Source of the DNA: a virus
Length of the DNA: 33,011 nucleotides
Direction: 5' to 3' (one strand)
Virus record (IMG/VR): IMGVR_UViG_3300048131_000027
Coordinates: 1-33,011 of that record
Below the pieces are notes generated by a model. The model searched no databases. It saw nothing but the letters and a program-made list of their open reading frames with translations, and had not been told where the DNA came from. Both the position numbers and the translations under genes were made by a program. This document shows, piece by piece, positions 1 to 33,011 of this stretch. The stretch's first letter is position 1, and each line of letters opens with the position of its first letter.

Positions 1-1170
1 ATGTCTTGTGGACAAATAGCATTAGACAAGCTTGGCATAAAGCCCACAAATTATTTCGCTAGTGAGATAGACAAATTCGCTATCCAAGTGGCAAAGAAAA
101 ACTTTCCTGAGACTATTCATTTAGGAGATGTTACCCAATTGCAAACTAGCGGTGATCATTTGCTTGATGAATTTGAGTGTGGGCATAAGATTGATTTACT
201 TATCGGTGGCTCACCTTGTCAGGGATTTTCGTATTCTGGAAAGAGACTTAATTTTGAAGACCCAAGGTCGAAGCTATTCTTTGAATATGTTAGGCTATTG
301 AAAGCGCTTAAGCCCAAATACTTTTTACTTGAGAATGTGCGTATGGCAAAAGCTAGTCAAGATATTATTAGCGAATACTTAGGCGTAGAGCCTATTGTGA
401 TTAATAGCAATCTTGTAAGCGCTCAGAATAGACACAGATTATATTGGACTAACATCCCTAATGTGACGCAACCAAAAGACAAAGGCATACTATTGAGACA
501 CGTTCTAGAAGACTATGACGCTATAGGAGATGAGCATTTCCACTCAGATAAAGCAATTCAATATATGGAGCGTGGCAATAAGAAGTGGATGCAAGCAGGT
601 TCTAGACGTGCTGATAGATACACTCAAAGCCCAGAGAAAGAGAAAGCTTTTACACTTACGGCAAACTTTCATAAGGGCGTACCCTATAATTACTTTGATG
701 ATACTAGGGCAACATCAAATGCTACTACAGGTTTAATACTTGAAGGCCATGCAACCAATTTAAAGGGGCATGACTACGTTAAGCGTATATATTCACCTGA
801 TGGTAAAGCTCCAAGCTTATGCGCCTCTAGCGGTGGTAATTTAGAGCCTAAGATATCTGTAAAAGGCGCTCGTATTGTCAACAGGCGCTTAGATAAAAAT
901 GGAAAACGTCAAGATAATGATACGAGCATTCCATTACAGGCTCGTATAGAAGTTAGAGCTGATGATATCTCTAATTGCTTAACAACCGTCCAGAAGGATA
1001 GCATTGTAGTGAAAGACAAGCGGTGGCGTAAGCTAACGTGCTTAGAATGTGAACGTCTTCAAACAGTTCCAGATAATTATACCTCTGGAGTGAGTAAAAC
1101 CCAACGCTATAAAATGTTAGGCAATGGTTGGACAGTAGATGTAATTTCACACATATTGAAAGGAATATAA
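1..1170 (+). CDS. DNA (cytosine-5) methyltransferase, 5' truncated by window edge
   Basis: C5 cytosine DNA methyltransferase, which transfers methyl from S-adenosylmethionine to cytosine; in a phage it probably protects DNA from host restriction. Visible motifs are the catalytic PCQ of motif IV (Cys73 in GGSPCQGFSYSG), ENV of motif VI (111-113), QNRHRLYW of motif VIII (142-149), RKLTCLECERLQ of motif IX near 343-354 and GNGW of motif X (374-377). The reading frame starts with MSCGQIAL at base 1. In relatives this string lies inside motif I, after a phrase like LSLFDG, so the Met is probably internal and the true start lies upstream of the window. The region between motifs VIII and IX (about 150-340) is the target recognition part. 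No restriction partner is visible. It leads the plus-strand gene train, one base before the next gene. Confidence 0.93.
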   Translation: MSCGQIALDKLGIKPTNYFASEIDKFAIQVAKKNFPETIHLGDVTQLQTSGDHLLDEFECGHKIDLLIGGSPCQGFSYSGKRLNFEDPRSKLFFEYVRLLKALKPKYFLLENVRMAKASQDIISEYLGVEPIVINSNLVSAQNRHRLYWTNIPNVTQPKDKGILLRHVLEDYDAIGDEHFHSDKAIQYMERGNKKWMQAGSRRADRYTQSPEKEKAFTLTANFHKGVPYNYFDDTRATSNATTGLILEGHATNLKGHDYVKRIYSPDGKAPSLCASSGGNLEPKISVKGARIVNRRLDKNGKRQDNDTSIPLQARIEVRADDISNCLTTVQKDSIVVKDKRWRKLTCLECERLQTVPDNYTSGVSKTQRYKMLGNGWTVDVISHILKGI

Positions 1171-1171
1171 A

Positions 1172-1516
1172 ATGGGAAATAGAGCAACAATAGAAGTAGT
1201 AGGTGATAAACTAGCAGGTGACAAAGCGCCTTGTTACATATACGTTCACTGGTCAGGTAGCCCTGATACTGTTAAACAGTTTGTAAATAATGCCGCACCT
1301 GTCATGCGTAAAACAGATGTCAACTACGCTACTACTAGATTAATAACTGAGATATGTAATTATGTTGAGGGTGGTTTATCTGTAGGTGTATATCCTGCAA
1401 CTGAGAGTAACAAAGAAACATGGGACAATGGACACTATGTTGTAGACATGAGCGAAGGTCACATCAAGAATGATGGTAAGCTTATAGCTACTGGCATAGA
1501 ATTTGGAGATTTTTAA
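1172..1516 (+). CDS. Conserved hypothetical phage protein, 114 aa
   Basis: I do not recognise a named family. The protein starts MGNRATIEVVGD and carries a YIYVHWSG segment followed by a helix-like stretch around DTVKQFVNNAAPVM. It looks like a small soluble alpha/beta fold, with no signal peptide or membrane segment. The ATG follows the methyltransferase stop by one base, and the next gene starts one base after its own stop, so it sits tightly in the operon. The overlapping antisense reading frame at 1376-1621 is a shadow. Function is unknown; small early phage proteins at this position are often host-takeover or counter-defence factors, but nothing in the sequence shows that. Confidence 0.75.
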   Translation: MGNRATIEVVGDKLAGDKAPCYIYVHWSGSPDTVKQFVNNAAPVMRKTDVNYATTRLITEICNYVEGGLSVGVYPATESNKETWDNGHYVVDMSEGHIKNDGKLIATGIEFGDF

Positions 1517-1517
1517 A

Positions 1518-1679
1518 ATGAGTAACAAATATTTTAATGTAGATAAATTTAAACAAGACGAACAGAGAAAGGACTTTATAATGAATGCACTTGTATGGGC
1601 TGTATTATTCTTCGCAGCCATAGGCGTACTCTCAACGTTTAGCCTAGTTTTAACTATGATATGGGAGTGGTTTGTATGA
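1518..1679 (+). CDS. Small single-pass membrane protein, 53 aa
   Basis: A short frame starts ATG AGT AAC one base after the preceding TAA and ends TGA at 1677-1679. Residues 1-21 are polar and charged (MSNKYFNVDKFKQDEQRKDF). Residues 23-48 are strongly hydrophobic (NALVWAVLFFAAIGVLSTFS and onward), ending near WEWFV. This predicts one transmembrane helix with a charged N-terminal tail. The stop overlaps the next start as ATGA, which supports it being translated. It could be an inner-membrane accessory protein; a holin is unlikely this early in the genome. Confidence 0.6.
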   Translation: MSNKYFNVDKFKQDEQRKDFIMNALVWAVLFFAAIGVLSTFSLVLTMIWEWFV

Positions 1680-1888
1680 CTAATAAGAGAAGCTTAGAAG
1701 TTATATGGGATGCCTTGCACGAATGGCAGGACATACACGAAGGACGCAACCCAGTAGGTAAAGAAACTTATGAGGAGCGATGGGACGATATCTGTACCGC
1801 TATGGCATGGATTAAAGAAGACTTAGAAGACATACAGTATGCAAATAAATATAACATGACACAAACTGAAAAGGAAACAGTACAATGA
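1676..1888 (+). CDS. Hypothetical protein, 70 aa
   Basis: The start chosen is the ATG at 1676 (MTNKRSLEVIWDAL), because its ATGA overlaps the previous stop. An in-frame ATG at 1661 would run 15 bases further into the upstream gene. The protein is acidic, helix-rich and tryptophan-rich (IWDALHEWQD, EERWDDICTAMAWIKEDLED). It has no recognised domain. Its 3' end (EKETVQ, TGA) lies in a 21-base repeat that recurs at the end of the next gene. Function unknown. Confidence 0.65.
   Translation: MTNKRSLEVIWDALHEWQDIHEGRNPVGKETYEERWDDICTAMAWIKEDLEDIQYANKYNMTQTEKETVQ
1868..1888 (+). repeat. Direct repeat copy 1 at gene junction
   Basis: A 21-base sequence starting GAAAAGGAAACAGTA and ending CAATGA. 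It matches 20 of 21 bases with 2326-2346. It encodes the end of the 70-aa gene (EKETVQ-stop) and supplies the AAGGAAA ribosome binding site and ATG of the 152-aa gene. Together with copy 2 it brackets that gene. Confidence 0.8.
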
Positions 1889-2343
1889 TAAAAAACATAA
1901 CAGACTTTAACGCTGATAATTTATATAGAGTAAAAATATCTAGAACACGTTATCTAATAGAACTGCACGAAAAAGCTCTTGTAGATTACGAAACTTTTCG
2001 TGAACCTTGTGGGCGTATATCTAACTGTTTATCTCCAGAAGCATTCCCAAATTTTGAGCCTCATTATTATATAAAAGAAAAATGGTTTGATAAATCTAGT
2101 GGTAAATGGGAATTTATTGTTGCATGTCAAATAGTTTCAACAGATATGGAATATGATGGGTTTGTTACTGATGTAGTACATGTAGGACATTGTGAAACTC
2201 ATATGCATATAACTTACAATACACTTTTAGATGGTGATCATTTAATGTCTCTAGGTAGACTAGTAAGGAAAGCAGAAATTGTATTGCCACAACTCAATGA
2301 ACAATATGAAAAAGAATTAAACAAAGAAAAGGAAACAGTATAA
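1885..2343 (+). CDS. Hypothetical protein, 152 aa, flanked by direct repeats
   Basis: Not recognised. It begins MIKNITDFNADNLYRVKISR. The middle is rich in aromatic residues (HYYIKEKWFDKSSGKWEF) and includes a His-rich stretch, VVHVGHCETHMHITYN (about 108-123), that could bind metal, although no known motif fits. The C-terminus is a charged helix ending NKEKETV. The start overlaps the previous stop as ATGA, and the end overlaps the next start as TAATG. The gene is bracketed by two near-identical 21-base repeats, so it may be an exchangeable cassette. No signal peptide or membrane segment is seen. Confidence 0.7.
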   Translation: MIKNITDFNADNLYRVKISRTRYLIELHEKALVDYETFREPCGRISNCLSPEAFPNFEPHYYIKEKWFDKSSGKWEFIVACQIVSTDMEYDGFVTDVVHVGHCETHMHITYNTLLDGDHLMSLGRLVRKAEIVLPQLNEQYEKELNKEKETV

Positions 2344-2346
2344 TGA
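2326..2346 (+). repeat. Direct repeat copy 2 at gene junction
   Basis: Starts GAAAAGGAAACAGTA and ends TAATGA, differing from copy 1 (1868-1888) only by C to T at the sixteenth base. That change turns CAA into a TAA stop and converts the junction from ATGA to TAATG. It supplies the ribosome binding site and start of the helix-turn-helix gene. Confidence 0.8.
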
Positions 2347-2579
2347 CTAACATAACTCAAATTAAAACATCTCAGGATAAACTAATCTTAGCTCATTTGC
2401 GTAAAGCATCTAGCATTACGGTGAGAGAGGCTATGGTTGAATACAGCGTTAATAGCTTAACTAAACAGATATCTAGGCTACGCAGCCGAGGTCACAATAT
2501 CATATCAACATGGCGTAGCCACCCTATTACAGGCCAACGCTATACAAGGTACACATTATTAGAAGAAAGTGAGGTGTAA
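2343..2579 (+). CDS. Helix-turn-helix protein, 78 aa
   Basis: Small putative DNA-binding protein. The pattern DKLILAHLRKASSITVREAM, then VEYSVNSLTKQISRLRSRGH, matches the layout of the phage helix-turn-helix family often called HTH_39: a first helix, an IT-x-REA turn, and a recognition helix with LTKQISRLRSRG. A short strand-like tail (RYTRYTLLEE) follows, as in winged helices. It could act as an early transcription regulator. The start overlaps the preceding stop as TAATG and uses the AAGGAAA ribosome binding site in the repeat. The family call is from pattern recognition only. Confidence 0.72.
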   Translation: MTNITQIKTSQDKLILAHLRKASSITVREAMVEYSVNSLTKQISRLRSRGHNIISTWRSHPITGQRYTRYTLLEESEV

Positions 2580-2580
2580 T

Positions 2581-2808
2581 ATGCCAAAAGATTATCATCA
2601 AATCAGAATTAAGAAGCAGTTAAAAACTAAGAAAGTTTTAAAGCAAATGTCTGCTGAACAGAGGGAAGCAATAAAAGAGATACAAGAAAGTGTAGCTCAA
2701 TGCATAAACATGATTAAAGAGTGCAACGACTTGTACATGAGTGATATCTCTAAGCTAGAACTGTCTTATCATAACCTGACATGGGCATTCGAAGTGGGTG
2801 ATGTATGA
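2581..2808 (+). CDS. Hypothetical protein, 75 aa
   Basis: The start chosen is the ATG at 2581 (MPKDYHQIRI), preceded by GAGGTG. A GTG at 2569 in the same frame would overlap the upstream gene and is less likely. The N-terminal third is very basic (RIKKQLKTKKVLKQ) and the rest is an acidic amphipathic helix (EQREAIKEIQESVAQCINMI). No family recognised. It ends in an ATGA overlap with the next microgene. Confidence 0.6.
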   Translation: MPKDYHQIRIKKQLKTKKVLKQMSAEQREAIKEIQESVAQCINMIKECNDLYMSDISKLELSYHNLTWAFEVGDV

Positions 2809-2957
2809 GTATATCTGGAGAGATAGAATATTGTGAGGAGCAGATAGAGAAACTACGTGAAGATTTAGACGAACTCTATCTGCTTAAAATGCACAAACTG
2901 GCTACCCTACTTAGCATTAAGAAAAGGTTAGCTAAACTAAAAGGACTGCATGAGTAA
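2805..2957 (+). CDS. Coiled-coil microprotein, 50 aa
   Basis: Starts ATG AGT ATA in an ATGA overlap with the preceding stop and ends TAA at 2955-2957, sharing its last A with the next ATG. The sequence (EIEYCEEQIEKLREDLDELY, later KKRLAKLKGLHE) is nearly all charged or leucine-rich helix with heptad-like hydrophobic spacing, so a short coiled coil is predicted. No family recognised. Exact overlaps at both ends are the main reason to believe it is translated. Confidence 0.55.
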   Translation: MSISGEIEYCEEQIEKLREDLDELYLLKMHKLATLLSIKKRLAKLKGLHE

Positions 2958-3139
2958 TGTCAGAATTAAAACCAATATTTTATTGCCCTGAGTGTTTAAG
3001 TCAGGGTGATAAGAACAAGCTTAAAGTGTTTTATACAAAGGAATACTTTGCATTGGGCTTTCCTAGTATTAGGAGACGCAAGAAGTGTATAGCGTGTGAC
3101 TTTAGAATTAATACAATAGAAATGGAATTGACAGAATGA
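2957..3139 (+). CDS. NrdR-like zinc-ribbon protein, 60 aa
   Basis: A small zinc-binding protein with two Cys pairs, CPEC at 10-13 and CIAC at 44-47. Residues 37-55 (SIRRRKKCIACDFRINTIE) line up closely with the second half of the NrdR zinc ribbon, whose consensus is S-[IV]-RRR-x-x-C-x-x-C-x-x-R-F-T-T-[FY]-E. NrdR is the bacterial repressor of ribonucleotide reductase genes; its ribbon binds DNA and a following ATP-cone senses nucleotides. Here the protein stops just after the ribbon, so the ATP-cone is absent. The phage carries its own RNR at 12722-14617. An Ogr/Delta-type phage zinc finger is the main alternative. Start overlaps the upstream stop as TAATG. Confidence 0.7.
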   Translation: MSELKPIFYCPECLSQGDKNKLKVFYTKEYFALGFPSIRRRKKCIACDFRINTIEMELTE

Positions 3140-3294
3140 TTTATAGATACGTAGTAAATACAATTAGTGACAAATCAGGTAAGCTTGTATGTTATGAGAC
3201 TTGCCAAACAAAAGATGAAGCCTTGAGGGTAGTTAAACGCTACGCAGCAATAAAAGGATTAACCAATAAAATTGAGGAGAGACAACATGATTGA
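3136..3294 (+). CDS. Hypothetical protein, 52 aa
   Basis: Starts ATG ATT TAT in an ATGA overlap with the zinc-ribbon gene and ends TGA at 3292-3294, eight bases into the next gene. The sequence (MIYRYVVNTISDKSGKLVCY, then TKDEALRVVKRYAAIKGLTN) suggests two or three strands followed by a basic helix. No family recognised. Support comes from the tight overlaps only. Confidence 0.5.
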   Translation: MIYRYVVNTISDKSGKLVCYETCQTKDEALRVVKRYAAIKGLTNKIEERQHD

Positions 3295-3550
3295 GATAGA
3301 ACGTGAGAAATACTTTGTAATGTCTATACGAAAGTTAAAGCCAAGCAGTGTAGGCCACCCAAGGTTTAAACTAAATGTAGTAGACAAGGATGGAAACGAA
3401 AAGATATTACACACTCGCAGAGACAGATCGTGGGTATACAAGATTGATAAGTCTTGGGAGAAACGTATGATTGATGGCGTTGTGAGTGATAGTGTAAAGA
3501 GAAACTACACTCTGGAACAAGCAACCATAGCTGAAACGTTTGACTTTTAA
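3287..3550 (+). CDS. Hypothetical basic protein, 87 aa
   Basis: The start chosen is the ATG at 3287 (MIEIEREKYF), because GAGGAG lies about eight bases upstream. The in-frame ATG at 3272 has no comparable site. The protein is basic and strand-rich in the middle (PRFKLNVVDKDGNEKILHTR) with a helix-like C-terminus (YTLEQATIAETFDF). No recognised domain, signal or membrane segment. It precedes the integrase by two short steps. Function unknown. Confidence 0.65.
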   Translation: MIEIEREKYFVMSIRKLKPSSVGHPRFKLNVVDKDGNEKILHTRRDRSWVYKIDKSWEKRMIDGVVSDSVKRNYTLEQATIAETFDF

Positions 3551-3551
3551 G

Positions 3552-3641
3552 ATGTTTGAACGCTTATTAAATACACTCTTATGGATATTCATATTCTATC
3601 CATTTCTTTTAATGATGTACACTTATTATGGAGTAAACTAA
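3552..3641 (+). CDS. Possible 29-aa membrane peptide upstream of integrase
   Basis: A short frame from ATG 3552 to TAA 3639-3641 encodes MFERLLNTLLWIFIFYPFLL plus nine residues: a single hydrophobic helix. It fills exactly the gap between the preceding stop and the integrase ATG at 3644. Its ribosome binding site is weak, so this is tentative. It might instead be a leader peptide. Confidence 0.35.
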   Translation: MFERLLNTLLWIFIFYPFLLMMYTYYGVN

Positions 3642-3643
3642 AA

Positions 3644-4561
3644 ATGAAACAACAAATCCCCAAGCAATCTGCTAAACTCCTGGAGATAGCTGAGTTTTAT
3701 CTTAACTCTGAAGCATTTAAGAGACTTAAGAGAAAGACGCAACGAGACTATGAAAGCCATTTGAAAGCTATTGTTAATACAGTAGTAGAAGGCAAGGCGC
3801 TTGGGGTTTACCATAACAAGAACATCAAGGTTAGACACTTGACTGCTGCCTACGAGCAGTGGTTACAGTCTGGAGTTCGTAGTGCAAATTATCGCAAGAC
3901 AGTCTTATCTGCCTGTTGGAAGCACTCAATGCGCTATGATGTGATGATACACAACCCTGTATCTTTAGTTCAGACACAAAAGACGGACAGGCGTACCGTG
4001 ATGTGGACGAGAGAGTACGTTAAACGCTTCTTAGATGAAGCATATGCTAACTTTAACTACCGAAGCATAGGTTTGATCGTACATATGGCATACGAATGGG
4101 GGCAACGTGTAGGTGATATGCGCCTGTTAAAATGGGAAGCCCTGGACCTTACCAAATGTCGCTTGGATATTAAACAAAGTAAGCGAGGTGCAGAAGTTCA
4201 CCTACCCATAAGTAAAAATTTGTGTCAAATGCTCCAGGCGCAGCAGGAAGATTTTGGCTTCCAAGATTATGTAGCACCAAGGGTCAAGCCCAGGTCTGGA
4301 GCATTTACGCCGTATGATTTAGAGGAAATATCCCCTAATATCAATGCGTTACTAGACAAAGCTAATCTACCAAGAGAGCTTACTGCTATGGATTTGAGGC
4401 GTACTGCTGTAACAGAAATGCTCGAAGCAGGTGTTGACATTGCAGGAATACGTCAAGTAACTGGACACAAGAATATGCAGAGTGTTGTGCCATACATGGT
4501 CAATACATTTAGTGGAGCAAGTAAAGCTTTATCAGCGAGAGGTAATGATGATGATGAGTGA
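3644..4561 (+). CDS. int: Tyrosine recombinase / phage integrase
   Basis: Site-specific recombinase expected to integrate and excise the phage genome. The start at 3644 (MKQQIPKQ, 305 aa) is preferred over an ATG at 3581 because GGAG lies upstream and the longer form would overlap a small frame. An N-terminal core-binding domain spans about 10-115. The catalytic domain shows Arg155 (GQRVGDMRLLKW), a candidate Lys near 177-180 (KQSKRG), Arg252 (MDLRRT), His275 (TGHKN) and the nucleophile Tyr284 (VPYMV). The usual first His of box II (HxxR) is Met249 here. Similar integrases occur in marine podoviruses just upstream of the replication genes. No attP or tRNA-like sequence was found nearby. The last 11 bases overlap the next gene. 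Confidence 0.92.
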   Translation: MKQQIPKQSAKLLEIAEFYLNSEAFKRLKRKTQRDYESHLKAIVNTVVEGKALGVYHNKNIKVRHLTAAYEQWLQSGVRSANYRKTVLSACWKHSMRYDVMIHNPVSLVQTQKTDRRTVMWTREYVKRFLDEAYANFNYRSIGLIVHMAYEWGQRVGDMRLLKWEALDLTKCRLDIKQSKRGAEVHLPISKNLCQMLQAQQEDFGFQDYVAPRVKPRSGAFTPYDLEEISPNINALLDKANLPRELTAMDLRRTAVTEMLEAGVDIAGIRQVTGHKNMQSVVPYMVNTFSGASKALSARGNDDDE

Positions 4562-4763
4562 AGACGACGATTATTGGGGTAAAGCACATTCCTTTACAAT
4601 CAAACTAGAAAATTTAGATCTTCCAATGGGAGAAAAATTTATGATGCACACTTTGTACGCAGTACAAGGTAAAGTAAAAGCAGCGAGAAAGAATAAACCC
4701 TTTCAAGAATGGACTTTTGAAGACATGTTAAACAGCGTGGTTGGAACTGGAGAACGTAGCTGA
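4551..4763 (+). CDS. Hypothetical protein between integrase and primase, 70 aa
   Basis: Four consecutive in-frame ATGs occur at 4545, 4548, 4551 and 4554. I chose 4551 because GAGAGG at 4537-4542 then has an eight-base spacing. The N-terminus is acidic (MMSEDDDYWG), followed by a helix-rich body (LPMGEKFMMHTLYAVQGKVK, KPFQEWTFEDMLNSVV). It overlaps the integrase end by 11 bases and the primase start as TGATG. No family recognised; its place suggests a replication accessory, but that is inference. Confidence 0.6.
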   Translation: MMSEDDDYWGKAHSFTIKLENLDLPMGEKFMMHTLYAVQGKVKAARKNKPFQEWTFEDMLNSVVGTGERS

Positions 4764-5545
4764 TGAACATTAGAGGTTACTTAGATAGTCTCAACCTAAG
4801 AGATGAAGAGTTTATCCGCAGAGACTGTCCATCTTGTAGTGGCAAGAATACTTTCACTGCTACGAAAGAGATGGGTCAGATCAAGTATAACTGTTACAAG
4901 TTAGACTGTAATATAGGTGGCTACCACAATGTAGACCTGACTGCTGCGGAGATAAAGCAACTGCTTTCAATAAGAGAAACACCAAGGGAAATGGAGAAAG
5001 AGACAATGGAGATACCTGAATATGTAGTACAGCCCAGCGCTGAGCATGATAAGTTTCATAAGTTTGTAGCACAGTGGGGTCTTAAAGACTCTAGGCTACT
5101 CTATGATGTTAAGGATGAACGTGTTGTCTTTCCTATCTATCACTCAGGGCGTATCATTGATGCTAATGGACGTTCAGTAGGCAACAAACAGCCTAAGTGG
5201 TACAGATATACTGGCAAGGGTGATTACTTCTTTAAGCATGGCGATAGCTCTACACTAATTATAGTTGAGGATTGTGTGTCAGCACTGGTGGTATGCCAGG
5301 AAATACCACATGTAAATGCTATGGCTATCCTTGGAACGTCTCTAACAGACAAGCATATGGAGAGAATTGCAGAGTATGACAACATTATTGTAGCACTAGA
5401 TCCAGATGCAGCACACAAGACCTTGCAGTTTAGCAGGGAGATACACCTATGGACAGGAGCTAAGACGATTGCTTTTAACCTTGACGACGACATCAAGTAT
5501 AAAGTAGACAATGACATTGAGAGACTTAAGGAGATAGCACAATGA
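4763..5545 (+). CDS. DNA primase (zinc-binding + TOPRIM), T7 gp4 N-terminal type
   Basis: Makes RNA primers for lagging-strand synthesis. Residues 22-49 form a zinc-binding site with Cys22, Cys25, Cys44 and Cys49 (CPSC, then CYKLDC). The TOPRIM domain spans about 160-240, with Glu169 in LIIVEDCVSALVV, a glycine turn in AILGTSL and the metal-binding DPD at 213-215 in IIVALDPDAA. At 260 aa it covers only the primase half of T7 gp4. The helicase half is a separate gene at 5936-7162, with two small genes between. The start overlaps the previous stop as TGATG. The overall match is clear even though no search was run. Confidence 0.9.
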   Translation: MNIRGYLDSLNLRDEEFIRRDCPSCSGKNTFTATKEMGQIKYNCYKLDCNIGGYHNVDLTAAEIKQLLSIRETPREMEKETMEIPEYVVQPSAEHDKFHKFVAQWGLKDSRLLYDVKDERVVFPIYHSGRIIDANGRSVGNKQPKWYRYTGKGDYFFKHGDSSTLIIVEDCVSALVVCQEIPHVNAMAILGTSLTDKHMERIAEYDNIIVALDPDAAHKTLQFSREIHLWTGAKTIAFNLDDDIKYKVDNDIERLKEIAQ

Positions 5546-5700
5546 AGGATTACATACCAACGCAGATGGAACGAGAACTAATGAGCTTAGGTGTTATAGT
5601 CATACAAGAGAAACCAAAGGCGATGGGCTTTAAAGAAAGTCGAGCAGAGGTTAAGGCTTGGCATGATACACTCATAGTTGATGGCGAGGTAATGTTTTAA
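5542..5700 (+). CDS. Hypothetical protein between primase and helicase, 52 aa
   Basis: Starts ATG AAG GAT in an ATGA overlap with the primase stop and ends TAA at 5698-5700, sharing an A with the next ATG. The sequence (MKDYIPTQMERELMSLGVIV, later KESRAEVKAWHDTLIVDGEV) has a helix-strand-helix-strand look. No known domain. Exact coupling at both ends supports translation. Confidence 0.55.
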   Translation: MKDYIPTQMERELMSLGVIVIQEKPKAMGFKESRAEVKAWHDTLIVDGEVMF

Positions 5701-5939
5701 TGTATAGTGTAGAGATGGAAGAGAACTGTTCTATAATTACTACACTTGATGAAGATGATGCATACGAAGATGTGAAAGTTACCATAGCGAATGATGGTAC
5801 AGTTTATATGCAACAGTTTAATGAAGGTATATCGAGAGAGGATATGATCTATATGTCTTACAATCAACTTAAAGACATATTGAATGCAATACATTCGCCA
5901 GAGGGATGTTACTACGTAATAGAGAAGGTTACACTATGA
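5700..5939 (+). CDS. Hypothetical acidic protein between primase and helicase, 79 aa
   Basis: Starts in a TAATG overlap and ends in an ATGA overlap with the helicase. Acidic, with strands (CSIITTLDEDDAYEDVKVTI, then DGTVYMQQFNEGIS) and a helix (YNQLKDILNAIHS). No family recognised. The antisense frame at 5697-5894 covering it is a shadow. Lying between primase and helicase, it might help couple them, which is inference only. Confidence 0.65.
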   Translation: MYSVEMEENCSIITTLDEDDAYEDVKVTIANDGTVYMQQFNEGISREDMIYMSYNQLKDILNAIHSPEGCYYVIEKVTL

Positions 5940-7162
5940 TTGAATTAGCACTTATAAAGACGCTACTAAACAGAGAATTTTATGATCAGCACAAGGGCAT
6001 AAGATGTCCTGATAAGATATTCACTAAGGATATACGCAAGATCAAACAAACACTTGATGCAGCAATGAAGGATTATGATGGGGATCTAAACACATCAGAC
6101 CTGGAAGCTTTGTTCTATGCACAAAACCAAACAATGACTACAGCTACCAAGACTGCATACAGTGATTTGTTTAGGAAGTTAAACAATGAAGATACAATTA
6201 AGGAAGACATAGCTGACAATGTTTTAGGTAAACTCTTTCAACAGTATGTAGGAGAGAAGGTTGCCAACTTAGGGTTTGACTTTGTTAATGGTAGTGAGGA
6301 AAGCCTTGAGCCATTACGCAGATTACTTGAGGACTTCAAGGACGACTTTACACCTAACATTAAAATAGATTGGGAAGACATAACTATTGACACGTTACTT
6401 GAAGCTAATGACTTGGCTACACAATGGAAGTTTAACATACCAAGCCTGAGACGTAAGGTTGAGGGTGTATCAGGTGGTCACTTGCTTCTCGTAGGAGCTA
6501 GACCTAACACTGGTAAAACATCCTTTCATGCTTCACTTATAGCAGGTGCAGATGGTTGGGCGCATCAGGGTGCTAAGTGTGTAGTCCTATGTAATGAGGA
6601 AGCATACGAGCGTGTGGGTGCAAGATACCTTAGTGCTGCAACCAATATGACAATGGAAGAGGTTAAGGGTAATGTAGCACTAGCACGTAAACGCTATGAG
6701 CCAGTACGCCAGAACATTCGTATCAAGGATAGCACTAACAAAGATTTGCAGTGGGTTGAGTCCTTAGTCAAACAAGAGAAGCCAGACATTCTTATATTAG
6801 ACATGGGAGATAAGTTTGCTACAAAGAATAGTGATAAGTCCGATGTGTACCTAAAAGATGCCGCTATCTATGCACGTAACATAGCCAAGCAATATAACTG
6901 TTGTGTTGTATGGATGTCACAGTTGAGCGCTGTAGCTGAAGGTAAGGTATATGTAGATCAATCTATGATGGAAGGCAGTAAGACAGGCAAGGCAGCAGAA
7001 GCAGATTTGATGCTGTTGATAAGTAAGAACCCTATAGTTGAAGGTGCTGATGAAGAGGATACTCAGCGACACTTAAACATAGCAAAGAATAAACTTAAGG
7101 GTGGATGGCATGGGGTTGTCCACTGTGAATTAGATGGTGGTAGATCGCTATACACCGCATAG
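5936..7162 (+). CDS. Replicative DNA helicase, DnaB/gp4 C-terminal type
   Basis: RecA-fold hexameric helicase that unwinds the replication fork. The start chosen is the ATG at 5936 (408 aa), in an ATGA overlap with the previous stop; an upstream in-frame ATG at 5906 lies inside that gene. The N-terminal part (1-140) is helical and resembles the DnaB N-domain. The ATPase core shows Walker A GARPNTGKTS at 187-196, a following CNEEAYERVGAR segment with the likely catalytic Glu, Walker B DILILD at 284-289 and a sensor-like WMSQLS motif. It works with the separate primase upstream and the DNA polymerase downstream. The DnaB-like N-terminus suggests a bacterial-type helicase layout, not a simple split of T7 gp4. 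Confidence 0.9.
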   Translation: MIELALIKTLLNREFYDQHKGIRCPDKIFTKDIRKIKQTLDAAMKDYDGDLNTSDLEALFYAQNQTMTTATKTAYSDLFRKLNNEDTIKEDIADNVLGKLFQQYVGEKVANLGFDFVNGSEESLEPLRRLLEDFKDDFTPNIKIDWEDITIDTLLEANDLATQWKFNIPSLRRKVEGVSGGHLLLVGARPNTGKTSFHASLIAGADGWAHQGAKCVVLCNEEAYERVGARYLSAATNMTMEEVKGNVALARKRYEPVRQNIRIKDSTNKDLQWVESLVKQEKPDILILDMGDKFATKNSDKSDVYLKDAAIYARNIAKQYNCCVVWMSQLSAVAEGKVYVDQSMMEGSKTGKAAEADLMLLISKNPIVEGADEEDTQRHLNIAKNKLKGGWHGVVHCELDGGRSLYTA

Positions 7163-7170
7163 GAGAGAAT

Positions 7171-9219
7171 ATGAGATTAGTATTAGATGTAGAGAACACA
7201 ACACAAAGACGAAACAATAAGTGGCATCTAGATCCTTACGAGCAGGGGAACTTTCTTGTACAGGTTGGTATGCAAAATGCAGATGCACCTGACGAGACAC
7301 ACATTGTTAACATAGACCATCAAGAAAAGAAGGATACCAGTGGCGCTGGGCGTAAGCTTATCCAGGATGTACTGGACCTTACAAAGCTTTTAATCATGCA
7401 CAATGCACAACACGATATGATGTGGCTGTGGGAGTGTGGCTTTAAATATGATGGAGCTATCTATGATACAATGTTAGCTGAGTATATACTGTTGAGAGGT
7501 CAGAAGTTACCACTTAGTCTTGACGGTTGCGCCCAACGCAGAAAGCTAGAGATGCAGAAGCAAGACACACTCAAGAATTACTTTAAAGAAGGGTACAATA
7601 CAAATGAAATACCGTTGGATGAACTTAGCTTTTATCTTAGGGGTGATCTCGACACCACTCGTGAGTTGTTCCATGCAATCGAAGCAGACTACGCCGAACC
7701 TGAGTCCAAGTCCTTGCATACAATCAGAGACATTACCTTTAGAACCTGTCAAACCCTCACCCGAATGTACATGTCAGGAATCAGGGTGGATAGATCTGCC
7801 CTTGACCAAGTGAGGCTAGAGTTTGAGCAAGAGAAAGCAGGTATAGAAGACAGGCTACAACAGCAGGTACGCAGGATTATGGGTGATACGCCTATTAATC
7901 TCAACTCTCCAGAGCAAATGTCTCAGGTTGTATTCTCTTGTAAACCTAAAGACAAGAAGGAATGGGTAGAGTTATTCGAACATACGTATAACAAGAAAGA
8001 GTTTAGGGCAGCAGTAGAAGCAAACAGTACTATCATACGTAGGACTAAGGCATTTACATGTCCAACCTGTCAGGGTGAAGGCAAGGTGTATCGTATCAAG
8101 AAAGATGGTACAAAGTTTGCTAGACCTAACAAGTGCAAAGACTGTGATGCTAGAGGCTATCAGCTTAAACCACTAAATCATTTAGCAGGTCTAGGTTTTG
8201 CTGCACCCAGTAAGAAGTGGGTTAGTGCCAATGGTTTCAGCACTGGTAAGGATAACTTAGATGTGTTGATTGGTACTGCCAAGACTAAGAAGATGGACGA
8301 AGCTGTATCATTCCTGACAGACCTGAAGCGTTTGTCTGCTGTTAGTAGCTACCTGAGTGCCTTTGTTGAGGGTATTGACACGTTCACTAAGTCTGATGGT
8401 TTCCTACATGTAGGTTTAACTCAACACATTACAGCTACTGGACGTTTCAGTGGGCGTAACCCTAACATGCAGAACATGCCAAGAGGTGGTACATTCCCAG
8501 TTAAGAAGGTGTTTGTATCTCGATGGAAAGGCGGTCACATTCTAGAGGCTGACTTTGCTCAGCTTGAGTTTAGAGTTGCTGCGTTCCTAGCACAAGATCC
8601 TGTGGCCATAGAAGAGATAGCTACAGGGTTTGATGTACATAGTTATACTGCTAAAGTTATTACAGATGCAGGGCAACCAACCTCTCGCCAGGATGCCAAG
8701 GCTCACACATTTGCCCCTCTATTTGGGGCGACAGGCTATGGAAGATCTAAGGCTGAAGAGGCATACTATATACACTTTAATGAGAAGTATGAGGGTGTAG
8801 CTGCATGGCACAAAAAGTTAGGCGATGAAGCTATACGATTTAATAAGATAACTAATAAGTCAGGGCGACAATATGCTTTCCCTGATGTTAAGCGCAATGC
8901 AAGGGGTGGGGTATCACACTTTACCATGATTAAGAACTATCCAGTACAGGGCTTTGCTACTGGGGATGTTGTACCTGTTGTGTTGATTGAAATGGAAGAG
9001 AGGATGAAGCATCTAAAATCTTGTTTAGTTAATACTGTACACGATTCAAGTGTGGCAGATGTACATCCAGAAGAGAAAGATGAGGTATTACAAATAATTG
9101 AAGACATGAATGATGATTTAACCAACCTGATAGAGAAATCTTATGGCGTTAAAATGAATGTACCACTGCTATTAGAATCTAAAATAGGTCCGAATTGGCT
9201 TGACGTACAGGACGTTTGA
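7171..9219 (+). CDS. DNA polymerase A with DnaJ-like zinc insert
   Basis: Family-A replicative polymerase with 3'-5' exonuclease, 682 aa. GGAGAG precedes the ATG. Exonuclease residues are Asp6/Glu8 (LDVENT), Asp82 (HNAQHDMMW) and Tyr155/Asp159 (YLRGD). Polymerase motif A is ADFAQLEFRVAA (Asp461, Glu466). Motif B is Arg506, Lys510, Phe514, Phe518-Gly519 in RQDAKAHTFAPLFG. Motif C is NTVHDSS (His624, Asp625). Phe514 aligns with E. coli Phe762 and T7 Tyr526; Phe518 replaces the usual Tyr766. Residues 297-329 hold CPTCQGEG and CKDCDARG, a DnaJ-type zinc pair inserted before the palm. From memory such a partial DnaJ domain marks HMO-2011-type phages. It lies where T7 polymerase carries its thioredoxin-binding thumb region. 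Confidence 0.95.
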   Translation: MRLVLDVENTTQRRNNKWHLDPYEQGNFLVQVGMQNADAPDETHIVNIDHQEKKDTSGAGRKLIQDVLDLTKLLIMHNAQHDMMWLWECGFKYDGAIYDTMLAEYILLRGQKLPLSLDGCAQRRKLEMQKQDTLKNYFKEGYNTNEIPLDELSFYLRGDLDTTRELFHAIEADYAEPESKSLHTIRDITFRTCQTLTRMYMSGIRVDRSALDQVRLEFEQEKAGIEDRLQQQVRRIMGDTPINLNSPEQMSQVVFSCKPKDKKEWVELFEHTYNKKEFRAAVEANSTIIRRTKAFTCPTCQGEGKVYRIKKDGTKFARPNKCKDCDARGYQLKPLNHLAGLGFAAPSKKWVSANGFSTGKDNLDVLIGTAKTKKMDEAVSFLTDLKRLSAVSSYLSAFVEGIDTFTKSDGFLHVGLTQHITATGRFSGRNPNMQNMPRGGTFPVKKVFVSRWKGGHILEADFAQLEFRVAAFLAQDPVAIEEIATGFDVHSYTAKVITDAGQPTSRQDAKAHTFAPLFGATGYGRSKAEEAYYIHFNEKYEGVAAWHKKLGDEAIRFNKITNKSGRQYAFPDVKRNARGGVSHFTMIKNYPVQGFATGDVVPVVLIEMEERMKHLKSCLVNTVHDSSVADVHPEEKDEVLQIIEDMNDDLTNLIEKSYGVKMNVPLLLESKIGPNWLDVQDV

Positions 9220-9244
9220 CGGTATAACTGAGTCTCTTTAACAC
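9216..9244 (+). promoter_or_regulatory. Candidate sigma70-type promoter in the largest plus-strand gap
   Basis: TTGACG at 9216-9221 matches five of six bases of the -35 consensus. Seventeen bases later TAACAC at 9239-9244 is a poor -10 (three of six). The site falls in the 44-base gap after the polymerase, the longest gap on the plus strand, and would serve the gene at 9264. Weak evidence; it may be chance. Confidence 0.22.
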
Positions 9245-9263
9245 AAATCTCATGAGGTAAATA

Positions 9264-10127
9264 ATGAGTACAGAAATATCAATAACTGGCATGGATAATG
9301 CCTCTATGGCTGCACTGATGGGTGTATCCGCAGAAACTAAACAATCAGCATCTTCTCTTGCACGTATTAACGTTGTAAGTACAGCCCTGAAGGGTGAAAT
9401 GGAGCTTGGTGGTAAGAAGATCAAGACAGATGTAGTACCTGTAGGTGCATACAAGATTACGCAGGGTGACGATGTGTTCTACGCAGAACAGATAAGCATT
9501 CGTGTATTCGCCCAGCGCCAACAATGGCAACGTTGGAATGCATCAACTAATGAGATGGAGAAGTCTGTTATGACTACATCACTCAATGGTGATCTACAGG
9601 ATAGCATTGGTGGTTTTAACTTAGGTAGACCATCAGGTTATGTAGAAGATTGGAATGCCCTACCTGAAGCAACTAAGGATCTAATGCGTACTGTTAAGCG
9701 TGTTAAGATCTTTATGGGTCTACTCACTGTCAAATCTCCTATGGATGAACATGGTGAGCCTATCTCTAAAGAGTATGTAGACCTACCGTTTGTAATGGAT
9801 GTAAAGAACCGTGACAGTCTAAAGAACTTAGATGGTGCTTTAAAGACAGTACAGAGAGCTAATCTCTTGCCTATCATGTCTACACTAGAACTAGCAGGAC
9901 AAGAGGGTTCAATCCCTACAGGTGCTACGTTTGGCTACATCACTGCTAAGGCAGGAGACAAGGTAGAACTTACTGAGGCTGATAACCAAACACTCAAGGA
10001 CTTCTTAGGCTTTATTGAATATGGCAATGGTAAGATCCTAGACTTATACAATGAACGTTCTGACAAGGGTATGAGTGCAGCAGACGCTGAGCTTGTAGGT
10101 TCTATTGTAGATGTGGATGCTGACTAA
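9264..10127 (+). CDS. Hypothetical protein, possible ssDNA-binding protein, 287 aa
   Basis: No family recognised with certainty. It begins MSTEISITGMDNASMAALMG. The body is strand-rich (GKKIKTDVVPVGAYKITQGD, VFYAEQISIRVFAQRQQWQR), contains a basic segment (MRTVKRVKIFMG) and ends in an acidic tail (VGSIVDVDAD). A strand-rich fold with an acidic C-terminus, directly after the DNA polymerase, is the layout expected of a T7 gp2.5-type single-stranded DNA-binding protein. I infer that role from position and tail only. Ribosome binding site ATGAGGTAAATA precedes the ATG. The stop overlaps the nuclease start as TAATG. Confidence 0.6.
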   Translation: MSTEISITGMDNASMAALMGVSAETKQSASSLARINVVSTALKGEMELGGKKIKTDVVPVGAYKITQGDDVFYAEQISIRVFAQRQQWQRWNASTNEMEKSVMTTSLNGDLQDSIGGFNLGRPSGYVEDWNALPEATKDLMRTVKRVKIFMGLLTVKSPMDEHGEPISKEYVDLPFVMDVKNRDSLKNLDGALKTVQRANLLPIMSTLELAGQEGSIPTGATFGYITAKAGDKVELTEADNQTLKDFLGFIEYGNGKILDLYNERSDKGMSAADAELVGSIVDVDAD

Positions 10128-10981
10128 TGAATCATCCTGCAGAATTAGCTATGGTATCATTCCTACAAAAGGCTATGGCAGGTGAGTCCACTATGACTGA
10201 AGAGGTGGCTGATAAAGTCGCCTCTGATGTTAAGGATGCTTTGTTTAAGCAGTTCGACAGTGGTCCTCGTGATGATTTTCGTTTGCGTATGTCTAACATA
10301 GGTAAGCCAAGATGTCAGCTATGGTTTGAGAAGAATGAACCTGAAGACAAGACACCCTTTCCACCACACTTCCTGATGAACATGATATTAGGGGATATAG
10401 TTGAAGCTGTATTCAAAGGTATTATGAGAGCAGCAAAGGTTGACTTTAAAGATAATGATTATGTTACTCTTAAGTTACCTAATGGTGTGGAGATTAAAGG
10501 TGAATACGATATGGAATTGGATGGTAAGATTGACGATGTAAAGTCAGCTTCACCCTGGTCCTATCAGAACAAGTTTGCATCCTTTGATGCCTTAGCTACA
10601 GGAGATAGTTTTGGCTATATCCCACAGCTTGTAGGCTATGCAGAGGGCGCAGGTAAAGAGGTTGGTGGTTGGTGGGTAGTCAACAAGGCTAACGGAGAAT
10701 TTAAGTATGTTTCTGCCAGTAGTGTAGATAAAGAAGCAGTACTTGATGATATTGAAGACCTGACAGATTACATCAACAATGATGAACCTTTTGAGCGTGA
10801 ATTTGCGCCTATCGAAGAAACGTTTTACCGCAAGAAGACAGGTAACACTAAGCTAGGAGTTACATGTGGCTTCTGTGCATTTAAACATAAGTGTTGGCCT
10901 ACTCTACAGACTTTACCTTCGCCTAATTCGAAGGCTAAGAATCCACCTATGGTAGATTATATAACTTTAAAGGAAGACTAA
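10127..10981 (+). CDS. PD-(D/E)XK exonuclease, Cas4/RecB-like with Fe-S cysteines
   Basis: Putative DNA exonuclease, probably filling the role of T7 gp6 in recombination and host DNA breakdown. The nuclease core reads GEYDMELDG (Asp128), then DDVKSAS (Asp137, Lys139), then QLVGY (Gln167, Tyr171), the usual Cas4/RecB order. Cys63 near the N-terminus plus CGFCAFKHKCW (Cys247, Cys250, Cys256) form the four-cysteine pattern that holds a 4Fe-4S cluster in Cas4 and AddB nucleases. Length of 284 aa suits a single-domain nuclease. TAATG overlaps at both ends place it in the replication operon, beside endonuclease I. No CRISPR genes are near, so a CRISPR role is not suggested. Confidence 0.85.
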   Translation: MNHPAELAMVSFLQKAMAGESTMTEEVADKVASDVKDALFKQFDSGPRDDFRLRMSNIGKPRCQLWFEKNEPEDKTPFPPHFLMNMILGDIVEAVFKGIMRAAKVDFKDNDYVTLKLPNGVEIKGEYDMELDGKIDDVKSASPWSYQNKFASFDALATGDSFGYIPQLVGYAEGAGKEVGGWWVVNKANGEFKYVSASSVDKEAVLDDIEDLTDYINNDEPFEREFAPIEETFYRKKTGNTKLGVTCGFCAFKHKCWPTLQTLPSPNSKAKNPPMVDYITLKED

Positions 10982-11193
10982 TGCCTAAACTAACTATTAA
11001 CGACACAAAATATGATACAGATGACTTTAATGAAGAGCAGATAGCTATGTATAAAGAAGTCATGATTGCTAAAGCTGAGATGAACCGATGTGAATATGTA
11101 TTTAAGGTACTTGAAGCACGTTGTAATCAGTTAGCAACTATGATTGAAACAGCTTCTAAGGAAGAAGAAGAAAAAGAAGCTACTGATGGCTAA
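10981..11193 (+). CDS. Small DUF6447-like phage protein, 70 aa
   Basis: The N-terminal phrase LTINDTKYDTDDFNEEQIAM resembles the short marine-phage family with LTI-x-G-x-x-YD-x-DD-L-S-E-E (I recall it as DUF6447). A helix with two Cys follows, and the C-terminus is Glu-rich (SKEEEEKEATDG). Function is unknown. It starts in a TAATG overlap with the nuclease and its last eight bases overlap endonuclease I. Confidence 0.65.
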   Translation: MPKLTINDTKYDTDDFNEEQIAMYKEVMIAKAEMNRCEYVFKVLEARCNQLATMIETASKEEEEKEATDG

Positions 11194-11635
11194 AAGAACA
11201 ACAGCGAGATATCACAACTCTCGGCGTTACCGCAGTGGTCTTGAGAAACAGGCCGCTGCATTCTTAAGTGAACACCAAAAAGAAGTTAAGTATGAGCTAC
11301 TGAAGATAGAGTGGGAAGACCTACGCTACAGAACTTATACACCAGACTTTGAGTTAGACAACGGCATTATAATTGAGACAAAAGGAATACTCGATAATGA
11401 TGATAAACGTAAGCATTTAGCTATACAGAAACAGCATCCAGAGTTGGATATTAGGTTTGTATTTAGTAACGCTAATGCTAAGTTATACAAGGGTGCTAAG
11501 AGTAGATACTGTGATTGGTGCGATAAGAATAATTTTCTTTGGTCACATCGAATAATACCGCAAGAATGGTTGACAGAAAAGGGTACAAGATCTAAAAAAG
11601 ATAAGATAGTACTTAAAACAAAAAGGAAAGATTAA
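11186..11635 (+). CDS. T7-type endonuclease I (Holliday junction resolvase)
   Basis: Structure-specific endonuclease that resolves branched DNA and helps degrade host DNA. The start is the ATG at 11186 (MAKRTTARYH), giving 149 aa, the same length I recall for T7 gp3. An in-frame ATG at 11144 would add a lysine run from the overlapping gene. The match to T7 gp3 is strong: RSGLEKQ (catalytic Glu20), TYTPDFELDNG (Asp54), IIETKG (Glu64, Lys66), then QHPELDIRFVFSNANAKLYK. These correspond to T7 residues Glu20, Asp55, Glu65 and Lys67. A later CDWCDKN segment adds two Cys. It overlaps the upstream gene by eight bases. Confidence 0.95.
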   Translation: MAKRTTARYHNSRRYRSGLEKQAAAFLSEHQKEVKYELLKIEWEDLRYRTYTPDFELDNGIIIETKGILDNDDKRKHLAIQKQHPELDIRFVFSNANAKLYKGAKSRYCDWCDKNNFLWSHRIIPQEWLTEKGTRSKKDKIVLKTKRKD

Positions 11636-11973
11636 TGGTGTTTCAGTTAGACGACGATGAAATGGCTCTGGTTATCAAGCCTTTGTATGAAGCCAATGGT
11701 GAATGGGAAGGTGACGTAGCTACAGGAGTGGCTATGAATGAAACAATAAATCTAGACTTAAACATACAACGAGGTATGGTTAATATCATCACTCTAATGA
11801 CATCTTTTCTTTCGTATTCAGACGATAAAGAAGAACTCGTAGACGAAGTAATCAAGTGGCGTGAAAAACTGTTTGCTGAATTAGATGAATCACCTTTTGC
11901 AGAGTACGAAACAGATGATAACAGTAACGTAATAACATTGACTAAGTTTACTAAGACAAAAGGGAGCGCATAA
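11635..11973 (+). CDS. Hypothetical acidic protein, 112 aa
   Basis: Begins MVFQLDDDEMALVIKPLYEA in a TAATG overlap with endonuclease I. Acidic, mostly helical (NIQRGMVNIITLMTSFLSYS; DEVIKWREKLFAELDESPF), with a hydrophobic core helix too polar at its ends for a clear membrane span. No known domain. It ends in a TAATG overlap with the DUF3310 gene. The antisense frame at 11643-11855 is a shadow. Confidence 0.65.
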   Translation: MVFQLDDDEMALVIKPLYEANGEWEGDVATGVAMNETINLDLNIQRGMVNIITLMTSFLSYSDDKEELVDEVIKWREKLFAELDESPFAEYETDDNSNVITLTKFTKTKGSA

Positions 11974-12239
11974 TGGCTAAATGGAATCTAGAAAAACAGA
12001 GAGAAAACCAAGGGTTTGATCCAGTTAATAAACCAGCGCACTACAATCAAGATGGTATTGAGTGCATAGACTATATTCAACAAGTAGTAGGCCTGGATGG
12101 TTTCATCGCATATTGTCATGGCAACATGATTAAGTATCAACACAGATACCGCTACAAGGGTAATGGTGTAGAGGATATGAAGAAGGCAGCATGGTACTTA
12201 TCTAGAATGAACAAGGCTCTTGCGGAGAAGCATAAATGA
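11973..12239 (+). CDS. DUF3310 protein (possible nucleotide kinase-like)
   Basis: The segment VNKPAHYNQDGIECIDYIQQ, then GFIAYCHGNMIKYQHRYRYK and AAWYLSRM, is the hallmark of the DUF3310 / SaV-like phage family. As I recall, T7 gp1.7, a nucleotide kinase, carries this domain, so a role in nucleotide supply is plausible but unproven here. The 88-aa length fits a stand-alone domain. It sits just before MazG and the ribonucleotide reductase, which supports a nucleotide-metabolism role. Overlaps are TAATG upstream and ATGA downstream. Confidence 0.85.
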   Translation: MAKWNLEKQRENQGFDPVNKPAHYNQDGIECIDYIQQVVGLDGFIAYCHGNMIKYQHRYRYKGNGVEDMKKAAWYLSRMNKALAEKHK

Positions 12240-12418
12240 GTGACAAGAATTTTGACGTAACAATGCAGGTTACAGTCAGTAAAGATAACAACATCCTATC
12301 GTCTCATGAGGAGTCACACTCGGATGATGTAAAAGATTTAGTGTTGGATACGTTCTATGACGTAGACGATGTTGAAGTAAACAATGTAATAGTAAAAGAG
12401 AGAGAGTTAAATGAATAG
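12236..12418 (+). CDS. Hypothetical acidic protein, 60 aa
   Basis: Begins MSDKNFDVTMQVTVSKDNNI in an ATGA overlap and overlaps MazG by eight bases. Strand-like N-terminus, very acidic centre (SHSDDVKDLVLDTFYDVDDV), then a strand with NNVIVKERELNE. No family recognised. Couplings at both ends support translation. Confidence 0.55.
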   Translation: MSDKNFDVTMQVTVSKDNNILSSHEESHSDDVKDLVLDTFYDVDDVEVNNVIVKERELNE

Positions 12419-12725
12419 TTTAAGAGAGTATCAAATTAAGGCGGTGGGCTTCGCTATATATCCTGCAACACATAAGGTTCTATACCCAACGTTGGGCTTG
12501 TGTGGCGAAGCAGGAGAGATAGCTGAGAAGGTTAAGAAACAGGTACGAGATAATAATTTTAATAGGCATGAAGTAGCGAAGGAACTAGGAGATGTACTCT
12601 GGTATCTGGCTAACCTGGCTAATGATATAGGGTATAACCTAGACGAGATAGCTAATATAAACATTGAGAAGCTTTCATCACGAAAGGAACGAAACAAGAT
12701 ACAGGGATCAGGAGACAACAGATGA
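12411..12725 (+). CDS. mazG: MazG-like nucleotide pyrophosphohydrolase
   Basis: Hydrolyses nucleoside triphosphates to monophosphates and pyrophosphate; phage copies are thought to alter host (p)ppGpp or nucleotide pools. The metal-binding pattern is present: Glu33 and Glu36 in GLCGEAGEIAEKV, then Glu58 and Asp61 in KELGDVLWYLANLA. At 104 aa it is a single MazG domain, unlike the two-domain E. coli MazG. It lies immediately before the RNR gene, with an ATGA overlap, in a nucleotide-supply block. The antisense frame at 12431-12733 is a shadow. Confidence 0.9.
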   Translation: MNSLREYQIKAVGFAIYPATHKVLYPTLGLCGEAGEIAEKVKKQVRDNNFNRHEVAKELGDVLWYLANLANDIGYNLDEIANINIEKLSSRKERNKIQGSGDNR

Positions 12726-14617
12726 ACAATCACTTACCAACAGACTACCAATCATTCATACACAAATCACGTTATGCTAAGTATTATGAGGGTGATGGAC
12801 GTGAATCGTGGGAAGATACTATTGTGAGATACTCTGCTAATGTAATAAGAAACTTGGCTGATCCTGAAACTAAGTTTAAACTGGAGCAAGCTATCTTAGG
12901 CTTAGAAGTGATGCCCAGTATGCGCTCTCTAATGACTGCAGGTAAGGCAGCAGACAGAGACAATACCTGTATGTATAATTGTAGTTACTTAGCTGTTGAT
13001 GATGTTAAAGCATTTGATGAAGCTATGTTTATCCTACTGTGTGGTACTGGTGTAGGCTTCTCTGTAGAACGTCAATCCATATCTAAGCTACCTGAAGTGC
13101 CGTTTCTCTGGAACAGTGAAACAAACATTGTTGTAAAGGATAGCAAAGAAGGTTGGGCTAAAGCGTTACGTCAAATGATTGCATTACTATACAGTGGTGA
13201 GATCCCTACGTGGGACGTTTCTAAGGTTAGACCTGCAGGTGCGCCACTTAAAACGTTTGGTGGTAGAGCGTCTGGACCTGCTCCGTTGGTAGATCTGTTT
13301 AACTTTGTAATTAAGACATTCAAGGATGCACAAAACCGTAAGCTATCCTCACTAGAATGCCATGACATCATGTGTAAGATAGGCGAAGTAGTTGTGGTAG
13401 GCGGTGTGAGACGCTCAGCGATGATCTCATTATCAAATCTATCAGACGACAGAATGCGTCACGCTAAGTCTGGCTCATGGTGGGAGAATGATCCACAACG
13501 TGCATTAGCTAACAACTCTGTGTCGTACACTGAGAAGCCTGACAGTCTATCGTTTATGCGTGAGTGGATGGCGTTAGTTGAGTCTGGCTCAGGTGAACGA
13601 GGTATCTTCAATAGACAAGCATCTAAGGTACAAGCGGCTAAGAATGGAAGGCGTGTTTCTGACTATGAGTTCGGGACGAATCCTTGCAGTGAGATAATCC
13701 TACGCCCGAACCAGTTCTGTAATTTAACGGAGGTAGTTGTACGTGCAACAGACACACTGGACACCTTATCTGAGAAGGTAAGGCTTGCAACTATACTTGG
13801 TACTATTCAGTCTAGCTTCACTAAGTTTCCCTACTTACGTAAGATCTGGACTAAGAATACCGAAGAAGAAAGACTACTTGGTGTGTCATTAACAGGCATT
13901 ATGGACAACCCATTGATGACCCTCAAAAACAAAGGATTGGAGAAAACTCTTGACCACCTTAAACAAATCGCCGTTACTACTAACGCTACTTGGGCTGAAC
14001 GCCTTGATATCCCTGTCAGTGCTGCTATCTGCTGTGTTAAACCAAGCGGTACTGTCAGCCAATTGGTTGACTCTAGCAGTGGGATTCATGCTCGTCACTC
14101 AGCCTATTATATTAGGACTGTTCGTGGAGACAACAAAGACCCGTTGACAAAGTTCATGATTGATCAGGGTATACCTAATGAGCCAGACGTAATGAAGCCA
14201 GATGCTACTACAGTGTTTAGCTTTCCTATGAAAGCCCCAGAGGGTGCAACAGTTACTGCTGATATGACTGCCATAGAACAGCTAGAGATGTGGTTAGCCT
14301 ATCAGCGTCACTGGTGTGAGCATAAGCCCAGCGTTACAATCAACGTAAAGAATGATGAATGGTTCGAGGTCGGTGCATTCGTGTACAAACACTTCGATGA
14401 AATGTCTGGTGTATCATTCCTACCGTTTAATGAGCATACGTATCAACAAGCACCATACCAAGAGTGTGATGAATCAGCTTACCATAAGATGTTAGGTATT
14501 ATGCCATCCAATATTGATTGGTCATTGCTCTCTGAGTACGAGAGTGAAGACAATACATCAGGTAGCCAGACACTAGCTTGCTCTGGAGACGCTTGTGAAA
14601 TTGTAGACTTAACATAA
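12722..14617 (+). CDS. nrdJ: Adenosylcobalamin-dependent (class II) ribonucleotide reductase
   Basis: Reduces ribonucleotides to deoxyribonucleotides with a radical generated from coenzyme B12; likely the monomeric triphosphate-type enzyme. Landmarks are PSMRSLMTAG (65-74), the N-terminal cysteine region CMYNCSYLAV (83-92), the finger loop NPCSEIILRPNQFCN with Asn320, thiyl-radical Cys322 and Glu324, a CVKPSGTVSQL phosphate-binding loop, and a C-terminal redox pair Cys620/Cys625 in ACSGDACE that relays electrons. At 631 aa it is shorter than the lactobacillar enzyme (about 739). No NrdB-type subunit is present or needed. Class II enzymes work without oxygen but require B12, so the host must make or import cobalamin. 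A glutaredoxin 370 bases downstream is the likely electron donor. Confidence 0.95.
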   Translation: MNNHLPTDYQSFIHKSRYAKYYEGDGRESWEDTIVRYSANVIRNLADPETKFKLEQAILGLEVMPSMRSLMTAGKAADRDNTCMYNCSYLAVDDVKAFDEAMFILLCGTGVGFSVERQSISKLPEVPFLWNSETNIVVKDSKEGWAKALRQMIALLYSGEIPTWDVSKVRPAGAPLKTFGGRASGPAPLVDLFNFVIKTFKDAQNRKLSSLECHDIMCKIGEVVVVGGVRRSAMISLSNLSDDRMRHAKSGSWWENDPQRALANNSVSYTEKPDSLSFMREWMALVESGSGERGIFNRQASKVQAAKNGRRVSDYEFGTNPCSEIILRPNQFCNLTEVVVRATDTLDTLSEKVRLATILGTIQSSFTKFPYLRKIWTKNTEEERLLGVSLTGIMDNPLMTLKNKGLEKTLDHLKQIAVTTNATWAERLDIPVSAAICCVKPSGTVSQLVDSSSGIHARHSAYYIRTVRGDNKDPLTKFMIDQGIPNEPDVMKPDATTVFSFPMKAPEGATVTADMTAIEQLEMWLAYQRHWCEHKPSVTINVKNDEWFEVGAFVYKHFDEMSGVSFLPFNEHTYQQAPYQECDESAYHKMLGIMPSNIDWSLLSEYESEDNTSGSQTLACSGDACEIVDLT

Positions 14618-14632
14618 ACAAAGGCATCAGCA

Positions 14633-14980
14633 ATGAATATTTTATTAGGACTAGCTCTTACAATACACATGGATACTACAGGTGATTATAACTCGTATCA
14701 TCCACACATAAGGTTTGAGGAAGGTCAATTCATTGCTGGTGCATACTACAATAGTGAAAGAAATATAAGCCCTTATATAGGAGCTAAACTCTCTAATGAG
14801 TTAGGCTTCTTTGAGTATGGTGTTGTGTCAGGCTATGAAGGCCAAGCAGGGGCATTACCATACGCAAGATTAGGCTTAACTTTAAGTGAAACAGGGTCAC
14901 TATTTATTGCACCTGCATTTGAAAAGATATACGGTGAGGTAAGAACTGGAACTGTAATTGGATTTGAAATCTTATACTAA
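14633..14980 (+). CDS. Small outer-membrane-like beta-barrel protein, 115 aa
   Basis: Begins MNILLGLALTIHMDTTGDYN, a short hydrophobic start that could be a weak signal sequence. The rest is alternating strand pattern rich in Gly and aromatics (FIAGAYYNSERNISPYIGAK, LPYARLGLTLSETGSLFIAP, GEVRTGTVIGFEILY). It ends in a C-terminal Tyr, as outer-membrane barrels usually end in Phe or Tyr. The layout reminds me of small PagP-like or porin-like phage proteins seen in marine phages. It interrupts the RNR-glutaredoxin pair. Possible roles are altering the host surface to exclude other phages or changing permeability, both inference. Ribosome binding site AAAGG precedes the ATG. Confidence 0.62.
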   Translation: MNILLGLALTIHMDTTGDYNSYHPHIRFEEGQFIAGAYYNSERNISPYIGAKLSNELGFFEYGVVSGYEGQAGALPYARLGLTLSETGSLFIAPAFEKIYGEVRTGTVIGFEILY

Positions 14981-14989
14981 GGGATAAAC

Positions 14990-15235
14990 ATGTATACTAT
15001 CATAACAAGAGATAACTGTAGCTTCTGTGACATGGCTAAGATGATGCTAAGAGAGTCTAACATAGCCTACACAGAATATAACGTAGAATCAGGTAGCTCT
15101 CAGTGGGTACTAACACTCATAAGACAGGCAAATCATACAACAGTACCACAGATTTTTGCTTCTGATGGTAGCTACATTGGTGGTTATGCAGAGCTAAAGA
15201 AATTTCTTGGTACTTTTGCTGAGGGCGCTTTGTAA
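14990..15235 (+). CDS. Glutaredoxin
   Basis: Small thiol-disulfide oxidoreductase, probably the electron donor that re-reduces the phage RNR. The active site is Cys10-Ser-Phe-Cys13 (RDNCSFCDMAK). The cis-proline is in TTVPQIF (Pro53), and the glutathione-binding-like turn is YIGGYAEL (62-69). At 81 aa it has the usual single-domain length. GGGATAA precedes the ATG, and the stop overlaps the next start as TAATG. NrdH-type redoxins have a similar fold, so the exact class is open. Confidence 0.92.
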   Translation: MYTIITRDNCSFCDMAKMMLRESNIAYTEYNVESGSSQWVLTLIRQANHTTVPQIFASDGSYIGGYAELKKFLGTFAEGAL

Positions 15236-15636
15236 TGCAGTTAGACTTTTTTAAGAGTACTAATAAAAAGCCAGATCCTACCGCAAAGATATGTAAGAAA
15301 TGTAAAGAACTTAGACCTATAGAGGATTATAGGTTATATAGAAGAGCAACAGGGGATAGAAACTCTAGGGATAGTAAATGCAGACAGTGTTCAAGACACT
15401 CAGAAAAAATAGCATTTACACTAAGAAAATCTGCACCTAAATATTCAGGATCTTGTGATTGTTGTGGTAAGGAAGAAGAAAAACCTGTCTTAGATCATTG
15501 TCATGATAGAGAAATATTTAGAGGTTGGCTATGTTCACCTTGTAACTTAGGTATTGGTACTCTGGGTGATACTATAGAAGATTTAGAAAACGCACTAGCC
15601 TATTTAAGAAAGACTGAGAATGAACAACAATCTTGA
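15235..15636 (+). CDS. Recombination endonuclease VII-like nuclease
   Basis: HNH/beta-beta-alpha-metal nuclease of the T4 endonuclease VII family, which cleaves branched DNA. The N-terminal half carries one zinc site, Cys20/Cys23 and Cys49/Cys52 (ICKKCKELRP, KCRQCSR), common in phage endonuclease VII proteins. The nuclease half shows Cys74/Cys77 (CDCCGK), the catalytic Asp87-His88 in VLDHCHD, then FRGWLCSPCNLGIG with Cys100, Cys103 and Asn104. A C-terminal helix, TIEDLENALAYLRK, is typical. It is the second branched-DNA nuclease in the window, after the T7-type endonuclease I. Alternatively it may act as a general HNH nicking enzyme. The last 17 bases overlap phoH. Confidence 0.88.
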   Translation: MQLDFFKSTNKKPDPTAKICKKCKELRPIEDYRLYRRATGDRNSRDSKCRQCSRHSEKIAFTLRKSAPKYSGSCDCCGKEEEKPVLDHCHDREIFRGWLCSPCNLGIGTLGDTIEDLENALAYLRKTENEQQS

Positions 15637-16333
15637 GCCACTACAGAAGCCCACACGCTCTAGACGAAAGACAACATACAAGGGTGCAGCAGTAAAGACT
15701 ACATCAGGTATACTTCCAAGGACAGATAAACAGAAAGACTTAATAGACGCTATAAAAAGAAACCAACAAGTCCTAATACTAGGTCCTGCTGGTACTGGTA
15801 AAACTTATGTAACAGCTACTTGTGCTGCAGATTTGTACATCACTAAAGATATAGATAAGATCGTTATAACACGCCCTCACGTAGCTGTAGGTAAAGACAT
15901 AGGGTTTCTTCCAGGAACACTCGAAGAGAAGGCTCAGCCGTGGGCGTTGCCCGTCCTAGACGTGCTTATAAAGCATTTAGGTAAGGGTGCTGTAGATACG
16001 GCTCTAAAGAGTGGTAATATTGAAGTTGCTACACTAGCCTTAATGCGTGGACGTAGCTTTGATAATGCGTTTATCATTGTAGATGAAGCACAGAATATAG
16101 AGATACCAGAGATTAAGATGCTGTTGACTAGGGTAGGTGAAGGTAGTACTATTGTGCTTAACGGCGATATCCAACAATCAGATCTAACAAGAATGTCTGG
16201 TCTTTATAAGATCATACACTTAGCTAAGAAACATATGTTGAATGTTCCTGTTGTTGAGTTTGGTATTGAAGACATTGTGCGTAGCGGTATCTGTGCAGAG
16301 TGGGTTAAAGTGTTTATGAAAGAAGGCTTATGA
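15620..16333 (+). CDS. phoH: PhoH-like ATPase
   Basis: P-loop NTPase of the PhoH family, frequent in marine phages; the cellular role is unsettled, with RNA-related and phosphate-stress roles proposed. Walker A is GPAGTGKT (55-62), with a conserved TRPHVAVGKDIGFLPG segment (84-99) and Walker B with DEAQN at 155-159 (FIIVDEAQNIE). The sensor region has LNGDIQQSD. Length 237 aa suits the short, single-domain phage form. The N-terminus is basic (KPTRSRRKTTYKG). It overlaps the endonuclease VII gene by 17 bases and the last small gene as ATGA. Confidence 0.93.
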   Translation: MNNNLEPLQKPTRSRRKTTYKGAAVKTTSGILPRTDKQKDLIDAIKRNQQVLILGPAGTGKTYVTATCAADLYITKDIDKIVITRPHVAVGKDIGFLPGTLEEKAQPWALPVLDVLIKHLGKGAVDTALKSGNIEVATLALMRGRSFDNAFIIVDEAQNIEIPEIKMLLTRVGEGSTIVLNGDIQQSDLTRMSGLYKIIHLAKKHMLNVPVVEFGIEDIVRSGICAEWVKVFMKEGL

Positions 16334-16533
16334 AGTTAGAAAAAGAAGCTAAAGATTATGTTAACTCTAAGCAAGAACACTTTGAAGAGATATTACTTTA
16401 CGAGATACATAAGCTAAAAGTACACATAAGCAAAAGCCTCTGGGACAGTCCTGAGCTAGTTAAAGCTAAAGATTGTCTCACAGAGGCTTCACTGTGGGCT
16501 AAGGAATGTGCTAAGAAACACGGTATAAAGTAG
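16330..16533 (+). CDS. Hypothetical protein, last gene of the plus-strand module, 67 aa
   Basis: Begins MKLEKEAKDYVNSKQEHFEE in an ATGA overlap with phoH and ends TAG at 16531-16533. Charged and helical throughout (LLYEIHKLKVHISKSLWDSP; ASLWAKECAKKHGIK). No known domain. Its codons for about residues 35-53 also form a strong inverted repeat (16434-16489) that may end leftward transcripts. The stop directly abuts the stop of the converging minus-strand gene. Confidence 0.6.
   Translation: MKLEKEAKDYVNSKQEHFEEILLYEIHKLKVHISKSLWDSPELVKAKDCLTEASLWAKECAKKHGIK
16434..16489 (-). terminator. Candidate intrinsic terminator of the leftward late operon
   Basis: Perfect nine-base arms AAGCCTCTG (16434-16442) and CAGAGGCTT (16481-16489), with an inner GGACA/TGTCT pairing after a two-base bulge and a loop of about 26 bases. 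Read on the minus strand, the stem is followed by TTGCTTATG, making a short T-rich run with the last stem bases. It lies 45 bases past the stop of the 1129-aa gene, where a late-operon terminator is expected, but inside the opposing 67-aa gene. On the plus strand no T-tract follows. Confidence 0.5.
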
Positions 16534-19500
16534 TTAGGGTTTTACTAATCGTTTAGCGTTGAGTTGGTAAGCTTGAATAAGCATAGCTTCTTTAACGCTT
16601 TTCTCTTCATCAGTAAGATCTTCTTCTTTGTTTATCAATGTTCTTATCTCTTGAAAGGATTTACCTTCATAACCTAACATCTCTGATGGTATTGACCACG
16701 CTAAGTCTGCTTTCTTTATTTCTTTAGGAGACATAGCTTTTAGTTTACCTCTATAATAAGCAGTTAAATCTTTAGCAAACTCTGTATCTCCTCTAGCAAA
16801 AGCACTTTCCATTTCTGTAAAGATGTCTCTAGCTTGATCTTTGTATAATCCTACCTCATCTTTTACTTTCTCTTCTAATAAGAATGCTTGTCTTTCGTTA
16901 CCTCCTGCTGCATTTTGATATGCAGGAGACTCTATAAAAGCTTTCATAGACATAGCTAGATTACCCTGCATTAACTGTTCTGTTAGTAGAGTAAGAGGTA
17001 TATTCTTTTCTTTATAAGGATTATATAATTTATAGGGGTCTAACTGTAATCTAGTTAACTCTCTCTTAAGTGTATTTTTAGGAGGCATACCAACAAAACC
17101 CGTAAGCTGTTTAGTTAGTGGGTTTTCTACACGTAGAGGCCCATCACCAAACACATCAAAACGAACCATATCATATCTAGTATCTTTTAAATTTAGATTA
17201 TCTTTAGAATAGCGCTCTTGAAATGTTAGTCTGCTAGAGGTATCAAAGAACGAAGAGAAAAAAGGTATATCAGGTAATTGTCTAGTAGCTCTCTGGAATG
17301 TTGATAGCTGTAAATCAAAAGGTGACCAATCTATTAATGAAGCTGTACTAGTTACAGTAGCATCTCTTGTCTCAGGGAAAAAGCTAGAACGAGGATCATA
17401 CTGTCCATAGAAGTCTTTTAGTACAGCACCAGGATAAGTAAAAGCACTAAAATAATCACCTGCTAAGTCAAATACAGGTGTAATGTTTCCTGTTTCAAAA
17501 GATCTAATAGCCTTATTAACAAGCCCTGAGTTAGGTCTAAACTCTGTACCTAGTACTATCCTATTAGCATCTTTAAACATCTCTTTAGTATCTTTAAATC
17601 TATAACCATTCATAGCCCTAGCTATTTGATGTACTACATAGTTATGAGCTGCACCTGGTCCCATTGCTGCCTGAGCATTATAAGATGTTCCATCCTGTCC
17701 TTCTGCTTCAAACCATTCACGGTTAGCAAGTACGTTAGCTTCTTGCGCTTTATAGATACCAGCAAAGGTTACAGCACCTGTCATTGCCTTAGCAATCTCT
17801 TCATCTTTGATTGCTGTAGTAGTAAAAGGTCTTCTTACTAGAGTTAAACCTGTATAGTCACTAATAAACTTAGCTTGAGCTGCCATATATCTAGGGAAAG
17901 GCATAATTACAGTTAGACCTGATTTGTTTACAAAGTCTACAGCGCCTTTCATAAACTTACTTTCTACGGAAGCACCCTTACCACCAAATCTACGTTGAAA
18001 AGTAAAGGCTAAAGACTCATCTAAAGCTTTATCGAGTATATCATCAGGAAGTTGTGAAAGAGTACCCTTACCTAACATATCATATAAGTTTTTACCTAAA
18101 GCTTCGTTACCTAATGTACGTAACTCACGGTCTATAGTACCTGCTATAACAGCCTTCTTAAACACATGGTCTGACATAGTATTTAGAACGTTAGCTGCTT
18201 TACCTGCTCTAGCCCATTTAGAATTACTAATTACGGAAGATTCTGCTTGAGCTGCTTCATAAAACACTTTAGAGAGTTTTTCTGGTGCTTCTTGCATTAA
18301 CATAGTCTGTACAGCATCCGCTACGTAGTGATCTTTGGTAAGATACTTAAAGGTAGCTGCAGAATTTTCTAACGTACCCTTTACACCTAAAGGAACGCTA
18401 TTATTACCTTTTAGTTTTCTAACTACAGCAAGATTTAATTGGTCTACAATATCAAGCTTACCCATAATCACACCAAAGATGTTGTTACGCATTGTTGTTG
18501 CAGGTTGTGATGTCATAAAGGCACGTCTAGCGGATTCAATGTCTTTAAACTTATTAAATGCTCTACTTGTTACACTATCTTTAATAACAGCAGCAGTGTC
18601 TATTTTAGCTAACTCTTCAGGGTTTATATCTTTAGTTAATCCTGTCATTCCATTGTCAAACAGAAGCTCCATCTTGTTTTTAAACTTCTCAGCTTGACTA
18701 GAATCTATAGTTGCACCACCACGGCTTTTGATGGTCTTTTGTGCAAGCATTAAACGAGCCGCTTCAGATACTTCAGCTGCATACACAGCAGATAATTGAT
18801 GATTAGTTAAACCATATCTACGTGCTATATCTGTGAATATACCTTCACCTTCACCACTATCAATAGCTCTGGCTAGATATTCTGTAATACGTTGACCTGG
18901 TTCAGGTTTAACACCTAGCGTACTAGCTAATTCATAAGATGCTGCACTTAGACGTTGCATTAAACTACTGTCTAATCCTGCTATTAATCCTTTTGGTAAT
19001 TCACCACTTAGTATATCTACCTTTAAACGCTTACCTTCTTCTACAAGGGCAGGATCTATAGCTCTTAAGATCTTATCTGAAGTAAACTTCATTAGCTTAG
19101 CATTTTTACCGCCAGACTTTTTAGCCAAAGCAATAGCCTTTTTAGCTTTAGCTGTTGCCTTAGCTAATTCTTTTATCTGATTTTTCTCACCCATCCTAAG
19201 TTGATCTGATAGACGCTTAGCACCATTTCGTTGTGATCTTTGAGCTATATGATAACCACCTCCACCAACTAAAGCACTTAAACCTCCTGATAGTGCTACA
19301 TTACCATAGTTAATATCGTAATCTTCACCTATCTCTCCTCCAGCTTTTTGTTTTATCTTTTCAACACCAAAGGAAGACCCTGCACCTATTGTACCATCAA
19401 TAGCGCCTACTAAAGCGGCTCTACCTAAATACTTATTAGCTAGAGTACGTAAACCTGTTAGAGAGGCTTGCTTTCCACCCTGCACAGCTATACCCCCAGA

Positions 19501-19923
19501 GCCACCAGTAAATAATCCTGCAGCAATACTTGCATATGTAGTAGGTGCTGTAGCTATAGAACCTGCATAATCTAATATCTTAGCTCCACCATTATCTAAT
19601 AAACCTTCACCTTTTGCATTATCAAACGCAAACAGTAAACGTCCGTAGGCTTGTTTTTCTTTTTCATCTACAGTGTCATCAGCTATGTAGTTATAATCAT
19701 AACTCATACTAATCTCATTAGTAGATTGATATCTAAAATGTTCTAGTATATCTTCTACAACATCATCGCCTGTATATCCTTCTAGATCTTTGTCTGTGTA
19801 ACCCTTACGCTTACTCTTGAGGAAGGATACAGCGTCTGTTATAAATTCTGGGTTCTTACGTAAGTCTGAAAGTTTTTTATCTTTCATAAACTCTGGTGTG
19901 TAGTACATGTTTAGATTAGACAT
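16534..19923 (-). CDS. Large internal virion / DNA-ejection protein, 1129 aa
   Basis: Last and largest gene of the late operon. By size, end position and composition it is the counterpart of T7 gp16-type ejection proteins, which enter the host envelope during DNA delivery. The N-terminus is charged. Residues about 110-230 are Gly/Ala-rich and hydrophobic (SIATAPTTYASIAAGLFTGG; NVALSGGLSALVGGGGYHIA), suitable for membrane insertion. Long helical stretches follow, with an MPFPRYMAAQ segment in the middle. No transglycosylase motif is visible; that activity appears to be in the separate gene at 22653-23744. AAAGG precedes the ATG, three bases after the upstream stop. A tape-measure role is unlikely for a short-tailed phage. 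Confidence 0.75.
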   Translation of the reverse strand: MSNLNMYYTPEFMKDKKLSDLRKNPEFITDAVSFLKSKRKGYTDKDLEGYTGDDVVEDILEHFRYQSTNEISMSYDYNYIADDTVDEKEKQAYGRLLFAFDNAKGEGLLDNGGAKILDYAGSIATAPTTYASIAAGLFTGGSGGIAVQGGKQASLTGLRTLANKYLGRAALVGAIDGTIGAGSSFGVEKIKQKAGGEIGEDYDINYGNVALSGGLSALVGGGGYHIAQRSQRNGAKRLSDQLRMGEKNQIKELAKATAKAKKAIALAKKSGGKNAKLMKFTSDKILRAIDPALVEEGKRLKVDILSGELPKGLIAGLDSSLMQRLSAASYELASTLGVKPEPGQRITEYLARAIDSGEGEGIFTDIARRYGLTNHQLSAVYAAEVSEAARLMLAQKTIKSRGGATIDSSQAEKFKNKMELLFDNGMTGLTKDINPEELAKIDTAAVIKDSVTSRAFNKFKDIESARRAFMTSQPATTMRNNIFGVIMGKLDIVDQLNLAVVRKLKGNNSVPLGVKGTLENSAATFKYLTKDHYVADAVQTMLMQEAPEKLSKVFYEAAQAESSVISNSKWARAGKAANVLNTMSDHVFKKAVIAGTIDRELRTLGNEALGKNLYDMLGKGTLSQLPDDILDKALDESLAFTFQRRFGGKGASVESKFMKGAVDFVNKSGLTVIMPFPRYMAAQAKFISDYTGLTLVRRPFTTTAIKDEEIAKAMTGAVTFAGIYKAQEANVLANREWFEAEGQDGTSYNAQAAMGPGAAHNYVVHQIARAMNGYRFKDTKEMFKDANRIVLGTEFRPNSGLVNKAIRSFETGNITPVFDLAGDYFSAFTYPGAVLKDFYGQYDPRSSFFPETRDATVTSTASLIDWSPFDLQLSTFQRATRQLPDIPFFSSFFDTSSRLTFQERYSKDNLNLKDTRYDMVRFDVFGDGPLRVENPLTKQLTGFVGMPPKNTLKRELTRLQLDPYKLYNPYKEKNIPLTLLTEQLMQGNLAMSMKAFIESPAYQNAAGGNERQAFLLEEKVKDEVGLYKDQARDIFTEMESAFARGDTEFAKDLTAYYRGKLKAMSPKEIKKADLAWSIPSEMLGYEGKSFQEIRTLINKEEDLTDEEKSVKEAMLIQAYQLNAKRLVKP
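16555..16603 (+). terminator. Candidate intrinsic terminator of the rightward operon
   Basis: Outer arms AGCGTT (16555-16560) and AACGCT (16594-16599) enclose a second stem AAGCT (16569-16573) and AGCTT (16585-16589). The outer stem is followed on the plus strand by TTTTCTCTTC (16599-16608). It starts 22 bases past the last plus-strand stop, inside the 3' end of the converging gene. The six-base outer stem with a long interior makes this weaker than the opposite hairpin. Confidence 0.33.
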
Positions 19924-19925
19924 AC

Positions 19926-21632
19926 TTATATACCTTTAAGCTCTTTATAAGAGTCGCTGACTTTAATTCCTGGAGTACCTAAGACTTCCCTAGCTATTTT
20001 ACTTATGGCTGCAGCTTTTTCCGCAACACTCATATCTGAATCTAGTATACGTTCAATAGCTGTTTTATAGGCTGGGCTTAGTGTAGCGGCTTCACCCTTT
20101 ATATCTACTCTTCTTTTTATATTTTCTTCAATTTGATTTGCGTCTCTCTTAGATAAAACACTTTTGATCTTTTCCCATAGAGATAATTCATTATCAGTAC
20201 TTACTTCATCTTCATCAGAAAAGAACTCGTTTACAACATCATTATCAGTATCCGAACTTATTCTATCTTGAAACTCAGCAGCTGTCTCATCTTCACCTTT
20301 AACTAGACTACTTTCAGAAAAACTAGGAGTTAAATCTACTTCTAAAGGCTCATCTCTCATAAACAAACCCTTGGTTTCATCCTTACCCGTATTACTTAAT
20401 ATATCATCAACAACAGTATTGCCTGTGCTTATAGTAGAACTATCTTCAGTTATACCTAATTCACTAAGTCTTGGTTGATTTAAATCCTCTGAAAGAGGCT
20501 TAGGAGGACGCATTATGGTTGATTCTTCTCCTTTTGAATCTAATCTCCCTACATAATCAGGGTCAAATATTTTAGCTGCATATTTATCTGATAGTCCTTG
20601 AGTCTCCGTAAACGAATCAATAAGTACTTTAGCTAATGTATTGTTTTTAACCCCATTATTAAAAGCTTCCATTTCTTCTGGAGTATTAATAAATTTTAAT
20701 GTTTCCATTAACATAGGTGTTCGGTTAGTATTAGAATTAAATAAAGGACTCTGAACAATTAATTGCTTTTCTAGTTTAGCAAAGTTTAAACCTATTTCCT
20801 GCAACTTAGCCATAGCTTCAGCAGTATCTTTAGATCCTGTATTTGTTAAAAGGAGATTAAAAGCATTAGGATTACTTAAATCCATATCATCTCGTGGTAA
20901 ATACTTGGCTTTCATCAGCCTAGTATATCTATCACTTGTAATTTGCATATCATCTGCTGTGTAGTCTGTTTCAGGTAAAGCAAAAGGATTTACGTTAAGC
21001 TCATCATATACAGTACCTCTATCGCCTTGAAAGCCTAAAAGATCATCTACAGGTACACCAGCGATTTGCATATTCTTTACTATATCTGCTGCAGAAGACT
21101 TCGGGTTCATTACAAACAGATTAGCAAAAGCATTGCTAACAGCGCCGTTAGAGTGTGCTTCAGTTTTATTGTTAGGATCTTTATTTAAGTTGTTAGCTAT
21201 ATTTAAATGTATAGTGCGTAGTGCATCTATAGAAGACATACCTTCTGGTAATTCGATACCGTTTTCTGGTAGCTTTAAAGACTTCAATATAGTGTCTTTA
21301 TTTATTTTATTACCCATACCTAAAGTATTAAAAGCATCTTTAGTTACGTATATCTCTTTATAGATAGCATCTAAATTAGGATAAGCCTGAGCTAATGCTA
21401 TATATTCAGCTTCTGATATATCAAAGTCTCTTTTTAAGTTATTCATTTGTAGAATGGAATTGTCTACTTCTGCGGCTGCTGTCTTGTATTTACTAGCATT
21501 AGATCTTGCTGTAGTCATCATATTATCAACATACTTATTTTGCTGTTCTGTACGTTGCTTTATACCCTCAGCTAGAGAAGTCCCTAAACCCTGAGCTAAA
21601 CCCGAACCAAATGCACCACTAAATAAACCCAT
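19926..21632 (-). CDS. Putative internal virion protein, 568 aa
   Basis: Begins MGLFSGAFGSGLAQGLGTSL, a Gly-rich amphipathic start typical of ejection-complex proteins, followed by a Gln/Asn-rich helical region (GIKQRTEQQNKYVDNMMTTA). The central part is helical. About 380-490 is low-complexity, Ser/Asp/Glu-rich (KGEDETAAEFQDRISSDTDN). The C-terminus is helical (SVAEKAAAISKIAREVLG). I infer a T7 gp14/gp15-type role from its place directly before the 1129-aa protein. No enzymatic motif seen. AGAGAGG lies well spaced before the ATG. Confidence 0.6.
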   Translation of the reverse strand: MGLFSGAFGSGLAQGLGTSLAEGIKQRTEQQNKYVDNMMTTARSNASKYKTAAAEVDNSILQMNNLKRDFDISEAEYIALAQAYPNLDAIYKEIYVTKDAFNTLGMGNKINKDTILKSLKLPENGIELPEGMSSIDALRTIHLNIANNLNKDPNNKTEAHSNGAVSNAFANLFVMNPKSSAADIVKNMQIAGVPVDDLLGFQGDRGTVYDELNVNPFALPETDYTADDMQITSDRYTRLMKAKYLPRDDMDLSNPNAFNLLLTNTGSKDTAEAMAKLQEIGLNFAKLEKQLIVQSPLFNSNTNRTPMLMETLKFINTPEEMEAFNNGVKNNTLAKVLIDSFTETQGLSDKYAAKIFDPDYVGRLDSKGEESTIMRPPKPLSEDLNQPRLSELGITEDSSTISTGNTVVDDILSNTGKDETKGLFMRDEPLEVDLTPSFSESSLVKGEDETAAEFQDRISSDTDNDVVNEFFSDEDEVSTDNELSLWEKIKSVLSKRDANQIEENIKRRVDIKGEAATLSPAYKTAIERILDSDMSVAEKAAAISKIAREVLGTPGIKVSDSYKELKGI

Positions 21633-21634
21633 AA

Positions 21635-22210
21635 TTAAACCTCTCTTGACATAAGACCTTCAGTAGGTGCGCTTTCTAACACATCACTGAATGAGTCTTC
21701 TGTTGTACCTACTTCTGCATCTGTACTTAGCTCTTCTACAACTTGTTCTTGTAGTATTACACCAGGATCTTCTGCGTCTTCTTTTTTACCTAAACCTACT
21801 TGAACTTTTAACTTAGCCGCTAGAGTACGCATTCTCTTCTCTTGTGCTGCTTCATCTCTGTCTTTATAGTCTAGCATTGTTTCTTTATAGTCTACACCTA
21901 CCACATCAGCGATAGCTTTTACTTGTAAGGCTATATAAGGTTTTAGTATTAGTTTAGTATCTACAGAATGTATACCATTCATAACACCCGTAGACAACAT
22001 GGAGTCAGCAACAATACTAATTGGTACACCTATATCTAAAGTGTCTATTAATTCTTCTTGTGCTTCAACATCACCTAGTTTTTTCATATAGAACTCTAGT
22101 GCATCTAAAGGGTCTGCATACATGGCAGGGTTTTCCCACGGTGCATTCTTAGGTTCATCCGTTAAAGACTGTCCAGGAACAGGTCCTTCAAATAGTGTAG
22201 GTATTGCCAT
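21635..22210 (-). CDS. Conserved marine-phage virion protein, 191 aa
   Basis: The start chosen is the ATG at 22210 (MAIPTLFEGPVPGQSLTDEP), with AGGA nine bases upstream; an in-frame start at 22243 would lie inside the previous gene. The opening phrase IPT-x-x-x-x-PVPGQSLT, followed by PWENPAMYADPLDALEFYM, is one I recall from structural proteins of cyanophages and other marine phages. A helical body (LIDTLDIGVPISIVADSMLS) and an acidic tail (LSTDAEVGTTEDSFSDVLES) follow. Function is unknown beyond probable virion location. It lies between a membrane protein and the internal virion proteins. Confidence 0.65.
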   Translation of the reverse strand: MAIPTLFEGPVPGQSLTDEPKNAPWENPAMYADPLDALEFYMKKLGDVEAQEELIDTLDIGVPISIVADSMLSTGVMNGIHSVDTKLILKPYIALQVKAIADVVGVDYKETMLDYKDRDEAAQEKRMRTLAAKLKVQVGLGKKEDAEDPGVILQEQVVEELSTDAEVGTTEDSFSDVLESAPTEGLMSREV

Positions 22211-22220
22211 TGTGTTTATC

Positions 22221-22643
22221 CTATTTAGTGAAGCCAGCGCCAAAGTAGAGGCCGACTATTGCTGAAACTATGTGTGTGTCTAGTGGGGTTATAACAAAAC
22301 CACGAGCTGCTTTCCAATGTATTGCATCTGGTGCGCCTAAGAGCCAGTTAATAAAGCCACCCTGTACTTCTGTATAACCAACGATTACGCTTACGTCAGG
22401 ATACCATACTGCTACTAGCTTTGGCAATACGATAATAGAGCCTACTGCAGATAAAGCTATGATCCTACGTGTCCAAGCAAAGTGTTTATCTTTACTGCCA
22501 TGCTCTCTTGCATCACTGACTGCGCCTACAAGGGCTTTCTGTTGTTCTGCTTTAGCTTTATTGCTTTGACCCCAGATGGACATAACTCCACCTAAGACAG
22601 TAGAGAAAAGCATTGTGATTAATTCTAGTGGTAATCCAAACAT
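22221..22643 (-). CDS. Three-TM membrane protein, holin candidate, 140 aa
   Basis: Hydrophobic segments at about 5-24 (PLELITMLFSTVLGGVMSIW), 60-84 (RIIALSAVGSIIVLPKLVAV) and 119-138 (LDTHIVSAIVGLYFGAGFTK), joined by a charged loop (KAKAEQQKALVGAVSDAREH). Three membrane spans and its position immediately downstream of the muramidase gene make it a holin candidate. It also recurs, as I recall, as an unnamed membrane protein in marine phages, so the role stays open. AGGA precedes the ATG. Confidence 0.6.
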   Translation of the reverse strand: MFGLPLELITMLFSTVLGGVMSIWGQSNKAKAEQQKALVGAVSDAREHGSKDKHFAWTRRIIALSAVGSIIVLPKLVAVWYPDVSVIVGYTEVQGGFINWLLGAPDAIHWKAARGFVITPLDTHIVSAIVGLYFGAGFTK

Positions 22644-22652
22644 TATTTAGTC

Positions 22653-23744
22653 CTATGGTCTAACCTGTAATAAGAAAGGTTCTAAATCTTTTAAAGACGT
22701 ATGCGTACCTTGCTTAGCAGTACTTCCTTCTACAGAAGCCCATATGTCTGCTATTCTCTGTAGCATAGCTTTCTCTGATTTTTTACCTGCCATCCAATTA
22801 TCATATCCAGTTTCTTTTAAAGCTAATCTACCTATAGATTCCTGTACCGCAGGAGAATAAATAGTATCAGCTTTTAAATTTAATTTATCTGCCCAAGAGT
22901 TTTTTCCTGGGGCTTGTGGAGTACCGTTTTTACCGAACAAAGAGGTATATACTACTTGATATTTACCTACAGCACTTGTACCATTTTTAGTTCCTGGCAA
23001 TGTTCCTTTAGTGGCATTTATTAACTTTCTTTGGTAGTCTGCTAATTCAGACAACTTCATCTCTGTTATAGGTTTATTAGGCTTTAATGTATCTCCATAA
23101 TTATAAACCATATCATACTCAGTAGTTCCTATGCCATGCTTTGCTTGTCTGCTTAATTTCTTAGGATCAGCACCCTCACCTAAAGCAATACGATCTAGAA
23201 GCTGTTGTGTAGGATCTTTTGCAACACTAGCAGGTTTAGCCATAAGACCTACTTTATTACCCTTTAGTGTAGAAATATCTTGTTGTCTATCTTGATCTTG
23301 CTCAATAGCTTTAGCTATATCTACAACAGGCGCTTTTTCTTCTACAAGCTTTTCTGCTGCATCAGCACGTACATCTTTCATTATGTCGGATTCTAGAATA
23401 TCTCTCTCTTTTATTATAGAACCAGAGAAGTTCATAGGATACCCTTTTATAGAAGATAAGAACCTATTAATTTCTTCTGGCGAAGATTTAGGTCTTTCTG
23501 CTGTAAAGTTCATACCTCTAAACCTAGTTGCTTTATTTTCAGATGCTTGTTTTATCATGTTCTCAAGACTGCTAACAACAATGGAATCACCATCTAGTTT
23601 ATCTGGAGATGGCGCTCTCTCTAACATACCTCTAGGCTCAGAAGGCTTTTCTTCTTTGTTTATGTATGCTTTTATTTTTTCCTCAATATCCTGCATCATC
23701 TTTTTAGTGCTGAAATCCTGAGAATAGTCTATTAAACTTGCCAT
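22653..23744 (-). CDS. Muramidase with C-terminal lambda-R-like lysozyme domain
   Basis: Predicted peptidoglycan-cleaving enzyme, 363 aa. Residues about 180-345 align with the lambda endolysin (gpR, lytic transglycosylase) pattern: LLDRIALGEGA with catalytic Glu190 (lambda LDMLAWSEGT), EYDMVYNYG (lambda YDVIVGG), SAVGKYQVV (lambda STGAGRYQLL), IYSPAVQE (lambda FSPKSQD) and IADIWASVEG (lambda CSNIWASLPG). The N-terminal 180 residues are charged, helical and Lys/Glu-rich with no known domain. Its place among ejection-protein genes suggests a virion-borne muramidase that opens the wall during entry, the job done by part of gp16 in T7. It could also serve as the endolysin, helped by the membrane protein next to it. 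Confidence 0.82.
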   Translation of the reverse strand: MASLIDYSQDFSTKKMMQDIEEKIKAYINKEEKPSEPRGMLERAPSPDKLDGDSIVVSSLENMIKQASENKATRFRGMNFTAERPKSSPEEINRFLSSIKGYPMNFSGSIIKERDILESDIMKDVRADAAEKLVEEKAPVVDIAKAIEQDQDRQQDISTLKGNKVGLMAKPASVAKDPTQQLLDRIALGEGADPKKLSRQAKHGIGTTEYDMVYNYGDTLKPNKPITEMKLSELADYQRKLINATKGTLPGTKNGTSAVGKYQVVYTSLFGKNGTPQAPGKNSWADKLNLKADTIYSPAVQESIGRLALKETGYDNWMAGKKSEKAMLQRIADIWASVEGSTAKQGTHTSLKDLEPFLLQVRP

Positions 23745-23758
23745 TGCTATTACCTTTA

Positions 23759-25843
23759 TTATAACCCTGCTTTACCACCAGAAGCCCAATTAATTAAACC
23801 AGGCCCTATTGCTCCTAAGAAAGAGCCTAAGCCTTGTCCCTTACCTATATCTATATTAGCTTGTATCTGTGCTAAAGACACTTCGTTTTGCATACCTTGT
23901 AGTTGAATACGTAAGGCTCTTTCTGCTTCATTCTCTGCTACTTTGTAAGCATAGCTAATAACATCACGCTCTTCTTGTATTATATTATTATAAGCAGTTG
24001 CAGTAAATTGGTTAGCAGTCATAGCCGCATCTCTGTTAGCTTGGTTTTGTGCTGCAGTCTCTGCTGTTGTTATAGACTGTGACCAAGCCGCATTTGCTTG
24101 AGCTACAACTAAAGCATTAGTAGCATTAAATTGTTCACGGGCTGTACGTTGTGTAGCATTATATTGATCAATAGTATTAGCCTCACCTGCGTTAAACTTA
24201 TTCATAGCATTAGCTTGCTCACTATTATACATAGCTATGTTAGCACTTAGATTTGCAAAGAACTGGTTTGTCTGGTTCTCACTGGAAGCATTAAACTGTT
24301 TAGAAGCATTCATTGCTGCTTGATCTGTTAGTAATGCATTTGTAAGTTGTTGGCTCTTCATTATAGCCGTCTGTTGTGTATTCTCTAAACTAGCCATATC
24401 CATATTTAAGAAAGACTTAGCATTTTGTACTGCGGCTTGTTGGCGATTATTTAAGTTAGTTAAATCTAACTGAGACATAGCAGCTGCATCTGCCATGATC
24501 TTAGCGTTTGTACTGTTGAGGTTTGTTAGATCTACAGTCTGAGCCATTCGTGCATTCTCTAATGCTACCTGTTGTTCAGCAGTAAAGTTAATATTAGCAA
24601 TTTCAGATATCTTGGCAGAGTTAGCTACTCTAGATTGAAACTCTTGATTAAATTCTAATCCAAGAAAATCTGCCCTCTTCTCTGCTGCAAACATAGCAGA
24701 CTGTTGACGATTACTTAAATTAGTAAGCTCAAACTTAGCCGATGTTTGAGCATCCTGTACAGCTATAGGTAAAGCACTTTCCATAGCCGCTTGTATCATA
24801 GCTTGACCTGCCATTGAAGATGCAGATAAGCCACGAGAAGCCATTTTAGATGCCGCATTACGCATTGCACCTGCCGCCCAAGCAGGAGGAGACTTACCTT
24901 CAAAGTCTGCCATCAAGCCTGTAAGTTGACCTTGCACTGTAGCATCTGTTGATGGTGCGCCTGTAGCCGCTTCAAAGTTTGTTTCAACTCTAACACGATC
25001 CATATCAACAGCAGAGCCTGATATAAGTTCACCCTCTTCTAACTTACGTGCTTCTACGTCTGCAACTTTCTGTGCTTCATTAATTTGAGCTACACTTAAA
25101 CCTAATTGAGCTAACTCTTGAGGGTTCATAGACTGTGCATCTACAAGTGCTTCAGCGCTGGGCTTACCTGTAGCCGCTTCTAACCTGTCTAATACAGTAG
25201 CTACATCCGCAGTAGCTTCTACAGCGTCATATGTTACCGCATCTTTCTGCTCAGGTGCATCAACAGGTGTAGCTGTTTCTGCTACTGTTTGTTCTGCTTG
25301 AGGAGCAGTAGTTGTAATTGTTCCTGTAGTAGGGTCTATCATACCTGCAGTCTTATCTTCATCAGAGACAGTTGCTACATCAGCGCTAGTTACTTGAGAA
25401 GAAGGGTCTTTTAGCATTGCAGAAGTAGATTCTGCCGCAGTTGGTAATTGTGTAACTTTATACTGTGAATAGGTCGAAGCTAAATTAGATTGTGCTGCGT
25501 TTATATTAGTCTGAGCCTTTTGTGCAGCATCTGCAAGAGCTTTGTTGCTAGGGTCTTTCTGTGAAGCTGCCATAGCCGCTTGAGCATCTTGTTGGGCTTT
25601 AGCGTAGGCATCTTGGGCTGAATCTAGGTTTGTTACACTACCACCTTCCTGATAACCCTGGACATACCCTCCTTGTGCCATACTAATACGTTTTGATGCT
25701 ACCTCTGCCATCTTGCCTAGCGTAGATGCCGCTTTAGGTGAAGCCGCTAAGAATGCCGCTTGCTCATCTGCTTGCATACCCTGCATCTCTGGTATTATCT
25801 TACCCATTTGTTCAGGTGTAAATCCACCAAATTTCATAGCCAT
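23759..25843 (-). CDS. Ala/Gln/Asn-rich structural protein with hendecad repeats, 694 aa
   Basis: Probable virion protein. The N-terminus begins MAMKFGGFTPEQMGKIIPEM, with a GGYVQGYQEGG turn near 58-68. Residues 70-200 are low-complexity Ala/Gln/Thr. Two copies of an EAATG-x-PS-x-(E/D)A motif lie near 222 and 291. From 372 to about 613 the sequence repeats every 11 residues (often paired as 22), for example DLTNLN at 438 and 460, and Phe/Tyr at 517, 528, 539, 550, 561 and 572. A helical hendecad coiled coil is expected. The C-terminus is Gly-rich (GKGQGLGSFLGAIGPGLINW). No enzyme motif. The long rod-like repeat suggests an ejection-channel or fibre-like part. AAGGAC precedes the start. Confidence 0.65.
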   Translation of the reverse strand: MAMKFGGFTPEQMGKIIPEMQGMQADEQAAFLAASPKAASTLGKMAEVASKRISMAQGGYVQGYQEGGSVTNLDSAQDAYAKAQQDAQAAMAASQKDPSNKALADAAQKAQTNINAAQSNLASTYSQYKVTQLPTAAESTSAMLKDPSSQVTSADVATVSDEDKTAGMIDPTTGTITTTAPQAEQTVAETATPVDAPEQKDAVTYDAVEATADVATVLDRLEAATGKPSAEALVDAQSMNPQELAQLGLSVAQINEAQKVADVEARKLEEGELISGSAVDMDRVRVETNFEAATGAPSTDATVQGQLTGLMADFEGKSPPAWAAGAMRNAASKMASRGLSASSMAGQAMIQAAMESALPIAVQDAQTSAKFELTNLSNRQQSAMFAAEKRADFLGLEFNQEFQSRVANSAKISEIANINFTAEQQVALENARMAQTVDLTNLNSTNAKIMADAAAMSQLDLTNLNNRQQAAVQNAKSFLNMDMASLENTQQTAIMKSQQLTNALLTDQAAMNASKQFNASSENQTNQFFANLSANIAMYNSEQANAMNKFNAGEANTIDQYNATQRTAREQFNATNALVVAQANAAWSQSITTAETAAQNQANRDAAMTANQFTATAYNNIIQEERDVISYAYKVAENEAERALRIQLQGMQNEVSLAQIQANIDIGKGQGLGSFLGAIGPGLINWASGGKAGL
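24005..24730 (-). repeat. Encoded 11/22-residue repeat array
   Basis: Within the 694-aa protein, residues 372-613. Register points at 372 (ELTNLS), 394, 416, 438 (DLTNLN), 460 (DLTNLN), 482 (DMASLE), 504, 526 (NQFFAN), 548 (NKFNAG) and 570 (EQFNAT) are exactly 22 apart. The 515-572 stretch also repeats at 11. The repeat shows at the protein level; DNA copies are diverged. Confidence 0.75.
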
Positions 25844-25857
25844 TTTAATAGTCCTTA

Positions 25858-26112
25858 TTAATTACCCAACTTCATCCAAACTGCAGCAGCAACAAAGCTG
25901 AATATAGCAATGGTTGTTATTTTAACGAATGTATTCCATATACTTAAACGTGTTTGTCTCCACGTTGTTAATAGGTTGCGTACCTCACGTATATCTTCTG
26001 CGGCTGACTCATCATGTAAGCCTAACTCACGTAGAACTAACTTAGCTCCACGCTTAGCTGATCTGTCTAGTATAATCTCTAGCTCTTCTGGGGTCAACGT
26101 TATATTGGACAT
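25858..26112 (-). CDS. DUF6127-like membrane protein, holin candidate, 84 aa
   Basis: The start chosen is the ATG at 26112 (MSNITLTPEELEIILDRSAK), in a TAATG overlap with the upstream fibre gene. A longer in-frame start at 26136 lies inside that gene. The layout L-T-x-x-ELE-x-x-L-x-R-(S/A)-A-x-RGAK, then RELGLHDESAAEDIREVRNL and a single C-terminal membrane helix (VKITTIAIFSFVAAAVWMKL), matches a small alphaproteobacterial and phage family I recall as DUF6127. One TM helix with a cytoplasmic helical domain fits a pinholin-like or membrane-anchor role. No direct evidence for lysis. Confidence 0.7.
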   Translation of the reverse strand: MSNITLTPEELEIILDRSAKRGAKLVLRELGLHDESAAEDIREVRNLLTTWRQTRLSIWNTFVKITTIAIFSFVAAAVWMKLGN

Positions 26113-27005
26113 TATGCTGACTCCGTAAAGACCCAAGCCCCATGAGGAGCTTCACCTGTTAAAGAGAAGTTCTGTGAAGATGAATTACCATTGGTTGTAA
26201 TACCTACAGATCCAGTGTTATACCAAAACCCCCAACGATGAGTACAAGTTGTATCTGATGCAGAAGAGGTATATCTAGTTTGGCTATACCCATCGCCACC
26301 TCTTTCTCTAGCGTACAAGAGTATCTCACCAGAAGCAAGTGTTTGAGTAGAACTCTTAGATCCATCTCTATCATAAGACCATTTGCCTGGCATTACGATA
26401 CACATACCACCTGCCCATGCATTACCTGCTGATCTATTAAATGTATATGAAACATTACCTACTAGATTATGCGGTAGATTTATCTGATCAGCAGCACAAT
26501 TATTATTACTAGCTGAAGTATTAAATACATTTGTATGTGTGTGAGTCATTGTTATAGGATCTGTTCTAGAAGAACCACCTTGCATAGCCGCAATACCTAT
26601 TATTGTTGTCCACTGACTAGACGTATGTTGTGTAGTTCTTGTAGTATTGTTAGGGCAAGTGTCGTTGTTTTGATATCTACTATTAGGGTTGTTAGCACCA
26701 CTATCATCTGATGTCATAAGTTGCCCACCAGGACTACTTTCAAGACTGACCCATATAGCTCCTGAATTTTTTACTGACCTAAAGTCTGTTAACTTTTGAA
26801 GCGTAGTACCCTCATAATAATTATTGTAGAAGTCACCTAAATCAATAGCTCCACTTGTAGGGATATCTGTATTGCTGTTGTATCCGAAGTTACTACGTAC
26901 ATTAGAGCCTCCCCTATAGAAGTCAGACAGGCTTATACTTCCTGTTTTATCGTATTCACTTCTTAGGTTAGCAAAACTAATTGCTCCTGATGCAGGTAGA
27001 GCCAT
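26112..27005 (-). CDS. Putative receptor-binding / tail fibre protein, 297 aa
   Basis: Begins MALPASGAISFANLRSEYDK, a start I recall in many marine-phage tail proteins. A second version of the motif, IPTSGAIDLGDFYNNYYEG, follows after about 48 residues; both read P-x-SGAI-x-(F/L)-x-x-(L/F). The rest is Ser/Thr/Asn/Gly-rich, strand-predicted, with several Cys and an HTHT motif (TMTHTHTNVF). There are no collagen or coiled-coil stretches. Such composition and its place after a fibre gene suggest a surface-exposed adhesin or fibre tip. Start overlaps the upstream stop as TAATG, so it may be co-translated with the fibre shaft. Confidence 0.68.
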   Translation of the reverse strand: MALPASGAISFANLRSEYDKTGSISLSDFYRGGSNVRSNFGYNSNTDIPTSGAIDLGDFYNNYYEGTTLQKLTDFRSVKNSGAIWVSLESSPGGQLMTSDDSGANNPNSRYQNNDTCPNNTTRTTQHTSSQWTTIIGIAAMQGGSSRTDPITMTHTHTNVFNTSASNNNCAADQINLPHNLVGNVSYTFNRSAGNAWAGGMCIVMPGKWSYDRDGSKSSTQTLASGEILLYARERGGDGYSQTRYTSSASDTTCTHRWGFWYNTGSVGITTNGNSSSQNFSLTGEAPHGAWVFTESA

Positions 27006-28663
27006 TATACAGATCCATATGCTGTTACGTTACCGACTACAGTTAAGTTACCAGAACCATCTATCTTCATTTTGTTTGTACCATTAGAGGCAAACAATAA
27101 AGTGCCACCACTCTCTGTTATTGTCCAGTTGCCTAAATCTACAGTTGTAGCATTAAGAGTAGAAGCAGAGAATGACTGAGATCCAGAACCTGCTAGTTCA
27201 GCCTTAGTGTCTATCTCTGTCTGTAATCCATCTACGTTAGCAATAGTGTGATTGTGACTATCATCTGCGACTACAGTTGTTATACTAACATTACCTGTAC
27301 CATCAAAGTTAACATTACCTGACACATCGCCAGTAAGTGCTATATTACGAGCAGTAGCTAAGGCTGTAGCTGTAGAAGCATTACCTGTAACTGCACCCGT
27401 AACGTTACCAGTTAAGTTACCCTCAAATGTACCTGCTACAAATGTTTCACTTCCTACGCCCCACTTGTCTGTTGATTCTGTCCAGACTAGAGATTTATTA
27501 GCTTGTGTACCACGCTCAATAGTAATACCTGCATCCTGACTTGGTGTACCTGTCTCATCAGAATTAAGTGTGATAATATTGTCACCAATGTTTACAGTGT
27601 TAGAGTTTACTGTAGTAGTCGTACCATTTACTGTTAAGTTACCACCTACAATAACATCATCAAATGTTACGTCTTGGTTTGTAGCTAAGGAGATAACACC
27701 TGTAGAGCTATTGTAGCTGATGTTACCTGTAGCAGATATAGCGTTTCTAGCTCTGGCTGTAGTGTGATACAGATTAGATGAGCCTTCTGCTATAGTATCT
27801 GTATTACCCTGTGTAAAGCTCATGACACCAGAAGTACTGTTGTAGCTTAAACTTCCTGTAGCTGAGATAGCACCTCTAGCTCTAGCAGTTGTGTGGTATA
27901 GGTTGCTAGAACCCTCTGTAATATCGTCTGTGTCGTGGTTAGCTACACTTGAGACTGTACCTGTTACGTTACCCGTTAGAGCGCCTATAAAGCCTCCTGT
28001 GGACGATACAGTGCCACCTACAACAATGTTACCAGAGTTAAGAGTAACGTTAGCTGAAGCTATGGTTGTGTTGCCTGTTATAGCAAGAGTACCGCCTACT
28101 GTAGTATTACCTGTCACTGCTAGTGTACCCAGCGCTGAAGTAGCTGCACCATTTAAGCGTAAAGCTTCTACATTACCTGAAAAGATAGATAACTGATTAG
28201 AGTTATTGGTTAGTTTACCAAAGCTAACACCACCATCCTTAAGTAATACATCTCCACCATCTGTATCTAGTGTAATATCACCTACTACATCTAAAGTTAA
28301 ATCCCCATTAGATACAGTGTAAGTGTTATCTACAATAGTAGTATAACCATTTACACCTATGTTAGCTGTATCTGTATACAAAATACCATCAAAGAAACCA
28401 TCCTTGAATTGAGCTGCACTAGATCCTAAGTCAATAATGTTATTAGCTTTAGGTAAGAGTGTTGATGTTCCTACAATAATATCCTGACCTGGACCTACTT
28501 TAGTTACAGGTGCGCCTTGTCCTGCTGATCCGTCATGAGCGTGACCAGAGGATGCGTTAAATGCGCTTTCTACAGCGTTAAACTCTCCGTCTAAATCGTC
28601 TGCGTCAATAACGCTACCGTTAGCGATGTTGTTAGCCGTATCTTGGCGTGTATAACCTGCCAT
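27005..28663 (-). CDS. Tail fibre protein, 552 aa
   Basis: The N-terminus (MAGYTRQDTANNIANGSVID, then ADDLDGEFNAVESAF and HAHDGS) matches the virion-attachment start common in marine podovirus fibres. The shaft is a beta-rich repeat of phrases such as GNTTVGGTLAITGNTTIASA, with a 35-residue unit (EGSSNLYHTTARAR and onward) present twice. A further segment (DDVIVGGNLTVNGTTTTVNS, then GDNIITLNSDETGTPSQDAG) is, from memory, frequent in cyanophage and pelagiphage fibres. It probably forms a trimeric shaft. AGGATAA precedes the ATG. It lies between the tail-tube gene and the adhesin-like gene. Confidence 0.82.
   Translation of the reverse strand: MAGYTRQDTANNIANGSVIDADDLDGEFNAVESAFNASSGHAHDGSAGQGAPVTKVGPGQDIIVGTSTLLPKANNIIDLGSSAAQFKDGFFDGILYTDTANIGVNGYTTIVDNTYTVSNGDLTLDVVGDITLDTDGGDVLLKDGGVSFGKLTNNSNQLSIFSGNVEALRLNGAATSALGTLAVTGNTTVGGTLAITGNTTIASANVTLNSGNIVVGGTVSSTGGFIGALTGNVTGTVSSVANHDTDDITEGSSNLYHTTARARGAISATGSLSYNSTSGVMSFTQGNTDTIAEGSSNLYHTTARARNAISATGNISYNSSTGVISLATNQDVTFDDVIVGGNLTVNGTTTTVNSNTVNIGDNIITLNSDETGTPSQDAGITIERGTQANKSLVWTESTDKWGVGSETFVAGTFEGNLTGNVTGAVTGNASTATALATARNIALTGDVSGNVNFDGTGNVSITTVVADDSHNHTIANVDGLQTEIDTKAELAGSGSQSFSASTLNATTVDLGNWTITESGGTLLFASNGTNKMKIDGSGNLTVVGNVTAYGSV
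27683..27916 (-). repeat. Tandem protein-level repeat in the tail fibre
   Basis: Two copies of a 35-residue unit, residues 250-284 (27812-27916) and 293-327 (27683-27787), both opening EGSSNLYHTTARAR and continuing AISATG and SYNS. Period is 43 residues. Nucleotides differ at many third positions, so the duplication is old or kept by selection at protein level. Confidence 0.85.
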
Positions 28664-28675
28664 AAGAGTTATCCT

Positions 28676-30220
28676 TTATTGTCTATCATTCTGTGTAAAC
28701 TCAAGAAGTGCTGTATCTAGAGTAAATGCTGGGTTAGTTGTATTGTCTTCTATACGTATTGATATAGTCTTACCTGATCCTATAATCTGGTTCTGATAAA
28801 CTTTATCTAGTTCACCACCAAATATAGCTGTGCCGTACAAGGAAGTAACTGCTCCATATATAGCCGCAAAGACACCTGTACTTGTAATGGTGGTTGCTGC
28901 AGGTTGTATTAAGTTCTGGTTGTTAGAGCGAGTAAAGTCATACTTTAGTGATAAGTCTATGTTGAATGCGCCTTTAGGGTCAATGTATGTAGTTAGCTTA
29001 TAAAAAGTTTTACGTATCTGTGGATCTGATATAGGCATATAAGGTGATTCATATATAGCTTCTATGTTATCTCCATCAAAGGTATAACCTGTCTCCATCT
29101 TATATACGTAACCATCTTCATTACCAAATATAATAGTCTCTGAATACTCTGTATACTTAGAGTCTGCTACAAATGCTTTTATACCTGCTGTCTCACCCCA
29201 TGCTAAGTTAGCTGCACCTTGGTTAGAGAACTTAGTTACGAGTAATCCACGAGCAACTTTCTTTTGTTCTGACTGTGTATAGCCAAAGATACGATATTGT
29301 GCTTTCTCACGTATAACAATAGAGCAGAAGTTAGATGTACTTTGAGCAAAGTTATATACGTCATCAGCTATTGGGTCAGAAGCAACTTCAAGTGAGAAGT
29401 CACCAATTCTATCTGTAGCACCTAAGAGTCTAATACCATCAGGAGACATATACATAATGTCACCACCAACCTCTTGTATCGTATCAGGGTCTAAACAACC
29501 AATACCTTCTGTAATAGGGTTTAACTGGAAGTCAGCTAAAGTTGTACCAGAGAGACGTTGTATGTTGTTTCTACTGAATATGATAAGCTGATCACGGAAA
29601 GCAATAAGGCCAGTAATATCATGGCTTACATTTATAACACCACCACCATTAGCGGCACTAAAGTCACCTGAGTCTGAAGGTGCTGAGAAGTATAAGTTAG
29701 AACCCTTAGAGAAGAACACTGTAGTCTTAAACACCGCTACCTGTTCTGCACCCTGTAAGTCTGATAGAGAAGAGATAAACGATAGACTATTAGCTGTATC
29801 ATTAAACAGCGCTGGGTAGTTAGAACCGTCTACCATTATAATGAAGTCACCTGCTCCAAAGTTATACTCAGCACTACGGATCTTACCGCCTAAAAGTGCT
29901 GCCTTACCTAGTGAAGACCAAGTACCACCAGAAGATCTATGGTATTCAGTTTTAGGTGTAGAAGCTCCATCACTTCTAGCCGCTATATACTCCCCAATGT
30001 TAGCTACTTTAACACCTAGTACACGGCCTGTTCCTGGTACAATGCTGTTTGTTGCTTTTATATAGCCTAATACTTTACTGTAACCGCCTGATCTAGCTGG
30101 TTCAAAGTTCTGCAGTATAGTAGCAGAACCAACAGCATTAGCACCCTGTTGTAGAGGGCTGAGATTAGAGATGAGGCCACCCTTAAACTCAATAGGAAAT
30201 GTCTGCCAATTAGTAGCCAT
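28676..30220 (-). CDS. Tail tube/nozzle protein, T7 gp12-like, 514 aa
   Basis: Begins MATNWQTFPIEFKGGLISNL, followed by SPLQQGANAVGSATILQNFE and RSGGYSKVLGY, the typical opening of podovirus tail-tube proteins of the T7 gp12 / P22 gp10 type. The rest is strand-rich with repeats that suggest a beta-propeller (FIIMVDGSNYPALFN; DQLIIFSRNNIQRLSG; GGDIMYMSPDGIRLLG). At 514 aa it is shorter than T7 gp12 (about 794). It lies directly after the gp11-like adaptor with a TGATG overlap, as in T7. P22-type stabilisation protein is the alternative name for the same role. Confidence 0.78.
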   Translation of the reverse strand: MATNWQTFPIEFKGGLISNLSPLQQGANAVGSATILQNFEPARSGGYSKVLGYIKATNSIVPGTGRVLGVKVANIGEYIAARSDGASTPKTEYHRSSGGTWSSLGKAALLGGKIRSAEYNFGAGDFIIMVDGSNYPALFNDTANSLSFISSLSDLQGAEQVAVFKTTVFFSKGSNLYFSAPSDSGDFSAANGGGVINVSHDITGLIAFRDQLIIFSRNNIQRLSGTTLADFQLNPITEGIGCLDPDTIQEVGGDIMYMSPDGIRLLGATDRIGDFSLEVASDPIADDVYNFAQSTSNFCSIVIREKAQYRIFGYTQSEQKKVARGLLVTKFSNQGAANLAWGETAGIKAFVADSKYTEYSETIIFGNEDGYVYKMETGYTFDGDNIEAIYESPYMPISDPQIRKTFYKLTTYIDPKGAFNIDLSLKYDFTRSNNQNLIQPAATTITSTGVFAAIYGAVTSLYGTAIFGGELDKVYQNQIIGSGKTISIRIEDNTTNPAFTLDTALLEFTQNDRQ

Positions 30221-30909
30221 CAGTAATGAACTCGTCTATCTCTTAGGTATTCTGTACGGTTAATGTTTAAGGATCTCATACTTTTAATGCCGTCCTTAAA
30301 CTTGCCTTGCGATAGCTGTGCAGATTGAGTGTCACCTCTAAATACATAAGCATAATACATAGCGCCATCTACTATTATATGTCTGTATGACTCTGGTATA
30401 GAAGCAACGTCTGATGCCTTCTCCATATCAACACCATTAGTGTAATACTCATATATTACTTCATAGGCTTTATCTGGGGATGGTACAAACAGTAATTCTC
30501 TACTTGGCGCACGTACAACATACTGTGGTACACTTCTTACATCTGAGCTAGAGTTATACTCTACATCTGCGTGTTTGTCAAGATATTCTTCATAATTCAA
30601 CACTTTAAGACGTTTAGTATCTACGTTAAGAGTATCATCACGTTTTAACCTAAAGCTATTCATATTAATAGTCTTACTGTCGTAAGGCATACTGTAACGT
30701 ACCTCACCTGCAGTTAGAACTTCTGTCTCTTCTGCGTGATTCCAAGGCCACTCAAATTCTTCTTGGTGTATATGTCTTATAGAAGCATTAACAGCATCTT
30801 TGGTAAGGTTGTAATAACCCTGTGCTGTAGCAAAGTTAGATGTAGTCAGTTCTACTTCGTTAAGTCTTCTGTTAACATCATTAACTAACCCGATAAAGTC
30901 ATAGGCCAT
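30220..30909 (-). CDS. Tail adaptor protein, T7 gp11-like, 229 aa
   Basis: Tail tubular protein A / head-tail adaptor expected to join the portal to the tail nozzle. The start MAYDFIGLVNDVNRRLNEVE, then a helical region (YYNLTKDAVNASIRHIHQEE) and FEWPWNH, is characteristic of gp11-type proteins. A strand domain follows (GEVRYSMPYDSKTINMNSFR; RELLFVPSPDKAYEVIYEYY), and a C-terminal helix pair (SYRHIIVDGAMYYAYVFRGD). Length of 229 aa is slightly above T7 gp11 (196). AAGGAGAA lies well placed before the ATG. Portal and capsid genes are expected to the right, outside the window. Confidence 0.83.
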   Translation of the reverse strand: MAYDFIGLVNDVNRRLNEVELTTSNFATAQGYYNLTKDAVNASIRHIHQEEFEWPWNHAEETEVLTAGEVRYSMPYDSKTINMNSFRLKRDDTLNVDTKRLKVLNYEEYLDKHADVEYNSSSDVRSVPQYVVRAPSRELLFVPSPDKAYEVIYEYYTNGVDMEKASDVASIPESYRHIIVDGAMYYAYVFRGDTQSAQLSQGKFKDGIKSMRSLNINRTEYLRDRRVHY

Positions 30910-30911
30910 TC

Positions 30912-31229
30912 TTATTTCTCCTTAACACGTACAAATACTGAACGCTCATATTGTAAGCCTTCTACTGTAGTGATTTTACATGTAACTTTGTATCTAACGT
31001 TATTAGTGCCAAGAGATAAACGTATTGTTGCTACGGTGAGTGTATTAGTCTTTTGTACCATCTGTAGATTATTAACAACTTCACCTGCATCTATCAGGGT
31101 CTTAGTACCGTCAGAGTCATCTATAAACCATGAAACACCTGATATAGTATCATCACCCAAAAAGCGTGACCAATCAATACTATAATCTAATACTTCGTCT
31201 TTATCTTTATCAGGCCATTTATATGACAT
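30912..31229 (-). CDS. Ig-like minor structural protein, 105 aa
   Basis: The opening SYKWPDKDKDEVLDYSIDWS, followed by FLGDDTISGVSWFID and a final VRYKVTCKITTVEGLQYERS, is a pattern I recall in many siphovirus and podovirus structural clusters: W-x-D-K-D-x-DE-x-LDY-x-IDW, then a strand-rich Ig-like sandwich ending in ERS. The exact role is unsettled; minor tail or head-completion proteins have this fold. It lies just before the tail adaptor. AAGGA precedes the ATG. Confidence 0.72.
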   Translation of the reverse strand: MSYKWPDKDKDEVLDYSIDWSRFLGDDTISGVSWFIDDSDGTKTLIDAGEVVNNLQMVQKTNTLTVATIRLSLGTNNVRYKVTCKITTVEGLQYERSVFVRVKEK

Positions 31230-31240
31230 TCGTATATTCC

Positions 31241-31924
31241 TTATGCTGCAATACGTACAACTCTATCTGTATTAGTCGCTTCAATTAGTACTGTTCTATT
31301 TCTTGGATCTGCAGGTATATTAATAGTATACCCCTGATTAGTTGGTGCTATAAATACAACACGTCTTCTGTCGAAGCTTGCTTTAAGACTTTCATAGTCA
31401 AACTGTTGTGTTGCTACAGTTAAGCTACCAGAGAATATGTTTAGTGGTACGCCTACTACTTCTAGTATAACCTGTGTAGATACATTAAGTGTACCAATAG
31501 CTATGCTAGATGAAACACCTACAGGTAAAACAAGAGCCTTAGCTTGTATATTTGACCCTGTTCCTACAGTAGCTGTAAGCGCTGGGCTAGTGATGCTTGT
31601 GTTAGCATCTGCCAATACTGTAGTTGTACCTAGATTAGCCTGAGAGTCAACCCCTGAAGGTGCAACATTAGCATTTGCAACAACTATTGTAGTACCTAAA
31701 GAAGATGTAGCAGATGTAGACTCACTAAGTGTAACACTCTTGGCAGTGACGACTACAGAGCCGATGCTAATAGTATTTGATGAACCTGTCAAGCTAAAGT
31801 TAGCATGAGCTACTACATTAATACTTCCTACACTACTTGTAGCAGGTACACTCTGTGCAATAAGACGTGTCTCTAATGTTGTAGAGAATGGTCCTGATGC
31901 AAAGGGAGAGATACCAAAGAACAT
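31241..31924 (-). CDS. Structural protein with seven 22-residue repeats, 227 aa
   Basis: Begins MFFGISPFASGPFSTT. Residues 19-172 are seven tandem units of 22 residues, set by Gly at 33, 55, 77, 99, 121, 144 and 166. Each reads roughly A-x-(8-10)-x-(S/T)-x-(V/L/I)-G-(S/T)-x-x-V-x-A. This predicts repeated beta hairpins or a beta-solenoid. The last 55 residues form a separate small domain (RRRVVFIAPTNQGYTINIPA; RTVLIEATNTDRVVRIAA). No named family. Its position between the collar fibre and head-tail genes suggests a virion surface or decoration role, by inference. AGGATAA precedes the ATG. Confidence 0.68.
   Translation of the reverse strand: MFFGISPFASGPFSTTLETRLIAQSVPATSSVGSINVVAHANFSLTGSSNTISIGSVVVTAKSVTLSESTSATSSLGTTIVVANANVAPSGVDSQANLGTTTVLADANTSITSPALTATVGTGSNIQAKALVLPVGVSSSIAIGTLNVSTQVILEVVGVPLNIFSGSLTVATQQFDYESLKASFDRRRVVFIAPTNQGYTINIPADPRNRTVLIEATNTDRVVRIAA
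31412..31870 (-). repeat. Seven-unit 66-base coding repeat
   Basis: Encodes residues 19-171 of the 227-aa protein. Anchor glycines fall every 22 residues, with one 23-residue step between 121 and 144. Units share SVGSINVVA, SIGSVVVTA, SLGTTIVVA, NLGTTTVLA and AIGTLNVST-type cores. DNA identity between units is low, so it is a protein repeat and not a recent DNA expansion. Confidence 0.82.
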
Positions 31925-31935
31925 GTTTTATCCTA

Positions 31936-33011
31936 TTAAGTTTTCATAATATAAGCTAATGCCATGTAGGCTGGTTTGTTATCAAATGCAGAGCCAGAAC
32001 CTGTAGAGCCTGTTGTACCTGAGATAGTGTGCGAGTGGTTTCCGTTAGCATTAATAGTTAGTGTGTGAGTATGCGCACCTGCAGAATTAGTAGTTAAAGT
32101 ACCACCACGTCCATAACCTGCTTGGTTTCCTTGATTACCACTATTTTGTGGGTAAGCCAAACTACCTATAGATGATATAGTATGCGTGTGCGCACCAGCA
32201 CTAGCAGTAGATCCAGTGTGAGCGTGACTACCTGTAGTATTGGTTGTACCAGAGAAACTGTGAGTGTGGCTTGGTATGTTGCCTGTAGCTAGAGTAACAC
32301 TATCTTGGCCTCCAGTACTTAATTCATTAGATGTTGTTGCACCTCTAATAAACTTATTAGTTAGATTAGGTGTTCCGTTTGTACCGTCACACAAAGCCCA
32401 GCCAGAGGGTATTGCTGAAGTCTGTCCAGACCACATAACAATAACACCTTGAGGCACACCTTCAATTCCTGTTAAGTTTGCACCACTGCCTGTGAAGGAT
32501 GTTGCAGATACTGTGCCTGTAACAGTAACACCTGTACTAGTTGTTCTTAAACGTTCAGCATTGTTTTCATAGAGTTTAACAAAACTTCTTGTACCACTAT
32601 AGTCTTGAACCATAGTTGTTTCGTTTACCCCATCTGAACCTTCGCCTTGGAAGAATACGTCGCCACCAGCATGAGCCAAGTTTCTGAAGTAAGTATCTGT
32701 GCCATTGAAGCTTATACGGTAATCTGAACCGGCACCAAAGTATAAATAGTCATTGTCACCTAGTTTAGTGTAGTTATTTCCCCATTCTTGCACTTCTGAG
32801 CCAGCACAAACTACTCTGAACTGGTCATTTTGATGAAACTGCAAATAGGTATTAGTATCGCCACTGTGACGAATTGCATTTGTACCTGTAATATCTATGT
32901 TACCAGTTACAGTACCACCAGCTTTTGGTAAAGCGGCGTTAGCTGTGTTGGTTGTGTTAGTTAGCGTTCCATTTCTTGCGGCTATGTCTACACCATCTAC
33001 TGTACCTGATA
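31936..33011 (-). CDS. Tail fibre with C-terminal tail-collar domain, 5' truncated by window edge
   Basis: The frame is open to the right edge of the window (reading NTANAALPKAGGTVTGNIDI and RHSGDTNTYLQFHQNDQF), so the TTG at 32844 is internal and the gene starts outside. The N-terminal part seen is fibre-shaft repeat (PKAGGTVTGNIDITG). The middle carries phrases such as RLRTTSTGVTVTGTVSATSF. The C-terminus is a phage tail-collar domain: VIVMWSG, then IPSGWALCDGTNGTPNLTNK, FIRGA, and the closing YMALAYIMKT. Between them lie five H-x-H motifs (HTH, HAH, HTH, HTH, HSH). In T4 long-tail-fibre tips such motifs bind metal in a trimer. Likely a receptor-contacting short fibre. Confidence 0.88.
   Translation of the reverse strand, partial: SGTVDGVDIAARNGTLTNTTNTANAALPKAGGTVTGNIDITGTNAIRHSGDTNTYLQFHQNDQFRVVCAGSEVQEWGNNYTKLGDNDYLYFGAGSDYRISFNGTDTYFRNLAHAGGDVFFQGEGSDGVNETTMVQDYSGTRSFVKLYENNAERLRTTSTGVTVTGTVSATSFTGSGANLTGIEGVPQGVIVMWSGQTSAIPSGWALCDGTNGTPNLTNKFIRGATTSNELSTGGQDSVTLATGNIPSHTHSFSGTTNTTGSHAHTGSTASAGAHTHTISSIGSLAYPQNSGNQGNQAGYGRGGTLTTNSAGAHTHTLTINANGNHSHTISGTTGSTGSGSAFDNKPAYMALAYIMKT

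Follow-up and report, generated by a model that had tools for sequence, protein, structure and literature searches.

Nearly all bacteria use NrdR as a switch for dNTP synthesis, and phages too rely on a supply of dNTPs. The protein (TIGR00244) comprises a DNA-binding zinc ribbon (PF22811) and an ATP-cone (PF03477). In NrdR of S. coelicolor, each box is bound by a pair of ribbons, in which R12, R26-29 and R37 grip the DNA backbone and D15 and R17 read the bases; the D15A mutant binds more tightly and less specifically, while the R17A mutation abolishes binding (PMC9110341).

Ribbons that lack the cone occur in cyanophages, in RcZahn and in MedDCM phages, and such proteins are therefore already present in databases. 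Stand-alone or fused cone-less ribbons are found in S-CRES1/2, Yong-M2-251, EBPR siphovirus 2 and MW202554, and a 61-aa protein of MedDCM-OCT-S31-C1 (BAQ94383.1), which is annotated as NrdR, lacks the cone and reads E-T-H at the D-x-R site. Proteins of 185-199 aa in MedDCM-OCT-S38-C3 and S-SRP02 combine the ribbon with another domain. UniProt and BFVD also hold stand-alone phage proteins under the automatic name 'Transcriptional repressor NrdR-like N-terminal domain-containing', for example A0A6J5NS71 and A0A6J5KH30. The cone-less ribbons of other phages tend to be situated in early replication or nucleotide modules, with an overlap with thyX in RcZahn, a primase gene in S31-C1, SSB and RusA genes in S38-C3 and S-SRP02, and a helicase gene in Yong-M2-251 as neighbours. 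A literature search retrieved no study of cone-less phage ribbons; in publications about S-SRP02 and about viruses of the STIV group, NrdR genes are listed without further treatment.

The window protein and its relatives

The DNA analysed here (the window, 33,011 nucleotides) is a virus record from a marine phage. Its gene content matches an HMO-2011-type phage, since the gene order integrase-primase-helicase-polymerase-RNR is that of HMO-2011, the class II RNR closely resembles the enzymes of HMO-2011, Lentibacter phage ICBM2 and Roseobacter phages CRP-4 and CRP-6, and ORF 7171-9219 encodes a DNA polymerase that contains a zinc insert of the DnaJ type (CxxCxGxG; CPTCQGEGK and CKDCDARG). An insert of this type in the DNA polymerase is a mark of the HMO-2011-type group (PMC9038755). 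Annotation agreed with the first-pass annotation in finding a class II RNR, a glutaredoxin and MazG in the same phage.

The protein under study has 60 residues, MSELKPIFYCPECLSQGDKNKLKVFYTKEYFALGFPSIRRRKKCIACDFRINTIEMELTE, of which residues 37-55 (SIRRRKKCIACDFRINTIE) had been likened to the zinc ribbon of NrdR. Pfam matched it to Zn_ribbon_NrdR (PF22811) with an E-value of 9.6e-5 and 22.7 bits, below the gathering cut-off of 27.2 bits, and the NCBIfam model of NrdR (TIGR00244) matched the ribbon part only, with an E-value of 0.0034 and 17.4 bits against a cut-off of 124.65 bits. No significant family was found in PHROGs. Because a single protein alone is weak evidence, we collected its relatives. 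Each of the 13 sequences first aligned matched PF22811 (best E=7.2e-9), and the profile retrieved E. coli NrdR from the PDB (E=5e-4). Alignment of clade A (defined below) with 16 bacterial NrdR ribbons by hhalign gave a probability of 96.6 (P=6.9e-10). When our own profiles were run against the window protein, the Ogr profile scored 2.8 bits, the NrdR profile 15.5 and the clade B profile 53.8, and the last of these found the protein with an E-value of 7e-16 (for 1000 sequences).

The predicted structure led to the same family. An AF2 model of the window protein had a mean pLDDT of 84.8, and the nine best matches in a fold search of the PDB were all NrdR (TM 0.52-0.60); in a viral structure library the model matched stand-alone phage proteins named as having an 'NrdR-like N-terminal domain'. 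The E-values of the fold searches were modest to weak (0.04; range 0.005-0.07) because the protein is small. Pfam detected no ATP-cone (PF03477) in the 60 residues, and the cone was also absent from the relatives examined (typically 58-70 aa), as expected from the earlier claim that the protein ends before the cone. Judged by its profile matches and predicted fold, the window protein is a diverged homologue of the DNA-binding zinc ribbon of NrdR.

The Ogr/Delta family (PF04606), the late activators of P2 and P4, also consists of small phage C4 zinc proteins with the SR...C...C-F-T-x-E layout. In Ogr/Delta, unlike in the window protein, the second cysteine pair is C-x4-C, and profiles lent this relationship no support: no PF04606 match was found for the window protein by Pfam, and the hhalign probability was 21-44 to Ogr/Delta (20.6 for the clade A alignment) versus 97 to NrdR. 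An Ogr/Delta identity was therefore rejected on the profile comparison and on the second pair, which is C-x2-C.

Scans of IMG/VR yielded 22 loci at first, then 72 in the alignment scan and 75 in the clade B scan, with contigs partly shared. More than 100 IMG/VR contigs encode stand-alone relatives of the ribbon, and these fall into two clades. Clade A is window-like, with 58-70 aa and a spacing between the cysteine pairs that is longer by about six residues; clade B resembles the ribbons carried by CRP-901 and CRP-902, two Roseobacter phages, and lies above the PF22811 cut-off of 27.2 bits (CRP-901, 34.5 bits; RcZahn gp96, 39.0 bits). The small ORF of CRP-901/902 and RcZahn gp96 are homologous to the window protein; unlike it, they keep D/E-S-R, pass the Pfam cut-off and belong to phages without an RNR. 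A0A6J5NS71, A0A6J5KH30 and BAQ94383.1 are like the window protein in size class, fold, absence of the cone and phage origin. The clade A phages have two replication backgrounds, one HMO-2011-like (the window and loci L002-L004) and one with a T7-like primase-helicase (L013). Two genome scans revealed no bacterial copies of the phage ribbon family, bar one true host NrdR.

Several members of the ribbon family are unannotated or annotated as Ogr/Delta. Rhodobacter phage RcZahn gp96 (L077:5992-6207) is annotated as Ogr/Delta-like, yet it is an NrdR-type ribbon, and its start overlaps the stop of thyX. Unannotated ribbon ORFs were seen in Synechococcus phage S-CRES2 (L170, near 3001-3204), EBPR siphovirus 2 (L171, near 2980-3290) and ctLwi270 (L172, near 2495-2650). 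In MedDCM-OCT-S38-C3 (L189:1501-2058) and S-SRP02 (L190:1501-2100), the place of the ATP-cone behind the ribbon is taken by a different domain, some 140-155 aa long, and the genes follow those for SSB and a RusA-like protein. Full-length NrdR genes were present in several phage-collection records (H98-H115; e.g. fecal Bacteriophage sp. and Acinetobacter MD-2021a); these are probably host DNA and were set aside.

Within the window, the start of the ribbon ORF shares 1 base with the stop of the gene upstream, and its stop overlaps the start of the gene downstream by 4 bases, as in coupled operons (Table 1). With overlaps at both ends, the ribbon gene belongs to a closely packed series of small genes that lies upstream of an integrase, and this position suggests early expression. 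A scan for promoters and terminators near the gene gave results at chance level. Codon comparison with its relative in L004 gave a dN/dS of about 0.19, and against most other clade A members dS was saturated at a dN of about 0.2. The ORF is thus a real gene under purifying selection.

Table 1. Ribbon gene, adjoining genes and nucleotide cassette of the window
Feature	Position	Strand	Basis or remark
Stand-alone NrdR-type zinc ribbon, 60 aa	2957..3139	+	Pfam, alignment, AF2 fold search, hhalign, residue mapping onto S. coelicolor NrdR (PMC9110341)
Small early gene upstream, 78 aa, phrog_4973	2343..2579	+	Neighbour of the ribbon in the window lineage alone (L002-L004)
Small upstream gene, 79 aa	2569..2808	+	Relatives ~1.1-1.6 kb upstream of the ribbon in clade A L005, L014, L021, L033, L037, L040
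Small upstream gene, 50 aa, charged, probably helical	2805..2957	+	Stop and ribbon start overlap by 1 base
Small downstream gene, 52 aa	3136..3294	+	Overlaps ribbon stop; adjoins the ribbon in L038 too
MazG-type pyrophosphatase	12411..12725	+	85-98% identity among clade A contigs reaching far enough downstream
Class II (B12-dependent) ribonucleotide reductase	12722..14617	+	In 5/5 long clade A records; context, candidate target at most
Glutaredoxin-like protein, member of the MazG-RNR nucleotide cassette	14990..15235	+	Annotation search

Predicted DNA-contacting residues

The zinc ligands of the window protein would be provided by two CxxC pairs, C10-x2-C13 (C10PEC13) and C44-x2-C47 (C44IAC47). 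We assigned its residues to those of S. coelicolor NrdR by alignment. All six positions that grip the backbone in NrdR are basic in the window protein, with R12 corresponding to K23, R26-29 to R39, R40, R41 and K42, and R37 to R50. Both base-reading positions, however, are changed: Y26 takes the place of D15 and K28 that of R17, giving Y-T-K. The window protein therefore shares with NrdR the ribbon sequence, the predicted fold, the two CxxC pairs and the basic clamp, and differs from it in lacking the ATP-cone, in the roughly six extra residues between the pairs, in the Tyr and Lys at the reading positions and in belonging to a phage in which no NrdR boxes were found. At the reading positions neither the window protein (Y-T-K) nor BAQ94383.1 (E-T-H) is like canonical NrdR.

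A similar pattern was seen across 62 distinct phage ribbon sequences. The phosphate clamp was retained in nearly all of them and is, besides the cysteines, the most conserved part of the protein. The D-x-R reader was DSR or ESR in almost all of clade B, and DTR, DTK, YTK, HTE, HTQ or ATG in clade A, many members of which retain D-T-R. That the predicted grip is kept while the predicted reader drifts is the most informative new point of this comparison. The drift may reflect a new target site, and those clade A members with Glu, Gln or Gly at the position of R17 could, by analogy with the R17A mutant, have lost DNA binding of the NrdR type.

NrdR boxes and the association with RNR

Sites were sought with the 16-bp sequence acaCwAtATaTwGtgt, which we take to be the NrdR consensus. 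Pairs were scanned at distances of 30-33 and 40-43 between box starts, with spacers as in PMC12051234, in phage loci. In the window, the best single site scored 17/22 (shuffles, 17-20) and the best pair 31/44 (shuffles, 29-34), in a sequence that begins inside the phage and would miss any early promoter further to the left. Scores in 17 related loci were at or near those of shuffles, with no clear pair. The same scan ranked the E. coli nrdHIEF pair first, with a score of 36. The scan thus agreed with the initial inspection, which had seen no obvious box in the window.

The same class II RNR (83-100% identity), preceded by MazG, was present in all five clade A records that were long enough, across the two replication backgrounds. 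No RNR was found in the clade B records searched, namely the complete 53-kb CRP-901, the related RcZahn and MW202777 genomes, and IMG/VR records of 50 and 53 kb. In the reverse search, 35 RNR-bearing records were scanned whole and a ribbon was found in two; among the 16 with at least 10 kb upstream of the RNR, chosen from contig coordinates, the number was again two. Many of the records are fragments, and all of these are plain counts without a matched null. Since clade B is without RNR and only 2/16 RNR phages have a ribbon, the ribbon is better described as an optional early gene than as a general partner of RNR. Clade A may simply have been inherited together with its RNR.

Coupling of the ribbon to the nucleotide cassette was rejected, as ribbon and RNR do not co-vary beyond clade A. 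The link to nrd control drawn in the first-pass annotation found no support in these counts or in the box scan, and the correlation with phage RNR genes that it had suggested surveying was absent from related phages outside clade A.

Possible functions of a ribbon without a cone

We hold with moderate confidence that the window protein acts as a minimal DNA-kinking regulator, consisting of the NrdR zinc ribbon alone, blind to nucleotides, controlled by dose and directed to an altered target site. Two copies would associate ribbon to ribbon, in the way known for NrdR on either half of a box, and the paired ribbons would kink an AT-rich site. Because the cone is absent, binding should be unable to respond to ATP or dATP and would depend only on the amount of protein. 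The replacement of D15 by Tyr and of R17 by Lys makes an altered or relaxed site most likely, rather than the standard NrdR boxes of the host, and the target is probably a phage or host early promoter. This reading draws on homology, the predicted fold, the CxxC pairs, selection, the lack of a cone and the six basic grip positions, by which the protein would be expected to bind zinc and DNA and to dimerise. It is also favoured by the clade B scores above the Pfam cut-off, by the clamp retained across the phage ribbons, by the sigma-factor-like ORF behind the L013 ribbon and by the early replication or nucleotide modules in which other phages have their cone-less ribbons. Against it count the lack of an operator in the box scans, the Pfam score of the window protein below the cut-off, the weak fold-search E-values, the change of R17 to Glu, Gln or Gly in some clade A members and the ability of zinc ribbons to bind RNA or protein as well. 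The earlier suggestion of a nucleotide-blind regulator of nrd genes survives in its first part, as the best reading; an nrd target is not established. The likelihoods that we attach to this reading and to its rivals are not mutually exclusive, and their total may differ from one.

The ribbon could instead compete with host NrdR, either by occupying its boxes or by forming mixed pairs that are unable to make the DNA-bound tetramer, which would free the host's RNR operons from repression while the phage infects. Pairing between ribbons is required for the NrdR tetramer (PMC9110341), so that a free ribbon could poison it, and there are precedents in the strong induction of the NrdR regulon by phage SpSL1 infection in pneumococcus (PMC6755750) and in the binding of Cp-1 orf6 to host NrdR in an interactome screen (PMC4840434). 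A phage such as CRP-901, which is without its own RNR, would profit from that of the host, and the case is stronger for clade B, which retains D-S-R and the arginine clamp. We nevertheless consider competition unlikely, as neither of the two base-reading residues survives in the window protein and its phage comes equipped with an RNR, MazG and glutaredoxin. The competition at host NrdR operators envisaged in the first-pass annotation is, accordingly, less likely for the window protein than for clade B.

Ribbons often serve as protein-binding modules, and the ribbon might have been repurposed to bind protein or RNA, for example an RNA polymerase or a host defence enzyme, and no longer read DNA. 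Such a role would fit the several clade A members (HTE, HTQ, ATG) that no longer have counterparts of D15 and R17, and a weak match of RcZahn gp96 to the Lar restriction-alleviation family (E=5e-4). We regard it as quite unlikely, given that only the cysteines are better conserved than the backbone clamp and that Pfam gave no Lar match for the window protein.

It is very unlikely, in our view, that the MazG-RNR-glutaredoxin operon of the phage is repressed by its ribbon or owes its timing to it. The presence of the same RNR in 5/5 long clade A records of two replication backgrounds speaks for such a role, but no NrdR box, single or paired, stood out clearly from the shuffled controls, either in the window or among the 17 related loci, and a ribbon of any type was found in only 2/16 RNR records with at least 10 kb upstream. 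Lastly, a late transcription activator of the Ogr/Delta type, like NrdR by convergence, is highly improbable and largely refuted, for although size and overall layout are similar, RcZahn gp96 is so annotated and the NrdR and Ogr profiles are weakly alike (hhalign probability 70), the C-x2-C second pair, the lack of a PF04606 match, the 2.8 bits of the Ogr profile and the hhalign values of 21-44 versus 97 to NrdR all stand against it.

Returning to the preferred reading of a nucleotide-blind regulator, we extend it to the family only tentatively: phages may repeatedly have kept just the ribbon of NrdR for this purpose, with clade A, a marine lineage, re-tooling the two base readers and keeping the clamp, to yield minimal DNA-kinking regulators with new sites, or with clade B dominantly inhibiting the NrdR circuit of the host. 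If so, these widespread and conserved ribbon-only proteins would offer phages a simple way to seize or bypass the NrdR switch without a nucleotide sensor. They would also form a natural experiment on what an isolated ribbon can do and on how D15 and R17 set DNA specificity, testable with proteins of 60 residues.

A few further observations concern neighbouring genes. In the T7-like background of clade A (L013:2551-3396), a sigma-factor-like ORF lies directly after the ribbon (phrog_351, E=3e-4). Positions 1-1170 of the window encode a C5-cytosine DNA methyltransferase with relatives in CRP-9 and pelagiphages, and positions 1172-1516 a conserved 114-aa protein (MGNRATIEV...) without a Pfam or PHROGs match, a homologue of which is found in the RNR phage G045. 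G045 is one of the two RNR records with a ribbon, and its ribbon, of an E-T-R type, adjoins this homologue. This arrangement is seen at L161:1456-1999 in an RNR phage, where the NrdR-like ribbon, a separate type with the E-T-R reader, comes immediately downstream of a 1172-1516 homologue with 63% identity.
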